Shown piece by piece: positions 1 to 64,000 of a stretch of 64,000 nucleotides of DNA. The position numbers and the translations under genes were made by a program. Under the pieces are notes generated by a model. That model had not been told where the DNA came from. It saw nothing but the letters and a program-made list of their open reading frames with translations, and searched no databases. Location: positions 124,001 to 188,000 of the forward strand of contig JACRHH010000037.1 in NCBI GenBank assembly GCA_016212095.1. The letters are read 5' to 3'. The stretch's first letter is position 1; each line of letters begins with the position of its first letter. This DNA comes from Nitrospirota bacterium (GTDB taxonomy: Bacteria > Nitrospirota > Thermodesulfovibrionia > SZUA-242).

Positions 1-2312
<2,312 letters not shown>

Positions 2313-2327
2313 GGGACACATACGAGC

Positions 2328-3161
2328 ATGGCAGGAGCTATTCATCCGGTAGATATTGCGGGCGTAACCATCGGAGGCGGCAAGCTGGCGCTCATCGCCG
2401 GGCCTTGCGTGATCGAGAGCGAGGACGGAACGCTTCGGGCGGCTGAGCGGCTTGCCGCAATCGCGGCTCGCATGTCGATCCCGTTCATATTCAAAAGCTC
2501 ATACGACAAGGCAAACCGCACATCGGTTTCATCGTTTCGGGGGCCGGGAATAATTCGCGGCCTGCGGATTCTTTCGAAGGTGAAGGAGATGTTCGGTTGC
2601 CCGGTGCTGTCCGACATTCATTCCGCCGAGGAGGCCGATCCTGCCGCGCAGGTGCTCGATGTCATTCAAATTCCGGCGTTTCTCTGCCGCCAGACCGACA
2701 TCCTGACCATTGCCGCGCGCACCGGAAAGCCGGTGAATGTGAAGAAGGGCCAGTTCCTTTCGCCCAACGACGCGGGCAATATTGTTGGAAAGCTTCGTGA
2801 AAGCGGCTGCTCCGGCATAACGCTTACAGAGCGCGGTTCGAGTTTCGGCTACAACAATCTTGTTGTTGACATGCGGTCTTTCGAGATAATGCACGGCTTC
2901 GACGTGCCGGTTATATTCGACGCCACGCACAGCGTTCAGCTTCCGGGCGGACTTGGCGGAAAATCGGGCGGCGATCGCCGGTTCGTGCCGGTGCTTGCGC
3001 GCGCGGCAGTGGCCGCCGGATGCGACGCGCTCTTCATGGAGGTTCATGAAGACCCCGACAAGGCGCTCTGCGACGGCCCGAACATGATAAACATAGACGA
3101 TCTGCCAGATCTGTGGCGGAAACTTGTCGAGCTCAGGGAGGTAGTTTATGAGTGGAAATAA
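2328..3161 (+). CDS. kdsA: 3-deoxy-D-manno-octulosonate 8-phosphate synthase
   Basis: Condenses phosphoenolpyruvate with D-arabinose 5-phosphate to give Kdo 8-phosphate, the committed step for the inner core of LPS. The 277 residues are family length. Diagnostic segments are IAGPCVIES near the N terminus, FKSSYDKANRTS (phosphoenolpyruvate and substrate contacts), and FDATHSVQLPGG. It sits with kdsD (makes arabinose 5-phosphate) and kdsC (removes the phosphate), so three consecutive Kdo steps are encoded within 3 kb. Its last 14 bases overlap the start of the DUF1573 gene. Confidence 0.97.
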   Translation: MAGAIHPVDIAGVTIGGGKLALIAGPCVIESEDGTLRAAERLAAIAARMSIPFIFKSSYDKANRTSVSSFRGPGIIRGLRILSKVKEMFGCPVLSDIHSAEEADPAAQVLDVIQIPAFLCRQTDILTIAARTGKPVNVKKGQFLSPNDAGNIVGKLRESGCSGITLTERGSSFGYNNLVVDMRSFEIMHGFDVPVIFDATHSVQLPGGLGGKSGGDRRFVPVLARAAVAAGCDALFMEVHEDPDKALCDGPNMINIDDLPDLWRKLVELREVVYEWK

Positions 3162-3672
3162 TATTGCCGCGCTTGTTCTGGCGGCGTTTCTGGCCTTGCC
3201 GGCTGCTTCTGCGCTGGCGGAAGATACGGCCTCGCCTCCGGAAGGGATTGCGCCGGTTGCGCCTGCCGCCGCGCCGGTTACGGTGAGTTCGCCAACGCCG
3301 CCGGCGGAGTCCGTGGCGATGCCAAAGCCGGTGATACGTTTCGACAGCGAGAAGGCCGACATGGGCGCGGTGAAGGCGGGCGCAACGCCTGAGCATACCT
3401 TCACCTTCTACAACGACGGCAACGATACGCTGAAGATTATTTCCGCAAGTCCAAGTTGAGGATGCAGCGCGGCGGTGCTCAGTTCGAGCGCCATAGAGCC
3501 GGGCGGTTCCGGCAAGATAAAAACATCCATGATGACGGCGGGCAAGGCGGGCAGGGTCATGAAAAGCATTGCGGTGAGGTCGAACGATCCGCAGCGTCCG
3601 CAGGTCAACCTGATAATTGAAGTATATATAGAGGCGGCACAGAATGCTGGAGCGGGCAAGAAAAGTCCTTAA
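3148..3672 (+). CDS. DUF1573 protein with in-frame UGA; candidate selenoprotein
   Basis: Read through a single in-frame TGA at 3457-3459 this gives a 174-residue protein. A signal peptide (cut after ASALA) is followed by a proline-rich linker and a DUF1573 domain. Normal family members carry S-C-G-C just after a beta strand. Here the sequence is IISASPS-(UGA)-GCSAAV, so the UGA stands at the first Cys. The frame continues without shift and keeps family features (IEPGGSGKI, SNDPQRP). A hairpin at 3474-3492 fits a bacterial SECIS. The start has a good ribosome site (GGGAGG upstream) and overlaps kdsA by 14 bases; the end overlaps kdsD by 29. Selenocysteine at residue 104 is inferred. The alternatives are a sequencing error or a nonsense mutation, in which case this is a broken gene. 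No selA, selB or selC is in the window. Confidence 0.8.
3474..3492 (+). promoter_or_regulatory. SECIS-like hairpin downstream of UGA
   Basis: GGUGCUC (3474-3480) pairs with GAGCGCC (3486-3492) in a 7-bp stem that includes one U-G pair; the loop is AGUUC. The GU of the loop lies 23-24 bases after the UGA at 3457-3459. In E. coli fdhF the loop GU is about 20-21 bases after the UGA. Bacterial SECIS elements sit inside the coding region just after the codon and show a short stem with GU in the apical loop. SelB recognition is inferred, not shown. Confidence 0.6.
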
Positions 3673-4606
3673 AATCGAGGCCGAGGCCATCGAGATGATG
3701 GCGCGGCGGCTGGACGGACGTTTCGATGATGCGGTCAACCTGATTCTCGAATGCAGGGGGCGCATAGTGGTCACCGGCATGGGCAAGTCCGGGCTTGTGG
3801 GCAAAAAAATCGCGGCAACGATGGCATCAACGGGGACGCCATCGTTCTTTCTGCATCCGGCGGAGGGAAGCCACGGCGACCTCGGCATGGTTGCGCGCGG
3901 CGATGTCGCTGTTGCGCTCTCAAACAGCGGCGAGACTGAGGAGATCATTCGCCTGCTGCCGGTTCTGCGGCGGATGGACATAAAGGTTATCGCGATTGTG
4001 GGCAACATGGAATCGACGCTCGCCAAACGCTCCGACGTTGCGCTCGACGCATCGGTTTCCGCTGAGGCCTGCCCGCTTGGTCTTGCTCCAACCGCATCTA
4101 CAACCGCCACGCTTGCCATGGGCGACGCCAGTTCGATGGTGGTGCTCGACAGGCGCGGCTTTGGCCGTGAAGATTTCGCCATGTTTCATCCGGGCGGCTC
4201 GCTCGGCAAGAGGCTGCTTCTTACCGTGTCCGACCTCATGCACCGCGATTCGGATGTTCCGGTTGTGTCCAATAACGTGCAGATGAAGGACGCGATGTTC
4301 GAAATATCATCGAAGCGCCTCGGCATGACGACGGTCGCGGATGACAACGGAGCGTTCATCGGCATCATCACCGACGGCGATCTTCGAAGGGGGCTCGAAA
4401 AATGGGGCACGGACTACCTTTCGAAACTGACAGGCGACGTCATGACGAAGTCGCCGCGCACCATCGGCGCGGACGCTCTGGCCGCCGAGGCGCTCACGCT
4501 CATGGAGCGGCACTCGATCACCTCGATCGTGGTTCTCGACGGGGCGGGCGACAGGGCCTGCGGAGTGGTTCATCTGCACGATCTCCTGAAGGCCGGAATC
4601 GTTTAA
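3644..4606 (+). CDS. kdsD: arabinose-5-phosphate isomerase (KpsF/GutQ family)
   Basis: Interconverts D-ribulose 5-phosphate and D-arabinose 5-phosphate, the substrate of KdsA. The 320 residues show an N-terminal SIS sugar-isomerase domain (VVTGMGKSGLVGKKIAATMA; SNSGETEEI) and two C-terminal CBS domains from about residue 205 (DLMHRD; VMTKSP). Both the order and the length are typical of KdsD. The ATG overlaps the end of the DUF1573 gene by 29 bases. That overlap supports the DUF1573 frame being translated to 3672, since coupled genes usually abut. An 88-base gap then separates it from kdsC. Confidence 0.96.
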   Translation: MLERARKVLKIEAEAIEMMARRLDGRFDDAVNLILECRGRIVVTGMGKSGLVGKKIAATMASTGTPSFFLHPAEGSHGDLGMVARGDVAVALSNSGETEEIIRLLPVLRRMDIKVIAIVGNMESTLAKRSDVALDASVSAEACPLGLAPTASTTATLAMGDASSMVVLDRRGFGREDFAMFHPGGSLGKRLLLTVSDLMHRDSDVPVVSNNVQMKDAMFEISSKRLGMTTVADDNGAFIGIITDGDLRRGLEKWGTDYLSKLTGDVMTKSPRTIGADALAAEALTLMERHSITSIVVLDGAGDRACGVVHLHDLLKAGIV

Positions 4607-4694
4607 AAACTTCTTGAAAACAAAGCCGTAATGAATAAAATGGTTCTAATCACGGACTGGACACTCCAGGCGTAAGCCGTTACATCGGAGGGAC

Positions 4695-5222
4695 ATGCAG
4701 CACGAAAAATTCAACAGAAGCGCCCTGCGAACCAGAATGATCATTCTGGACGTGGACGGCGTTCTGACCGACGGATCGATAACCCTCGACAACGAGGGAA
4801 ATGAGTTCAAATCTTTCCATGTGCGAGACGGCCATGCCATCAAGCTTGCTCAGCAGGCCGGGCTGGTTGTGGCTGTAATTACAGGAAGAACGTCGCGCGT
4901 GGTTGAGCGCAGGATGAAGGAGCTTGGAATTGGCGAGGTTCATCAGGGCGCGCGGGACAAGCACGAGGTTTACCGCGCGTTGTTAAGAAAATACGGCGTA
5001 AGCGACGAGGAGGTCGCCTGCATGGGCGACGATGTTGTGGATGTGCCGCTCCTTGAGTCTGTCGGGCTTCCTGCGGTTCCTGCCGACGCCGACTCGGAAT
5101 CGACCGCAATGGCCATATTCATCTCCGACAAGCCCGGCGGAAGGGGCGCGGTTCGCGACCTCATAGAGAAGATACTTCGGGCTCAGGGCGTCTGGGATTC
5201 GCTTGTTCGGCATATAGCATGA
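4695..5222 (+). CDS. kdsC: 3-deoxy-D-manno-octulosonate 8-phosphate phosphatase
   Basis: Hydrolyses Kdo 8-phosphate to Kdo, the step before activation to CMP-Kdo. It is a 175-residue cap-less HAD phosphatase. Motif I is ILDVDGVLTDG, with the nucleophile Asp19 and acid/base Asp21. Motif II is ITGRTS, followed by the GDDVVDVPLL motif. The ATG follows GGAGGG with normal spacing. The stop overlaps the pgsA ATG at 5219 (ATGA), so the Kdo and phospholipid genes are translationally coupled. Confidence 0.95.
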   Translation: MQHEKFNRSALRTRMIILDVDGVLTDGSITLDNEGNEFKSFHVRDGHAIKLAQQAGLVVAVITGRTSRVVERRMKELGIGEVHQGARDKHEVYRALLRKYGVSDEEVACMGDDVVDVPLLESVGLPAVPADADSESTAMAIFISDKPGGRGAVRDLIEKILRAQGVWDSLVRHIA

Positions 5223-5755
5223 CGATAAACCTGCCAACGGCGATCACCATCAGCAGGTTTCTGATGGTTCCGGACTTCATCGCTGTTGCGGAGGCGCATC
5301 CTGTCTGGGGGGCGATCGTGTTTTCGGCGGCTTCCCTTACAGACCTGCTCGACGGCTATCTTGCCCGGCGTTCAAGGCAGGTGACAAAGCTTGGAATAAT
5401 CCTCGATCCGCTTGCCGACAAGTTTCTGGTGATCGGGGCGCTGCTGGTTCTTCTGGACATGGCGCTTGTAAAAATGTGGATGGTTGCGGTGATCGTGATC
5501 CGCGAGTTTCTTGTAACCGCGCTCAGGCTTGTGGCGCTTGAGAAGAATCTGGTCATTCCGGCTGAAACGGGCGGCAAGGTCAAGATGGGTTTTCAGATAG
5601 CGGCGATTCTGACGCTGCTTGTGGATTACTCCGGCATACTGGAATTCATTCCGTTTCTTTACGGCGCGGGCGTGGTCTGCCTCTGGACGTCGATGGTTCT
5701 TGGCGTTGTCTCCGGCGTGCAGTATTTCGTCCGCTTCACCAGAACGGCCTTATGA
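5219..5755 (+). CDS. pgsA: CDP-diacylglycerol-glycerol-3-phosphate 3-phosphatidyltransferase
   Basis: An integral membrane enzyme that makes phosphatidylglycerol phosphate from CDP-diacylglycerol and glycerol 3-phosphate. The 178 residues contain the CDP-alcohol phosphatidyltransferase signature, DLLDGYLARR followed by GIILDPLADK, with the Asp residues that bind the metal. About four to five hydrophobic segments are visible. The start overlaps the kdsC stop and the stop overlaps the plsY start at 5752, so kdsC, pgsA and plsY are probably made from one message. Substrate choice within the family (glycerol phosphate rather than inositol or serine) is inferred from length and overall similarity. 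Confidence 0.93.
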   Translation: MTINLPTAITISRFLMVPDFIAVAEAHPVWGAIVFSAASLTDLLDGYLARRSRQVTKLGIILDPLADKFLVIGALLVLLDMALVKMWMVAVIVIREFLVTALRLVALEKNLVIPAETGGKVKMGFQIAAILTLLVDYSGILEFIPFLYGAGVVCLWTSMVLGVVSGVQYFVRFTRTAL

Positions 5756-6351
5756 AGGAAATGGCGGTTTATCTGCTCTGCTACCTGATCGGCTCAATCA
5801 CATTCGGCCCGCTTCTGGCGCGTATGCGCGGCGTCGATCTGAGGGCGGTGGGAAGCGGCAACATCGGCGCAACCAACGTTGCGAGGGCGCTTGGCAAGGG
5901 GGCGGCGGCTGCGGTTTTTCTTGGCGACGCGCTTAAGGGAACGGTTGCCGTGCTGGTGAGCGGATATATCTTCGGCAACGATCCGCTTTCGGTGGGCTTC
6001 AGCGGCATATGCGCTGTCGGCGGGCATAATTTCTCTATTTTCCAAGGCTTTCGGGGCGGCAAGGGCGTTGCCACAAGCCTTGGCGTGCTTGCGGCTTATC
6101 TGCCGGAGGCAGCCGTGGCGTTTGCGGCTGTCTGGCTTGCGGTTTTTCTGCTGTCGAAAATCTCCTCGCTCTCCGCGCTTCTTGCGTTCTTGGCCGCCAC
6201 CGTAACGTCGCTTGCATTCGCCGAGAAGTCGATTATGGTGATAACATTGAGCGTGCTTGCGTTCGTGATGCACAGATCGAACATCGCGCGGCTTGCAAGG
6301 GGCAAAGAGCCGCGCATGGGCCATGTCGTGGATAAAAAGGAATCCACATGA
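5752..6351 (+). CDS. plsY: acyl-phosphate:glycerol-3-phosphate acyltransferase
   Basis: A membrane enzyme that transfers an acyl group from acyl phosphate to glycerol 3-phosphate, starting phospholipid synthesis. The 199 residues are family length. The first motif is GSGNIGATNVAR, the glycine-rich loop is GGKGVATSLGV, and several hydrophobic helices follow. Placed directly after pgsA, it puts the first acylation and the phosphatidylglycerol branch together. Its last bases overlap the next ATG at 6348. Confidence 0.95.
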   Translation: MKEMAVYLLCYLIGSITFGPLLARMRGVDLRAVGSGNIGATNVARALGKGAAAAVFLGDALKGTVAVLVSGYIFGNDPLSVGFSGICAVGGHNFSIFQGFRGGKGVATSLGVLAAYLPEAAVAFAAVWLAVFLLSKISSLSALLAFLAATVTSLAFAEKSIMVITLSVLAFVMHRSNIARLARGKEPRMGHVVDKKEST

Positions 6352-8087
6352 TGAAACACCGCGCTGTTTTTTCATGGGCGCTGATGGCGCTTGCCTTGCT
6401 GTCATCATGCCTGTTTGCGCCTGCCTTGTCGCTTGCGGCTGATGCCGCGCCGTCTGCCGGTGCCGCTGCCGGTGAATGGGCCGCACCGGCTGACGCCGGA
6501 GCCGAATCCTTCCGGCTGTATCAAACGGCGCTGGCCAAATACAGCGCGGGCGACATGGCCGCAGCCGATTCGCTGGCTGTCGAGGCCATGCGCGCCGATC
6601 CTGATTATCCGCCACCGCTTCTTCTTCTGGCCCGAATACATTTTCAGATCGACAAAACTCATGCGATGCTCGATGTTTCCGACTGGCTCAAGGCGATAAA
6701 CCGCAACATCGCATGGAGGCTGATGACAAGGGGAAGCGTTTCGGCGGTTATCATTTTGGCGCTCGCCGGCGCGCTGATTGCCGGATGGCTGGTTCTGCTG
6801 TTTAAAAGCGTTCCGCTTTTTGCGCATGACGCAAGGGAAAAGAATCTGAACCTGTTGCTTGCAGCGGGCGCGGCGGCTTTGTCGGCATTTGGACTTGCCT
6901 TGGGCATTGCGGCAATGTCGCTGTTGCTATGGCCGTATTTCTCGCGGCGTGAAAAGCTGTTCATGTGTCTTCTTCCGATATTTCTGATCTCGCTTCCGTG
7001 GCTGTCGGCTCCGGTTGCGGCGGACATGGGGTTTACATCGAACAGCCGCCTCAAGGCGGTTGTGGACATACAGGAGGGCAGGAATTACCGCAAGGCGGCC
7101 GCAATTCTTGGCGGAGCGCATGAAAAACCTTCCGGCGATTTCGAGCGTTTCTCGCTTGCGTATGCCCAGTCCCGTCTCGGCAACGACCGCGCGGCCATCG
7201 AAAACTACATGAAAATCGGCGAGTCGTGGCCCGATTCAGGCAAGGCATTAAACAATATCGGCGTCTGCATGTATCGCCTTGGCGAAACCGACAATGCTGT
7301 GGCTGTATTCGAGAAGGCGGCCAAAAGCGGCGCGATAATTCCGAAGTTCAACCTTGGCCAGCTCTATCGCGAGCGGCTTCGCTTCGAGGACGGCGAACGG
7401 CTTATCAGGGAGATTCAGGCCCGCGATCCGGAGGCGGTTCACCGCCTGATGACATCGGGGAAGCTTGTGGCCGAGGAACGCCTTTCGCCGAAAGCACTGC
7501 GTAAATTTGTGATGGAGCGCGCCGACGGAAACGGAAGCATACGGGGTGCGCTCATGAAGCCGCTTCTTGGGCCGCTTCCGGCAGGCATGGCCCCGTGGGC
7601 CGGAATCCTTGTTCTTGCGCTGTTTATCGCCGGCGAAACGATTCGGCCATCGCGCGACAAGGCTTACCGTTGCGCCAAGTGCGGCGGCATTTTCTGTGGA
7701 CGGTGCGAGCGCAGGCCGTCCGACAGCCCGACCGGCACATGCCGGATATGCCAGACCGAGGCGATACGGATAGGCCTGAGCGACTCGAAGGATCGCATCG
7801 ATTCTATATTGCGCACACAGAGGTATTACGATCGCCGGGTGCTGATGGTGAAGGCGCTTTCTGTAATTCCCGGAATGGGAAGCTTTCTCATCGGGCGATG
7901 GATGCAGGGTGCTGTTCTGTCGTTCTGCTTTTTCGCGGTTATCGCGTTCATGACGCTCGGCGGCCTGCTATGCCACCTGCCCGGCGCATTTACGCCAAGC
8001 GGCGTTTATGCCGCAGGCGCGATGGCGGTTCTGGTTGCCGCGAGCGTTCTGCTTGTGCGAAGGGGGGTGCGGCAGGGATGGCGCTAG
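6348..8087 (+). CDS. membrane protein with TPR region and zinc ribbon, function unknown
   Basis: A 579-residue protein of no family I can name. It has a signal peptide (about 1-31), then a helical TPR-like stretch (54-110) and three hydrophobic helices (about 130-152, 168-196, 203-221). A second TPR-like region follows (240-360), then one helix (411-430). A zinc-ribbon-like cluster has CAKC (442-445), C450, C453, C465 and C468, and two helices close the protein (518-541, 553-571). The layout suggests a membrane scaffold rather than an enzyme. Its end overlaps the DUF4388 gene by 10 bases, so the two products are likely made together and may work together; that last point is inference. Confidence 0.75.
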   Translation: MMKHRAVFSWALMALALLSSCLFAPALSLAADAAPSAGAAAGEWAAPADAGAESFRLYQTALAKYSAGDMAAADSLAVEAMRADPDYPPPLLLLARIHFQIDKTHAMLDVSDWLKAINRNIAWRLMTRGSVSAVIILALAGALIAGWLVLLFKSVPLFAHDAREKNLNLLLAAGAAALSAFGLALGIAAMSLLLWPYFSRREKLFMCLLPIFLISLPWLSAPVAADMGFTSNSRLKAVVDIQEGRNYRKAAAILGGAHEKPSGDFERFSLAYAQSRLGNDRAAIENYMKIGESWPDSGKALNNIGVCMYRLGETDNAVAVFEKAAKSGAIIPKFNLGQLYRERLRFEDGERLIREIQARDPEAVHRLMTSGKLVAEERLSPKALRKFVMERADGNGSIRGALMKPLLGPLPAGMAPWAGILVLALFIAGETIRPSRDKAYRCAKCGGIFCGRCERRPSDSPTGTCRICQTEAIRIGLSDSKDRIDSILRTQRYYDRRVLMVKALSVIPGMGSFLIGRWMQGAVLSFCFFAVIAFMTLGGLLCHLPGAFTPSGVYAAGAMAVLVAASVLLVRRGVRQGWR

Positions 8088-9007
8088 AGGGCAATCTCAA
8101 GGACTTCGGCCTTGCCGACATACTTCAGCTAATATTTTTCCAGAAGAAGACCGGCCTGCTGACCATAGAGTCGAAAAAGGACGTTGTGCGCATCTCGTTT
8201 GTTGACGGGCGCGTGGTCATGGCGACATCGAGGCGGCGGCCCGAATCGGCGCGCCTGGGGCGGATGCTTGTGGCGCGCGGCCATATCACGGACAGCGAGC
8301 TCAGGAAAACGCTTCAGTCCCTGAAGGGCGAGACCGGAAGGGCGCTCTGCAAGGCCGGAAAGGTTAGGCGCGAGGCCCTGATCGAGACTGTTTCGGCACA
8401 GCTCACCGATACCGTGTCGCAGCTTTTCGGGTGGAAGGAGGGCAGATACGAGTTTATTGCCCGCGAGGTTGCGGTCGATCCGGAATACGGGGTTTCGATA
8501 GACACGGAGCACCTGCTCATGGAGGGGCTTCGCATAACGGATGAATGGGCGGCACTTGAAGGCCGGTTCGATCCCGACGCCGTTTATGTGCGGGTTCGAG
8601 GCATAGCCGCCGACGCCGCCGGGCTCACGCCGGTTGAGAGCGCCGTCTACGCGGCGGTTGACGGAAAGATCGATGCGGTTGCCGCGATCGACATGAGCGG
8701 ATTCGGCTGGCTCGACGCCGCGGAGGCGGTCATATCCCTGCTTGAGCGCGGCATGATCGCGCAGTTGAAGGTTGAAGCGCAGCCCGCAGCCGCCGCCGCA
8801 AGGCGCGGCAGCGACACTGTTTACTACATTGCGGTTACGATTATTCTTGCCGTCATGGCTGCAACCACGATAATGAATTCGGCAGGACTTCGCGCAGAAA
8901 TGCGGAACTTCAAGGCAGTGGCCGCGCGGAATGCGGCTTCTGAATCGGCGAATTCGGCTAAATCGCCCGAATCGGCCAGTTCAGGCGCGGAGGCATGGCG
9001 GCAGTGA
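8078..9007 (+). CDS. DUF4388 (PATAN) domain protein with C-terminal membrane helix
   Basis: 309 residues from the ATG at 8078. The same frame is open further upstream, but that extension lies inside the preceding gene and has no family similarity, so I reject it. The N-terminal 110 residues ([32 protein letters not shown]) form a DUF4388/PATAN domain, often found in gliding, polarity and chemosensory regulators. A helical middle region follows ([16 protein letters not shown]), then one hydrophobic helix near residues 247-265 and a short Ser/Ala-rich tail. Membrane tethering and a signalling role are inferred. It overlaps queC by 13 bases. Confidence 0.85.
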
Positions 9008-9717
9008 CGGATATGCCCAGGGCCGTGATTCTTCTTAGCGGCGGGCTAGACTCCGCCACAGTAGCCGCCGTGGCGAGGTCGGAGGGCTTTGAGCTTCATT
9101 GCATGTCGTTCGATTACGGCCAGCGCCACAGGCGCGAGCTCGAATCGGCGGCAAAAGTAGCAAATGCGCTTGGAGCGGCGCGGCATCTGGTCATTTCCGC
9201 GCCGGGGCTTGGCGATATCGGCGGTTCCGCCCTCACTACAGATTCGATTGCGGTTCCGAAAGGCCGCTCGGCGGCGGAAATGGAAACCGGCAAAATTCCT
9301 CCCACGTATGTTCCGGCGCGAAACACCATATTCCTTTCATACGCGCTTGCCTGGGCCGAGGCCCTGGGCGCGGCGGACATATTCATAGGCGTGAACGCCG
9401 TAGATTACAGCGGCTACCCCGACTGCCGACCGGAGTTCATCGAGGCGTTCGGGCGGCTTGCGAACCTTGCCGTGGCGGCGGCGGTGGAAGGCCGCATGAG
9501 CATTAAAATACATACGCCTCTGATTAATCTGACAAAATCCGGAATTATCCGTCTTGGCGCAAGTCTTGGCGTCGATTACTCGCTGACATGGAGCTGCTAC
9601 AGCCCCAACACAGACGGCAGGCCGTGCGGGGCATGTGACAGTTGCATTCTGAGGGCCAAGGGGTTTCGCGAAGCAGGCCGTATCGATCCGCAGCGCGAGG
9701 GCGGGAGAACGGCCTGA
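8995..9717 (+). CDS. queC: 7-cyano-7-deazaguanine synthase
   Basis: Converts 7-carboxy-7-deazaguanine to preQ0 with ATP and ammonia, in queuosine synthesis. The 240 residues carry the PP-loop SGGLDSAT and the C-terminal zinc motif [17 protein letters not shown]. All four expected Cys are present. It is the only queuosine gene in this block; a second, queH, is at 35579. The start at 8995 overlaps the DUF4388 gene; an internal Met (9013) just before the core sequence is an alternative. Confidence 0.96.
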
Positions 9718-9728
9718 TCGGGGCATTT

Positions 9729-9755
9729 TAATTTTTTGCGCGAATCTGCCGAAAG
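9729..9755 (+). promoter_or_regulatory. sigma-28 (FliA)-like promoter of the chemosensory operon
   Basis: TAAT (9729-9732), 15 bases, then GCCGAAAG (9748-9755). The flagellar sigma-28 consensus is TAAA-N15-GCCGATAA, so 3 of 4 and 6 of 8 positions match with exact spacing. It lies 60 bases before the first gene of the operon. The match is by eye and could be chance, but the location fits. Confidence 0.4.
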
Positions 9756-9814
9756 TTAATAGGCATATTTCCCTTGTTTGGGGAAATGAAAAAGCAAACT
9801 GTTAAGGGGGAGTT

Positions 9815-10180
9815 GTGGGATCGATTCTTATAGTAGAGGACTCCGCCACAACCAGGGCGATGATACGGGCGGCGCTTGAAGACCTCGAAGACTACGACAT
9901 TGTCGAGGCCGGATCGGGCTTCGAAGCCCTGCGCGTGCTGCCGTCAAGGAAATTCGACCTTGTTTTCACCGACATCAACATGCCCGACATCAACGGCCTT
10001 GAGTTGATAAATTTCGTCAAAAGCAATCCGACCTACAGGGAAATTCCGTTGATTATCGTCACCACGGAGCGAAGCGAGGAAGACCGCAAGCGCGGGATTG
10101 CGCTTGGCGCGTTCGACTATGTGACCAAGCCTTTCGACGCCGAGACACTTCTTGCTCTGGCAAGAAAGGCGCTCGGCTGA
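9815..10180 (+). CDS. CheY-like response regulator
   Basis: A 121-residue stand-alone receiver domain and the first gene of the chemosensory operon. Acidic residues are in ILIVEDS (Glu8, Asp9), the phospho-acceptor is Asp53 in FTDINMPDING, and the switch Thr and Lys are in IVTTE and VTKPF. It starts with GTG preceded by a strong AAGGGGGAG site. The stop overlaps the cheA ATG. It is likely phosphorylated by CheA. The operon has a second receiver at its 3' end, so the two may divide output and phosphate-sink roles; that is inference. Confidence 0.92.
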   Translation: MGSILIVEDSATTRAMIRAALEDLEDYDIVEAGSGFEALRVLPSRKFDLVFTDINMPDINGLELINFVKSNPTYREIPLIIVTTERSEEDRKRGIALGAFDYVTKPFDAETLLALARKALG

Positions 10181-12228
10181 TGGCCGACTCCCAAAAGGAG
10201 TTCGTCTCCGAGGCGGAAGACCTTCTGCGCGAAACCGAAGACCGTCTGCTAGACCTGCGCGAAAGCCTGGCCTCCGGCGGGAACCCGGATGTTCTGAACG
10301 CCGTGTTCCGGTCGATGCACACGCTGAAGGGACTGTCCGGGTTGTTCAGCCTCAAGGGAATATCCGGCCTCAGCCACGCGATGGAAACCCTGCTGGATGA
10401 GCTTCGCCTTGGCAAGCGGGAGCTTACGGATGAGACCATCGCATTTATTCTTCGCAATCTCGATCGTCTGAAAACGCTGGTTTCCGAGGTCTCCGGATGG
10501 GGCGCCGAGTCGAGCAGCGTTGACGACGCGCTTGAAGAAATCAAGCGCTTTCGCGAGGGCGGCGCGGCATCGGGCGCGGATGCCGGGAAAATACCGGGCG
10601 TGCCGGACGAAATCAGCCGCGTTCTTTCCGAGTACGAGGAACACAGGCTTCGGACGAACCTCAAGGAAGGCCGCGCGCTTGTTGTGGCCGGAAAGGATTT
10701 CGAGCTTGACACGTTCGAGCAGGATCTTAAAGCGATAACCGAGGGAATCGGCTCCATCGGCGAACTGATAGCCACGATGCCGAAGGCTTCGGAGACAAAG
10801 CCCGGCTGTCTGGGCTTCGATCTGGTGATCGGCCTGAAGGTTTCGCGCGAGGAGGCGGGCGACGCGCTGGAGGGCATGACAGTTCGCGAGCTTGTCGCGG
10901 CGAAAGGATCTGTTCGCGAGCTTGTCGAGGCGAAAAAAGCCGTGTCGTCGCCGGTTCAACCGGCGCAGGCCAGGAAAACCTCCGACGCCGAGGGCGGGCA
11001 GGATGCGGGCAAGCTAAAGAGCGGATCGAGCACCGTGCGGGTGGACATCGGCAAGCTCGACGCCATCTTGAACACGGTTGGCGAGCTTGTGCTTGCCAAG
11101 GGAGCCATAGGCAGGATAGGCGCGGATATCGCCGACACGTTCGGATTCCACGCCTACATGGTTGACTTTCAGCGCGTGGTGAAAATACTCGAAAAGCGTC
11201 TCTCCGAACTTCAGAACCAGATACTCGAAATCCGCATGGTTCCGGTCGGACAGATATTCTCGCGCCTGAACCGCGTTGTGCGGCGCTATACGCAGGACAG
11301 GGGCAAGGAGATTAACCTCGAACTCTACGGCGAGGAGACCGAAATCGACAAGCTGCTTGCCGAGGAGGTTATCGATCCGCTGATGCATCTGATCAGAAAC
11401 GCCATCGATCACGGCATCGAGCCTCAGGACAAGCGCATTGCGGCGGGAAAGCCTGAGCGAGGCCTTGTTGTGCTTCGGGCGTTTCCGCGCGGAAATCACG
11501 TGGTGTTCCAGATCACCGACGACGGCGGCGGAATACGGGCCGACAAGGTTTACGCCAAGGCGGTTGAAAAGGGGCTTATAACCGCCGGACAGGAACTGAA
11601 CAAGGACGACATCGTGAAGCTCATCTTCATGCCCGGTTTCAGCACCGCCGACAAGGTGAGCGAGACATCGGGCCGGGGCGTGGGCATGGATGTGGTGAAG
11701 GAGAAGGTGGCGTCGCTTGGCGGTTTCGTGGACATCGAAACCGAAGAGGGCAAGGGCTCCACGTTTTACGTCACCATTCCGATCACGCTTGCGATAATAA
11801 AGGCCATTCTCGTGTCGGTTGCCGGCGAGCTGATGGCGATTCCGCTTGCATCAACGTCGGAGACCATGCAGATAGAGACCAAAAAAATACAGCATGTCGA
11901 GGGCAAGGAGGTGCTTGAGCTTCGCGGCGAGATGCTTCCGCTTGTGAGGCTTGCCGACACGTTCCAGATTCCCGGACGGGAAGCCGCTCCAACAAGCTGT
12001 TTCGTGGTGGTGGTCGGTTTCGGCGGAAGAAGGATAGGAATGCTCGTGGACGATCTCGTGGGGCAGCAGGAGGTTGTGATCAAGTCGCTCGGCGCGCATC
12101 TTGAGGGCATTCGCGGAATTGCGGGAGCCGCCGAGGTTGGAAAACACAAGGTTGTTCTGGTGCTGGACGTGGAGGCGCTGATGGAGGAAGCCATGAGCAG
12201 GTTCCAGCGCCTGAAGGCCGGAGTGTAG
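10180..12228 (+). CDS. cheA: chemotaxis histidine kinase CheA
   Basis: Central kinase of the chemosensory array: it autophosphorylates and passes phosphate to CheY and CheB. The 682 residues hold an N-terminal Hpt domain with the phospho-acceptor His47 in SMHTLKG. A linker with no obvious standard P2 follows, then dimerisation helices (about 290-360), and a HATPase domain with N box NAIDHGIEP and G boxes DDGGGI and GRGVGMDVV. The C terminus is a CheW-like domain that couples to receptors. It overlaps the preceding regulator by one base and is followed 3 bases later by an ATPase gene. Confidence 0.97.
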   Translation: MADSQKEFVSEAEDLLRETEDRLLDLRESLASGGNPDVLNAVFRSMHTLKGLSGLFSLKGISGLSHAMETLLDELRLGKRELTDETIAFILRNLDRLKTLVSEVSGWGAESSSVDDALEEIKRFREGGAASGADAGKIPGVPDEISRVLSEYEEHRLRTNLKEGRALVVAGKDFELDTFEQDLKAITEGIGSIGELIATMPKASETKPGCLGFDLVIGLKVSREEAGDALEGMTVRELVAAKGSVRELVEAKKAVSSPVQPAQARKTSDAEGGQDAGKLKSGSSTVRVDIGKLDAILNTVGELVLAKGAIGRIGADIADTFGFHAYMVDFQRVVKILEKRLSELQNQILEIRMVPVGQIFSRLNRVVRRYTQDRGKEINLELYGEETEIDKLLAEEVIDPLMHLIRNAIDHGIEPQDKRIAAGKPERGLVVLRAFPRGNHVVFQITDDGGGIRADKVYAKAVEKGLITAGQELNKDDIVKLIFMPGFSTADKVSETSGRGVGMDVVKEKVASLGGFVDIETEEGKGSTFYVTIPITLAIIKAILVSVAGELMAIPLASTSETMQIETKKIQHVEGKEVLELRGEMLPLVRLADTFQIPGREAAPTSCFVVVVGFGGRRIGMLVDDLVGQQEVVIKSLGAHLEGIRGIAGAAEVGKHKVVLVLDVEALMEEAMSRFQRLKAGV

Positions 12229-12231
12229 CGG

Positions 12232-13074
12232 ATGTACGAGGCGTTCTACGGCGTTTCATGCAGGCCGTTTTCGAAGACGCCCGACCCGCGCTTTCTCTAC
12301 TTCGGCAGGGCGCACGAGGAGGCGATGGCCAGGCTGGAATACGCCGTTTCCGAGCGCGAACTGGTGGTTCTTACCGGCGAGATAGGCTGCGGCAAGACAA
12401 CGCTTTCGCGCGCCCTGATGGACAGCCTGCCGCCTGAAAAATTTGACGTGGTCACGGTGCTGAATCCGAGGCTTACGCCGCAGCAGTTTCTCCGCACCAT
12501 AGCGCGCGGGTTGGGAATTCCGGTGGATCAGTTCCAGAAGGACGATCTGCTCGACATGCTCTATATGCGGCTCTACGACAGGTTCAGCATGGGCAGAACG
12601 CCGGTTATCATTGTCGATGAGGCGCAGCTCATCCTTGGCCGGGGCATATTCGAGGAGATCCGGCTGCTTACGAATTTCCAGCTTGACGACACCAATCTGA
12701 TGAGCATCGTGCTTATCGGCCAGCCCAGCCTCAACGAGCGGCTAAAGCATTCCGACCAGCAGCCGTTAAGACAACGCATAGGGATGCGTTATCATCTGTG
12801 CCCGCTTTCATCGGGAGAGATAATACCGTATCTGGCGCACAGGCTTGCGGTTGCAGGGAGAGCCGAACCACTTTTTGAGCAGGCCGCCGCCGATGCGATA
12901 TACCGATATTCAGGAGGCGTGCCGAGGGTGATCAACAATCTTGCGTCGAACGCCATGCTGGAGGGCTTTATCAGGGAAGCGCGGACAATCGGCGCGGATA
13001 TTGTGGTGAACGTGGCGCGGGAGTTCGATCTTGTGGCTGACGCCGTGGAATCGCTGAAAGCGGTTAATACATGA
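12232..13074 (+). CDS. ExeA/GspA-type AAA ATPase
   Basis: A 280-residue AAA ATPase of the ExeA family, known for roles in type II secretion assembly, type IV pilus systems and transposition. The opening FYGVSCRPFSKTPDPRFLY is typical of this family. Walker A is GEIGCGKTT, Walker B is VIIVDEAQLI, and the sensor region is VLIGQPSL. It lacks the periplasmic peptidoglycan-binding part of full GspA, so it is a cytoplasmic ATPase. It lies between cheA and cheW (4-base overlap), so a role in building or placing the receptor array is possible, but this is inferred from position only. Confidence 0.88.
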   Translation: MYEAFYGVSCRPFSKTPDPRFLYFGRAHEEAMARLEYAVSERELVVLTGEIGCGKTTLSRALMDSLPPEKFDVVTVLNPRLTPQQFLRTIARGLGIPVDQFQKDDLLDMLYMRLYDRFSMGRTPVIIVDEAQLILGRGIFEEIRLLTNFQLDDTNLMSIVLIGQPSLNERLKHSDQQPLRQRIGMRYHLCPLSSGEIIPYLAHRLAVAGRAEPLFEQAAADAIYRYSGGVPRVINNLASNAMLEGFIREARTIGADIVVNVAREFDLVADAVESLKAVNT

Positions 13075-13862
13075 ATATCGCAAGGCTTAGACAGCAGATC
13101 AGGGCAGGCATCACGGCGGTTGCGCAGCAGCCTGCATGTGAGGTTCGCGAACCTCTGCAACCGGAACCGCAACCGGAACCGGCTTGGCAACAGGAATCGC
13201 CCGCGCGGCCTGAACCGCCAAAACATGAAAACGATTCCGCTATGGTTGCCGTGGCCCAACCTGCCGTGGGGGGCAAAGAACCGCCCCACCCACAGCAACA
13301 GGAACCGCCACCGCAACGCTGCGTTGACGATCACGAATGCAAGGGGGATCCGCCGTTCGCCCCTGCGGACGGACCGCAATACGATGACGACAACGACTAC
13401 GGCTTTGACAATGCCCAGTCGCTCAGGCCGGTTGACGAGATCGAGATCGTGGCCTTCAGGCTCGGCAACGAGGAGTACGCCGTGCGTATCATGGAGATGC
13501 AGGAAGTCCTCATGATGCACGAGGTCACGTGGGTTCCGCGCACGCCTTCATATTTAATGGGAATTACTTCGCTTCGGGGCAAGGTTATCCCCGTGATCGA
13601 TCTCAGGGAAAAGCTCAGGATTCCGGGGGGCAGGGGCGAGGATGCCCGGATACTGGTGCTCGGCTGCGGTGGCGAGCCTATCGGCGCGAGGGTTGACAGC
13701 ATAAGCGGGGTTATCAGGATTACCCAGGACGAGATCATGGCATCGCTCACAACGCTGAGCGAGGAGGAGTCCAGGTATATAGAGGGTGTTGTGCGCGTGA
13801 AGAACAGGTTCGTTTCGATCCTGAGCCTTGGCGAGATCATGAAAATCGAATTGCAGGGATAG
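13071..13862 (+). CDS. cheW: CheW with long Pro/Glu/Gln-rich N-terminal extension
   Basis: Adaptor that joins CheA to chemoreceptors. The 263-residue protein has an unusual first 120 residues, rich in Pro, Glu and Gln with tandem QPEPQPEP-type runs, and likely disordered. A normal CheW domain follows (IEIVAFRLGNEEYAVRI; GITSLRGKVIPVIDL; ILVLGCGG). Usual CheW proteins are about 150-180 residues, so the extension may act as a tether. It overlaps the ATPase gene by 4 bases and is followed 3 bases later by a chemoreceptor gene. Confidence 0.93.
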   Translation: MNIARLRQQIRAGITAVAQQPACEVREPLQPEPQPEPAWQQESPARPEPPKHENDSAMVAVAQPAVGGKEPPHPQQQEPPPQRCVDDHECKGDPPFAPADGPQYDDDNDYGFDNAQSLRPVDEIEIVAFRLGNEEYAVRIMEMQEVLMMHEVTWVPRTPSYLMGITSLRGKVIPVIDLREKLRIPGGRGEDARILVLGCGGEPIGARVDSISGVIRITQDEIMASLTTLSEEESRYIEGVVRVKNRFVSILSLGEIMKIELQG

Positions 13863-13865
13863 GTT

Positions 13866-16724
13866 ATGTTCACAATATTCAGGGAGAAGCTGGAAGTGAA
13901 GGTGCTCGCGCTGATCGTGGGCCTGATGCTCACCGGAGCTCTTATCATTGGCACAACGGTGATAGTGCTTCAGCGGGGCGGACTTTCGCGCATATCCCTG
14001 CGCCATGCCGGAACCCTTGCCGAGGTGGTGTCGAGAAGCCTTGAGACAACGATGGTTCACGGCAGGGCAGACATCACAAGCGACATGGCCCAGCGGCTTC
14101 ATGCCGTCGAGGGCGTTCAGGCCATAAGCGTGTATAACAAGGACGGACGTTCCGCCTTCAACAAAAACGCATCCGTTACCGAGGCCGAAACGGCGCGCCG
14201 TCTTTCGATAGAGAAAAAACCGGTGCATTTCGAGCGCGGCGATCATGTTATCTTCTACAACCCCCTGCCCAACGGCCCTCGCTGCACCGGATGTCACAGC
14301 ATCAACGATGACATGCTCGGCATCGTGAAGGTCGAGATCGACATGAGCGAGATCTACGGCAAGTTCACAAGCTACATCTGGTTCGCCATCTTCGGCTCCT
14401 TCTGCGGCATCACCGGCCTGTCCGTGGCGCTTCTTCTTGTGCTGAGGCGCGTGGTGCTGAAGCCGATCAAGCGGGTTGTGGATGCCGCCGGACATCTGGC
14501 CGACGGCGATCTGAGCTTCCATGTGGAGGTAAGGTCGTCGGACGAGATCGGGAGGATGGCGGATGACCTGAAGGATTCCATCCACAAGGTTGCGATTATC
14601 ATCGGGCGCATCAAGGATGTGGCCTCGCGGGTGTACCGGGTTACCGACACGGTGAAGGAGGAGTCGAGGCTGGTGCTTGAAGCCACGGTCATGGAGTCGG
14701 AGGCGATCAACAACATATCGAGCTCAATCGAGGAGTCGAACACCGCGATGGCCAGAATTGTCGAAAACATTGCCAGCCTTTCGTCTTCAGCCGGAGAGAC
14801 TGCGGCAGCGGCAGTCGAGATGGCGTCTTCAACCGAGCAGGTGGCGCGGAAAACCGCCGAGGTGCATGACGCTGTCGATTCCACCTCAACGTCGATCACG
14901 CAGATGACATCGGCCATGCGCGAGGTGGCCGCCGCAGCCGAGGAGCTTTCGATGTCTGCCGAGGAAACCCTGGCGGCCATGGAGCAGATCGGCGCGTCGA
15001 TCAAGGAAGTTGAGGGCCGGGCAAAGGATTCGGCGCGGCATTCCACGCGTGTTGCCGATCTGGCGCAGGGCGAGGGCATGGCCACCCTGGCCAAGACCAT
15101 CGACGGAATGATGCTTATTCGCGAAAGCGTTCAGTCCACGTCCGACTACATAAACCAGCTCGGCAGCCGCTCCGAGGACATCGGCGAGATTCTCACCGTC
15201 ATCGACGACATCACAGACCAGACCACGCTTCTTGCGCTGAACGCCGCCATTCTGGCGGCTCAGGCGGGCGAACACGGGCGCGGATTTTCGGTTGTGGCAA
15301 ACCAGATAAAGAGTCTTGCCGAGCGCACCGCCAATTCCACGCAGGAGATCAGCTCGCTCATCGAGACGGTGCAGAGCGAGGTGCGGGGCGCGGTGTCGCA
15401 CATGGAATCGGCCATCAAGCGGGTGGATGACGGCCTCACGCTTTCCAGCGACGCCAAGCAGGCGCTTGAGCGGATCGTCGATTCGTCCGGCGTTTCGGCC
15501 CAGATGGCCTTTTCGATAGAGCGCGCCACGGAAGAGCAGGCCAAGGGCGTTCGCGTGGTCAACACCGCAATGGACAGCGTGCGCGGACGCATAGACCAGA
15601 TAGTGCGCGCCACGCAGGAGCAGAGCAAGGGCGCGGGGCTGATAATCGATTCCGCCGAGATCATGCGCGACCTCACCATTCATGTCGAGCGGGCGACCGC
15701 GGAGCAGTCTCAAAGCAGCAGGCGGATTTCGGATGCGGTGGAATCGATTTCCGAGCGCATTCAGCATATCTCCCATGCTGTGCGCGAACAGCATCTTGGA
15801 ACCGACCAGATCATGAAATCGATCGAGCAGATAAAGCACATTCCGGAAAAGAACCGTTCGCTGGCCTTCAGCATGAACAAGGGGCTTCGCGACGTAATGC
15901 GCGACAACGAGCTTCTTGAAACCGAGGTTGCGCGGTTCCGGACGGCTTATTCCGGCAAGGACGTTGTGTACATGGGCGTTGTGCCGCTTGAGTCTCCGGC
16001 GGAGATGTACAAGAAATTCATGCCGTTTGCCGATTACCTGAGCGAAAAGCTGGGCAAGAGGGTTGAGCTCCGGATTCCGGTGGATTTCAACACCGCCATA
16101 TCGGATCTCGGATCGGGCACGACGCAGCTATGCTTCATGACTCCCTCAACGTACATAGAGGCTCACAACAGGCATCAGGTGAAGGTTCTCGCCAAGGCGC
16201 TCAGAAAGGGCAAGCCGTATCATCACACGGTGATAATCGTGCGCGCCGACAGCGGAATAAACGAACTGCGCGAGATAAAGGGCCGGACGTTCGCATTCGG
16301 CGACATTCATTCCACTTCGAGCCATCTTGTGCCGCGCGCCATGCTCAAGCAGGCAGGCGTTGATCTGGCGTCGCTGCGCTATTACGAATATCTCGGCCAT
16401 CACGACGATGTGGCGCAAGCGGTGCTCAAGGGCGACTTCGACGCGGGCGGCGTGATGGAGTCTGTCGCGCTCAGATACGAATCGAAGGGGATCAAGCTGC
16501 TCAAGTACTCGCCGGAGGTTCCGGAGTTCAATCTGGCCACGGCGCGCGATCTGTCGTCCGACGAGCGCGAGACACTGCGGAAGGCGGTAACACGTCTGAA
16601 CGCGTCCAATGTTCAGGATCACAAGGTGCTGGCATCTATAAACGAGGACTATACCGGATTCACCGACGCGACGGACGCGGACTTCGATCCGATCCGGCAG
16701 ATAATGCTCGATCTGGGCGTCTGA
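13866..16724 (+). CDS. chemoreceptor with periplasmic haem motif and C-terminal PhnD-like domain
   Basis: A 952-residue receptor. Order: membrane helix 1 (about 12-36), periplasmic sensor (37-165), membrane helix 2 (about 168-193), HAMP, methyl-accepting signalling domain, then a PhnD/phosphonate-type binding-protein domain (about 690-950). The periplasmic part contains one c-type haem site, CTGCH at 140-144, so haem-based redox or gas sensing is likely. The signalling tip reads NAAILAAQAGEHGRGF, a common variant. No third membrane helix precedes the PhnD-like domain (YMGVVPLESPAEMYKKF), so it should be cytoplasmic, which is odd for a fold usually found in the periplasm. It may sense a cytoplasmic ligand. 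No CheR-docking pentapeptide ends the protein. Confidence 0.9.
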   Translation: MFTIFREKLEVKVLALIVGLMLTGALIIGTTVIVLQRGGLSRISLRHAGTLAEVVSRSLETTMVHGRADITSDMAQRLHAVEGVQAISVYNKDGRSAFNKNASVTEAETARRLSIEKKPVHFERGDHVIFYNPLPNGPRCTGCHSINDDMLGIVKVEIDMSEIYGKFTSYIWFAIFGSFCGITGLSVALLLVLRRVVLKPIKRVVDAAGHLADGDLSFHVEVRSSDEIGRMADDLKDSIHKVAIIIGRIKDVASRVYRVTDTVKEESRLVLEATVMESEAINNISSSIEESNTAMARIVENIASLSSSAGETAAAAVEMASSTEQVARKTAEVHDAVDSTSTSITQMTSAMREVAAAAEELSMSAEETLAAMEQIGASIKEVEGRAKDSARHSTRVADLAQGEGMATLAKTIDGMMLIRESVQSTSDYINQLGSRSEDIGEILTVIDDITDQTTLLALNAAILAAQAGEHGRGFSVVANQIKSLAERTANSTQEISSLIETVQSEVRGAVSHMESAIKRVDDGLTLSSDAKQALERIVDSSGVSAQMAFSIERATEEQAKGVRVVNTAMDSVRGRIDQIVRATQEQSKGAGLIIDSAEIMRDLTIHVERATAEQSQSSRRISDAVESISERIQHISHAVREQHLGTDQIMKSIEQIKHIPEKNRSLAFSMNKGLRDVMRDNELLETEVARFRTAYSGKDVVYMGVVPLESPAEMYKKFMPFADYLSEKLGKRVELRIPVDFNTAISDLGSGTTQLCFMTPSTYIEAHNRHQVKVLAKALRKGKPYHHTVIIVRADSGINELREIKGRTFAFGDIHSTSSHLVPRAMLKQAGVDLASLRYYEYLGHHDDVAQAVLKGDFDAGGVMESVALRYESKGIKLLKYSPEVPEFNLATARDLSSDERETLRKAVTRLNASNVQDHKVLASINEDYTGFTDATDADFDPIRQIMLDLGV

Positions 16725-16754
16725 CATGACCGGAAACGTTTACAGGAGGCTGAC

Positions 16755-17564
16755 ATGAAAAAACTGCTGATTTCATTATTGCTCACAGCCTGTTTCTCCA
16801 ATGCCGCGTTTGCCGGCGACAAGATCACTGTTGCCGGATCCGGCGGAATGATTCCGCTTGCAACCAGGCTCGCCGCGGCGTTCATGGAGAAATATCCGGG
16901 CGAGATTGTCGAGGTTAACCAGACTTCCATAGAATCCACCGGCGGCATCAGAAGCGCGGAGGCCGGAAGGATAGACATCGGCATGTCGGCCCGCCCGCTT
17001 GAAAACAAGGAGATGTCGTTAGGGCTGAAACAGACCGAAATAGCCCGCGCTGCCCTGATCATTGGCGTACACCGGAATGTTCCGATAACCGGATTGTCGG
17101 AGGAGGAGGTCTGCCGGATATACAAGGGCGAGATAACAACCTGGGCGAAGGTCGGCGGGGAAAAGGCTCCCATACTTGTTTTTACACGTCCGGACGCCGA
17201 TTCCACGAAGAAAACCATCCGCGAACATATGCCATGCTTTGCGAACCTTGTCGAGACGCAGTCGGCGGTGATCATGCCCAAGTCGGCAGACATGATCAAG
17301 GCGGTCATGACCAGGCCGGACAGCATCGGCATTCTTGACTCGGTCGGCGTTCTCGATTCGAAGGGCGCTATAAAGCCCCTGAAAATTGATGGAGTCGCGG
17401 CGAACGAAGAAACCATAGCTTCGGGCCGGTATGGCATCGTGAAGCGTTTTTTCTTCGTGACAAAATCATCGACATCGGCGGCGGTCAATAAATTCATTAG
17501 CTTTATCAAGTCAAAGGAGGGAGCGGCGATAATAAAGGCGAGCCACGCCATGCCGATTCCATGA
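16755..17564 (+). CDS. PstS-like phosphate-type substrate-binding protein
   Basis: A 269-residue secreted binding protein with a signal peptide cut after NAAFA. It starts ITVAGSGGMIPL, like the PstS family phosphate loop, and has further ligand-loop segments SIESTGG and SARPLENKE. The ribosome site AGGAGG is well placed. No pstC, pstA, pstB or phoU gene is near. It lies between two chemoreceptor genes, 30 bases after one and one base before the other. It may therefore present phosphate or another oxyanion to a receptor rather than to a transporter. This role is inferred from context; the ligand is not certain. Confidence 0.88.
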   Translation: MKKLLISLLLTACFSNAAFAGDKITVAGSGGMIPLATRLAAAFMEKYPGEIVEVNQTSIESTGGIRSAEAGRIDIGMSARPLENKEMSLGLKQTEIARAALIIGVHRNVPITGLSEEEVCRIYKGEITTWAKVGGEKAPILVFTRPDADSTKKTIREHMPCFANLVETQSAVIMPKSADMIKAVMTRPDSIGILDSVGVLDSKGAIKPLKIDGVAANEETIASGRYGIVKRFFFVTKSSTSAAVNKFISFIKSKEGAAIIKASHAMPIP

Positions 17565-17565
17565 A

Positions 17566-19614
17566 ATGAGATTACTTGAGATATTCAGGTCGAAGTCCCT
17601 TGCCGTAAGGTTCGGGCTTATCATCTTTGCGATCCTTGCCGCCGCGCAGATAGTGGTCGGGTCGTGGTATGTCATTCGTGAGCGATTGCATCTGGAGGAT
17701 TCCTTCAACAAGCGTTTCGATCACCTTGGGGCGCTTCTTGTCGGAGTGAGCAGGCAGCCGCTGTTCAGTTTCGACTATACGCCGCTCATGCCGTTTCTGG
17801 ATGAAATGGGCAAGGACGACGAGATCGTGGCCGTGCGCGTGTACGACTCGAACATGAATCTCGTCGCGCAGAAGGTCAAGGCGGGCGGCGAGCCGGACGG
17901 AACCGTCAGGGACGGCGGCATGTTTTTCTTCCCCGGCAGGATTGCAAGACAGTTCGACGTGTTGATGGGCGGCCAGAACCTGGGCAAGGTGGAGATAGTG
18001 TTCAGCGCCGCCGACGCAAACAGGGAACTGCTCACGCTGCTCATTATCACTCCGATGTTTCTTGGGGTGCTTCTGCTGGTGGTAATTTTCACCGTATACA
18101 AATTCTTTGCCAAGTACGTGGCCGCGCCGGTCAGGAGCCTTAACAACGGCATCGAAAAGGTTGGCGGAAAGGATCTTACTGTCTATTTCGAAACCGACCG
18201 CCAGGACGAACTGGGCGAGATGATTCGCGGTTTCAACTATCTTGTCGAGGCGCTCAGAACCTACATGGCGCGCTTGAGCAGCACGGCTGTTGATGTGACG
18301 GCGGCCATCAGGCAGATGGAGGAGATATTCCAGAAAGTAGGCGAGGGAACGAACAGCCAGTTCGAGTCCGTCGAGCGGATGCGCGAGCGCATTTCCCGCA
18401 TGGACTTGTCGCAGAAGGATGTCTTTGAGAGCGCCGAGCGCGCCGCGTCGCTGTTTCAGGAGAACCTTTCGTCACAGCTCGAAATCCGGGCGTCGGTTAC
18501 CGAGATCGTTTCATCCACCGATGATCTGTTCAGGTCAACCGATGTCGCCTATTCCGCCGTTTCGGACATGTCGTCGTCATCGCGCCAGATTGCCGACAGC
18601 GCCGACGAGCTTGCAAAGACCATAGAGGAAACATCCGCGTCGGTCGAGCAGATAACCTCATCCATCAAGCTGGTGGAGGATCATGCGCGCCAGTCGGCGC
18701 AGGTTGCCGCCGAGGTCACCATGACCGCCAACAGCACCGGCATGGAGGCCGTGCGCGCCGCGCGCGACGGCATGATGAACATCCAGCAGGAGGTCATGTC
18801 GTCGTCCGAGATCATCCAGCGGCTTGGAACCCGTTCCAAGGACATCGAAAAGATTCTCAAGGTCATCAAGGATGTTACCGAGCAGACCAATCTGCTGAGC
18901 CTCAACGCGGCCATTCTCGCGGCTCAGGCGGGAGAGTACGGCAAGGGCTTCGGCGTTGTGGCCGACGAGATAGGAAGCCTTGCCGAGCGCACCGCCATGT
19001 CAACGCTCGAAATATCGAACATTGTCAACACCATCCAGAAGGAGATATCCGAGGCTGTGGACAGCACCAGCCGCGGCATTACCCGCGTTGACGAGGGCGT
19101 GTCGCTTGTTGGCCGCGTGGAGGATGCGCTCCGGCAGACGCTCTCCAATTCCGAGAAGGCCTCCCGGATGGCCTATTCCATCGAGAAGGCCACGGTGGAG
19201 CAGGGAAACAGCATTCGTCACATATCGAAAGTGGTTGACAGGGTGCAGCAGATGACGAAGCATGTGACGCTTGCCCTCAAGCAGCAGGGCAACGCGTTGA
19301 ACGGTCTTGTGAGCAGCGCCGGAACAGTGCGCGACGTGACCGAGGTGGTCAAGAAGGGCATGGACGAGCAGAACACCGGAATCCAGCTCATTTCGAGAAA
19401 CCTTGAACTCACCAACGACATGATGTCGCAGGTTTCGGAAGCCACGTTCGCCCAGAAGAAGGAGACGGAGGAGCTGATTCAGGATATCGTGAGCATACAT
19501 GCGATGGGAAAGCGCACGCTGGAGATCATCGACGAGATGAAGGAAACGCTTACAACGCTTTATTCCGAAACCGAAAACATGCAGTCCGAGATGAAGGGGT
19601 TCAGGCTTAAATGA
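17566..19614 (+). CDS. methyl-accepting chemoreceptor
   Basis: 682 residues: membrane helix 1 (about 14-35), a periplasmic sensor of about 120 residues (36-157), membrane helix 2 (about 158-182), HAMP (to about 235) and a long methyl-accepting signalling domain. The conserved tip is EQTNLLSLNAAILAAQ followed by AGEYGKGF. The small periplasmic domain has no motif I recognise; it may bind its ligand directly or dock the PstS-like protein encoded one base upstream. No haem motif is present, unlike the first receptor. The stop overlaps the next cheW by 4 bases. Confidence 0.94.
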   Translation: MRLLEIFRSKSLAVRFGLIIFAILAAAQIVVGSWYVIRERLHLEDSFNKRFDHLGALLVGVSRQPLFSFDYTPLMPFLDEMGKDDEIVAVRVYDSNMNLVAQKVKAGGEPDGTVRDGGMFFFPGRIARQFDVLMGGQNLGKVEIVFSAADANRELLTLLIITPMFLGVLLLVVIFTVYKFFAKYVAAPVRSLNNGIEKVGGKDLTVYFETDRQDELGEMIRGFNYLVEALRTYMARLSSTAVDVTAAIRQMEEIFQKVGEGTNSQFESVERMRERISRMDLSQKDVFESAERAASLFQENLSSQLEIRASVTEIVSSTDDLFRSTDVAYSAVSDMSSSSRQIADSADELAKTIEETSASVEQITSSIKLVEDHARQSAQVAAEVTMTANSTGMEAVRAARDGMMNIQQEVMSSSEIIQRLGTRSKDIEKILKVIKDVTEQTNLLSLNAAILAAQAGEYGKGFGVVADEIGSLAERTAMSTLEISNIVNTIQKEISEAVDSTSRGITRVDEGVSLVGRVEDALRQTLSNSEKASRMAYSIEKATVEQGNSIRHISKVVDRVQQMTKHVTLALKQQGNALNGLVSSAGTVRDVTEVVKKGMDEQNTGIQLISRNLELTNDMMSQVSEATFAQKKETEELIQDIVSIHAMGKRTLEIIDEMKETLTTLYSETENMQSEMKGFRLK

Positions 19615-20081
19615 CCGAATCGCCGCAACAGTATGCCCTGTTTGTCATGGGCGGAAAGGAATTCGCCATCGAGATCGGCCTCGTGGTCGAGATACTTCAG
19701 CGGCAGGAGGTCATGCCGGTTCCGAACATGCCGGATTTCCTGGTGGGCATAATAGACTTGAGGGGCCGGGTGATACCTGTCATCGATCTGAGAAAGCGCT
19801 TCCACGTGACGCCTGCCCAGAAGGCGAAGGATCGGATAATAATCGTCCGGAAGGGGCGGGAACGCCTCGGCATGGTAGTGGACAATGTGACGGAGATTGT
19901 TCCGCTTGAGTCGAAGGGAATCACGGCTCCGCCCTCCATATTCAGGGGGCCGGGGTCGGAATATCTGAAAAACATAGGAAAAACCGCCGGGAGGATGATT
20001 GTGATTCTGGATGTGAACCGGCTTCTGAGCCGCGAGGAAATGTTCATGCTGAACGAGGCGATTAACTGTGGCGCGCACTGA
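19611..20081 (+). CDS. cheW: CheW adaptor, short form
   Basis: A 156-residue CheW of standard length (FVMGGKEFAIEIGLVVEIL; GIIDLRGRVIPVIDLRKRF; MVVDNVTEIV). It is the second CheW of the operon and lacks the Pro/Glu-rich extension of the first, so the two may serve different receptors. It follows the second chemoreceptor with a 4-base overlap and overlaps the HEAT-repeat gene by 14 bases. Confidence 0.94.
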   Translation: MTESPQQYALFVMGGKEFAIEIGLVVEILQRQEVMPVPNMPDFLVGIIDLRGRVIPVIDLRKRFHVTPAQKAKDRIIIVRKGRERLGMVVDNVTEIVPLESKGITAPPSIFRGPGSEYLKNIGKTAGRMIVILDVNRLLSREEMFMLNEAINCGAH

Positions 20082-22086
20082 CGACATTCTTCTGCTTGCC
20101 GCGTCGGACAATCCCGACGAACGGCGCGAGGCCGCGCTTGCGATGTCGGAATGCGGAACCCGGTCATGCATCGAAACACTGCTCGATCTTCTCTGCGATC
20201 CGGACTGGCGGGTGCGAAAGACCGCCGTGGAGACCGTTCTGCAGACGGCGGACGAGTCGATCATTCCCGGCCTCGTGGAGATCATGGGCCTTCAGGATAA
20301 CGCCGGAGCCAGGAACTCGGCCATCGAGGCGCTTACCCGCATGGGCAGACGCGCGACTTCGGCCCTCATGGAAGTTTTCCGTGCCACGGATCACGACCGC
20401 AGGAAATTCATAATCGACATACTGGGCGAGGTTGGAGACAAAACATGCGTTCCGCTGATGGCCGAGGCCCTCGACGATCCGGACGAAAACGTGAGCGCAT
20501 CGGCGGTCGAGCATCTTGGCGCGATGGGAGACAGCTCCGTGGTTCCGCGCCTTGTGGGCATACTTCGTTCCGGTGTTTTCTGGAAGGCATATCCGGCGGC
20601 TGACGCCCTTGGACGCATCGGCGACCCGTCGGCTGTTGGGCCTCTCGTGGACGCGATCGAGATAAAATCGCTTCGCGAACCTGCCATCAGGGCTCTTGGA
20701 CGCATCGGCGACAGCAGTGCGATTCCGGCCATTGTTCCACATGTGGCGGCGAAGTCGAAGGCTGTTCAGGCCGAAGCCCTGAAAGCGTTGACGGGAATAT
20801 ATCGCAAAACCGCGAACGAGGCGCTTATTGCAAGCATGTTGAATCTGGGGCTTGGCGAAAGCGCTTATGACCAGTTGCTGAAGATAGCAAAAGGCGGACA
20901 TGATGAGATCAAGGAGCCCGCGCTGGTGCTTCTTGGGCTCCTGGAGGATGACCGTGCGATCGGCCCTCTTCTGGAGATGGCCTCAACCCAGGATTCCGAC
21001 GAGGATGCAAGACGCGCCCTCGTCAGCATCGGCAGGGCAAAGCCGTCGGCGCTTGCCGATTCTTTCCGGATCACGCCCGACAGCTACAAGCGCCGTGTCC
21101 TCTGCATTGTGGCCGGAATGGTGGGCAACCCGCTTCTTGTTCCGCCGCTAATCGACGCATTGGGCGATCCGGACGGGCATGTGCGCGGCAACGCGGCGGA
21201 AGCGCTGGGTAGAACCGGCGCCGTGGAGGCGATAAGCGGAATCGAGAGCCTGATGAGCGACTGCTATCAGGATGTTCAGGAAACCGCGATCCGCGCGCTT
21301 GCCCGTCTGCGCCACGGGCTTTCGATTGAGCGGCTGACGGGTTTCCTGCACGACCGCAATCCGGTGCTGAGGCGCAATTACGCTTTCCTTATCGGTCTTG
21401 TCAAGGCTGCCAGCGCCGTGGAGGCGCTTTCATTCGCGATGAAGGATGAAGAGGTGCCTGTCCGCATGGCCGCAGTTGAAGCTCTGGCGATGATCGGTGG
21501 GGAGGAGGCCGCGGCGTCGCTTCCGGCTGCCTTGACCGATGAGGCTTCCGACATTCGCAGGGCGGCTGTTCTTGCAATGGGAAGAATCGGCAGGCCCGAT
21601 CTTCTTGAGCGTCTGGCGCCGCTTTTTGTCGATCAGGACGACTGGGTGCGGGCTGCGGTGGCCGAGGCGATAGCCGGCCAATCTGGCCCTGCCGCCGGCT
21701 CGGCGCTTATCAGGCTGTTTGACGATGCTAGCGGACTTGTGCGGGTTACGGCAATCGAGATGTTCGGAATGGCGGGGCATTCAGATCTATGGCCCGCGCT
21801 TCTTCGCGCGATGAAGGACGATGATCCGGAGATACGGCGGGCCGCCGTTACCGCGCTTTCGCTTGCCGCGCCTCCGCAAGAGGCCGCAAGCGCACTGCTG
21901 CCGAGTCTTCATGACCGCGACTGGGCTGTCCGCAAGGCCGCTGTCGAGGCGATGAGAAGCGTTGGAATGGCGCTTGGGGCCGCCAGTAATGCGCCTGTTC
22001 GCGAGGAATTGAGACGGCTTGTTGACGGCGAGAACGATCCCGCTGTTCTTGAAGCCATCCGGAGCGCGCTTGATGCTTCTGTCTGA
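20068..22086 (+). CDS. HEAT-repeat protein in chemosensory operon
   Basis: 672 residues made almost wholly of about 31-residue HEAT/PBS-lyase-type repeats (for example AVEHLGAMGDSSVVPRL and AIRALGRIGDSSAIPAI), giving an extended helical solenoid. Such proteins bind partners; no catalytic motif is visible. The GTG start at 20068 lies inside the cheW end, and the 3' end overlaps cheR by 14 bases, so it is embedded in the operon. HEAT-repeat proteins do occur in chemosensory clusters of delta-proteobacteria-like groups. A scaffold role in the array is inferred. Confidence 0.9.
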   Translation: MARTDDILLLAASDNPDERREAALAMSECGTRSCIETLLDLLCDPDWRVRKTAVETVLQTADESIIPGLVEIMGLQDNAGARNSAIEALTRMGRRATSALMEVFRATDHDRRKFIIDILGEVGDKTCVPLMAEALDDPDENVSASAVEHLGAMGDSSVVPRLVGILRSGVFWKAYPAADALGRIGDPSAVGPLVDAIEIKSLREPAIRALGRIGDSSAIPAIVPHVAAKSKAVQAEALKALTGIYRKTANEALIASMLNLGLGESAYDQLLKIAKGGHDEIKEPALVLLGLLEDDRAIGPLLEMASTQDSDEDARRALVSIGRAKPSALADSFRITPDSYKRRVLCIVAGMVGNPLLVPPLIDALGDPDGHVRGNAAEALGRTGAVEAISGIESLMSDCYQDVQETAIRALARLRHGLSIERLTGFLHDRNPVLRRNYAFLIGLVKAASAVEALSFAMKDEEVPVRMAAVEALAMIGGEEAAASLPAALTDEASDIRRAAVLAMGRIGRPDLLERLAPLFVDQDDWVRAAVAEAIAGQSGPAAGSALIRLFDDASGLVRVTAIEMFGMAGHSDLWPALLRAMKDDDPEIRRAAVTALSLAAPPQEAASALLPSLHDRDWAVRKAAVEAMRSVGMALGAASNAPVREELRRLVDGENDPAVLEAIRSALDASV

Positions 22087-22945
22087 TCCGTCAATAAAAC
22101 TGTCGGACGATGAATTCCGCCTGCTGCGGGATTACATCCACGAGTATTGCGGGATATTTTTCGACGATGCCTCGAAATACCTGCTCGAAAGACGTCTCGG
22201 CAACAGGCTGCGGCAGCTTCACATCGCTTCGTTCAAGGACTACTATCGCTTCCTCCGCTATGACAGGCGGCGTGACGACGAGCTTGTTGCGGCGATGGAC
22301 GTCCTGACGATCAACGAGACGTATTTCTTCCGCGAGCAACGCCAGCTCGACGCCTTCAGCAAGGAGATTCTGCCGGAGTTGAAAGAGCGCAATGTGCTCT
22401 CGCGGAAGCTTCGCATATGGTCCGCCGGATGCTCGACCGGCGAGGAGCCGTACACGCTGGCGATGCTCATAATGGAAGACGGCGGCTTTGCCGGATGGGA
22501 CGTTTCCATATTCGGAAGCGACATCAACCAGAGGGTGCTTCAAAACGCCAGAAGGGGCGTCTATCGCCAGAACTCCTTCCGGACTATCGACAAGTATTTC
22601 CTTGGGAGGTATTTCGAGCCGGACGAGGGCGAGACCTACAGGATTTCCGACAGGGTGAAGCGTTACGTGAATTTCGGCAACCTGAATCTGGTGGAGGCCG
22701 CAAGGCTTCATTTTCTGGATACGATGGACATAATTTTCTGCCGCAACGTGAGGATCTATTTCGACGAGAGCGCCAAGAAAAAAGTGGTGCAGAATTTCTA
22801 CGACCGCCTGTGCGACGGCGGCTATCTTTTGCTTGGACATGCAGAATCGCTCATAAACATATCCACCGCGTTCAGGCTGAAGCATCTTCAGAACGATATG
22901 GTCTACCAGAAAAATCCGCCTCCTTCATCAGGCGGAACCAGATGA
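22073..22945 (+). CDS. cheR: chemoreceptor glutamate methyltransferase CheR
   Basis: Methylates receptor glutamates using S-adenosylmethionine, for adaptation. From the ATG at 22073 it is 290 residues: an N-terminal helical domain (LSDDEFRLLRDYIHEYCGIF) and a SAM-binding domain with LRIWSAGCSTGEEPYTLA and DIIFCRNVRIYF. A longer frame begins upstream inside the HEAT gene, but the extension does not match the family. It overlaps the HEAT gene by 14 bases and cheB by 4 bases. No TPR extension is present. Confidence 0.96.
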   Translation: MLLSDPSIKLSDDEFRLLRDYIHEYCGIFFDDASKYLLERRLGNRLRQLHIASFKDYYRFLRYDRRRDDELVAAMDVLTINETYFFREQRQLDAFSKEILPELKERNVLSRKLRIWSAGCSTGEEPYTLAMLIMEDGGFAGWDVSIFGSDINQRVLQNARRGVYRQNSFRTIDKYFLGRYFEPDEGETYRISDRVKRYVNFGNLNLVEAARLHFLDTMDIIFCRNVRIYFDESAKKKVVQNFYDRLCDGGYLLLGHAESLINISTAFRLKHLQNDMVYQKNPPPSSGGTR

Positions 22946-24078
22946 TCATGAAACCATCCGACTCGGCAAAGCGGACAAGAATTCTGGTGGTGGACGACTC
23001 GGCAACCAGCAGGCAGGCTGTTCGCCGTATTGTTGACTCGGTTTCGAGGTTCGAAGTGATCGGAACAGCCACGAACGGCAAGGAGGCCATAACACGCCTC
23101 ATGCGCCTGAAGCCCGACATCGTGCTGCTCGACATAGAGATGCCAGAAATGGATGGCTTCGCGTTTCTGCGCTGGATGCTTGCCAACGAGCCCGTCCCGG
23201 TGATTGTGGTAAGTTCGCGGACGGACAGCGCCTCCGTTTTCCGGTGCCTCGACCTTGGCGCTGTCGATTTCGTGGCTAAGCCGCTGAGCGATTCAACCGA
23301 ACACCAGGGCGCGATGGCGCGCGACCTTATTATGAAGCTCGATGCCATGACAGAAATCGGCATGGAGAAGGTGAAGCGCCGCATAGCCCTGACCGCCGAA
23401 ACCGCAAGGGTCAGGTTTCCTGGGCCGTCCCTGTCATCGACCGCTGTCGAGGCGGTGGCCATCGGCGCGTCAACAGGCGGCCCGTCGGCGCTTCAGATGA
23501 TTCTGTCGGCTTTTCCGGCAGACTTCGCGCCTGCCGTTTTGGTAAGCCAGCACATGCCGCAGGGATTCACCCGGTCGTTTGCCGACAGGCTGAACAAAAT
23601 CTGCGCGCTTCGGATCGCGGAGGCCTGTGACGGCGATCTTGTTGAACCCGGCAGGGTGTATATCGCTCCCGGCGACAGGAATATCACGATGTCGAGACTT
23701 GGCGACACGGTTATCCTGAAACTGCTTGCGCCGCCTTCAAACGATCTTTATGTTCCGTCCGTTGACGTGATGATGGCGCATGTGGCTCGCGCCTACGGCA
23801 GGCGCGCCGTCGGTGTTCTGCTTACCGGAATGGGCAACGACGGCAGCGCCGGGATGCTGGAAATCATGAACGAAGGCGGTTATACTATTGCCGAATCCGA
23901 GGAAACTGCCGTGGTCTTCGGAATGCCACGCGAAGCCATCGCCGCGGGAGCCGTCAAGAAGGTGCTTCCGCTTGAGGAGATTCCGAAGGAGGTCATGCGG
24001 TACTGCAGCGCGTCGGCGATGAGGAAGAATTCGGGTGAATCGGTATCCAGCCGGTTTCATGAAAACGGTTACGGTTAA
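22942..24078 (+). CDS. cheB: chemotaxis methylesterase CheB
   Basis: Removes methyl groups from receptors when phosphorylated by CheA. From the ATG at 22942 it has 378 residues; a second ATG at 22948 is an alternative, and a much longer upstream frame overlapping cheR is not real. The receiver domain has Asp18, Asp19 and phospho-acceptor Asp64 (LLDIEMPEMDG). The esterase domain has the triad in GASTGGPSALQ (Ser), SQHMPQGFT (His) and GMGNDGSAGM (Asp). Overlap with cheR gives a matched methylation pair. Confidence 0.96.
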   Translation: MIMKPSDSAKRTRILVVDDSATSRQAVRRIVDSVSRFEVIGTATNGKEAITRLMRLKPDIVLLDIEMPEMDGFAFLRWMLANEPVPVIVVSSRTDSASVFRCLDLGAVDFVAKPLSDSTEHQGAMARDLIMKLDAMTEIGMEKVKRRIALTAETARVRFPGPSLSSTAVEAVAIGASTGGPSALQMILSAFPADFAPAVLVSQHMPQGFTRSFADRLNKICALRIAEACDGDLVEPGRVYIAPGDRNITMSRLGDTVILKLLAPPSNDLYVPSVDVMMAHVARAYGRRAVGVLLTGMGNDGSAGMLEIMNEGGYTIAESEETAVVFGMPREAIAAGAVKKVLPLEEIPKEVMRYCSASAMRKNSGESVSSRFHENGYG

Positions 24079-24081
24079 ATT

Positions 24082-24450
24082 ATGGCTAATATACTGATTG
24101 TTGAAGATTCACCCACCATGCGGCAGCTTATAATGTTCGCCCTGAAGAGGCTCCAGGGCGTGCAGGTTGCCGAAGCGTCCGACGGCGTGGAGGCTATGCG
24201 AAAGCTTGCCGAGCAGTCGTACGACGTTGTGCTTGCCGACATCAACATGCCGGTCATGGACGGACTCAAGCTTGTCGGCCACATGCGGAGCAATCCGCGC
24301 TACAAACATATTCCGGTTGTCATAATCACGACCGAGGGGGCCGAGGAAGACAAGCAGCGCGCGCTGTCGCTGGGCGCGAACGCCTATCTGATGAAGCCGA
24401 TCCAGACGCAGAAGCTGCTGGAAATAGTCAGCCATTACGTCAAAAGCTAG
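24082..24450 (+). CDS. cheY: CheY-like response regulator
   Basis: A 122-residue single receiver domain, the last gene of the chemosensory operon. Acidic pocket in ILIVEDS, phospho-acceptor Asp53 (LADINMPVMDG), switch Thr in IITTEGAEED and Lys in LMKPIQ. It lies 3 bases after cheB and is a likely output of CheA. The cluster has no CheZ, CheC or CheX, so signal decay may depend on intrinsic dephosphorylation or on the second receiver at 9815. Confidence 0.94.
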   Translation: MANILIVEDSPTMRQLIMFALKRLQGVQVAEASDGVEAMRKLAEQSYDVVLADINMPVMDGLKLVGHMRSNPRYKHIPVVIITTEGAEEDKQRALSLGANAYLMKPIQTQKLLEIVSHYVKS

Positions 24451-24501
24451 CGTGGGGGGCTGGTTTCACGCCTGCCCTTGCAATAGATCGGGAAATAAGC
24501 A

Positions 24502-25107
24502 ATGGGAATTCTTTCATCATCATCGAGCTATACGCGTTTCCGCCTGTCGGGCGAGATGCCCGACAGTTACGAGGCGCTGTTCCGGCTCCAGATCGGGCGA
24601 AACGCGTTCGACCATTCGGAAGGCGCGTCGGACAAGGAGCGCATCAGTGGATGGGTCGATCCGGCCCGCCCGTTCGACGATTCCCTCGACATGGATTCAG
24701 TGTTCGTGGGCGATTACATTGTGCTTTCGATGCGCGTTGACAAGCGGACAGTGCCGCCGCGCCTGCTGAAGCATCATGCGATGCAGGAGGAGGCGAGGGC
24801 AAGGGCCGAAAGCGGACGCGAACGCCTGTCGCGGCGCGAGCGGCTGGAGTTGAAGGAACTGGTGAAAAGCAGGCTTCTGCTTCGCGCGCTTCCAACCATA
24901 AACACCTACGACATGGTCTGGGACATCCACAAGGAAACGATCTATTTTTCGTCAACCGCCGAAAAGATTGGCGATGAATTCAGCGGCCTGTTCGAGGAGA
25001 CGTTCGGCATTCCGCTGTCCCGCCGTTACACATACGACATATTCGCTGAAATGTTCGGCGGCGATCCGTCAGCGCTTGAGCGCATTGCGCCAGCCCTTCT
25101 TGCATAG
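24502..25107 (+). CDS. RdgC-like recombination-associated protein, short form
   Basis: 201 residues resembling the N-terminal two thirds of RdgC, a ring-shaped DNA-binding protein that affects RecA. The match runs from a Trp-containing GWVDP segment, through IVLSMRVDKRTVPPRLLKHH and a charged helix, to LLLRALPTINTYDMVWD and the short strand after it. E. coli RdgC is about 300 residues, so this is a shortened form. The two genes that follow at once (8-base gap, then a 4-base overlap) may supply the rest or act with it. Assignment is from remembered family pattern, so moderate confidence. Confidence 0.7.
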   Translation: MGILSSSSSYTRFRLSGEMPDSYEALFRLQIGRNAFDHSEGASDKERISGWVDPARPFDDSLDMDSVFVGDYIVLSMRVDKRTVPPRLLKHHAMQEEARARAESGRERLSRRERLELKELVKSRLLLRALPTINTYDMVWDIHKETIYFSSTAEKIGDEFSGLFEETFGIPLSRRYTYDIFAEMFGGDPSALERIAPALLA

Positions 25108-25115
25108 GAGAATTC

Positions 25116-25679
25116 ATGGACGCGCTTGAGCTTTTAAAGAAAAAAGAGTTTCTCGGACGGGAATTTTTAACATGGCTGTGGCACAAGATCGACAGCGCGG
25201 GCGGCGAGTTCCTGCTGCCGGGCGGCGCGATGATCCGCATGTGGGTTGGAAACCGCGTGATGCTGGTTTCCGATCCCGACTCGGTTGACGCGTCGGTTGT
25301 CTGCTGGAGCGAGGACGCAGGGCTTCGGGAGGCGCGTTTCGCGCTTGCCGAGGGCAAAAAGATCGCCGAGGCGAGGCTTCATTACGAGGCCGACGGCGAG
25401 GAATGGGCGTTTACGCTTGAGGCCGCGCGGCTCGACCTGAAATCGCTCAAGACGCCGTCCACAAAGCGCGAGGATGGCGAGGACGACGCGGAGCCGCTTG
25501 CGTTGCTGCTCGAAAAGATACTTCTGGTTCAAAGGGCGTTCAATACGCTGGACGGTCTGGCACGGCTATTTATAAACGCAAGGGCTTCCGAGCGTTGGGT
25601 TGCTGACGAAATGCCCGCCCTGACCGCATGGGTGGCGGGCGGTAGCCGCGCGAGGGACGCCTCCGGAGGCGCGCAATGA
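25116..25679 (+). CDS. unknown protein linked to RdgC-like gene
   Basis: 187 residues with no family I recognise. It is soluble, with no signal peptide or membrane helix. The first half is mixed alpha/beta (FLTWLWHKIDSAGGEFLLPG, VMLVSDPDSVDASVV), followed by an acidic patch (EDGEDDAEP) and a helical end. It lies 8 bases after the RdgC-like gene with a good AGGAG site and overlaps the next gene by 4 bases. The tight arrangement suggests that the three products form a complex. Confidence 0.75.
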   Translation: MDALELLKKKEFLGREFLTWLWHKIDSAGGEFLLPGGAMIRMWVGNRVMLVSDPDSVDASVVCWSEDAGLREARFALAEGKKIAEARLHYEADGEEWAFTLEAARLDLKSLKTPSTKREDGEDDAEPLALLLEKILLVQRAFNTLDGLARLFINARASERWVADEMPALTAWVAGGSRARDASGGAQ

Positions 25680-26134
25680 AGACGTTTGATTTCCGGAACG
25701 AGTATCTTTACGTGATTTTCAGGGTGACTGACGGCAATTCGCCGGTGATTTACTGCGCGGGCGTGAACATCCGGCGGTTCAAGCCGCTCACGTTCGGCAG
25801 GCACGGTAACGCGTCGAATCCGGCGCATCGCGGCGTGCAGCTATTGCGGATGAACGTTGTCGTTCCGGCTGCTATCGAGGCGGGCGGACGCGTCGTGCTT
25901 CATCCGTATGAGCAGAGCGGAGACGTTCCGCGCGGGGAAAGCTGGTTCAGGGAGTGCTTCGCCATACACGGCGTAGGTGAGGAATTCGTGGACGGCATAT
26001 TCCCGCAATGCGTTCACAAGTTCGTGCGCATGATCCTGGGCGTATGTTTCCCAAGCCTTGAGGTTCCGGACGATAAGTTGTCCGATCCTGTTGCGCTGCA
26101 AGCTTTTCTTGATTCGCTGGCATCCGCGTCTTGA
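25676..26134 (+). CDS. unknown protein, third gene of RdgC-like unit
   Basis: 152 residues, soluble, not recognised. It has a beta-rich N terminus (EYLYVIFRVTDGNSPVIYCAG) and a helical C terminus with two Cys (C124 region and VCFPS). The start overlaps the previous stop (ATGA) and it has the same GC-rich codon use as neighbours, so I take it as real. It is the last gene before tRNA-Met, 49 bases upstream of the tRNA. Confidence 0.7.
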   Translation: MKTFDFRNEYLYVIFRVTDGNSPVIYCAGVNIRRFKPLTFGRHGNASNPAHRGVQLLRMNVVVPAAIEAGGRVVLHPYEQSGDVPRGESWFRECFAIHGVGEEFVDGIFPQCVHKFVRMILGVCFPSLEVPDDKLSDPVALQAFLDSLASAS

Positions 26135-26183
26135 CGGCGGTTTCACGGCTTTGCTAACATTGCGGATACTTTTTGCGTCATGT

Positions 26184-26260
26184 GGCGGTGTAGCTCAGTC
26201 GGTTAGAGCAGCGGAATCATAATCCGCGTGTCCGGGGTTCGAATCCCTGCACCGCTACCA
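26184..26260 (+). tRNA. tRNA-Met(CAU), elongator type
   Basis: A 77-base cloverleaf with encoded CCA. The acceptor stem is GGCGGTG with CACCGCT (G-U at the end), the D arm is GCTCAGTCGGTTAGAGC, the anticodon stem is GCGGA/TCCGC with loop ATCATAA (anticodon CAT), and the T arm is GGGGTTCGAATCCC (five-base stem). The body matches common bacterial elongator tRNA-Met. The CAU anticodon would also fit tRNA-Ile with lysidine, but the anticodon stem is of Met type. It lacks initiator features. Confidence 0.93.
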
Positions 26261-26275
26261 GCATATGCCCGGCGA

Positions 26276-26308
26276 TGTCCTGTTGATATATTGTCCTGTT
26301 GATATATT
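26276..26308. repeat. two perfect 16-base tandem repeats after tRNA
   Basis: TGTCCTGTTGATATAT occurs at 26276-26291 and again at 26292-26307, just past the tRNA and before the 3' end of the convergent MFS gene. It is probably a slippage duplication. I see no attachment-site pair or integrase. Confidence 0.85.
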
Positions 26309-26315
26309 CGACCGC

Positions 26316-27560
26316 TTAGAGAAATTCCTCAAAATAATCCAGATCCTTATGAAACGTCTCCTCCAGCGAGGCAAGGGCGAGGAATGCGGCGAAAACGCAT
26401 ATCGCGCCCACCGCCAGGGCGCTGCCCGCCAGGCCGAAATACGCGCGGAGCGACTGGAATATCAGGGTGATCGGAACAACCATGCCGCGCACGAAATTCG
26501 GAACGGTTGTCGCGACAGTGGCCCGCATGTTTGTTCCGAACTGCTCTGCGGCAACGGTCACGAATATGGCCCAGTAGCCGACGGCGAATCCGAGCGCAAG
26601 ACAGACGCCGTAAAAAAACTCCGGGCTGCGGCTTCCCTGCATGAAGTAGACCGCCACAGAAGCGATTGTCAGAAGCAGGTATAGAAACACCACCTTCTTC
26701 CTGCTTTTTAGCATCTGGCTTAGCAGGCCGCTCGAAAGATCTCCGAATATAAGCCCCAGATAGCAGAACATGACCGCGTTTCCGGCGGAAACAGGCCCGG
26801 TTGTGCCGAAAGATTTTGCAAATTCCGGCGAAAAGGTTATTAGAATGCCTACAACAAACCATATCGGAACGCCGATCAGAATGGTGTTGGCGTACCGGAG
26901 AAAACGTTGTTTGCCGGTAAAAAGCGCGAGGAAGTTTCCCCGGTTCATCCCCGCCCTCTCCTCCATGGCGCGGAACATGCCGGACTCGGCCACGCTGATC
27001 CGCGCTATCAGAAGCAGAAGGCCGAGAATTCCGCCGATGACGAACGCGTATCGCCAGTCGTATGCGTTTGCCACCATGTTGGCCAGCACAGCGCCGGATA
27101 CGCCCACGGAGGCAACAAGCATGGTTCCGTAGCCCCGTATGCTTTTGTGCAGCACCTCGGATACCAGCGTTATTCCCGCGCCAAGCTCGCCGGCCAGGCC
27201 TATGCCGGCGATGAACCGCATGGCCGCGTATGCCGGAAGCGACGTGACCATGCCGTTTAGCATGTTGGCGGCTGAATAGAGGAATATCGAGCCGAACATA
27301 ATCTTGAGCCTGCCCTTCCTGTCGCCAAGAATTCCCCAGATGATTCCGCCGATCAGCATTCCCGCCATCTGCATGTTCAGCAGGAAAACGCCGTAGTCGG
27401 TAAGCTCGCTGCCGGACAGCCCCAGCGCCCTGAGGCTTGGAACGCGCACTATGCTGAAGAGCACCAGATCGTAGATGTCAACGAAATATCCGAGCGCCGC
27501 CACTATGACCGGCAGGCTGAAGACGAGTCGAAGAGTACTTCCATTTTTGTTTCGCACCAT
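26316..27560 (-). CDS. MFS metabolite transporter
   Basis: An inner-membrane carrier of the major facilitator superfamily, metabolite:H+ symporter type; the substrate is not evident. From the ATG at 27560 it has 414 residues with about 12 hydrophobic helices. The loop 2-3 signature GILGDRKGRLK is present. The frame is open 62 codons further upstream, but a strong GGGAGGT site directly before 27560 and the hydrophilic N terminus (MVRNKNGS) decide this start. It converges on tRNA-Met and diverges from the SprT/DUF2786 gene. It is not in an operon. Confidence 0.9.
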   Translation of the reverse strand: MVRNKNGSTLRLVFSLPVIVAALGYFVDIYDLVLFSIVRVPSLRALGLSGSELTDYGVFLLNMQMAGMLIGGIIWGILGDRKGRLKIMFGSIFLYSAANMLNGMVTSLPAYAAMRFIAGIGLAGELGAGITLVSEVLHKSIRGYGTMLVASVGVSGAVLANMVANAYDWRYAFVIGGILGLLLLIARISVAESGMFRAMEERAGMNRGNFLALFTGKQRFLRYANTILIGVPIWFVVGILITFSPEFAKSFGTTGPVSAGNAVMFCYLGLIFGDLSSGLLSQMLKSRKKVVFLYLLLTIASVAVYFMQGSRSPEFFYGVCLALGFAVGYWAIFVTVAAEQFGTNMRATVATTVPNFVRGMVVPITLIFQSLRAYFGLAGSALAVGAICVFAAFLALASLEETFHKDLDYFEEFL

Positions 27561-27686
27561 AACCTCCCATGCCCGCCGCAAAAAAAACGGGCGGGCGCGG
27601 ATCATTATTCCAGAAGACAGAGGACAGAATCCACAGGACGGCAAGGAAAATGGAAGAAGACACATGATGTATACTTCAGGATTCGA

Positions 27687-28823
27687 ATGGAAATTCGACA
27701 AGTAAATCCGGGCGTGTTTGAACTGCTCGAACGCCGCATCCTGCACGGCATCGCCCTTGAGTGGGAGAGTGCCGCATCCGCGCTTCCGCCCGCATATCGC
27801 GGGGCAATGCGCATGCCGGTTTTCGCCATTGCCGACATGCGCGACAAGTGGGGCTTGTGGTCGGGGAGCATTCGAGAGATAACGCTAAGCCGGAAGCTTG
27901 TGACGGAGCATCCGTGGGACTGCGCGCGCGAGGTGCTTCATCATGAGATGGCGCACCAGTTTGCCGATGAGGTTTTCCGCGCCCGCGGCGAGCCGCCGCA
28001 CGGGCCTTCGTTCCGGAAGGCCTGCGGAATCTTGCGGGCCAACCCAAAGGCGTCAGGCGATTACCCGCTTCTGGACGCCCGCATCGCGGGCGAATCGGGC
28101 CATGCGGAGGACAAGATGCTTCTCCGCGTTAAAAAACTGCTGGCACTTGCCGGAAGCCCGAACCGTCACGAGGCTGAAACCGCCATGTCGATGGCGCACG
28201 ACCTGATTGCCCGTTACAATATCGACCTTATCGAGCGGAATGGCGAACGCGATTTCCTTAGCGCGTTTGCGGGCCGTCCGGCGCTTCGCCACCAGCGGCA
28301 GGAAAGCCATATGGCCAATCTGCTTCAGGATCACTATTTCGTGCGGATCATATGGGTGCATTCGTATGTGGTGGAGAAGGGCGGCATGGGAACCGTGATC
28401 GAGATAAGCGGAACGCCGAAAAACGTGCGTCTGGCTGGCTATGTATACGATTACGTCAAGCGGTTTATCGATGTCGAATGGTCTGCCTACAACAAGGGCG
28501 GAACGCATGGCGAGCGGCGGAAAACCGATTTCGCGGTCGGCGTGATCGAGGGTTTTAGAAACAAGCTTCGCGCATCGGCCAGCAAGCGGCCCGCGGACGG
28601 CGAACAGCGCGAAAGCGCGGAGCGGACGCTTGCGTGCATAAAAGATCCGAAGCTGGAAGATTATTTCCACGCCCGCTATCCGTATATACGCACACGGCGC
28701 GGATCATCCCGCAGGGTTGACGGACGTGTGCTTCAGGACGGCAGGGAGCTGGGCGGCGCGCTGGTGATTCACGAAGGAATAAATGAGCGTGGAACAGGCG
28801 GGCTGCTGCTTGCCGACAGGTAA
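27687..28823 (+). CDS. SprT-like metalloprotease domain fused to DUF2786
   Basis: 378 residues. The N-terminal part (about 1-115) has a zinc-protease signature, HHEMAH at 85-90, within a SprT-like context (REITLSRKLV before it, HGPSFRKAC after). The DUF2786 domain follows (about 124-300; MLLRVKKLLALAGSPNRHEA is the usual opening). SprT/Spartan relatives cleave DNA-crosslinked proteins; DUF2786 has no known function. Peptidase activity is likely from the motif but unproven. The ribosome site is weak (CAGGA). It stands alone between the MFS gene and citrate synthase. Confidence 0.85.
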   Translation: MEIRQVNPGVFELLERRILHGIALEWESAASALPPAYRGAMRMPVFAIADMRDKWGLWSGSIREITLSRKLVTEHPWDCAREVLHHEMAHQFADEVFRARGEPPHGPSFRKACGILRANPKASGDYPLLDARIAGESGHAEDKMLLRVKKLLALAGSPNRHEAETAMSMAHDLIARYNIDLIERNGERDFLSAFAGRPALRHQRQESHMANLLQDHYFVRIIWVHSYVVEKGGMGTVIEISGTPKNVRLAGYVYDYVKRFIDVEWSAYNKGGTHGERRKTDFAVGVIEGFRNKLRASASKRPADGEQRESAERTLACIKDPKLEDYFHARYPYIRTRRGSSRRVDGRVLQDGRELGGALVIHEGINERGTGGLLLADR

Positions 28824-28838
28824 AACCGGCTTGCCGCT

Positions 28839-28868
28839 TTGACAAACAGCCCTTTCACACATTATTGT
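28839..28868 (+). promoter_or_regulatory. sigma-70-like promoter for citrate synthase
   Basis: TTGACA (28839-28844), 18 bases, TATTGT (28863-28868; 4 of 6 matches). About 100 bases of leader follow before the gene. Found by eye. Confidence 0.4.
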
Positions 28869-28970
28869 TTTCTGTCCGGCGCAGTTTGAAGTTCGGAACG
28901 ATTTCCGCCCGGCAACAAATAATTCGTTGCTGACTGTGCGCCAAATTCCCATGATGTTAAGGATGCGAAA

Positions 28971-30260
28971 ATGCAAGAGAAGGTAAAAGTCATTATCGGC
29001 GACAAGACAATCGAGCTGCCTGTGATAATCGGTTCGGAGGGCGAGAAGGCCATCGACATTACAGCGCTTCGCCAGCAGACCGGCTATATCACGCTCGATC
29101 CGGGTTTTGCCAACACCGGAAGCTGTGTAAGCTCGATCACGTTCATGGACGGCGAAAAGGGAGTGTTGCGCTATCGCGGCATCCCGGTGGAGCAGCTTGC
29201 CGAGAACTCAACATTCGTTGAAACCGCATATCTTCTCATCAACGGCGTTCTTCCCACGAAAAAGGAGCTTGAGCGGTTTTCCGCGCTTTTAAACCAGCAT
29301 TCGCTTGTCCACGAGGACATGAAGATTTTCTACCAGAACTACCCGCGCCATTCGCACCCCATGGGAATTCTTTCTTCGATGGTGAACGCGCTTCGCAGCT
29401 TCTATCCTGAACTGCCCACTTCGTCGGCTGAGGAGGAGATAAATATAACCGTCACGCGCCTCATTTCGAAGGTACGCACGATGGCGGCCATGTCGTACAA
29501 AATATCGCGCGGCCACAAGGTGGTCTATCCGCATCCGGAGCTTGACTACTGCTCGAACTTCCTGAACATGATGTTCGAAAATCCGGTAAAACCCTATGAA
29601 ATCAAAAAGGAATTCGTTAAAGCACTGAACGTCTTCTGGATTCTGCACGCCGATCACGAGCAGAACTGCTCCACGTCAGCCGTGCGTCTGGTTGGAAGCG
29701 CGCGCGTGAACCTCTACGCCGCCATCTCGGCTGGCATATCGGCCCTGTGGGGGCCGCTGCACGGCGGCGCGAATCAGGCGGTGATCGAGATGTTGAAGCA
29801 GATTCACGCGGGCGGCGAGAAGGTTTCGCGCATAGTGGAGCGCGCCAAAGACCGAAAAGACCCGTTCCGGCTTATGGGTTTTGGCCATCGCGTCTACAAG
29901 ACATACGATCCGCGCGCCAAGATCATCAAGAAAACCTGCGATTCACTGCTCGACACCCTGCACATATCCGATCCGCTTCTGGACATCGCGCGGGAGTTGG
30001 AAGAAGTGGCTCTGCACGATCAGTACTTCATCGACCACAATCTCTACCCGAACGTCGATTTTTACAGCGGCATAGTGCTTCGGGCGCTCGGCATTCCGAC
30101 AAACATGTTCACGGTGATGTTCGCCATCGGCAGACTTCCGGGCTGGATCGCGCAGTGGAAGGAAGGCGCTGACGACCCCAAATGGAAGCTTTACAGGCCG
30201 CGTCAGGTTTACACCGGCCCGACAACGACGGATTATGTGGGGATAGACAAGCGGGGGTAG
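28971..30260 (+). CDS. gltA: citrate synthase
   Basis: Condenses oxaloacetate and acetyl-CoA to citrate, the entry of the TCA cycle. The 429 residues match the larger bacterial type II enzyme. Catalytic His residues lie in LHADHEQN and in GPLHGGANQAV, and the catalytic Asp is in NVDFYSG. Further family segments are GFGHRVYKTYDPRA and RYRGIPVEQLAE. The ribosome site is AAGGA. It is monocistronic, with its own likely promoter at 28839 and an inverted repeat after it at 30301. Confidence 0.97.
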   Translation: MQEKVKVIIGDKTIELPVIIGSEGEKAIDITALRQQTGYITLDPGFANTGSCVSSITFMDGEKGVLRYRGIPVEQLAENSTFVETAYLLINGVLPTKKELERFSALLNQHSLVHEDMKIFYQNYPRHSHPMGILSSMVNALRSFYPELPTSSAEEEINITVTRLISKVRTMAAMSYKISRGHKVVYPHPELDYCSNFLNMMFENPVKPYEIKKEFVKALNVFWILHADHEQNCSTSAVRLVGSARVNLYAAISAGISALWGPLHGGANQAVIEMLKQIHAGGEKVSRIVERAKDRKDPFRLMGFGHRVYKTYDPRAKIIKKTCDSLLDTLHISDPLLDIARELEEVALHDQYFIDHNLYPNVDFYSGIVLRALGIPTNMFTVMFAIGRLPGWIAQWKEGADDPKWKLYRPRQVYTGPTTTDYVGIDKRG

Positions 30261-30266
30261 GAGGGC

Positions 30267-30329
30267 AAACAGCCTTTCCGAATTAAACCGCTACGCATAT
30301 AACAGCCTTGTGTTTTAAAACTACAAGGC
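30267..30329. repeat. dispersed repeat A, copy 1
   Basis: This 63-base stretch matches 31351-31414 with about eight differences (roughly 87 percent identity). Both begin AAACarCCTTTCC and end in AGGC. Copy 1 lies just after citrate synthase and before the antitoxin 3' end. See the second copy and repeat B for what this implies. Confidence 0.85.
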
Positions 30330-30333
30330 TGTT
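30301..30333. terminator. inverted repeat, likely bidirectional terminator
   Basis: AACAGCCTTGT (30301-30311) pairs perfectly with ACAAGGCTGTT (30323-30333) around GTTTTAAAACT. It lies between two convergent genes, citrate synthase (+) and the antitoxin (-). The T run is short, so termination is probable but not certain. Confidence 0.55.
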
Positions 30334-30390
30334 TGCAGCGTTAAACCCCGCACGTCCTTCGCAAGACGCTCATCCAGCTTGCTGCCTGCC

Positions 30391-30421
30391 GCATCAAATC
30401 AGCGCTTCAATCCCTTTGCGA
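30391..30421. repeat. repeat B, copy 1 (3' end of antitoxin gene)
   Basis: 31 bases perfectly repeated at 32789-32819. In this copy it encodes the last residues (RKGIEALI and stop) of the antitoxin on the minus strand. Confidence 0.9.
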
Positions 30422-30705
30422 TCAAGGATGCTCAATAGCTTCAAGGACGGGCCGCCGGGATGCTTCTCGCCAATCTCCCATTTCTGGATTGTCGAAAGAC
30501 TGATGTTGAGGATGGCGGCCAATACCGCCTGGCTGATGCGGTAACGGTCTCGCAAGGTGCGGATCTGTTCCGGTGAATACGACGGAACCGGCTCCAGGCA
30601 CAAGGCGTCATAGCGATTCAGCGCGCGTTTATCGATGAAGCCGCATTTTTGTAGATCCTGCGCTGTCTCATGCACGGCTTCCAAAAGATGACTTTTATGT
30701 TTCAT
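30394..30705 (-). CDS. helix-turn-helix antitoxin of RelE/HigB-type locus
   Basis: 103 residues with a C-terminal Xre/Cro-type helix-turn-helix (ISQAVLAAILNISLSTIQKW). It is typical of antitoxins that follow their toxin gene and repress the pair. Its start overlaps the toxin 3' end by 11 bases, the usual toxin-first order for HigBA-type loci. The frame is intact although the toxin is broken, so it may persist as a regulator or by recent decay. A 31-base copy of its 3' end lies 2.4 kb away. Confidence 0.85.
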   Translation of the reverse strand: MKHKSHLLEAVHETAQDLQKCGFIDKRALNRYDALCLEPVPSYSPEQIRTLRDRYRISQAVLAAILNISLSTIQKWEIGEKHPGGPSLKLLSILDRKGIEALI

Positions 30706-31065
30706 GCGCTACCTCCAGAATTAAACCCTTCCCGACTGCGTCGGAAATCTGAGCGTCAGTCAGCGCCAACAGGTCATCGGCCAATAGCTTCAATGCCTCC
30801 AATTCGTTCTGCGAGACGCTTGCCCGCTCATTCTTTTCAAAACCGAATATGAAAATCCATCTGTCGTTTCTGTTTGTGCCAGCAAGGTTCGAGCGCTGCC
30901 GCGCTTGCCGTGTCCGGGCAAGGCAACACGTTTCTTGATGATTCCGCCGCCAAGGTTGGCATCCACCAAGCCTTGGCGTATTTCTGCAACCGCCCGGCAC
31001 AAGGTTTCATCAGACAAGGAAACTTTCCGCGCCCAACGGCCAAAATGTCGGGTTTTATAGATCAT
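30695..31065 (-). pseudogene. RelE/HigB-type toxin with frameshift
   Basis: From the ATG at 31065 the frame reads as a RelE-family toxin (MIYKTRHFGRWARKVSLSDE; GGGIIKKRVALPGHGKRGS). After RTLLA the similarity passes to another frame: TNRNDRWIFIFGFEKNE, followed by helical sequence to the stop at 30695. Loss of one base near 30878-30880 explains it, since restoring it gives an unbroken toxin of about 124 residues. If the sequence is right, the toxin is dead. A sequencing error is the alternative. The intact family protein would cleave mRNA or bind the ribosome; its antitoxin gene follows at once. Confidence 0.8.
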
Positions 31066-31083
31066 GCAGACTAAATGTACCAC

Positions 31084-31350
31084 TTGGTGATATAGTGGTC
31101 AAGTTCGGCGTGCCGATTGGAATTGAGGCGGAAAACGCATGGCACGACGTTGGCGCGGGGTTGCTTGTGGATTGATGTCTAGATGGCAAAGGCCAATGCT
31201 TTTAAAATTTGATTCCATTGCTCCTCGTCAATATTGTTTGGTACAATTTGTATCCGACAGATTTCCTCTCTCCTGTTCGACTCCCGTCAGTTACAAAAGA
31301 GAAGCTGGAATTGATAATGGCGGGGTAGTTAATTCCTTGATGCTCAATTG
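31084..31350. other. intergenic stretch, no gene recognised
   Basis: Together with the repeat that follows, 31066-31422 has no gene I can support. A short open stretch at about 31094-31174 (VKFGVPIGIEAENAWHDVGA, then stop) looks protein-like but is too short to name and may be a gene remnant. The rest is AT-richer than the surroundings, as expected for an accessory locus. Confidence 0.6.
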
Positions 31351-31414
31351 AAACAACCTTTCCAAATTAAACTGATACGCATATAATAGCCTTGTGTTTT
31401 TAAAATTACGAGGC
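31351..31414. repeat. dispersed repeat A, copy 2
   Basis: 64 bases matching 30267-30329 at about 87 percent. This copy has lost the perfect inverted repeat and ends 8 bases before the ATPase start. It contains the putative promoter of that gene. Confidence 0.85.
31359..31387 (+). promoter_or_regulatory. putative promoter of DUF4143 ATPase
   Basis: TTTCCA (31359-31364), 17 bases, perfect TATAAT (31382-31387). It is inside repeat A copy 2, 35 bases before the ATG. The matching hexamer in copy 1 is TATAAC. Confidence 0.45.
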
Positions 31415-31422
31415 GGAATATC

Positions 31423-32751
31423 ATGCGACGGTTTATTGATAGCGATCTCAGGCAGTGGAAGGAAAGCGCGCGGCGCAAGCCTCTGATCCTTCGCGGAGCG
31501 CGGCAGGTTGGCAAGACTTATTCGCTGAAGGAGTTCGGAAGGAAGGAATTTGACAACTTCGCCATCGCCGATCTGGAAAAAAATCCGTCGTGGCACAAGA
31601 TATTCGAAGGCGACCTGAGCGCGGCAAAAATCCGCGCCGATCTCGAAATTGTGCTGAACCAGAAGATCGTTCCCGGCAAAACCCTGTTGTTCATCGACGA
31701 GATACAGACGTGTCCGCGCGCCATAACCGCGCTTCGCTATTTCCATGAGGAACTGCCCGAACTTCATGTGGCTGCGGCGGGTTCCCTTCTTGAGTTCGCA
31801 CTGAAAGACATATCGTTTCCGGTTGGAAGGGTGCAGTTCTTGCAGCTTTTTCCGCTCAGTTTCGCCGAATATCTGGAGGCTTCCGGCAACCACGAGGCAG
31901 CCGCCGTTGTTCTGGGCAAGCCGGAAGGCGTGTCACAGACCGTGCATGATTTCCTGTGCGACGAGGTCAGGAAGTATTTTTTCATCGGCGGGATGCCGGA
32001 AAGCGTTAGGGCATACGCGGAAACCGGCTCGATGCGGGAGGCGTTCGAGGTTCAGGCGGAAATAGTGGAGACATACCGGCTGGATTTCGCCAAATACAGG
32101 CCCATTGTAGACAAGCACTGCCTGAACAGCGTGTTAACCTCCGTGGCGCAGGGCGTGGGGCAGCAGATCAAATACTCGCGGCTTGCCGAAGGTTTTTCGA
32201 GCCCGACAATCAAGAAGGCGTTCGAACTGCTCTGCCTCGCAAGCATCGTCCGCAAGATTCCATCCGCAAATCCCGCCGGACTGCCGCTTGGCGCAACCGC
32301 GTCTCAGGGAATATTCAAATCGATCATGGTGGACATAGGGCTGTTGCGCTATCTGTCTGGTATGCCGGTGGATATGGAATATTCCAGATCAGACCTGTTG
32401 AACATCTTTCGCGGGGCGATGGCCGAACAGTTCGTGGGGCAGGAGATGCTGGTATCACAAGGCGGCGAGCTTCATTACTGGGACAGGCAGGCCAAAAGCA
32501 GTTCAGCCGAGGTGGATTATCTGGCGGTAATCGACGGCAGGATCCATCCGGTTGAGGTGAAAAGCGGCGCGTCCGGCAGCTTGAAAAGCCTGCATATGTT
32601 TCTGAACTCATACGCGGGCAGCGGCGGCGGAATGGTTTTTTCCAGCCGCCCCCATTCCGCGCTTCCCGACCAGAACATCGCATTCATCCCCATCTACCAC
32701 GCATTTTCGGCAACCGGTGGCAAAAGAAGCTTCGATCAGATTACGGCATAG
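31423..32751 (+). CDS. AAA ATPase with DUF4143 domain
   Basis: 442 residues. The N-terminal AAA module has Walker A GARQVGKTYSLKEF and Walker B LLFIDEIQTCPRA. The C-terminal DUF4143 region ends in a nuclease-like segment (VDYLAVIDGRIHPVEVKSG). The family is common, mobile and of unsettled function. Upstream lies a degenerate copy of repeat A and downstream the 31-base repeat B. Both are also found around the nearby antitoxin, so the gene appears to have entered a duplicated flank of the toxin-antitoxin locus. It is probably accessory. Confidence 0.88.
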   Translation: MRRFIDSDLRQWKESARRKPLILRGARQVGKTYSLKEFGRKEFDNFAIADLEKNPSWHKIFEGDLSAAKIRADLEIVLNQKIVPGKTLLFIDEIQTCPRAITALRYFHEELPELHVAAAGSLLEFALKDISFPVGRVQFLQLFPLSFAEYLEASGNHEAAAVVLGKPEGVSQTVHDFLCDEVRKYFFIGGMPESVRAYAETGSMREAFEVQAEIVETYRLDFAKYRPIVDKHCLNSVLTSVAQGVGQQIKYSRLAEGFSSPTIKKAFELLCLASIVRKIPSANPAGLPLGATASQGIFKSIMVDIGLLRYLSGMPVDMEYSRSDLLNIFRGAMAEQFVGQEMLVSQGGELHYWDRQAKSSSAEVDYLAVIDGRIHPVEVKSGASGSLKSLHMFLNSYAGSGGGMVFSSRPHSALPDQNIAFIPIYHAFSATGGKRSFDQITA

Positions 32752-32788
32752 CGCGATTGTAGATTGAGCAGGAACCGTGCTGACAGAC

Positions 32789-32819
32789 GCATCAAATCAG
32801 CGCTTCAATCCCTTTGCGA
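32789..32819. repeat. repeat B, copy 2 (antitoxin gene remnant)
   Basis: Perfect 31-base copy of 30391-30421. On the minus strand it still encodes RKGIEALI and stop, preceded by unrelated sequence, so it is the remnant 3' end of a second antitoxin gene. It lies 22 bases from the RNase G stop. Confidence 0.85.
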
Positions 32820-32841
32820 ACGCCGCCTTGTCGCCGCCCCT

Positions 32842-34335
32842 TCAGTGCATCTGCCGAATCTCGAAATGCTCCTGATGGTTCGACGGGTCTGATTTCAGCG
32901 TGACGTGCAGCCGGTAGCGGTGCTCTATCTCCTCCAGGCCGCCGTGCTCCTCGTCGTACAGAAGATCGATCACCGACGGATGCGCCATGACAACAAGCCG
33001 CGCGCCTGCCATCGACGGCCCCATGCGGCGGAGTTTGCGAAGAATCTCGTAGCATACCGAAACCGTTGATTTCACCACGCCCTTGGCCTCGCAGTACGGG
33101 CACGGCTCGCATAGCACGCGCTCCAGGCTTTCGCGCACGCGTTTGCGGGTCATCTGCACAAGCCCAAGTTCCGATACGTTCAGGATCATGTTCTTGGCGC
33201 GGTCGCGTGACATCGCCTCGCGGAACGCGGAGAAGAGTTTCTGCCGGTTTTCTTCCTTCTCCATGTCGATGAAGTCGATGATTATTATTCCGCCAAGGTT
33301 CCGCAGGCGAATCTGGTAGGCGATTTCCTTCACCGCTTCGAGGTTGGTTTTAAGGATGGTGTCTTCGAGCGTCTCCTTGCCCACATACTTGCCGGTGTTG
33401 ACGTCAACGGTAGTGAGCGCCTCGGTCTGGTCGATCACGATGTAGCCGCCCGATTTCAGCCAGACCTTGCGCCCCAGAGCGCGGGAGATGTCCAGCTCGA
33501 TTCCGAAGGCGTCGAATATCGGCTCGTCGTTTTCGTACATCTCGATACGGGTTTCGAGCTTCGGAAAATAAGACCTGACGAAATCGAGCAGCCGGTTATA
33601 CTCGCCTGCTGAATCGACAACGAGGCGTTCAACCTCGTGGCTTAGAAGGTCGCGGATGCTCCGGAACGCCAGATCGAGGTCGCTGTAGAGCATCTGCGGA
33701 GCCGATACCCGCTCGTTTTTCTTGATAACGTTTTCCCACAGGAGTTTAAGAAACTCCATGTCCCCGGCCAGCTCGTCTTCCGAACAGCCCTCGCTCACCG
33801 TGCGCACGATATAGCCGTAGCCCGGCGTTTTAAGCTTCAGCGCAATCGCCCGTAGACGGTCGCGCTCGGCGTCGTCGGTCAGTCTGCGCGACACGCCCAC
33901 ATGCTCCACGTCTGGCATAAGCACGAGGTATCGGCCCGGCAGCGTGCAGTATGTGGTTACGCGCGCACCCTTCGTGCCGATCGGGTCTTTGGCAACCTGC
34001 ACCATCACGTCCTGGCCTTCCTGCAATATCTCCTCGATGGGGCGGTGTTCGCCGCCGGGGCGTATATCGTCGGAACTTTCGTCGATTATGCCGGCATAGT
34101 CGTCGTGTCCGGCTGCCACATCGGACACATAGAGAAACGCCGCCTTGTCGAGGCCGATGTCGATGAATGCCGATTGCATTCCCGGAAGTATCCGCGCAAC
34201 CCGGCCCTTGTAGATGTTGCCCACCAGAGATGAATCGCGCTTGCGCTCGATGTAGAGTTCCGCCGCCTGCCCGTTTTCAAGAAGCGCCACGCGGGTTTCG
34301 TAGCTGGTTGAATTGATTACGATTTCGCTGCTCAT
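32842..34335 (-). CDS. rng: ribonuclease G/E
   Basis: Single-strand endoribonuclease for rRNA maturation and mRNA decay. From the ATG at 34335 it has 497 residues, which is RNase G length. An N-terminal S1 domain (GNIYKGRVARILPGMQSAF) is followed by the RNase E/G catalytic part (TTVDVNTGKYVG; IIIDFIDMEKEENR, with the metal-binding Asp residues). The zinc-link segment is CEPCPYCEAKG. No long RNase E scaffold tail is present. The frame is open 20 codons upstream, but only from a TTG with no ribosome site. It diverges from ruvB with 68 bases between. Confidence 0.95.
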   Translation of the reverse strand: MSSEIVINSTSYETRVALLENGQAAELYIERKRDSSLVGNIYKGRVARILPGMQSAFIDIGLDKAAFLYVSDVAAGHDDYAGIIDESSDDIRPGGEHRPIEEILQEGQDVMVQVAKDPIGTKGARVTTYCTLPGRYLVLMPDVEHVGVSRRLTDDAERDRLRAIALKLKTPGYGYIVRTVSEGCSEDELAGDMEFLKLLWENVIKKNERVSAPQMLYSDLDLAFRSIRDLLSHEVERLVVDSAGEYNRLLDFVRSYFPKLETRIEMYENDEPIFDAFGIELDISRALGRKVWLKSGGYIVIDQTEALTTVDVNTGKYVGKETLEDTILKTNLEAVKEIAYQIRLRNLGGIIIIDFIDMEKEENRQKLFSAFREAMSRDRAKNMILNVSELGLVQMTRKRVRESLERVLCEPCPYCEAKGVVKSTVSVCYEILRKLRRMGPSMAGARLVVMAHPSVIDLLYDEEHGGLEEIEHRYRLHVTLKSDPSNHQEHFEIRQMH

Positions 34336-34403
34336 ATCGACAAAGGATGGTTCAATACGCTGGCCGTTGTCAATAGCCTTGCCGCGCGCGTACAATAACC
34401 GGC

Positions 34404-35417
34404 ATGACCGAAAACCGCATAAAAGAGGAACAGACGCCGGAAGACGCGGCTGTGGAGGCCGGAATCAGGCCGTCCGCGCTGGACGATTTCGTTGGCCAGC
34501 AGGCGCTGAAGGACAATCTGCGCGTGTTCATCCAGGCCGCCAGAAAGCGGGCCGAGGCGCTCGACCACGTTCTTTTCTGCGGCCCGCCGGGGCTTGGCAA
34601 AACCACGCTTTCCACAATTCTGGCGCATGAGCTTGGCGTGGGAATCAGGGCGACTTCCGGGCCGGTAATCGAGCGTCCGGGCGATCTGGCTGCGATTCTC
34701 ACCAATCTTGAAGAGCGCGAGATACTTTTCATCGACGAGATTCACCGGCTTCCGCGCATAGTGGAAGAGGTGCTCTATCCGGCGATGGAGGATTACAAGC
34801 TCGACATCGTGATCGGGCAGGGGCCGTCGGCGCGAACCGTAAAGCTCGATCTGCCCAAGTTCACGCTTGTGGGCGCAACCACGCGCACCGGACTTCTCAC
34901 CTCGCCGCTTCGCGACCGCTTCGGCGTGGTTGACCGCCTGCAATTCTATGCGCCCGCCGAGCTTGAGATAATCGTGCGCCGGGCCGCCGGAATACATTGC
35001 ATACCGATCACCGATGACGGCGCGTCCGAAATCGCCCGGCGCTCGCGAGGCACGCCGCGCATAGCCAACCGCCTGCTTCGGCGCGTCCGCGACTTCGCAC
35101 AGGTTAAGGGCAGCGGCGTGATTGACGCCGCCATCGCCAATATCGCCCTTTCCGCCATGCGGGTGGATGAGCGCGGATTTGACGACATGGACAGAAACCT
35201 TCTGCTTGCGATCATCAACAAGTTCGGCGGCGGGCCGGTGGGCCTGGAAACGCTGGCCGCGTCGCTTCGCGAGGAGCGCGACACCATCGAAGACGTTTAC
35301 GAGCCGTACCTGATGCAGGAGGGCTTTCTTGAGCGCACCCCGCGCGGGCGCGTGGCTACGCCTGCGGCGTATGCGTTTTTCGGAATAGCCGACGCGAGGC
35401 CGTGCGGGTTGTTTTAG
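34404..35417 (+). CDS. ruvB: Holliday junction branch migration ATPase RuvB
   Basis: Hexameric motor that drives branch migration with RuvA. The 337 residues are family length: N-terminal [11 protein letters not shown], Walker [12 protein letters not shown], Walker [11 protein letters not shown], sensor GATTRTGLL, arginine-finger region SPLRDRFG, and the C-terminal winged helix ([17 protein letters not shown]). ruvA and ruvC are not in the window. The start lies 68 bases from the divergent rng start. Confidence 0.97.
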
Positions 35418-35578
35418 GAAAACATTGAAAAACTCGAAGCAACTGACGATTAGCGCCCTTATGCGGCGCTTGAGCGAGCTTTACGAGTTCAACCGAAGGC
35501 TGAATCGTTCAAGCTCGAAAAACGTGACGGCTCCAGCCGGACTGGTAGCGTCGTGAAACGCATTGGCAAAACACCGCC

Positions 35579-36103
35579 ATGAACCTTCTTCTTCACATCT
35601 GCTGCTCGAACTGCGCCATTTATCCGGTTACTGAACTTCGCGCGCACGGCGAAAACCCGACCGGATTCTGGTTCAACCCGAACATACATCCGTTTCAGGA
35701 ATACGCCGCGAGGCTGGAATCGGTTAGAAAGCTTCAGGAGCTTTGGCGGCTGGATATCGTATACGGCGGCGAATACGGCCTGGTGGATTTCGTGCGAAAC
35801 GTTGCCGGGCGCGAGCAGGAGCGATGCCGCCACTGCTACGCGTCGCGCCTGTTCGAGACGGCGCGGGCGGCAGCCGCGGGCGGTTTCGAGGCGTTTTCCA
35901 CAACGCTGCTTATCAGCCCGTACCAGAATCAGGGGCTGATTGCCGAAATAGGGCGAAGCGCGGCTGAGGCTCATGACGTGGAATTTTACTTCGAGGACTT
36001 CCGCCCCGGATTTAAAAAGGCCCAGTCCGTTTCACGGGAACTGGGCCTGTACAGGCAAAAATACTGCGGATGCGTTTACAGCGAGATGGAGAGGTTCAGG
36101 TAA
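35579..36103 (+). CDS. queH: epoxyqueuosine reductase QueH
   Basis: Reduces epoxyqueuosine to queuosine in tRNA, the last step of the pathway, as a non-cobalamin replacement of QueG. The 174 residues carry LLLHICCSNCAIYP at the N terminus, CRHC (CRHCYASRLFETA) in the middle and CGC near the C terminus, matching the metal- and cluster-binding Cys pattern of the family (formerly DUF208). The 160-base gap after ruvB contains only a short 44-codon frame from a TTG at 35425, which I cannot support. queC, an early step of the same pathway, is at 8995. Confidence 0.93.
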   Translation: MNLLLHICCSNCAIYPVTELRAHGENPTGFWFNPNIHPFQEYAARLESVRKLQELWRLDIVYGGEYGLVDFVRNVAGREQERCRHCYASRLFETARAAAAGGFEAFSTTLLISPYQNQGLIAEIGRSAAEAHDVEFYFEDFRPGFKKAQSVSRELGLYRQKYCGCVYSEMERFR

Positions 36104-36118
36104 TTCCAAAATCACACC

Positions 36119-36162
36119 GTAGGGGCGGGGTCTCCCCGCCCTTCCTGTGTTGTTGCCCCTAC
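36119..36162. repeat. GC-rich inverted-repeat element between queH and pfkA
   Basis: GTAGGGGC (36119-36126) is inverted as GCCCCTAC (36155-36162), with an inner hairpin GGCGGGG-TCT-CCCCGCC. It lies between convergent genes and could stop transcription both ways. The right arm supplies the TAG stop of the phosphofructokinase gene (36159-36161). A partial relative lies near 46510. Confidence 0.75.
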
Positions 36163-37370
36163 ATCGCCCTGTCCGGCGTGCCGCTGACTTCGGACATCTG
36201 CGGACTGTACGCCTGCGGGGCGCGGCCAAAGCATATTCCTAGCGTCTCATACATAGCCACGGTGTTCAGATCGACGAAACGCTGCTTGATCGCGTCAGCA
36301 GTTTTCATGTAGCGAATCTTTCCGCCCTCGTTGTCCACAACCGTAACCCCGCTCATTCCGGCCATCAGAAGCGAAACCGCCGCCGCTCCGGCCTGCTTGC
36401 CGAAGTTCACGTCTATGGCCGATGAATGGCCCGATCGAACGATGTGGCCCGGCTGAACCTCGCGGATTTCGGGAAGCTCAAGCACGCCCTCGATGAACGA
36501 GCCAACGCGCTTCATGAACTCCTTCATCTCCGGGTCTTTTTTCATGCGGGCCTCAAGTTCGGTGCGGATGTATTTGCCCGCTCCGGCCAGCTTTTTGTGG
36601 CCGAATGCGTCCACGCCGGCCGAATCGTCGGTGATATGCTCGCCCTCGGCGCTCTTGATGCCCTCCGACGCCACAATGATGTAGGTTCCGGCCTTCACGT
36701 CGCTTGTCTCCACGCGTCGGCAGTAGACCCTTTTCATGTGCGTGTAGAGCGCGTCGAAATCGACCGGGATTTCCGGAATCAAAATGGCGTCGGCCTCCGC
36801 CGCCACTCCGCCGCGAAGCGCGGTGTGGCCCACATAGCGGCCAAAAACCTCGAAAACCATCACGCGGTTGTGGCTGTTTGCGGTGGTTTTAAGCTCGGCT
36901 ACAAGCGTGGCCGTGCGGTTCACGGCGGAATCGCCGCCCACGCTGTATGGCTGAAGGTCTAGATCCATCGTTTTTGGCGCGTGAACGCACGGTATGCCCT
37001 GCGAGGCAAGATCCACAATCACGCTTCCGGTGTCGTCGCCGCCGCTTATCACGAGCGCGTCGATTCCGTGTTTGGTGAGGCCGTCCTTGATGCGCTGATA
37101 CTTGTTTTCGTCCTTGATTTTCTTGATCTTCACGCGGGAATGGCCGGCTTCCGATCCGGCAAGATTGGCGTCGATCAGGTCGGCGCGCGCTTCGTTCAGC
37201 GTGACCAGTGAGTTGAACTCGACAAGATTGTAAAGCCCGGCGTAGCCGTTCGGTATCACCACGGTTTCGATGCCGTTTGCCGCCGCCATACCCGCCGCGC
37301 CCTTGATAACCGCGTTAAGTCCGCCGCAGTCGCCGCCGCTTGTGATTACTCCAATACGTTTAATCGCCAT
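36159..37370 (-). CDS. 6-phosphofructokinase, probably pyrophosphate-dependent
   Basis: Phosphorylates fructose 6-phosphate in glycolysis. The 403 residues open with IGVITSGGDCGGLNAVI. Two positions that set the phosphate donor point to pyrophosphate: GGDDT (110-114) instead of GGDG, and the Lys in PKTMDLD (132-138). The catalytic Asp136 and Asp138 stay, though the usual TIDND reads TMDLD here. The start has an ideal AGGAGG site. The last codons and stop lie in an inverted-repeat element, so the C terminus (SEVSGTPDRAM) may be partly repeat-derived. A pyrophosphate enzyme would be reversible and save ATP; this is known for the family, not shown here. Confidence 0.9.
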   Translation of the reverse strand: MAIKRIGVITSGGDCGGLNAVIKGAAGMAAANGIETVVIPNGYAGLYNLVEFNSLVTLNEARADLIDANLAGSEAGHSRVKIKKIKDENKYQRIKDGLTKHGIDALVISGGDDTGSVIVDLASQGIPCVHAPKTMDLDLQPYSVGGDSAVNRTATLVAELKTTANSHNRVMVFEVFGRYVGHTALRGGVAAEADAILIPEIPVDFDALYTHMKRVYCRRVETSDVKAGTYIIVASEGIKSAEGEHITDDSAGVDAFGHKKLAGAGKYIRTELEARMKKDPEMKEFMKRVGSFIEGVLELPEIREVQPGHIVRSGHSSAIDVNFGKQAGAAAVSLLMAGMSGVTVVDNEGGKIRYMKTADAIKQRFVDLNTVAMYETLGICFGRAPQAYSPQMSEVSGTPDRAM

Positions 37371-37483
37371 GAAAACCTCCTCGTTTTTTTATGGTGTCAA
37401 CGTGATGCTTCAGCATTGCGTCTGATGTGCGTCAAATCCCTTGAACCCGCTGTAAAACAGGCAAAAAAAGTATACACCACTAC

Positions 37484-38716
37484 CTACGGCTCGTCGAGTA
37501 TGCGCCTGATTTCAGCGCAGAGTTCGTCTATCTTGAAAGGTTTCCGAAGCAATCCGCGTATGTTGGGGCGAATATCCTCCAGAATCACCTCATCGACCGC
37601 GTAGCCGGTGATGAGCAGTATCTTCGCGTCCGGATTGACGCCCTGAATGATCCGCGCCGCCTCCTTGCCGTTCATGCCGGGCATCATAAGGTCTATGATC
37701 GCCATATCGATTTCGCGATGGTGCTTGCGGTAATGGTTTGTGCCGGCTTCGCCGTCGGCATAGGCTATTACGCGGTAACCGTAATCGCTGAGCGCGTTTT
37801 TCAGCATTTCGAGCATTATGTTCTCGTCATCGATGATAAACAGGGTTTCATGCCCGCGCCGCGCTTCCCTGTTTATCTCCGCAACCGTTTCGATCTGTTT
37901 CGTTCCGGAAGACATGCCGGGACGAGGAAGATAGATGTGAAACGTGCTGCCCTTGCCGGCTTCGCTTATCACATCCACATAGCCGCCGTGATTTTTCACG
38001 ATGCACCAGACCATCGAAAGCCCCAGGCCGGTTCCGCGGCTGGCCGATTTTGTCGTGAAAAACGGCTCGAATATCTTTTCCATCGTCTCAGCCGACATGC
38101 CGGTTCCGGTGTCGGCAATCGCGATGACCAGATACCTGCCCGGCTTCGAGCCGCGATGATTCCGGCAGAACTCGTCGTCCATGTCGAAGAAGCCGGTTTT
38201 AATCGACAGCCTGCCGCCGTCGGGCATGGCGTCTCGCGCGTTTACGCATATGTTAAGAATCACCTGCTGAATCTGGCCCTCGTCGATTTCGATTATCGGA
38301 AGTTCCTCGTAAAGATCGGTTTCGATTGCTATGTTTTTCTCAAGCGTGCGGCCAAGCAGCCGCACAACCTCCATCACAATCTCGTTCACCTCGGCTGGTT
38401 TCACCTCGTACTTGTCGCCGCGAAGCATTCCAAGAAGCTGGCGCGTGAGCGAACCGGCGCGGAGAGCCGTGGCCTCGATTGCGGTGATCGCCTTCAGAAG
38501 CCGCGTGTTGTCCTCGACCATGGTTTTGGCAAACGATGCGTAGCCCAGTATGCCGCCAAGCAGGTTGTTGAAATCGTGCGCGATTCCGGCTGTGAGATTG
38601 CCGAAGGATTCGAGGCGTTGCGATTTCACAAGCTGCTGCTGGAGATTCTCGCATTCTGTTTGCAAGCGCGCTATTTCGGCTTCAGCGGCTTTCAACTCAT
38701 TGTTTTGGTTGTTCAT
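37484..38716 (-). CDS. soluble hybrid histidine kinase with C-terminal receiver
   Basis: From the ATG at 38716 it has 410 residues: a short coiled coil (1-35), the kinase H box SFGNLTAGIAHDFNNLL with the phosphorylated His, a HATPase domain (NICVNARDAMPDGG; ADTGTGM; GTGLGLSMVW) and a receiver (LFIIDDEN; IDLMMPGMNG; RKPFK). No sensor domain or membrane helix is present, so input must come from a partner. The frame is open further upstream, but this part overlaps cutA. The start lies inside the last 20 bases of cutA, so the two are coupled. Confidence 0.92.
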   Translation of the reverse strand: MNNQNNELKAAEAEIARLQTECENLQQQLVKSQRLESFGNLTAGIAHDFNNLLGGILGYASFAKTMVEDNTRLLKAITAIEATALRAGSLTRQLLGMLRGDKYEVKPAEVNEIVMEVVRLLGRTLEKNIAIETDLYEELPIIEIDEGQIQQVILNICVNARDAMPDGGRLSIKTGFFDMDDEFCRNHRGSKPGRYLVIAIADTGTGMSAETMEKIFEPFFTTKSASRGTGLGLSMVWCIVKNHGGYVDVISEAGKGSTFHIYLPRPGMSSGTKQIETVAEINREARRGHETLFIIDDENIMLEMLKNALSDYGYRVIAYADGEAGTNHYRKHHREIDMAIIDLMMPGMNGKEAARIIQGVNPDAKILLITGYAVDEVILEDIRPNIRGLLRKPFKIDELCAEIRRILDEP

Positions 38717-39047
38717 TCTGAACCGCGGTTTCGGCATCAAGCCAGGCCAGATACGGTTTCCATCCCGCGCTGATCGGAAGCGAGATGATCTCCGGCGTTT
38801 CATACGGGTGATTTTCCCCAATCACAGACGACAGTTGCTCAAACAGTGCAGCCTGCGTCTTGATTATCAGCAGTATTTCGGTGTCATCGCAGACCTCGCC
38901 CTTCCATCGGTATATTGAGCGTATGCCCGGAACGATGTTCACGCAGGCCGCAAGACGGCTTTCCACAACCGCGCGCGCGATCTTTTCAGCCTGTTCGGCG
39001 GACGGCGCGGTTGCAAGCACAACGGAAAAGTCTTTGCCGATTGTCAT
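38697..39047 (-). CDS. cutA: CutA1 divalent cation tolerance protein
   Basis: A small trimeric protein of about 116 residues with a ferredoxin-like fold, named for copper tolerance though its role is unsettled. Family segments: ATAPSAEQAEKIARAVVE, RLAACVNIVPGIRSIYRWKG and ENHPYETPEII. The ATG at 39047 has an AAGGAG site; the frame is open 34 codons upstream without similarity. It is paired with a histidine kinase gene (20-base overlap). CutA next to a kinase is curious, but no direct link is known to me. Confidence 0.95.
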   Translation of the reverse strand: MTIGKDFSVVLATAPSAEQAEKIARAVVESRLAACVNIVPGIRSIYRWKGEVCDDTEILLIIKTQAALFEQLSSVIGENHPYETPEIISLPISAGWKPYLAWLDAETAVQNEQPKQ

Positions 39048-39153
39048 TGATTGCTCCTTAGCTCTATAGATTATCAGCATTTCTGCGGAAATCTTTAGCG
39101 GGACGCAGGCGACATGTTTTCCGGTCTTTATAACATTATCAGTCGTCAAACCA

Positions 39154-39183
39154 TTGACTTGACATAATCCCCTGTTTTAATAT
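39154..39183 (+). promoter_or_regulatory. sigma-70-like promoter of TSUP operon
   Basis: TTGACT (39154-39159), 18 bases, TAATAT (39178-39183). The region also holds TTGACA at 39159 with poor spacing. About 150 bases of leader follow. By eye only. Confidence 0.4.
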
Positions 39184-39268
39184 CCGGATGTTGCTTTTTT
39201 CAAGACATGCGTTGCAATTAGTTACATAATCCTCGCGGCGGGACAGACGGGTTGCCGCGATGGGCTTC

Positions 39269-39291
39269 AGGATCCGCTTTAGCCGGATCCT
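39269..39291 (+). promoter_or_regulatory. leader hairpin before TSUP gene
   Basis: AGGATCCG (39269-39276) and CGGATCCT (39284-39291) form a perfect 8-bp stem with a 7-base loop. No T run follows, so it is not a simple terminator on the plus strand. It may shape or protect the 5' leader. Confidence 0.4.
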
Positions 39292-39336
39292 CCAGCAAAA
39301 ATCAATATAACTCTAAAGGAGGACGGAATTGAGATC

Positions 39337-40314
39337 ATGTCAAATCGGTTATTGAAAGCTGCGGCGTTTGCGGTTGTGGTGCTGATGGTGCTGTTCGCGG
39401 CAGTCACGGTGTTTGCATCGGGCGGCGGCGAGGCAACGGCTCCGCAGTCGGTTGTGCCGGAGTCATCGCTTCCGTGGTGGGCATGGCCCGCCATACTGTT
39501 TGTTGTCTGCTTCGTGATGGGAATCGTTGCGGTTCTGGGCGGCGTGGGCGGCGGCGTGCTGTTTGTTCCTATCGTCGGCGGTTTTTTCCCGTTTCATCTC
39601 GACTTTGTCAGGGGCGCGGGCCTTCTGGTTGCGCTTTCGGGCGCGTTGGCCGCCGGCCCCGGACTGCTTAAAAAAGGCATGGCCGATCTTCGGCTTGCCC
39701 TTCCGGTTGCGCTCATCGCATCTGCCTGCGCCATAGTTGGCGCGATGATCGGTCTTGCGCTTCCCACCAATGTTGTGCAGATCTCGCTTGGAGCGACGAT
39801 TCTTGGAATCGTTGCGATCATGCTGATGGCAAAGAAATCGGAGTATCCCGAAGTTCCGAAGGCGGACGCGCTTTCATCCGCGCTCCAGATTCATGGCATT
39901 TACCACGAGGCGTCTTCCGGGCAGGATGTTGCATGGAAGATACACCGCACGCCGCAGGGCCTCGCCACTTTCGTTTTGATAGGCGTAATGGCCGGCATGT
40001 TCGGCCTCGGAGCGGGATGGGCGAATGTTCCGGTGTTGAATCTCATGATGGGCGCGCCGCTGAAGGTGTCGGTTGCAACCAGCAAGTTTCTGCTTTCGAT
40101 CACTGATACATCCGCGGCCTGGATTTACGTCAACAACGGCGCGGTGCTGCCGATGATGGTCGTGCCGTCGATCATCGGCATCATGCTGGGTTCGATAGTC
40201 GGCGTCAGGATTCTGGCCAAGACCAAACCGGCTGCCGTTCGTTACATCGTTATTGTCATGCTGTTGTTTGCCGGATCGAGGGCTCTGCTTAAGGGCCTCA
40301 AGATCTGGAACTAG
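39337..40314 (+). CDS. TauE/SafE (TSUP) family anion permease
   Basis: An inner-membrane protein of the sulfite/organosulfonate exporter family, 325 residues with about eight hydrophobic segments. The glycine-rich family repeats GGVGGGVLFVPIVGG and GMFGLGAGWANVPVLN are both present, the two halves of the duplicated fold. It also has an N-terminal signal-like helix and a soluble loop in the middle. The substrate is not evident. It is followed by a DUF1634 gene and a UspA gene in one operon, a common partnership for these transporters. Confidence 0.92.
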   Translation: MSNRLLKAAAFAVVVLMVLFAAVTVFASGGGEATAPQSVVPESSLPWWAWPAILFVVCFVMGIVAVLGGVGGGVLFVPIVGGFFPFHLDFVRGAGLLVALSGALAAGPGLLKKGMADLRLALPVALIASACAIVGAMIGLALPTNVVQISLGATILGIVAIMLMAKKSEYPEVPKADALSSALQIHGIYHEASSGQDVAWKIHRTPQGLATFVLIGVMAGMFGLGAGWANVPVLNLMMGAPLKVSVATSKFLLSITDTSAAWIYVNNGAVLPMMVVPSIIGIMLGSIVGVRILAKTKPAAVRYIVIVMLLFAGSRALLKGLKIWN

Positions 40315-40337
40315 GTGAAGGGAGGATATTTTTAGTC

Positions 40338-40754
40338 ATGGGAAAAGGTAACAAGGCCACGGAAGAGCAACTCGTGTATGCCAAAATCCTGGACTTCGGC
40401 ATGAAGGCGGGGCTGCTGCTTATAACCGTTACATTTATTGTATATCTCACCGGCGCGCTTGCGCCGCACATACCGGTGAACGATCTGCCGAAATACTGGG
40501 CAATGCCGGTGAAGGACTATCTTCACGCAACCGGCATTCATCCGGGCTGGGCGTGGCTCGGAATGCTGGGCAAGGGCGACATTCTGAACTTTCTTGGCAT
40601 TGCGCTGCTTGCCGGGGTAACAATCATCTGCTACATTCCGATAATTCCGATATTTCTCAAGAAGAAGGACAAGGTTTACGCGGTTATAGCAGCGATTGAA
40701 ATACTTGTGCTTACGCTTGCCGCGTCCGGCGTTCTGAAGAGTGGAGGGCATTGA
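40338..40754 (+). CDS. DUF1634 membrane protein
   Basis: A 138-residue inner-membrane protein with three hydrophobic helices (about 23-42, 84-106, 112-133). It matches DUF1634 proteins, which are regularly encoded next to TSUP permeases and are thought to be accessory subunits. It lies 24 bases after the permease gene with a GGGAGG site, and 3 bases before the UspA gene. The middle loop between helices 1 and 2 is Pro-rich and likely periplasmic. Confidence 0.88.
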   Translation: MGKGNKATEEQLVYAKILDFGMKAGLLLITVTFIVYLTGALAPHIPVNDLPKYWAMPVKDYLHATGIHPGWAWLGMLGKGDILNFLGIALLAGVTIICYIPIIPIFLKKKDKVYAVIAAIEILVLTLAASGVLKSGGH

Positions 40755-40756
40755 TC

Positions 40757-41206
40757 ATGAGCGAAACATCTTGTCCGCGTCTGGGTTTTGAAAGGATTCT
40801 TCTTGCAACCGATCATTCGTCGTGCTCGGCTGCCGCGGTGGAGGAGGCGATAAACATCGCTAAGGTATGCGGCGGCATGCTTTATTCCATTTCGGTTGTG
40901 GAGGTGAACGAGGAGTTCGAAGCCCTTGCTCCGCAGCTTGTCGAAAAGACCGAAAACGAGGTGAGAGAGCATCTCGAAGGCATCAAGGAGTTTGCCCGGA
41001 AAGAGGGCGTCAGGTGCGAAACCGTCGCCCATCGCGGCGATGAGCCGTACAGGATGATTATCGACGAGGCGGCGCGCATCAAGGCCGACATGATAATCAT
41101 GGGAAGCCACGGACGCACCGGCCTGAAACGGCTGATGATGGGCAGCGTTACGTCGCGCGTTATCGGCCATGCAAAGTGCAAGGTGATGGTAGTTCCCTGC
41201 CCGTAA
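40757..41206 (+). CDS. universal stress protein, UspA family
   Basis: A 149-residue nucleotide-binding protein of the Usp fold. It starts ILLATDHSSCSAAAVEEA and ends with the ATP-binding motif GSHGRTGLKRLMMGS followed by hydrophobic VMVV. The ATG at 40757 has GGAGGG eight bases before it; a TTG two codons upstream is less likely. It is third in the TSUP/DUF1634 operon, so it may sense energy state and act on the transporter. That link is inferred. Confidence 0.94.
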   Translation: MSETSCPRLGFERILLATDHSSCSAAAVEEAINIAKVCGGMLYSISVVEVNEEFEALAPQLVEKTENEVREHLEGIKEFARKEGVRCETVAHRGDEPYRMIIDEAARIKADMIIMGSHGRTGLKRLMMGSVTSRVIGHAKCKVMVVPCP

Positions 41207-41262
41207 TTCCATTTTTAAATCATTCGGACAACCTGTGTCTGTGTGTTCGGCCATGTTTTCGG

Positions 41263-41312
41263 CTCCCCCCGGCTTTTCGCCACCCCACTCATTGAGGGGG
41301 GCTTGGGGGGAG
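41263..41312. repeat. GC-rich inverted-repeat element
   Basis: CTCCCCCC (41263-41270) and GGGGGGAG (41305-41312) bound a 50-base element. 27 bases at 41288-41314 recur perfectly, in opposite orientation, at 60991-61017. It is a dispersed non-coding repeat, not a transposon with coding capacity. Confidence 0.85.
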
Positions 41313-41378
41313 TTATGGAACTGTCGATTCGAAATTGGAATAAGTGGGCTTAACGGCATCCAATTCTTTATTTTCATC

Positions 41379-41410
41379 AAAAAGCCCCCCCGCCAAGGCG
41401 GGGGCTTTTT
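41379..41410. terminator. strong bidirectional terminator
   Basis: AAAAAGCCCCC, then CCGCCAAGGC, then GGGGGCTTTTT: a GC-rich stem flanked by A and T runs, so it works on both strands. It ends the UspA operon on the plus strand and probably the long trp-to-DUF1460 transcript on the minus strand. Confidence 0.9.
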
Positions 41411-41495
41411 GTCGGGATGAAATTCATATGCAATTGACATAAGCGTTCCGAATCGGTAAGCTTTCAGCTTTGCTACAGCAAGGAGGTGACAATTT

Positions 41496-41594
41496 TTGGG
41501 TAACGTTAAGAAGTGGCGCAAGAAGAAGATGTCGAAGCACAAGCACAAGAAGCTTCTGAGGAAGACGCGCGTTTCAAGAAGGAAGCGCGGATAA
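41496..41594 (+). CDS. small ribosomal protein bS22/mS38-like (AURKAIP1/COX24 domain)
   Basis: A 32-residue, extremely basic protein starting at TTG with a near-perfect ribosome site (AAGGAGGTGA). Its core, KKWRKKKMSKHKHKK followed by LLRKTRVSRRKRG, matches the AURKAIP1/COX24 domain. That domain defines mitochondrial mS38 and the tiny 30S protein bS22 of mycobacteria. It likely sits in the small subunit near the decoding centre. It is too short for most gene callers. It lies on its own 86 bases after a terminator and is tail-to-tail with the DUF1460 gene (4 bases), so the long minus-strand transcript runs through it as antisense. Confidence 0.85.
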   Translation: MGNVKKWRKKKMSKHKHKKLLRKTRVSRRKRG

Positions 41595-41598
41595 GGGT

Positions 41599-42369
41599 TC
41601 AATCTCGCCGCATCAACAAGGACGCCGCTGCCTGTTCGAAGCGGGTGATCCGGATGCCGATAAATTGCATGTTTGTCAGGTAGTCTTCGAGGGAAACCTT
41701 TTTAACGGAACCGCCGCTTTTTTTCCGTCCGCCTGCATGTATCAGGTAAACGGTTCCGGCGGGTTTCAATGTCGTTTCCCTTGAGACAAATCCGATATGT
41801 CCGACGATTTCGCCCACAACGCGTTTCGCCGGATCCTTGATGAAATAGATTATATCCCCGCTCGAAAGGGCGGGGACGGCAGCTATCGCGGTTGCACGAT
41901 CCAGAATGCGTACCGATCCGCGTCCTCGCGATCCGGCAATGGCTGTTGTCGGCCCAAGTTTCGCCGTGATCTCGCGTCCAAACTTGCCGCTGTCGATCAT
42001 GTCTTCTCCATACTGAAACCGCTCGTCGTAATTCACAATTCTCCCGTTTTCCATCCTGCCCCTGCCCGGAAACCGCAGCTCCAGCGCCTTTTCGACAGCC
42101 TCTTCCGGCGAGCTCGAAAGCGCAAGCTCGATTGCGCGAAATGTCAGGTACATGCAGTCAACCCGCTCGTCCGCCACAACAACCTCGCGGCGCACATACT
42201 CGCCAAGCGGATCGGTGTCGTAAGGCCTGCCGATGAATGTCTCGGCGTAATCCGCTATCCTCTGGCCAATTGAAACGCCGCCGCTTGCAGGTGCGGATGG
42301 AGATTCGGCAAGAGCGCCTGAGCCGATGAGAAGCGCGGCGATGATGATCCGGATTGCACGGCCAGACAT
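41599..42369 (-). CDS. DUF1460 protein, NlpC/P60-like
   Basis: A 256-residue secreted protein with a signal peptide cut near GALA (about residue 21). It matches DUF1460: IGRPYDTDPLGEYVRREV, the Cys in RVDCMYLTFRA (likely nucleophile) and the His in VGHIGFVSRE. The family has an NlpC/P60 cysteine-peptidase-like fold and is thought to act on cell-wall peptides. It is the last gene of the trp-accD-folC-lptD run, 3 bases after lptD. Substrate and activity are inferred from family. Confidence 0.82.
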   Translation of the reverse strand: MSGRAIRIIIAALLIGSGALAESPSAPASGGVSIGQRIADYAETFIGRPYDTDPLGEYVRREVVVADERVDCMYLTFRAIELALSSSPEEAVEKALELRFPGRGRMENGRIVNYDERFQYGEDMIDSGKFGREITAKLGPTTAIAGSRGRGSVRILDRATAIAAVPALSSGDIIYFIKDPAKRVVGEIVGHIGFVSRETTLKPAGTVYLIHAGGRKKSGGSVKKVSLEDYLTNMQFIGIRITRFEQAAASLLMRRD

Positions 42370-42372
42370 GGG

Positions 42373-44310
42373 TTATTCGCCCAGCCCCTTCAGCGTGACT
42401 CCGGCCATAAGCTTCTGCTCGTCAGGGCGTTGCGTGTAGGTGACGCTCATTCCCCAGCATGGGCCGAACCAGGCTGCGCGGGCGTCCAGCTCCCGAAGCC
42501 CGGCGCCAGACAGGTCGTACCAAAGCTCTGTCGAGAGCTCCAGCGTTCTGACAGGCTTGTATGCCGCTTCCATCGTGAATGTGTCGGCCTTGTCACGCTC
42601 ATAGCTGTGGCCGACGGAAAACCGGGCGGAATCGCCGTTGTAGCTCATGTCCGATTTGGCCGAGGCAAAGTGATTGTCGTACACGTTGTAAGCAGCGGTC
42701 GATGTGAGCGTCAGCGGGCCGCGCAGAATGATGGTGGCTGCCGCATCCGTCCAGGGCCGATTTTCGTTCAGATGATCGTAACCGTCTGAAAGCGTGATCC
42801 GGATCATTTCGCCTGATTCGCCCGAAAAGCTGTTTATCAGGCTGAGTGTGGTCACGTTCTCATCGGTGAGAGTATCCGACATGGTGAATGACGGCACGCT
42901 GTCTCCGTCGGTTTTCACGTATCTGTGGGTTATGCCGGGTTCAACCGTATGGCTGATGCCGCCGAAGTCGCGGGACAAGCGGGTCGAAAGAACTCCCTGC
43001 AATGTCATTGCGCCGAATTCAGGCCCTGCGTCCTCAAAATCCCGCAGGTCGTACCATGATTTTTCGTATGCAATGAGCGGATTGAACGTGGCAAACGGCA
43101 GGCGGAACGCGCCGAAGAGCGTTGGCGCGGCGTGAAACCTTGTTCCAGCCGCGTCCACCTCGCGTTCAAAATGACCAGCCGAGGCATCGAATCTGAAATA
43201 TGCGGGAACTGCGCTGTTGTAAAAAACCGGACGAAAGATATTGAGACCTGCCAGCGCCGATTGCGGAGCGCTGCCGGATGAGCCGTCCATGTTCTGTATC
43301 GCCCTGCCGGTTGCGAAGAGATGAAGCGCGTTTCCCTGCCTGCCGATATGGACAATGCTTTCGTTGAACCGCTGAATGCGTTCGTCACGTCCGGGCGCGA
43401 AGTCGCGGTTGAACTTGCCGCCGGAAACCGCGTTTATGTCGATGAACGCCTTTGTTCTGTCCGAGACCGACTGATCGTGGTGCAGGTTTGCGCGTATGGA
43501 CTGCCTGCCATCCTCGTCATCGCGAATGTGATAGAGCCGGAACTCTCCGCCTGTGCCGGGCGATTCCAGGTAACGGTATTCGAGCCCCTTCCCGAAGCCG
43601 CGCCGTGAAAAGTAATCGGCCTCGATCGTGGCGTCACGGTTCACGCCGATCATCCAGTAGTAGCGAAGCTTGAAGATGCTGCCCAGCGTGTTGCTGTGAC
43701 CGAATTCGGGAAAAAGAAATCCGCTCTGCTTTTCAAGCAGCACGGGAGCCCAGAAGTATGGGATATAGAAAACCGGAAGTGCGCGCACGCGGAAACGCAC
43801 ATGCTCGCAGCTTATGCCGGTTCCAAGCCGCAGGTCGGTGCGCGCCGTGCGAAGGCTCCATGCCGGGCTGTCTCCGTCGCAGGTTGTCACCATGCCGTCT
43901 TCCAGAATGAAATGGTTGGCGCCCTTTTTCTCAAGCGCCTGACCGGTTACTCTGGCGTTTCCGTCGATATAGTACATCGATACATTGCCCTTGGCCGCGC
44001 CGTCGCCGGTTTCAAGGTGTACGCTCAGCGTGTTGGCCTCGATCACCACCGAGTTGTCCCTGTAATGCGCCTGTCCTTCGGCAGCCACGGAGCCTGTCAG
44101 CCTGTTATATCTGATTGTGCCGGCTTCCAGCGTTGTGTCGCGGTCTTCCAGGCGCGCATGTCCGGAAGCCGTGAATTCGTTAGTGGCGGTGTCGTAATCG
44201 AGACGGTCGGCTGTGAGGTTGAGTCCCGGCGTCTCGGCGAACGCCGACGCGCTTGCCAGCGCAATAACGGCGAGCACGGCAGTTAGAAACGCAAGGGGAG
44301 AGCGCGGCAA
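42373..44310 (-). CDS. lptD: LPS-assembly outer membrane protein LptD
   Basis: Inserts LPS into the outer leaflet of the outer membrane. The 645 residues comprise a signal peptide (to ASAFA, about 25), an OstA/LptA-like jellyroll (LTADRLDYDTATNEFTASG; GDGAAKGNVSMYYIDG) and a C-terminal beta barrel. The PVFYIPYFWAPV segment is typical of the family. Cys residues in CDGDS, SCEHVRF and near the C terminus (GPCWGMSV) may form the inter-domain disulfides. Length is on the short side compared with E. coli (784). It overlaps no gene but lies 6 bases from folC. Confidence 0.94.
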   Translation of the reverse strand: MPRSPLAFLTAVLAVIALASASAFAETPGLNLTADRLDYDTATNEFTASGHARLEDRDTTLEAGTIRYNRLTGSVAAEGQAHYRDNSVVIEANTLSVHLETGDGAAKGNVSMYYIDGNARVTGQALEKKGANHFILEDGMVTTCDGDSPAWSLRTARTDLRLGTGISCEHVRFRVRALPVFYIPYFWAPVLLEKQSGFLFPEFGHSNTLGSIFKLRYYWMIGVNRDATIEADYFSRRGFGKGLEYRYLESPGTGGEFRLYHIRDDEDGRQSIRANLHHDQSVSDRTKAFIDINAVSGGKFNRDFAPGRDERIQRFNESIVHIGRQGNALHLFATGRAIQNMDGSSGSAPQSALAGLNIFRPVFYNSAVPAYFRFDASAGHFEREVDAAGTRFHAAPTLFGAFRLPFATFNPLIAYEKSWYDLRDFEDAGPEFGAMTLQGVLSTRLSRDFGGISHTVEPGITHRYVKTDGDSVPSFTMSDTLTDENVTTLSLINSFSGESGEMIRITLSDGYDHLNENRPWTDAAATIILRGPLTLTSTAAYNVYDNHFASAKSDMSYNGDSARFSVGHSYERDKADTFTMEAAYKPVRTLELSTELWYDLSGAGLRELDARAAWFGPCWGMSVTYTQRPDEQKLMAGVTLKGLGE

Positions 44311-44316
44311 CGGCTG

Positions 44317-45639
44317 TTACTCCCGAAGGGTTGTGAGCGTGCCGGTATGGCCCAGCAGTTCCTTCGCTTCGCCGGTTGTGTAAAACGAGCCGGTGACCAC
44401 GATAACGCCGTCCGGCCCGGCCATCCTGCGGGCCGCATCCAGAGCTTCGCCCACCGACGGCGCTGCCTGCGCCGACGGCGAATGCCGCATGGCGATTGAC
44501 AACATGTCTGTTGGCGATGCGGCGCGCGCGTATTTTGGGGATGTGACGATCACGCGGCGCGACACGGCTGCTATCGGCGCGATCACCTCTTCGATGTTCT
44601 TGTCTTTCATGACGCCAAGTATGGCGATCACGTTTCCGGTTCCGAATCGCTCGGCAATGGTTTCCGCAAGCGCGCGCGCGGCTGCCGGATTATGCGCAGC
44701 ATCCAGTATTATCGCCGGATGCCCGGCGACTGTCTCGAACCTTCCGGGCCAATTGACCTTAAGCCCGGTTCGGACGTGCTCTTCCGTGATGGAAACGCCC
44801 GACGAAATCAATGTTTCGCAAACGGCAAGCGCCACGGCGATATTTCCGGCCTGATAACGTCCGGCAAGCGATGACGATATTCTATTGCAGTCCTTCCGCA
44901 AGCCGAGATAGTCGAGCGCGATGCCGGCTTCATCAAGCGTTACGTTTTCAACGCGGAAATCCTCTCCGAAAACGTATATAGGCGAGCCGGCCTCAGCCGC
45001 CATGCCTCGTATCACATCGAGCGCGGCGCCCTTTGCCGCGGTTATCACAGGAACGCCATGCTTGATGATGCCGGCCTTCTCGCCGGCTATCTTCTCGATT
45101 GTGTCTCCAAGGTACGCCTCATGGTCGAACGCCACATTGGTAATGGCCGAAACCTCCGGCATTATCACGTTTGTGGAGTCAAGCCTGCCGCCAAGCCCCA
45201 CCTCGATCACCGCCCACTGCGCGCCATGCTCGCGAAAATACTCAAACGCAATGGCTGTTGTCACCTCGAAAAACGTAACGTTTATGGCGCGTTGCGCCGC
45301 TATCGCCCGGAAATGCTTGGCAAGCCGTATTACGTCGCGTTCCGGGATCATCGCGCCGTTTACCCTGATACGCTCGGTGAAATCTATGAGATGCGGAGAG
45401 GTGAAGAGGCCGGTCTTGAATCCGGCGGCTGCAAGCACGGCGGCTGTCATCGCGCTTGTGGAGCCCTTGCCGTTTGTTCCGCCCACATGAACGGCGCGAA
45501 ATGATTTTTGCGGATTTCCGGCTGCTTCCAGCATAGCGCGTATGTTGTCGAGGCCGAACTTCATGCCCACGCCCTGCAAGCCAAACAGCCACCTGATAAT
45601 CTGCTCGTATTCGGGATCGTGATTCATGGTGGAAGGCAT
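44317..45639 (-). CDS. folC: folylpolyglutamate/dihydrofolate synthase
   Basis: Adds glutamate to folates and dihydropteroate in the cytosol. The 440 residues show the Mur-ligase-like ATP motif VGGTNGKGSTSAM, then GLFTSPHLIDFTERIRVNG and the C-terminal ligase domain (LDAAHNPAAARALAE). The ATG at 45639 shares one base with the accD stop (TAATG), so the two are coupled. The accD-folC pair after trp genes is a familiar arrangement. Confidence 0.95.
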   Translation of the reverse strand: MPSTMNHDPEYEQIIRWLFGLQGVGMKFGLDNIRAMLEAAGNPQKSFRAVHVGGTNGKGSTSAMTAAVLAAAGFKTGLFTSPHLIDFTERIRVNGAMIPERDVIRLAKHFRAIAAQRAINVTFFEVTTAIAFEYFREHGAQWAVIEVGLGGRLDSTNVIMPEVSAITNVAFDHEAYLGDTIEKIAGEKAGIIKHGVPVITAAKGAALDVIRGMAAEAGSPIYVFGEDFRVENVTLDEAGIALDYLGLRKDCNRISSSLAGRYQAGNIAVALAVCETLISSGVSITEEHVRTGLKVNWPGRFETVAGHPAIILDAAHNPAAARALAETIAERFGTGNVIAILGVMKDKNIEEVIAPIAAVSRRVIVTSPKYARAASPTDMLSIAMRHSPSAQAAPSVGEALDAARRMAGPDGVIVVTGSFYTTGEAKELLGHTGTLTTLRE

Positions 45640-46457
45640 TACAGAAGCGTCAGAATGTCCGCGATTGTGGATTTGAGCTTTTTCCGCTCGACAACCATGT
45701 CGATCATGCCGTGCCTGAGCAGAAACTCGGCGCGCTGAAAACCCTCCGGAAGCTGCTGGTTGATCGTTTGCTCGATCACGCGCGGCCCGGCGAATCCGAT
45801 CAGGCTTTTGGGCTCGGCTATTATCACGTCTCCAAGCATCGCAAAGCTTGCGGTCACTCCGCCGAATGTCGGATCGGTGAGCACCGATATGAACGGCAGC
45901 TTCTTTTCGCCCAGCATGGCGATGGCCGCCGAGGTGCGCGCCATCTGCATCAGCGACAATATGCCTTCCTGCATTCGCGCGCCGCCCGACGACGTGACGG
46001 TTACGAAAGGCAGCCCGCGTTCTATCGCCGCCTCAACAGCCCGGACGATCTTCTCGCCAACCACAGTTCCCATGCTTCCGCCCAGAAAGCCGAAGTCCAT
46101 CACCGCGCCCGCAGCCGCAACGCCGCTTATCTCGCCGGTTCCCGTGATTATGCCTTCGGTCAGCCCTGTCTTTTCCTGCTGCTTGCGCACGCGCTCGGCG
46201 TAGGGCATGGTGTCGGTGAATTCAAGCGGATCGCCCGGCGAAAGATCGGCGTTCATCTCCTCGAAGTTGTCGAACAGAAGCGCGATTCTCTCAAGCGCCG
46301 ATATGCGGAAATGGTAGTTGCACTTGGGGCAGACCATCAGATTGCGCTCGACCTCCTGCCGGTAAACGATCTCGCGGCAGGCGTCGCACTTTATCCAGAT
46401 TCCCTCCGGAATCTTTACCTTCTTGTCGGGTATCTTCTCTTTTTTAAACCAGGCCAT
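45639..46457 (-). CDS. accD: acetyl-CoA carboxylase carboxyltransferase subunit beta
   Basis: Half of the carboxyltransferase that makes malonyl-CoA for fatty acid synthesis. The 272 residues begin with a zinc finger (CDACREIVYRQ; CPKCNYHF) and then the crotonase-like core (GAVMDFGFLGGSMGTVVGEK; SSGGARMQEGILSL). The partner accA is not in the window. It is preceded by an 80-base gap that contains a partial copy of a GC-rich repeat (near 46510-46540). Confidence 0.97.
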   Translation of the reverse strand: MAWFKKEKIPDKKVKIPEGIWIKCDACREIVYRQEVERNLMVCPKCNYHFRISALERIALLFDNFEEMNADLSPGDPLEFTDTMPYAERVRKQQEKTGLTEGIITGTGEISGVAAAGAVMDFGFLGGSMGTVVGEKIVRAVEAAIERGLPFVTVTSSGGARMQEGILSLMQMARTSAAIAMLGEKKLPFISVLTDPTFGGVTASFAMLGDVIIAEPKSLIGFAGPRVIEQTINQQLPEGFQRAEFLLRHGMIDMVVERKKLKSTIADILTLL

Positions 46458-46537
46458 GACCGTAAATTTACATTATTTGGCGGTAGAAATGCGCGGGTGA
46501 ATGTCGTCAGGACGCAGGGGAGGGTTTCAACCCCGCC

Positions 46538-47296
46538 CTACATCCCGTAAACGTCGCCGTCCTTGAGAATCGTTAGCCCCGGAATGCCGAGCGCCTCGAT
46601 TTCGGGGATGATTTCGTCGGATGTCTGCGGCTTCAGGTGTGTGATAAGCACGCGCTCAGGCGGGTGTTTCAGCTTTGCGAGGTCTGCCTTCATGAGCGAC
46701 GGCGACATGTGGCCGGTTTTAAGCGCCATGGCGGTCATGCGTTCGGGAAACGACACCTCGACGATAACCGTATGCACACGCTCAACCGCGCGCCAGATTT
46801 CGTCGGTCGGGCCTGTGTCGCCGGTGTAGAGCAGGATGCGCCCGCCGAAATCGACAAGATAGCCGGTTGCCGGAACCGAATGATTTACCGGAATCGCCAT
46901 TATTTTCAGGCCGTTTAGCGTAATCCATTGCCCGGTCTCGATCTCGGCGTAGGTCATCACCGGATTGTCGGAGTTGGGAATGTTGGTGAAATCCGGCCAG
47001 ACATGATCGTTTAAAAGATGGTCGCGGATGGTGTCGAGCACCGGCTTGATGCCGTATAGCTTCACGCCGTTCCAGCCACGGCGCAGGATAATGTTGTCGG
47101 CGAGGGCCGGAATGGAGCGGATGTGATCGAGATGGCCGTGCGTGATGAAGATGTGGCGAAGATGCCGCTGCGCTTCCTCCGGAAGCACCGACGTGACCGC
47201 GCCCGCGTCCAGGAGCAGATCGTCTCCGATTAAAAAGCCGGGCGGGTTATGGCCCGGAAGCTCCGCGCCGGAGCATCCGAGAACGGTTATCTTCAT
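46538..47296 (-). CDS. metallo-beta-lactamase fold hydrolase, phosphodiesterase-like
   Basis: 252 residues with the MBL metal motif THGHLDH, further His and Asp ligands in NHSVPATG, YTGDTG and ITHLKP, and the opening ITVLGCSGAELPG. This pattern is closest to class II cAMP phosphodiesterase-like and RNase Z-like hydrolases. The substrate is not known. It starts inside the end of trpA (ATGA overlap), so it is translated with the trp operon. No role in tryptophan synthesis is implied. Confidence 0.88.
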   Translation of the reverse strand: MKITVLGCSGAELPGHNPPGFLIGDDLLLDAGAVTSVLPEEAQRHLRHIFITHGHLDHIRSIPALADNIILRRGWNGVKLYGIKPVLDTIRDHLLNDHVWPDFTNIPNSDNPVMTYAEIETGQWITLNGLKIMAIPVNHSVPATGYLVDFGGRILLYTGDTGPTDEIWRAVERVHTVIVEVSFPERMTAMALKTGHMSPSLMKADLAKLKHPPERVLITHLKPQTSDEIIPEIEALGIPGLTILKDGDVYGM

Positions 47297-48075
47297 TGCG
47301 GCTGGCGCATGGCCTCCTTCAGCGAACTGACGAACGATTTCATATCGTCATTCGCCGCTATTTTCTTGACTATGGCGCTTCCAACTATCACGCCGTCCGA
47401 AACGGATGCGGCCCACGCCGCGTCGTCCGGCGTTGCGATGCCGAAGCCGAGCGCAACCGGCAGGCCCGCGATTGCGCCTATCTCGCGTATGCGTTCCCGC
47501 ATCCCCATCTCGGTCACAAGAGCGGAGCCTGTGATGCCGGTGATCGTGACGTAGTAGAGGAACCCGCGCGAGGCCTTGGCCACGATCTCCACGCGTTCGG
47601 GCGTGCTGGTGGGCGCAAGCAGGAAAATCGTGTCGATCCCTTTGGGCCGACATGCCGCAATCAGCGAGTCGGCCTCGTCTGCTATCAGGTCAGGCACGAT
47701 GATGCCGTCAACCCCGGCCTCCGCCGCGTCCGCCGCGAATCCGTCCTCACCGTATTTGAGAACCGGGTTGTAGTAGGTCATCAAAATTAGCGGAATGGAT
47801 GTTTTCTCGCGAAGCTTTTTAACCAGAGCAATTACTGAATGAAGGGTCACGCCGCGCACGAGCGCGCGTTCGGCGGCGCGCTGGATGACCGGGCCGTCTG
47901 CCATCGGATCACTAAACGGAACCCCAAGCTCGATGATGTCCGCGCCGGACGCCTCAAGCTCAAGCACCAGCCGCCCGGTGTCTTCCAGCGACGGATCGCC
48001 GGCCATGATGTAGGCAATCAGCGGCTTTTCGTTTTTCGCCCTCAGTTCGTCGAATTTCGCGCCGATTCTGCTCAT
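47293..48075 (-). CDS. trpA: tryptophan synthase alpha subunit
   Basis: Cleaves indole-3-glycerol phosphate to indole, which is channelled to TrpB. The 260 residues carry the family signature [14 protein letters not shown] (catalytic Glu and Asp), [10 protein letters not shown], and [12 protein letters not shown]. It overlaps trpB by 4 bases and the MBL gene by 4 bases. Confidence 0.97.
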
Positions 48076-49259
48076 GGTGTTATCTCCATCTCCGCAACCT
48101 GCTGAACGTCCTTGTCGCCCCGGCCCGACAGGTTCACGATCATGATCTCGTTTTTGCCCATTGCCGGAGCGCGTTTCACGGCCTCGGCCACGGCATGGGC
48201 CGATTCCAGCGCGGGAATGATTCCCTCGGTGCGGGCTAGAAGCCCGAAGGCCTCCAGCGCTTCGCTGTCAACCGCCCATGTGTATTCTATCCGGCCCGAA
48301 TCGCGCAGATACGCATGTTCCGGGCCGACGGATGCGTAGTCGAGCCCGGCGGACACCGAATGGGTGTCCAGCACGTTTCCGTCATCGCTCTGAAGCAGAT
48401 AGCTCTTCGCGCCCTGCAACACGCCAAGCGAGCCGCCTGCAAACCGCGCCGCGTGACGCCCGGTTTCGATGCCCGATCCGCCAGCCTCAACGCCGATCAT
48501 CCCAACAGAATGCTCTTCGAGGAAGGCGTGAAAAAGCCCGATGGAATTGCTTCCGCCGCCCACGCAGGCTATTAACAGGTCGGGCAGCCTGTTTTCGGCC
48601 TTGAGGATCTGCTTCTTCGCCTCGCGCCCGATTATCGACTGGAAATCGCGCACCATCGCCGGATACGGATGCGGGCCGAAGGCCGTGCCGAGCACATAAT
48701 GCGTGTCTCGCACGTTTGCCGTCCAGTCGCGCAGGGCCTCGTTGATCGCGTCTTTCAGCGTGCGGCTTCCGATGCTCACCTCGATAACCCGCGCGCCAAG
48801 CAGCTTCATGCGGAAGACGTTCAGCGCCTGCCTTTTAACGTCGTCGGAGCCCATGTAAACATCGCACGAAAGACCGCAGACCGCCGCGCCGGTGGCTGTC
48901 GCCACGCCGTGCTGGCCGGCGCCGGTCTCGGCGATCAGTCGCCTTTTGCCCATGCGCCTCGCCATCACGGCCTGAGCCAGCGCGTTGTTAATCTTGTGTG
49001 CGCCGGTGTGGCAGAGGTCTTCGCGTTTCAGGTATATCTTCGCGCCGCCAAGCTCTTTCGTGAGCCGCGAGGCGAAATAGAGCGGAGTGGGGCGTCCGAC
49101 GTAATTGGCGAACAGGGAATCCATCTCGGCCTTGAAAGACTTGTCGCCCTTCAAGCGCAGATAGAATTCCTCAAGCTCGATTAGCGCGGGCATGAGGGTT
49201 TCCGGCACGTAACGGCCCCCGTAAACGCCGAAATGGCCTTTGGAATCTGGTAGCCGCAT
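48072..49259 (-). CDS. trpB: tryptophan synthase beta subunit
   Basis: Pyridoxal-phosphate enzyme that joins indole and serine. The 395 residues contain the PLP lysine in [19 protein letters not shown], the phosphate loop GGGSNSIG, and [12 protein letters not shown] near the start. The start shares one base with the trpF stop and it overlaps trpA by 4 bases, which fits the fixed 1:1 complex of the two subunits. Confidence 0.98.
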
Positions 49260-49909
49260 TACGACGACCCGCCTTCCCGCCTTGGCGCAAGATGGATCGA
49301 TCGAAGATTATCTATAAAAGCCTTCATTTTATGCGAGTCCTTCCTTCGCTTGTTGCCGGGCATTTCAACGCCGGTGCTCACGTCCACGGCGTACGGCTGA
49401 ACCATCGATGCTGCCTCGGCCACGTTTTCGGCAGTAAGCCCGCCAGACAGGATGACCGGACGCATCCTTGCCGCTTCACTTGCGATATCCCAGTTGAAAC
49501 GCTTTCCGCTTCCGCCGTATTCGTTTTCCGTGTACGAGTCCAGCAGCACAGCCGAGACGCGGTAATTCATTATCGGGTCGAGGCTGTTCCAGTCGCGCAC
49601 GCGAAACGCCTTTATCACGCGCAGATTCATCAGGTCGCAATGTTCAGGCGTTTCGTCGCCATGAAGCTGAACGACATCAAGTCCGCAGCGTTCGGCAACG
49701 CCATGCACAACCGTTATGGGCTCGTTTACAAAAACGCCAACCAGGGTGACGAGGGGCGGCAGCTTTTTCGTTATCGCAAGAACCTCTTCTGGCGTGACGT
49801 GGCGCGGGCTCCCCGCATAGAAGACGAAGCCGAGCGCGTCGGCTCCAAGCCTGATCGCTTCGAGCGCGTCGTCAACATTTGTTATGCCGCAGATTTTTAC
49901 CCGTACCAT
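49259..49909 (-). CDS. trpF: phosphoribosylanthranilate isomerase
   Basis: Isomerises N-(5'-phosphoribosyl)anthranilate to the carboxyphenylamino-deoxyribulose phosphate. 216 residues, TIM barrel: [12 protein letters not shown] with the catalytic Cys, VQLHGDE, and the C-terminal [11 protein letters not shown] with the phosphate site. A 52-base gap separates it from trpC, the only sizeable gap inside the trp genes. Confidence 0.96.
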
Positions 49910-49961
49910 TGTCAGATCACCGGAAGCCGCGCAAGGGCTTCCCTTATCTTATCATCAGGCT

Positions 49962-50771
49962 TCACGCTTCGCCTCCTTGTTTTACCGGTAAATTTTTTCC
50001 AAGTAATTCGTCGATCTTGTCGCCGGGGTTCGGAGTTTTCACTATCGATGTTCCAACCAGCATCGCAGCGGTTCGAGTGGCAAGCAGACGCTCCACGTCG
50101 GCCCGCGAGCCAATGCCGCTTTCGGCCACAACAACGCGGTCTTCCGGAATGTCCGGCAGAAGGCGGATGGTGGTTTCGAGATCGATTCCCAGGGTTTTTA
50201 GATTCCGGTTGTTAATGCCCACAAGCCGCGCGCCGACGGAAAGCGCGGTGTCAAGTTCCTTTGCGTCATGCGCTTCAACCAGCGTTTCGAGGCCGGTTTC
50301 AGCCGCAAGCCCAATCAGGTCTTCAAGCAGGCTTCTTTCGAGCGCGGCAACGATTAAAAGCACGGCGTCAGCATTGTTCGCCCTCGCCTCGTATATCTGA
50401 TACGGATCGAATATGAAATCCTTCCGCAGAAGCGGCAGATCGCATGACCTTCTGGCTATTGAAAGGTTTTCGAGCGCGCCCTGAAAAAAATCCTCTTCCG
50501 TGAGCACCGAGATGCAGGCCGCGCCGTGATGTTGGTAAATCGCGGCGAATTTAGCCGGATCGAAGTCGGCGCGTATAAGCCCCTTCGATGGCGAGGCTTT
50601 TTTCAGCTCGGCGATAAGCGCAAGCGAGTTTGGCGTTCGTGCAAGCGCCGCCGAAAACGGGCGGGCGGGCGGCATTCCCGCAATAACGGCCCGCAACTCG
50701 GCAAGCGGCGCGTTGCTTTTGGCTGCCGCAAGCGATTCGCGCTTCCTGGCAATTATCCTGTCTAAAATCAT
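49962..50771 (-). CDS. trpC: indole-3-glycerol phosphate synthase
   Basis: Closes the indole ring. 269 residues, TIM barrel: LIAELKKASPSKGLIR, VLTEEDFFQGALENL, LLRKDFIFDPYQIYEAR, GINNRNLKT and VAESGI. All are standard signatures with the catalytic Lys and Glu. It is separate from trpF here, unlike the fused enzyme of enterics. It lies 4 bases after trpD. Confidence 0.97.
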   Translation of the reverse strand: MILDRIIARKRESLAAAKSNAPLAELRAVIAGMPPARPFSAALARTPNSLALIAELKKASPSKGLIRADFDPAKFAAIYQHHGAACISVLTEEDFFQGALENLSIARRSCDLPLLRKDFIFDPYQIYEARANNADAVLLIVAALERSLLEDLIGLAAETGLETLVEAHDAKELDTALSVGARLVGINNRNLKTLGIDLETTIRLLPDIPEDRVVVAESGIGSRADVERLLATRTAAMLVGTSIVKTPNPGDKIDELLGKNLPVKQGGEA

Positions 50772-50775
50772 GAGC

Positions 50776-51782
50776 TTAGGCGTTCGTTACGGCGCGAACC
50801 TCGTTCAGCTTCCGAAGCGCCGCGCCCGAATCTATGGCCGCTTCAGCCATTCTCACGCCCACCTGAATGGATGCGGCCTTGCCGGAAACATAAAGCGCTG
50901 CTGCTGCGTTCAGCACAACGATGTTGCGCTTCGGGCCGGCCTCGCCGCCAAGAATCGAAATGGTAATATCGGCGTTTTCCTGAGCGTCGCCGCCGGTTAG
51001 GTCTTCGCTTCTAGCAAGCGGAATGCCGTAGTCGATGGGGTTCAGCGTCCATGTCGTAACGCTTCCGGCGCGCCATTCCGATACGCGCGTCTTGTCGGTC
51101 ACGGTTATCTCGTCGAGGCCGTCCTCGCCGTGAACAACCATCGCGTGCGATGCGCCGAGGTTTCCAAGCGCGCTTGCAAGCGGTTCGGTCAGCCTGTCGG
51201 AAAACACGCCGATAAGCTGCATCTTCGCCCCAGCCGGATTGGTGAGCGGCCCAAGCACGTTGAAAATGGTGCGGATGCCGATTTCGCGCCTTGGCCCGAT
51301 GGCGAATTTCATGGCCGGATGAAAAAGCGGCGCAAACAGAAACCCGAACCCGGTTTTCGCAAGGCATTCCTCCACCTTTTTGGGCATGAGATCGATCTTC
51401 ACGCCTAGCGCCTCAAGCACGTCGGCGCTGCCCGATCTGCTTGAAACAGAGCGGTTGCCGTGCTTGGCCACAGGCGCGCCGGCAGCCGCAACCACGAATC
51501 CTGCTGTTGTAGAAATATTGAACGTGTGCGACATGTCGCCGCCCGTGCCGCAGGTGTCAACCGTTCCGGCAGGCGCGATGATGGTTGTTGCCTTCTCGCG
51601 CATCACGCGCGCCCCCCCGGAGATTTCACCAACCGTTTCGCCCTTCATGCGAAGGCCGGTCAGAAACGCGCCTATCTGGGCGTCGGTAAGCTTGCCGTCC
51701 ATCAGCTCGTCCATTGTGGCGATCATTTCCGTCTCGGAAAGATCGATGTTCTGCGTCACCATCGAGATGGCTTCCCGTATCA

Positions 51783-51786
<4 letters not shown>
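50776..51786 (-). CDS. trpD: anthranilate phosphoribosyltransferase
   Basis: Transfers phosphoribose to anthranilate. From the ATG at 51786 it has 336 residues. It carries [17 protein letters not shown] and [19 protein letters not shown], the diphosphate and anthranilate loops, and [10 protein letters not shown]. The upstream open frame is inside trpG and is rejected; the ATGA overlap with trpG and a GGGGTGA site decide the start. It is not fused with trpG. Confidence 0.96.
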
Positions 51787-52352
<566 letters not shown>

Positions 52353-52364
52353 ATTGAATCCGCC

Positions 52365-53807
52365 TTAATCCAGCTTGGCCAGCCCGGCCTGAGCCATTGC
52401 AACCGCCTTGAACATCCCACTGGCCTTGTTCACGGTCTCGGCATATTCCGATTCCGGATCGGAATCGGCCACGATTCCCGCGCCTGCCTGAACGTATGCC
52501 ATGCCGTCCTTTATCAAAATAGTGCGAATGGTTATGCACATGTCCATGCTGCCCGAAAAACCGATGTAGCCAACCGATCCGCCGTAGGTTCCGCGCCGCG
52601 TGGGCTCAAGCTCCTCGATAACCTCCATCGCCCGAACCTTGGGCGCTCCGCTCAATGTTCCGGCTGGAAAGGATGCGCGAATCACGTCGAAGGCGTTCAG
52701 GCCGCTCCGGAGTTTTCCAACCACGTTTGAGACCATATGCATCACGTGCGAGTAGCGTTCCACCGTCATCAGATCGGTAACGCGAACCGTTCCGGCCTCG
52801 GCAACCCGGCCAACATCGTTGCGGCCAAGATCGACAAGCATGATATGCTCGGCGCATTCCTTGGGGTCGGCCTTCATCTCGGCCTCAAGCGCATTGTCTT
52901 CCTCGGCGTTCTTGCCGCGCCTGCGCGTTCCCGCAATGGGGCGAAGCTCGATTTCGCCGCCTTCGAGGCGCACAAGTATTTCGGGCGAAGAACCGGCCAG
53001 AATCGCATCGCCGGTATTGATGTAGTACATATAAGGAGACGGGTTTATCACGCGAAGCGCGCGGTATATGTCGAACGGATCGCAGCTCACCGGCGTGCCG
53101 AAACGCTGTGAAAGCACAACCTGAAATATGTCGCCCGCGCGTATGTATTCCTTCGAGCGCTCAACAATTGCCTTGAACGCTTCCTTGTCCGGGAAGTTTG
53201 AAACAAACGGTTTGTCGTATTTCTGTCCGGAATCGGCCACATGCCTTCTTTCCGGAAGCGGACGGCGCAGTCTTTCAATAATGGATTCGATCTTGTCGCA
53301 GGCGGCGCGATACGCATCGTCCACCGGAACGCCTTCGGTGCAGGCGTTCGCAACAACCTTTATCTTCTGCGCGAAGTTGTCGAATATGACCAGCGTGTCG
53401 GCAAACATGAGAAACCGGTCGGGAAGACCAAGGCCCGGACGGTTTTCGTCGGGCAGGCGCTCGATGCTTCTTACCGTGTCGTAGCCGTAGTAACCCACAA
53501 GTCCGCCGGTGAACGGCGGAAGCCCGTCAACCGCAACCGGCCTGTAACGCCGGAGTTCGGCCTGAGCATCCTCGAAGGGATCGCCGCCTGTGCCGCTGAA
53601 CACCTTGCGGATGTCAGCGCCGATGAACGAATAGCGCGCCCACTTCTCGCCGCCCACCACGCTTTCAAGCAGAAACGACGGAGTGGCGGCAAGCTTCAGG
53701 TACGCTGTCACGGGCGTTTCGAAGTCGGCCAGAATCTCTCGGCAGACCGGAATGAGGTTTCCGGTCTCGGCCATCATTTTGAAATCGTTAAAAGCCGGGA
53801 AAAACAT
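52365..53807 (-). CDS. trpE: anthranilate synthase component I
   Basis: Converts chorismate to anthranilate, the first step of the pathway and normally feedback-inhibited by tryptophan. The 480 residues contain VVLSQRFGT, LRVINPSPYMYYINTG, PIAGTRRRGKN and GTLSGAPKVRAME, as in chorismate-binding enzymes. An N-terminal segment with LLESVVGGEKWARYSF carries the inhibitor-binding region (LLES). It is the first gene of the minus-strand run. I see no clear ribosome site at 53807; Met codons at 53777 and 53774 are alternatives. Confidence 0.95.
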   Translation of the reverse strand: MFFPAFNDFKMMAETGNLIPVCREILADFETPVTAYLKLAATPSFLLESVVGGEKWARYSFIGADIRKVFSGTGGDPFEDAQAELRRYRPVAVDGLPPFTGGLVGYYGYDTVRSIERLPDENRPGLGLPDRFLMFADTLVIFDNFAQKIKVVANACTEGVPVDDAYRAACDKIESIIERLRRPLPERRHVADSGQKYDKPFVSNFPDKEAFKAIVERSKEYIRAGDIFQVVLSQRFGTPVSCDPFDIYRALRVINPSPYMYYINTGDAILAGSSPEILVRLEGGEIELRPIAGTRRRGKNAEEDNALEAEMKADPKECAEHIMLVDLGRNDVGRVAEAGTVRVTDLMTVERYSHVMHMVSNVVGKLRSGLNAFDVIRASFPAGTLSGAPKVRAMEVIEELEPTRRGTYGGSVGYIGFSGSMDMCITIRTILIKDGMAYVQAGAGIVADSDPESEYAETVNKASGMFKAVAMAQAGLAKLD

Positions 53808-53877
53808 CCGTACAGTTTAGCACAGACAGCGCGAATATCGATTCGGACATAACGCCGTTTGCATGTGTGGAAAACAC

Positions 53878-53917
53878 GCGTGTCTAATGAGACACGCCAT
53901 GCGTTGCGATAGCGCAA
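53878..53917 (-). promoter_or_regulatory. two adjacent hairpins upstream of trpE
   Basis: GCGTGTCT-AATG-AGACACGC (53878-53897) is a perfect 8-bp stem; GTTGCG-ATAG-CGCAAC (53902-53917) is a 6-bp stem. Both lie 70-110 bases before trpE on the minus strand. They could belong to an attenuator or leader control, but I see no Trp-rich leader peptide, no T-box and no terminator T run. The rest of 53808-54067 is AT-rich and holds no gene. Confidence 0.35.
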
Positions 53918-54067
53918 CAACGTAATAAACCAAAACGCCTGGCGGGGGTGTTTGAACAACGAATATTGGCGACATTGCTACATTTATGGCGTATCCCGGC
54001 ATTGGCCCGCTATTTGCTATTTCCGTGGCAATGCACGGAATTGATCATAAAGATTGCACGAAATTTC

Positions 54068-54097
54068 TTGACATTGTCGGGAGCGTGATGATTTAAT
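54068..54097 (+). promoter_or_regulatory. sigma-70-like promoter of porin
   Basis: TTGACA (54068-54073), 18 bases, TTTAAT (54092-54097; 5 of 6). The hexamers and spacing equal those proposed for metK. The next gene starts 281 bases downstream, so the transcript would have a long leader. Confidence 0.55.
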
Positions 54098-54130
54098 GCG
54101 TGAACCAGCGGTGAATGTTAATAAAAAAGG

Positions 54131-54211
54131 CGATCAGCCGGCAACCGCGACTTACCTTTCGAACACAGATGAACAGACGGTTTTATGCACAGGACGGCGT
54201 ACAACTGATCG
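54131..54211 (+). ncRNA. candidate structured leader RNA of porin
   Basis: Three nested pairings close an 81-base element: CGATCAG (54131-54137) with CTGATCG (54205-54211), CCG (54138-54140) with CGG (54195-54197), and AACCG (54143-54147) with CGGTT (54178-54182). It lies in the 270-base untranslated leader between the promoter and the porin. I do not recognise a known riboswitch class. The pairing is by eye and may be chance. Confidence 0.35.
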
Positions 54212-54227
54212 ATTTGGGAGGAGGTGA

Positions 54228-54368
54228 TTGAGGCGTAACCCGGAGAAACGGTCAAGTCTTTCATTAAGGGCTTCAACCGTAACAATGTTGGTCGTTTCAG
54301 TTGAGAAAGAAAAATGCGGTGACACTTTTGAAACCAGCAGAAATACTTCCAGAGAGAAGGGGGTTTAA
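54228..54368 (+). CDS. possible small ORF in porin leader
   Basis: A 46-codon frame from TTG at 54228 ends 9 bases before the porin ATG. It is preceded at once by GGGAGGAGGTGA, a perfect 9-base match to the ribosomal anti-Shine-Dalgarno, though spacing is tighter than ideal. The peptide (MRRNPEKRSSLSLRAS at its start) is basic and Ser/Thr-rich and matches nothing I know. It may be a leader peptide that controls porin translation, or the site may serve a 5-codon GTG frame at 54225 instead. Low confidence. Confidence 0.3.
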   Translation: MRRNPEKRSSLSLRASTVTMLVVSVEKEKCGDTFETSRNTSREKGV

Positions 54369-54377
54369 CAACCTACT

Positions 54378-55664
54378 ATGAAAAAGATTTTAGCAGCAGC
54401 ATTGAGTGCAGCATTCGTTCTGAGCTTCGCAGCAATTTCCTCCGCCGCACACGAAGAGAAAACAGCTGATGCCTCGCCGGTTGTGGCGAAGGGTTCAACT
54501 GCGGTTACAATCGACGGGTCGATGCGTTTCAGGGGCTACACGGATGGTGACACCAAAGAGGGTGACAGCACCGGCGACAAATCCGGATACGATACCCGCG
54601 TTCAGCTCGGCGTTGGCGCAAACGTTGCCGACAATGTTTCAGCGTATCTGCAGCTTGAAACCGGCGACGGCTCAAGCGATACCGACGCGTGGGGCGATCC
54701 TGACGGCAGCGGTCTCATGAGTGGCGGCAGCAAGCACGCGGATGGTGCTAACGACCTTTCGATCATGCAGGCATGGATCAACTACAGGTTCGATGGCGGC
54801 GGCGTGAAGGTTGGCCATCTGCCGCTTGCGCTCGGCAACAAGCTTTTCTTCGATCACACCGGTTCCGGTGACGACGCCATCGTCGTCTATTTCGATCCGA
54901 ACAGCCAGACACACATCGGCCTTCTCGATGTGAAGTTTGTTGAGGGCGACACGACGCAGTCCGGCGATGACATCGACGGTTATGTGGCTCTTGCCACCTA
55001 CAAGGTTGATGACAGCCTGAACGTTGGCGCAAACATCACCAATCTGAGGAACAACAATAGCGAGATGGATTTCTACAACATCGGCCTTACGGCCAATGGC
55101 AAGGCGTCCGGCATTTCCTACAAGGCCGACCTTGAAATCCAGACCGGCGACAAGAGCAAAGGCGTTTCCCAGTCCGCCATGGCTCTCATGCTTGGCGGTT
55201 CGATGGATCTGGGCGGCACGGTTGTGGGCGCGGAGCTCGGCTACGGTTCCGGCGATGACGGCACCGATGCGTCGGAGAACGCCAACTTCACGAACTTCCT
55301 CACCGATACCCGCTACTTCACCACCATAACCGGTTATCGACAGGCGGTTCCGGGCCAGGCAGGAAAGAACAGCGGTCTTGCCAACATGACCTACCTTCAG
55401 GTCAACGCCAACACCAAGACGAAGTGCCCGATTAGCGGCAAGGATGTTGCCATTACCGGTCGCGCCACATACATGAAGCTTAACGAAGTGGCGGCTGGCG
55501 CTGAAGATGCGCTCGGCACCGAAATCGACGCATGGGCAACCTGGTCGCTCGCAAAGAACACGAGCTACACACTTGAGGCGGCCTACCTCCTTGCAGGCGA
55601 TGCTTGGGGAACCAGCCCGGAGAACGCATACTTCGTCCGCCACGGTATCAACGTCAGCTTCTAG
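54378..55664 (+). CDS. outer membrane porin, beta barrel
   Basis: A 428-residue outer membrane channel. The signal peptide is cut after AISSA (about residue 23). The mature part starts with an acidic stretch and then alternates polar and hydrophobic residues in short strands (VTIDGSMRFRGYTDGD; VSAYLQLETGDG; FVRHGINVSF at the end, with terminal Phe as in outer membrane barrels). Asp and Gly are frequent in turns. About 16 strands are expected; the solute is unknown. It is monocistronic, with its own promoter, long leader and a strong terminator. Confidence 0.85.
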   Translation: MKKILAAALSAAFVLSFAAISSAAHEEKTADASPVVAKGSTAVTIDGSMRFRGYTDGDTKEGDSTGDKSGYDTRVQLGVGANVADNVSAYLQLETGDGSSDTDAWGDPDGSGLMSGGSKHADGANDLSIMQAWINYRFDGGGVKVGHLPLALGNKLFFDHTGSGDDAIVVYFDPNSQTHIGLLDVKFVEGDTTQSGDDIDGYVALATYKVDDSLNVGANITNLRNNNSEMDFYNIGLTANGKASGISYKADLEIQTGDKSKGVSQSAMALMLGGSMDLGGTVVGAELGYGSGDDGTDASENANFTNFLTDTRYFTTITGYRQAVPGQAGKNSGLANMTYLQVNANTKTKCPISGKDVAITGRATYMKLNEVAAGAEDALGTEIDAWATWSLAKNTSYTLEAAYLLAGDAWGTSPENAYFVRHGINVSF

Positions 55665-55685
55665 GCTGATTCTTTTCGCTTAACC

Positions 55686-55722
55686 AAAAAGCCCCGTTCG
55701 GGTTATCCTGAACGGGGCTTTT
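55686..55722. terminator. terminator after porin
   Basis: AAAAGCCCCGTTC (55687-55699) and GAACGGGGCTTTT (55710-55722) form a 13-bp stem with a 10-base loop; the T run ends the plus-strand transcript. The symmetric A run means it could also work in reverse. Confidence 0.92.
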
Positions 55723-55783
55723 GTTATTGACCTTGGCCACGCCTGACGGCTACCATCTAATATCAAATAGCGGAGGCTGCGCA

Positions 55784-56083
55784 ATGCATACCAGAGTTGG
55801 TGTTCGCGAGGCAAAAACAAACCTTGGCAGACTTTTAAGCGATGTCCGCCGTGGCGCAACTGTTACAATCACCGATCACGGCAGGGATGTGGCCAGGCTT
55901 GTGCCGGTGGAGGAAAAACCGGCAAAGCGGTCTCTTGACGAGCGGTTGCGCGATATGGTGGAGGCGGGATTGCTGGAGGCAAGCGATGGCAAGGAGACAT
56001 TTGCTTCAATGCCTCTCCCGATTGACACCGGGTTGGGCGATATAGCCCAGAGGATGCTTCGCGAAGACAGGGACGCAAGATAA
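55784..56083 (+). CDS. Phd/YefM-type antitoxin
   Basis: A 99-residue antitoxin for the adjacent PIN toxin. The N-terminal Phd/YefM fold (GVREAKTNLGRLLSDVRRG; VTITDHGRDVARLVPV) binds DNA for autoregulation. The C terminus is disordered-looking and should wrap the toxin. The ATG at 55784 has GCGGAGG 8 bases upstream; the frame opens further upstream without similarity. The toxin GTG follows 1 base after the stop. Confidence 0.9.
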   Translation: MHTRVGVREAKTNLGRLLSDVRRGATVTITDHGRDVARLVPVEEKPAKRSLDERLRDMVEAGLLEASDGKETFASMPLPIDTGLGDIAQRMLREDRDAR

Positions 56084-56084
56084 A

Positions 56085-56513
56085 GTGCCGGAACAGGAGC
56101 AGGTAATTCTTTACTGGGACGCCTCCGCGTTACTTTCCGCGTTAATCAACGATGAGCACAGCTTCAATGCCAGACGGCATTTGAGGGATCACGATATTCA
56201 TGTTGTTTCGTCGCTTGCCTGTGTGGAGTTTCACGCGGTCCTATCCAGAATAGCCAGACATTCTTCAGGGGCGGCTGAAGATGTACGGAAAGCGCGCACG
56301 ATTTTCCAGACGAGGCCATGGTTTTGGTCAGAGATGCAACCGGATCTGAAAAGCATACGGCAACTTTCCGAGAAGCATCCGCTCAAGGGGGCGGATCTCT
56401 GGCATTTGGCGGCGTGTCTTTCGCTGAGGACGCGAATGCCTGAATTGCTTCTGCTCACTTATGACAAGGCGTTGCAGGCAGCCGCTGAACGCGAAGGATT
56501 TCCTGCGCTATAA
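56085..56513 (+). CDS. vapC: VapC-type PIN domain ribonuclease toxin
   Basis: A 142-residue PIN-domain nuclease, started by GTG. All four acidic metal ligands are present: Asp12 (YWDASALLSAL), Glu48 (ACVEFHAVLSR), Asp104 (KGADLWHLA) and Asp127 (LTYDKAL). The family usually cleaves tRNA or rRNA; the target here is unknown. It is paired with the Phd-type antitoxin. The pair looks intact, unlike the RelE locus at 30394-31065. Confidence 0.9.
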   Translation: MPEQEQVILYWDASALLSALINDEHSFNARRHLRDHDIHVVSSLACVEFHAVLSRIARHSSGAAEDVRKARTIFQTRPWFWSEMQPDLKSIRQLSEKHPLKGADLWHLAACLSLRTRMPELLLLTYDKALQAAAEREGFPAL

Positions 56514-56583
56514 AATTCGCTTCTATAACAATATTGCCGGGCATCACAATTTCGCCTGCAATCACATCCGCATCGCGCACAAC

Positions 56584-56613
56584 AAAAAAGTCCAGGAGGC
56601 TGTCCTGGACTTT
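56584..56613. terminator. bidirectional terminator between vapC and metK
   Basis: AAAGTCCAGG (56587-56596) and CCTGGACTTT (56604-56613) form a 10-bp stem, with a further A run to the left. It serves the minus strand (metK transcript) best, and perhaps vapC as well. Confidence 0.65.
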
Positions 56614-56620
56614 CTGAAAT

Positions 56621-56727
56621 AAGACCCCCCCGGCTACGCCGTACCCCTCCTTGGCAAGGAGGGGAGTTTCGAGAGCGTAACTCCTCCCCTTGGCAAGGGA
56701 AGGTGGCCGACAGGCCGGAGGGGTCTT
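56621..56727. repeat. GC-rich palindromic element downstream of metK
   Basis: The ends AAGACCCCCCCGGC (56621-56634) and GCCGGAGGGGTCTT (56714-56727) are inverted. Inside is a perfect hairpin CCCCTCCTT-GGC-AAGGAGGGG, and a related CTCCCCTTGGCAAGGG. It is of the small non-coding repeat type, related in style but not in sequence to the elements at 41263 and 60991. Confidence 0.75.
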
Positions 56728-56737
56728 GAATCTTGAA

Positions 56738-57889
56738 TTAAATCCCCGCCGCCTTTTTGAGCGCTTCGGCCTTGTCGGTCTTCTCCCAGGTGAATTCCGG
56801 AAGCTCGCGGCCAAAATGGCCGTAAGCCGCTGTCTTCTTGTAGATCGGGCGGCGAAGGTCGAGCGAAGTGATGATGCCTTTTGGCGTGAGTTCGAAATGC
56901 GCGCGAACGAGCTTCGAAATCTCGAAATCCTCAATTACGCCTGTTCCGAATGTGTCAACGAAGATCGACACCGGTTCCGGCACGCCGATGGCGTAGGCAA
57001 GCTGCACCTCCACCTTCTTGGCAAGCTTCGCCGCAATGATGTTTTTTGCGATGTAGCGGCCCATGTATGAGGCCGAGCGGTCAACCTTCGATGGATCCTT
57101 GCCCGAAACCGCGCCGCCGCCGTGGCTGCCAACGCCGCCGTAGCTGTCAACAATGATCTTCCTGCCGGTAAGTCCGCAGTCGCCCTGCGGGCCGCCAACC
57201 ACGAACCGTCCGGTCGGATTGATGTGATACTTGATCGTCTCCTCGTTCAGCAGTTCGCGCGGGATTACCGGCTTGACCACCTTTTCGATGATGTCCTCGC
57301 GGATCTCCTTGAGCGTGACGTCGGGGCTGTGCTGGGTGGAAACCACAACGGTGTCGACCCTTAGCGGAACTCCCTCGCGCGAGTACTCAATCGTTACCTG
57401 TGTCTTGCCGTCCGGGCGCAGATAGCTGAGCACGTCCTGCTTGCGCACCTCGGCCAGCTTGGCCGCCATCTTGTGGGCGAGGCTGATCGAAAGCGGCATC
57501 AGTTCCGGCGTTTCGTCGCAGGCGTATCCGAACATCAGTCCCTGATCCCCGGCGCCGCCCGTGTCAACTCCCATGGCTATGTCCGGCGACTGCTTGTCGA
57601 TTGACGTGATGACGGCGCATGTTTCGTAATCGAAACCGTACTTGGCGCGGGTGTATCCGATCTCGCGGATCGTTTCACGCACGAGTTCAGGTATATGCAC
57701 GTAACAGCTTGTTGTGATCTCACCGGCAATGAAGGCCATGCCGGTTGTCACGAGCGTTTCGCAGGCCACGCGGGCAGTCGGATCCTGAGCGATAATGGCG
57801 TCGAGAACCGAGTCTGAAATCTGATCGGCTATTTTGTCGGGATGACCCTCGGTGACCGATTCGGACGTGAAAAAATAATTGGTGGACAA
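56738..57889 (-). CDS. metK: S-adenosylmethionine synthetase
   Basis: Makes SAM from methionine and ATP. 383 residues: [19 protein letters not shown] at the N terminus, [29 protein letters not shown] place the start at TTG (57889), with an AAGGAGG site 8 bases upstream. The encoded [11 protein letters not shown] is the expected N terminus, and any upstream start would add unrelated residues. Its promoter lies at 57997-58026. SAM is also the substrate of CheR encoded here. No known SAM riboswitch is visible in the leader. Confidence 0.97.
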
Positions 57890-57996
57890 ATTTCGTTCCT
57901 CCTTACGAAGACATGGCTGAAGGCATTCGCAAGAACGCCCGGCGCGGCATTGCATGTTCTATCATCTTTGGATATTTCGGAACATGCGAAGTAATA

Positions 57997-58026
57997 ATTA
58001 AATCGGTAACGCATGGCGCTTGTCAA
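57997..58026 (-). promoter_or_regulatory. sigma-70-like promoter of metK
   Basis: On the minus strand TTGACA (58026-58021), 18 bases, TTTAAT (58002-57997), identical in both hexamers and spacing to the porin promoter. About 110 bases of leader follow. Confidence 0.6.
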
Positions 58027-58046
58027 GGGTAAATGCCAAATTCGCA

Positions 58047-58076
58047 TTGACCGTTGTTGCGGCGATATTCTAGACT
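58047..58076 (+). promoter_or_regulatory. sigma-70-like promoter of proA
   Basis: TTGACC (58047-58052), 18 bases, TAGACT (58071-58076; 4 of 6). It diverges from the metK promoter 21 bases away. Confidence 0.4.
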
Positions 58077-58117
58077 TCAAGGTTACCTTTTAATACAACA
58101 GGGAGCGATTGCAAATT

Positions 58118-59374
58118 ATGGATATCAAGGGATATGTGATTGATATGGCGCGCAGGGCGCGCGCTGCGGCGCGGGTGCTTGGCGGCATGGATTCAGGCGC
58201 GAAAAACCGCGCTCTTGGCAAGATGGCCGACGCGCTTGAAGGCTCGATTGAACGCCTGATCGTTGAAAATGCAAAAGACCTTGAAGCAGGCAAAGCTGCC
58301 GGTTTAAATAACGCGATACTGGACAGGCTTGCCTTAAACAATACGCGAATCCGCCAGATGGCCGTCGGCCTGCGCGAGATCGCCGCGCTTCCCGATCCGG
58401 TGGGCGAGATCACAGGCATCCGCCGCCGCCCAAACGGAATGCAGGTTGGCAAGATGCGCGTGCCGATCGGCGTGATCGGGTTCATCTTCGAATCGCGCCC
58501 GAACGTCACGGCGGATTCAGCGGGCTTGTGCCTTAAGGCCGGAAACGCCGTTATCCTTAAGGGCGGCTCCGAGGCGATTAACTCGAACAAGGCGATAATA
58601 GCCATATTGCGCGAGGCGGCTGTCTCAGAAAACTTTCCGCCCGACGCCATCGGCTTCATCGACGTGACAGACCGGCAGGCGGTTATGGAACTGCTCAAAC
58701 TGGACGATTACATCGACGTCATCATTCCGCGCGGTGGCGAGGGGCTTATCCGCGCCGTCACCGAGAATTCGCGCATTCCGGTGCTGAAGCATTTTAAAGG
58801 CGTTTGCCATGTGTATGTTGACGGAAAAGCCGATCTGAAAATGGCGTCCGACATCTGCTTCAACGCCAAGGTGCAGCGCCCAGGAACCTGCAACGCGATG
58901 GAAACCATGCTTGTTGACCGCGAAATCTCCCCTGTTTTTCTGCCGGAAATGCTTGCGCGCCTGAAGGCCGCCGGCGTGCGGATAAAGGGATGCGTCGAGA
59001 CGCGGGCTGTCGATCCGGCTGTCGAGCCTGCGTCGCCGACGGATTACCACACCGAATATCTCGATCTGGCGATGAACTGCCGCGTGGTCGGCGGCATGGA
59101 CGAGGCGATGGATCATATCGCGGAGTTCGGCTCGCTTCATACCGAAACGATAGTGACCGGCGACTACGCCCGCGCCATGCGATTCTTGCGCGAGGTGGAT
59201 TCCTCTGCGGTGATGGTGAACGCGTCCACTCGCCTGAACGACGGCTTCGAGTTCGGGCTTGGAGCCGAAATTGGCATAGCAACCACCAAGCTGCACGCGC
59301 GCGGGCCGATGGGGCTGGAGGAGCTTACGTCGCTGAAATTCATCGTGCTCGGCTCCGGACAGCTACGGATGTAG
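58118..59374 (+). CDS. proA: gamma-glutamyl phosphate reductase
   Basis: Reduces gamma-glutamyl phosphate to glutamate semialdehyde, step two of proline synthesis. From the ATG at 58118 it has 418 residues: PIGVIGFIFESRPNVTADSA, LKGGSEAINSN, IPRGGEGLIRAV, and the catalytic Cys in QRPGTCNAMET. A TTG at 58109 would add three residues and has GGGAG four bases before it; the ATG is more typical. proB is not in the window. It ends 26 bases before the ResB-like gene. Confidence 0.97.
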   Translation: MDIKGYVIDMARRARAAARVLGGMDSGAKNRALGKMADALEGSIERLIVENAKDLEAGKAAGLNNAILDRLALNNTRIRQMAVGLREIAALPDPVGEITGIRRRPNGMQVGKMRVPIGVIGFIFESRPNVTADSAGLCLKAGNAVILKGGSEAINSNKAIIAILREAAVSENFPPDAIGFIDVTDRQAVMELLKLDDYIDVIIPRGGEGLIRAVTENSRIPVLKHFKGVCHVYVDGKADLKMASDICFNAKVQRPGTCNAMETMLVDREISPVFLPEMLARLKAAGVRIKGCVETRAVDPAVEPASPTDYHTEYLDLAMNCRVVGGMDEAMDHIAEFGSLHTETIVTGDYARAMRFLREVDSSAVMVNASTRLNDGFEFGLGAEIGIATTKLHARGPMGLEELTSLKFIVLGSGQLRM

Positions 59375-59400
59375 CCGGAATACGGGACGAAATTTTCGCC

Positions 59401-60126
59401 GTGCGCAAGGCAATCGATTTCTTCATATCGCTTAAAACCGCCGTTTGGCTGATGCTTGCCGTGCTTGCCGTGCTGTTTGCCGGTTCGGCCATCATGCCCG
59501 CGCGGCCCGACATCTACGGCGACATGAACGACATGCTGCTTTTCGACTGGCTGCGCGAAACAGCGGGCAGACCCATGAATTTCTGGTTCGTGGCGGCGCT
59601 TGGCCTGCTTGCGGTTCTTGCCGTCAACACCGTCGTCTGCTCGCTCGATTCGATTATAAAAAAGCTTAACCGCCGCGAGTTCCTGCTTCGCATATCGCCG
59701 CAGCTCATGCATCTTGGGTTTCTGCTGATACTGCTTGGGCATCTTCTGGGCGCGGGATGGGGTTTTAAAACCGGCGGCGCTTTAAACGAGGGGCGCTCCG
59801 GAATGCTTCCGGGCGGCAAGGTTCTTCTGCTTCGCTCTCTGGACATGGAGCTTTACCCTTCCGGAATGCCGCGCGACTGGTCGGCGAATGTGGAGGTTTA
59901 CGAAAACAACAACCGCGTGGCAGGCGGCACGCTCGGCGCGAACAGGCCGCTTTTCGTTGACGGCATCGGCATCTACCTGAAATCGCTCACCCAAACCAAT
60001 GAAGGCCCGGCAGCCGTCATACATGTGGCGCGCGATCCGGGCGCGCTCTGGGCGCTTGCCGGAGCGATCGTATTTACCATCGGCAACTTCATTTTCCTCT
60101 GGCTGAAAACAAGAACCGGCGTCTGA
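59401..60126 (+). CDS. ResB-like membrane protein
   Basis: 241 residues from GTG at 59401, with four likely membrane helices (about 12-31, 62-82, 99-118, 213-235) and one periplasmic loop. The opening RKAIDFFISLKTAVWLML and the HLGFLLILLGHLLG segment are typical of ResB/Ccs1 proteins of c-type cytochrome maturation. It is much shorter than full ResB (about 450 or more), so it is a reduced form or a distinct relative. The frame is open upstream inside proA without similarity. A haem-related role is attractive given the CxxCH receptor, but this is inference. Confidence 0.75.
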   Translation: MRKAIDFFISLKTAVWLMLAVLAVLFAGSAIMPARPDIYGDMNDMLLFDWLRETAGRPMNFWFVAALGLLAVLAVNTVVCSLDSIIKKLNRREFLLRISPQLMHLGFLLILLGHLLGAGWGFKTGGALNEGRSGMLPGGKVLLLRSLDMELYPSGMPRDWSANVEVYENNNRVAGGTLGANRPLFVDGIGIYLKSLTQTNEGPAAVIHVARDPGALWALAGAIVFTIGNFIFLWLKTRTGV

Positions 60127-60208
60127 CATATACTTCCCGCTTGTCTGTAACGCGTTATGCCGCTAGAATGGATTCAAGGCTGACATTATTCATTCCGGAG
60201 GATATTCA

Positions 60209-60955
60209 ATGAAGAGCATCGACGGAGCGGGACACGACCTTCTTCATGCAAACGTGGAAGGACAGGCTGTGCAGATCATGCAGGATGAACTAAGGCGCAT
60301 GAAGAAAGAGGTTGCGCGGCATCGTTTTTTTGTGACTATAGCGCGCGAGTTCGGCTGTCAGGGAACAGAACTTGCCATTAGCCTGGCGGATGCGCTAAAC
60401 AAGCGTGTGAATCCGCCTGGCGAAGAGCGGTGGATGTTCTACGACAAGGATCTGCTCGGCAAGATCTCAGAAGACAACCATCTTCGCCGTGAGATAATCG
60501 CCGCCGCGGAAGAGCACAGCAGGGGCGTCGTCGAGCAGTTTCTTGGCAAGGTGCTTATCGACAAGCCCGACGACTATGAGATTTTTCAGTATCTGGTCAG
60601 CGCCCTCACCACGCTGGCCAATCGCGGAAACGTTGTGCTTGTTGGCCGAGGCGCGGGCATCGTCACGCAGAACATGCCGCACGGCATTCATATCCGCCTT
60701 TACGCGGGCGAGGAATTCAGGATAAAGCATGTGAAGGAGTGCCGCCCGGATCTTGAAAACGCGGGCCATGATGAAGTGAGGGCGTTCATCAAGCACGAAT
60801 CGAAGAAGCGCGACACCTTTGTGGAGCGGTTCACGGTATCGTCGGCTGCCGATCCGCATATCTATCACCTGATGCTGAACAACGAGAAGTTTACTATTCC
60901 AGAAATGGTTGAGGTGATCATCTGCTTTCTCCGGGCAAAGGGCATGAAGATTTAG
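60209..60955 (+). CDS. cytidylate kinase-like family protein
   Basis: A 248-residue P-loop kinase of the cytidylate kinase-like family (PF13189). After a 40-residue helical N terminus, it has ITIAREFGCQGTELA-type P-loop (here VTIAREFGCQGTELAISLA), a lid-like helical region, and VVLVGRGAGIVTQ followed by HIRLYAGEEFRI. The usual GxxGxGK is altered to EFGCQGTE, as in this family. The true substrate is not known. It starts after GGAGG with good spacing and is probably monocistronic. Confidence 0.85.
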   Translation: MKSIDGAGHDLLHANVEGQAVQIMQDELRRMKKEVARHRFFVTIAREFGCQGTELAISLADALNKRVNPPGEERWMFYDKDLLGKISEDNHLRREIIAAAEEHSRGVVEQFLGKVLIDKPDDYEIFQYLVSALTTLANRGNVVLVGRGAGIVTQNMPHGIHIRLYAGEEFRIKHVKECRPDLENAGHDEVRAFIKHESKKRDTFVERFTVSSAADPHIYHLMLNNEKFTIPEMVEVIICFLRAKGMKI

Positions 60956-60990
60956 TGCGTTATCAACCATGCCCACGCCTGCATCAAGAA

Positions 60991-61037
60991 AACTCCCCCC
61001 AAGCCCCCCTCAATGAGGGGGGATAAAGGGGGGAGTT
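60991..61037. repeat. GC-rich inverted-repeat element
   Basis: AACTCCCCCC (60991-61000) and GGGGGGAGTT (61028-61037) are perfect inverted ends of a 47-base element. Its first 27 bases are the reverse complement of 41288-41314. The right end supplies the TAA stop of the minus-strand gene that follows (61036-61038). Confidence 0.9.
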
Positions 61038-61611
61038 ATGCTATTCTGTGGCTCATCCCGCACCAATCCTCAGCGCATCCGCACGAATGCTCGATTCCGT
61101 CGTAGGCCATCAGTATCCGGCGTTCGGCGGTCAAACGCTTTTCTGGAATCGCGGCGAAGATCAGGCTGTTAAATCGGGCCAAAAGTTCCGTCTTTGACGG
61201 AATTGCTTCCAGTCCTGTTCCGGTTATGCTGCCTGTTGCAACATCGATAATCTCGGCGTCGGTTCCGTTTGTAACAACCGCTATCGGCACGGCGTAGCCC
61301 GGCGTAATCGTGCGCGCTGCTGCGATTGCAGGGCGCTCGCGCGACACGATCGATCCGGGGCCGTATTTCACGATCATCGCCAAGCGTCCGCGTAGCGTCA
61401 CAACGAAGTCGGTTATTGAAAAACCCTGAAGATCGCCGCAGTCCATGTCGTGGCGCACCTTCACGCGGATGTCAGCCTTGTCGTAGCCCTTGCGCTCCAC
61501 AAGCAATCGTGCAATCGCCTGCCGGTACTGTTCGTCGTGGGTGTCGGTGACGCTCTCGCCGGTTATGTAGTCGGTTGTAGTGCCGAGGATGAGATGATGC
61601 CCGCCGCTCAT
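61036..61611 (-). CDS. HsdR N-terminal-domain protein, probably catalytically altered
   Basis: 191 residues from the ATG at 61611. It resembles the N-terminal domain of type I restriction R subunits (HSDR_N_2): DEQYRQAIARLLVERKGYDK and, in the nuclease core, SITDFVVTLRGRLAMIVKYG. The usual core has Asp then Glu-x-Lys; here the second acidic residue is not seen (MIVK), so nuclease activity is doubtful. The C terminus has HSCGCAEDWCGMSH, a possible metal site. No hsdM or hsdS is near, so this is not a restriction system. It could be a solitary DNA- or nucleotide-binding protein. Confidence 0.75.
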   Translation of the reverse strand: MSGGHHLILGTTTDYITGESVTDTHDEQYRQAIARLLVERKGYDKADIRVKVRHDMDCGDLQGFSITDFVVTLRGRLAMIVKYGPGSIVSRERPAIAAARTITPGYAVPIAVVTNGTDAEIIDVATGSITGTGLEAIPSKTELLARFNSLIFAAIPEKRLTAERRILMAYDGIEHSCGCAEDWCGMSHRIA

Positions 61612-61627
61612 GATTGCATCATACAGC

Positions 61628-61653
61628 AAAAAAAAGCCGGGCATTGCCCGGCT
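61628..61653 (-). terminator. terminator for the upstream minus-strand gene
   Basis: On the minus strand GCCGGGC-AAT-GCCCGGC followed by eight T. It lies between the Cys-tail gene (ends 61707) and the HsdR_N-like gene (starts 61611), so these two are separate transcripts. Confidence 0.92.
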
Positions 61654-61706
61654 GACTGAAATTGTTGTTGCCGACTCTGTCTGTTATCCCCTTGCAGGGA
61701 GATCCG

Positions 61707-62162
61707 TCAGCATTCCTCGCACTTGCCGGAGCATCCGCCCCGTCCGCCGCAAGACGGCGTTACCGCCGATATCATCAACGTGCCGTCCGGGCCGATGCTA
61801 ATCTCGCAATGGCCGGTGTTTACGTCTATAACTTCCTCGCGCTTGAAGTCGAGATGCACAAGCTCGTTAACCAGGCATGCCGCATCGAGAAGTTCCGTCT
61901 TGATGCGATGAATTTTCTCGACAAACGGCTCTTGCGAGGCATCAACCATGATCGACACCAGATCGCTGCCAAGCGCCGCGGTAAGTTGCTTCATGAATTC
62001 AACCGGATCGTATATGCCCTGCAGGATGAACTCCGATTCGCGTTCACTCTCGTTCATCGACTCAAGCGCCTCCATCTCGAACGGTGAAAGAATTCTCACT
62101 TTCACCCTCGCGGCAAGGCTTTTCACGTAAACCGTTTGGTATCTGGTTTCTGTCTTCGTCAT
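61707..62162 (-). CDS. unknown protein with cysteine-rich tail
   Basis: 151 residues from the ATG at 62162. An earlier ATG at 62171 directly touches the GGGAG site, so the later one has better spacing. Most of the protein is mixed helical and strand sequence with a charged surface and no signal or membrane segment (AARVKVRILSPFEMEALESM). The last residues, SCGGRGGCSGKCEEC, hold four Cys and look like a metal or cluster site. I do not recognise a family. It is followed by its own terminator. Confidence 0.7.
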   Translation of the reverse strand: MTKTETRYQTVYVKSLAARVKVRILSPFEMEALESMNESERESEFILQGIYDPVEFMKQLTAALGSDLVSIMVDASQEPFVEKIHRIKTELLDAACLVNELVHLDFKREEVIDVNTGHCEISIGPDGTLMISAVTPSCGGRGGCSGKCEEC

Positions 62163-62171
62163 GGCCTTCAT

Positions 62172-62464
62172 CTCCCTTCCCCGGCCCTATTGCCGGGGTC
62201 ATAAGCCGATAAATTTTGCTAATAATCTTATCTGCAAAATGTGAGCCAAACTTTAGGACTTGATGATAATTATTATTTGCGACTATTTATCAATGAGTTG
62301 CAATTTCTGTTCAGGGGATGCTGGTTAGCATGTCTTATGCAATAGATAAAATAACCGACATTATTGGGTATTAATTGCCGCTATCGCGCAAAAAGTGTCG
62401 CAATTCTGCCCTCCTGTCAATGGTGTGCGACTATTGGTGAGCAAATTGGCGCAGTCGGCTGGGA
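62172..62464. other. AT-rich intergenic region
   Basis: About 290 bases, distinctly AT-richer than the surroundings, without a gene. It contains the short inverted CCGGCCCTATTGCCGG near its left end. It presumably carries the promoter for the Cys-tail gene, but no clear -35/-10 pair stands out to me. Confidence 0.6.
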
Positions 62465-62785
62465 TTACGCGAAGAAATCGACTGTCTGGCCCAGACCGGC
62501 GCGGCTCGATATAGCGGTCATGCCCTGTCCGAGGCGGTTGTAGGCGAGCAGGTATTCGGGGGCGGGGCTTTGATTCATGATGCTGACTCGCTCTTTGCGC
62601 GAACGGTTTGAAGCGGCATCCTGATTGACCTTGCCGAACTGCTTTTCGATGTCTGTTTTCGGCGTGGATACAGACGCCATGCCGTACCGGTGCCCGGAGC
62701 GTGACGTATCTCTCTCCCCTTGCGGCTCCACAAGCCGGTAATCATTATAAGGTGAGATCGCCAGGTTGTTGTTGACCATGGTCAT
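62465..62785 (-). CDS. hypothetical protein, 106 residues
   Basis: A polar, low-hydrophobicity protein (DYRLVEPQGERDTS; SPAPEYLLAYNRLGQGM) with no signal peptide or membrane helix, probably disordered in its first two thirds. The start at 62785 has only a weak site (GGGGCG). It stands alone between AT-rich sequence and the Mur ligase gene. Coding status is supported only by the intact frame, so moderate confidence. Confidence 0.5.
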   Translation of the reverse strand: MTMVNNNLAISPYNDYRLVEPQGERDTSRSGHRYGMASVSTPKTDIEKQFGKVNQDAASNRSRKERVSIMNQSPAPEYLLAYNRLGQGMTAISSRAGLGQTVDFFA

Positions 62786-62868
62786 GAAAACGCCCCGGAA
62801 AAGCCGACGTGAAAACTGAGATAGAATTCAAAAATAGCAGACAGAGCGCCTGCTGTCAAGTGGATGAC

Positions 62869-64000
62869 TTACTGCGTTATATTCCGCAGTTTCTGTGCGA
62901 TTGAAGCGGCAAGCTCGGAAAGGGAATCGTCACGCGCTCCGAAAATGATCCACGTATCCGATGAATTCATTTTATCGATAAGCGCTTCCCGATTTTCGAC
63001 TGTTTCGGCGTTTCGTCCGCGCTCCCGGATTGGCCCGGCAAGGTCTTCACTCGAAATGCTCATGTCGGTGGTTCCGCCGGCGTAAAGGATTGGAAGCAGG
63101 AAAAGCCTGTCGCCATTGCGGAGATGTTTCGAAAATGTGTCGATATAGCCTTCGCGCATCAGCCTTGTCGGGCCGAAGCCGTGAGGCTGGAAGACGTAGC
63201 AGACGTTTTCGCGCATGGCGGCCACGGTTTTCATGAGGGCCGCGATCTTGTCGGGGTTGTGGGCGTAGTCGTCCACAACCAGCCTCCCGTTTTCGTTTAA
63301 GTGAATGTCGAAACGCCGCTCGATACCGCTGAATTCGGCAAGCGCCGTGGCAGCCTGATCCGGCGAAACTCCAAGCGCGCGAAGCACCGCCAGCACAGAT
63401 AGCGCGTTGTAAACATTATGAATTCCGGGAAGCGATATTCGTAGCCGCGCGCCGCCGACAGTAAACGCCGTGCCGAAACCGTCCGGCGCGATGTTTTCGG
63501 CCCGAACATCGCACGGCGCGTCGATTCCGAATGTCATCACGTTTCCCGATGTCTTGACGTTTCGCAGACAAGAATCGTCGGCGTTGATGATGATCGTCTC
63601 CCGCGTCTGTCCGGCAAGCATCGAAAACATAACGGTCGTGTCTTCAATCTTGTGATGATCGAGCGACAGGTTGGAGATGAGAGCGATGGACGGATGATAG
63701 CGCACGATGCTTCCGTCAGACTCGCAGGCCTCGGCCACCAGGAGGTCGGACTGCCCTGTGATCGCGTTTCCGGGGTTGGATTCCGTGCGGAACTGCTTCA
63801 CCCTGCCGCCGCCGATGAAGTTCGGGCGCAAGCCAAGGCGATGCATCACAAAGGCGAGCATCCCGGATATGGTCGATTTGCCGCTGGTTCCGGCAATCGC
63901 GATGCTTCTGTGGCTGTTTACGATTCCGGCAAGGAAATCGGGCCGGAGGATTTTGCGCACGCCGGTTTCGGCCACGCGGCGGGCGTCCGGGTTGTCGGGC
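62869..64000 (-). CDS. Mur ligase family protein, 5' end missing (MurC/Mpl-like)
   Basis: ATP-dependent amide ligase of the Mur family; the frame runs past base 64000, so the N-terminal domain is cut. Visible: ATP motif AIAGTSGKSTISGML, LLVAEACESDGS, NLSLDHHKIED, the central His-containing segment, and the C-terminal domain (DDYAHNPDKIAALM; FQPHGFGPTRLM). The order fits UDP-N-acetylmuramate ligases (MurC or the peptide-recycling Mpl). The P-loop GTSGKST differs from the usual GTHGKTTT, so I leave the exact substrate open. No other cell-wall gene is visible next to it. Confidence 0.85.
   Translation of the reverse strand, partial: PDNPDARRVAETGVRKILRPDFLAGIVNSHRSIAIAGTSGKSTISGMLAFVMHRLGLRPNFIGGGRVKQFRTESNPGNAITGQSDLLVAEACESDGSIVRYHPSIALISNLSLDHHKIEDTTVMFSMLAGQTRETIIINADDSCLRNVKTSGNVMTFGIDAPCDVRAENIAPDGFGTAFTVGGARLRISLPGIHNVYNALSVLAVLRALGVSPDQAATALAEFSGIERRFDIHLNENGRLVVDDYAHNPDKIAALMKTVAAMRENVCYVFQPHGFGPTRLMREGYIDTFSKHLRNGDRLFLLPILYAGGTTDMSISSEDLAGPIRERGRNAETVENREALIDKMNSSDTWIIFGARDDSLSELAASIAQKLRNITQ

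Follow-up and report, generated by a model that had tools for sequence, protein, structure and literature searches.

A Nitrospirota chemoreceptor with a predicted periplasmic haem-c sensor and a cytoplasmic PhnD/PtxB-like clamp

The window analysed here, a stretch of 64,000 nucleotides from a Nitrospirota bacterium, contains a chemosensory operon with two chemoreceptor genes, which we refer to as MCP1 and MCP2:

9815..13862, + strand: upstream part of the operon, encoding CheY, CheA, an ExeA-like AAA ATPase and CheW (Pfam; synteny)
13866..16724, + strand: chemoreceptor gene MCP1 (open reading frame with an ATG start, 952 aa; Pfam domains)
16755..17564, + strand: PstS-like secreted anion-binding protein, between MCP1 and MCP2 (PF12849; signal-peptide-like N terminus MKKLLISLLLTACFSNAAFA)
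17566..19614, + strand: sister chemoreceptor MCP2, 682 aa, with signalling arms as long as those of MCP1 and without its C-terminal clamp (Pfam; tip position)
19611..24450, + strand: downstream part of the operon, encoding CheW, a HEAT-repeat protein, CheR, CheB and CheY (Pfam; synteny)

Among the best 80 of 371 candidates from a species-level genome collection, the match spans the linker between the signalling domain and the clamp on 66 contigs, nearly all of them labelled Nitrospirota, Nitrospirae, Thermodesulfovibrionia or -ales. Chemosensory neighbours were recognisable on 64 of these 66, and within the limits set by contig ends the order is CheY, CheA, ExeA-like AAA ATPase, CheW, MCP1, usually MCP2, CheW, HEAT-repeat protein, CheR, CheB and CheY. 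The ExeA-like ATPase (12232-13074) and the HEAT-repeat protein (20068-22086) are fixed members of the operon throughout the class, and neither is a standard chemotaxis component. The PstS-like gene is also present in a few relatives (L056, L092, L107, L116, L133 and, twice, L147); its TIGR02136 match lies under the cut-off, and its product may feed ligand to the periplasmic domain of MCP2. Positions 24502-25104, 3′ of the chemotaxis genes, encode a protein of 201 aa that matches RdgC weakly and in part.

Pfam places four domains along MCP1, in the order Mcp40H-20_sensor (residues 54-155), HAMP (193-236), MCPsignal (421-572; PF00015, E 3.4e-45) and Phosphonate-bd (703-940). With its MCP signalling domain and hairpin tip, its HAMP domain and two transmembrane helices, MCP1 is a methyl-accepting chemotaxis protein, and because CheA, CheW, CheR and CheB are encoded in the same operon, reversible methylation and control of CheA by MCP1 are likely. 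A frameshift or an assembly join as the origin of this domain order was ruled out by the occurrence of the same protein in many independent genomes. The features from the N terminus to the end of the signalling domain are:

13914..13970, + strand: TM1, residues 17-35 (hydropathy 2.43)
13971..14381, + strand: haem-c sensor domain, residues 36-172, single-Cache/PAS-like fold (PF21563; PDB profile; AlphaFold2; Foldseek)
14052..14054, + strand: Met63, putative distal haem ligand, aligned with Met60 of GSU0582/GSU0935 (chain position 26 plus an offset of 34 in the alignment)
14283..14297, + strand: CTGCH, haem-c attachment motif of the CXXCH type, residues 140-144, between TM1 and TM2
14388..14444, + strand: TM2, residues 175-193 (hydropathy 2.25)
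14442..14573, + strand: HAMP domain, residues 193-236 (Pfam PF00672, 40.3 bits)
14601..15944, + strand: signalling coiled coil, residues 246-693 (MCPsignal 421-572; tip position; a single proline between residues 240 and 700)

By hydropathy, residues 17-35 and 175-193 are the only two strongly hydrophobic stretches of MCP1. No third membrane helix was found after residue 193, the best later 19-residue segment (0.99 on the Kyte-Doolittle scale) being the receptor tip, and full-length relatives have exactly two transmembrane segments. The positively charged stretch LRRVVLKPIKR just after TM2 is consistent with HAMP, and with it the C terminus, lying in the cytoplasm. The initial annotation had described a chemoreceptor that joins a periplasmic haem c motif, a signalling domain and a cytoplasmic PhnD-like domain with no third membrane helix; the open reading frame, the Pfam matches and the hydropathy profile agree with that description, including the lack of a third helix before residue 690, and domain searches assigned the outer end to PF21563 and the inner end to the whole profile of PF12974.

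Judged by sequence, the periplasmic domain is a member of the PF21563 haem-c family of Geobacter sulfurreducens GSU0582 and GSU0935, a family already known. MCP1 matches PF21563 with 27.2 bits for the full protein and 30.3 bits for the domain (curated cut-off 27), and all 19 relatives tested also match it at a threshold of E 0.01; eight of the 19 additionally match PF11845, the Tll0287 haem family, to which MCP1 itself shows no match. A PDB search with residues 35-171 and E values up to 10 returned two sequences only, GSU0582 (3b47, E 0.0067) and GSU0935 (3b42, E 0.25), and a profile built from 19 relatives placed the same two well ahead of all others (E 1e-13 for 3b47 and 1e-12 for 3b42). In the PDB, Foldseek likewise ranks 3b42 and 3b47 first for the AlphaFold2 model of the domain (mean pLDDT 87.5), with TM-scores of only ~0.5 and a large rmsd, as expected if the crystals are of domain-swapped dimers, as published. 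The histidine of CTGCH aligns with His143 of GSU0582. Among 56 full-length receptors, MCP1 included, CXXCH is invariant and the Met63 position is kept in 53; the 56 were selected for a length of 940-970 aa, so that all of them have the periplasmic domain, and within this set the invariance rules out a chance occurrence of CTGCH. The family match, the two PDB relatives and the invariant motif thus agree on the periplasmic haem-c type sensor that had been proposed. Genes for cytochrome c assembly were found in the genome, and a covalent haem c on this domain is a well-supported prediction from homology.

For the sensor domains of GSU0582 and GSU0935, a redox-linked spin change with release of Met60 occurs at -156 and -251 mV, and both domains bind CO as well as NO, the latter whether oxidized or reduced (PMC8396549). 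In a preprint of 2026 the fold is reassigned to the haem-carrying single Cache domains (sCache_heme), and a signalling-associated sCache_heme domain is reported to bind NO and release it slowly, the properties of an NO sensor (PMC12889525). The proposal of redox sensing outside the cell therefore keeps an experimental grounding in the haem family, but NO sensing is a second function with such grounding.

The tip of the MCP1 hairpin, AAQAGE, lies at residues 464-469 (tip sequence NAAILAAQAGEHGRGFSVVA), with ~224 residues between the end of HAMP and the tip and ~224 between the tip and the end of the returning helix. MCP2, whose tip is at 452-457, ends at tip+225, which is the point where the linker to the clamp of MCP1 begins. 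These matching arm lengths indicate that the clamp was appended after a complete signalling hairpin. The linker itself, at about 691-698, comprises a few low-confidence residues in the AlphaFold2 model, and the arm length implies that the clamp should sit near HAMP and the membrane. Its features are:

15972..16685, + strand: PhnD/PtxB-like type II periplasmic-binding-protein domain, cytoplasmic, residues 703-940 (PF12974; PtxB; AlphaFold2; Foldseek)
15987..15989, + strand: Leu708, in place of PtxB D22 of the phosphite cap (Leu, Ile or Val in 66/66)
16311..16319, + strand: S816-T817-S818, predicted oxyanion-binding STS motif, aligned with S130/T131/S132 of Te_PtxB
16401..16403, + strand: His846, aligned with PtxB H160, which contacts a ligand oxygen (kept in 63/66)
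16527..16529, + strand: Phe888, in place of PtxB Y208 of the phosphite cap (Phe in 62/66)

PF12974 (Phosphonate-bd) matches residues 703-940 over its entire 242 positions with 212.5 bits (E 7.6e-63), and the closest solved relatives are PtxB (5o2j, E 2.4e-36 by sequence) and HtxB. The AlphaFold2 model of the clamp (pLDDT 88.7) matches 5o2j in Foldseek with an E value of 4e-29 and a TM-score of 0.85 on the target. Together with the lack of a transmembrane segment after residue 193, this bears out the earlier assignment of a substrate-binding-protein fold at a cytoplasmic C terminus. The cleft residues are among the most conserved of the clamp, and mean identity to MCP1 is 53% for the clamp, 67% for the tip and 27% for the periplasmic domain.

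We mapped the ligand-contacting residues onto MCP1 from the published PtxB sites (PMC5700983); the residue counts out of 66, here and above, refer to receptors. The STS motif is kept (S816 in 65/66, T817 and S818 each in 60/66). The PtxB ligand tyrosines Y55 and Y100 are replaced by Phe741 (Phe in 58/66) and His786 (His or Gln in 60/66), and with these tyrosines lost the site may be weak or altered. In PtxB, the Y208F substitution raises the dissociation constant for phosphite from 0.17 to 295 uM, about 1,700-fold, and abolishes phosphate binding (PMC5700983, Table 3). The clamp is likely of an anion-binding type. A phosphite-specific PtxB identity fails on Phe888, Leu708, Phe741 and His786 at the positions of Y208, D22, Y55 and Y100. 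Identity as the PhnD of PhnCDE phosphonate transport also fails: the clamp is cytoplasmic, and no PhnE permease scores above the family cut-off in the genome; the NCBIfam PhnD equivalog gives the clamp 142 bits, under its cut-off of 261. Phosphonate, phosphite or phosphate had been suggested as ligand, and that suggestion is weakened: the retained STS and His residues still favour it, but the positions behind the phosphite specificity of PtxB hold conserved hydrophobic residues, PhnE is missing at the family cut-off, and the replacement of the Tyr/Asp cap by conserved Phe/Leu leaves specificity for phosphite or phosphonate unsupported.

Each end of MCP1 has known counterparts. Like GSU0582 and GSU0935 (3b47, 3b42; PF21563), MCP1 combines a periplasmic haem-c PAS/Cache-like sensor with two transmembrane helices, HAMP and a signalling domain, and shares the CXXCH and the position of the distal methionine; according to a review, HAMP is followed in the Geobacter proteins by an MCP domain only, whereas MCP1 adds the clamp. 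The preprint places both Geobacter proteins in the sCache_heme or DUF3365-Tll0287 family, in which CXXCH is near-invariant, and in the portion available a clamp partner such as that of MCP1 is not among the features described (PMC12889525). With PtxB (5o2j, 5jvb) and the PhnD family, including ArrX and AioX, the clamp has in common the fold and the STS...H oxyanion residues, but those proteins are secreted and free-standing, whereas the clamp forms the cytoplasmic end of a receptor and carries Phe/Leu in place of the Tyr/Asp cap. Where substrate-binding-protein folds take part in chemotaxis, they usually sense nutrients outside the cell. Chemoreceptors that end in a soluble cytoplasmic sensor after the signalling hairpin exist, for example with CZB or hemerythrin domains, but these are of another domain type than the two-lobed clamp of MCP1. 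A search of the open-licence literature found no published description of a receptor with both a haem sensor and a clamp. What is new is a binding-protein clamp that is fused on the inner side of the membrane, with a haem sensor at the other end of the receptor, and that many Nitrospirota genera have retained.

The complete architecture was found in 20 of 60 relatives, a count that includes three without the haem domain, and about 78 of 200 sampled Thermodesulfovibrionia (Nitrospirota) genomes hold a reading frame of at least 790 aa whose match extends into the clamp. The initial annotation had called such a C-terminal domain rare, which stands for bacteria at large (in the scan of the best 80 of 371 candidates, a scope that leaves room for its occurrence in other phyla) but not within its own class, where it is common and conserved. 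Four relatives (L070, L091, L125 and L132) have no haem domain but retain the clamp, and one (L069) has the haem domain without the clamp. That either end can be missing argues that each works as an independent sensor, and the relatives without a haem domain show that the receptor can function without haem input.

L063, L064, L134 and L135, from Nitrospirota and unplaced bacteria, resemble MCP1 in that a PF12974 clamp follows their signalling domain at the C terminus and no transmembrane segment comes later, but they differ in having an N-terminal membrane hairpin instead of the haem domain, a canonical tip, an STGS motif with Gly, and a location outside the MCP1 operon. L064 and L134 represent a second, clamp-only receptor type with canonical tip and N-terminal membrane hairpin. 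A tree puts the clamps of the MCP1 type and of this second type into separate clusters; its deep forks are unsupported and its branches long, and it does not separate a single fusion from repeated ones.

Our preferred reading, to which we give a probability of about 0.68, is that MCP1 is a dual-input receptor that would integrate a periplasmic redox or NO signal with a cytoplasmic anion signal; in this reading we infer haem attachment, ligand binding, the direction of signalling and the motility output. The covalent haem c would report redox state or NO through a change of coordination at Met63, and this signal would pass through TM2 and HAMP into the coiled coil. In the cytoplasm the clamp, tethered by its short linker where the returning helix ends and thus adjoining HAMP and the membrane, would close on a small intracellular anion or a phospho- or oxo-compound, probably not phosphite, and its closure would bias the same kinase-control hairpin. 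The integrated output would be read by CheA and CheW of the operon, with adaptation by CheR and CheB; because the genome encodes flagellin and PilT, it could be swimming or pilus movement.

On the cytoplasmic side, a clamp that specifically senses intracellular phosphate, phosphonate or phosphite, with the receptor coupling phosphorus status to redox, would account for PtxB and HtxB as nearest solved relatives, for the conserved STS...H residues and for the PstS-like gene next to MCP1 and in a few relatives; we regard it as unlikely, given that the Tyr208/Asp22 cap is Phe/Leu in nearly all relatives, that PtxB is crippled by Y208F (PMC5700983), and that the genome lacks a PhnE permease above cut-off. 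It is somewhat less likely again that the clamp has given up small-molecule binding and become a docking or assembly module, for instance for CheR/CheB or the HEAT-repeat protein. Folds of this kind can be reused as protein-binding modules, the HEAT-repeat protein is an unusual and conserved operon member, and the hairpin end that carries the clamp is the adaptation-proximal one, but high conservation of the cleft residues speaks against docking, as does the loss of the STS loop in free-standing gammaproteobacterial relatives, which indicates that the fold does not need STS. An accidental or decaying fusion without function, to which rarity outside the phylum (again among the best 80 of 371 candidates) might point, is very improbable and already contradicted by conservation: the occurrence in about 78 of the 200 genomes sampled from the class, the 53% mean identity and the conserved pocket residues.

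On the periplasmic side, the haem domain may be primarily a sensor of NO rather than of redox state, a possibility that we take seriously while leaning away from it. NO uptake by GSU0582/0935 in both redox states (PMC8396549) and the slow NO release described in the preprint (PMC12889525) favour it, but the same Geobacter domains release Met60 in a redox-linked manner (PMC8396549), and the Met position is kept in the MCP1 type. An NO sensor would fit the dual-input reading and narrow only its outer input. Should both ends signal, a single receptor would weigh redox state or NO outside the cell against an anion inside it, and this would be a testable form of metabolism-dependent taxis in hard-to-culture environmental bacteria. 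More tentatively, and at slightly less than even odds, this may be a class-wide operon receptor with cross-membrane logic, in which the outer haem reports electron-acceptor or NO conditions, the inner clamp, whose type otherwise works outside cells, reports how much of a specific oxyanion or phospho-metabolite the cytoplasm holds, and movement follows their match.

Several other clamp relatives deserve mention. The second clamp receptors of L064 (8415-10379) and L134 (4378-6327) carry STGS at the anion site where the MCP1 type has STSS. The gammaproteobacterial relatives (L136-L148) have a shorter stretch, ALLQRAVV, in place of the STS loop, which suggests a different ligand, and with that loop gone they gave no clue to the ligand of the clamp. 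L032, L033, L035 and L036 encode tandem double PhnD-like proteins of ~570 aa that end in CGMGCHPKIRL or a similar sequence, and this C-terminal CXXCH might be a haem site.
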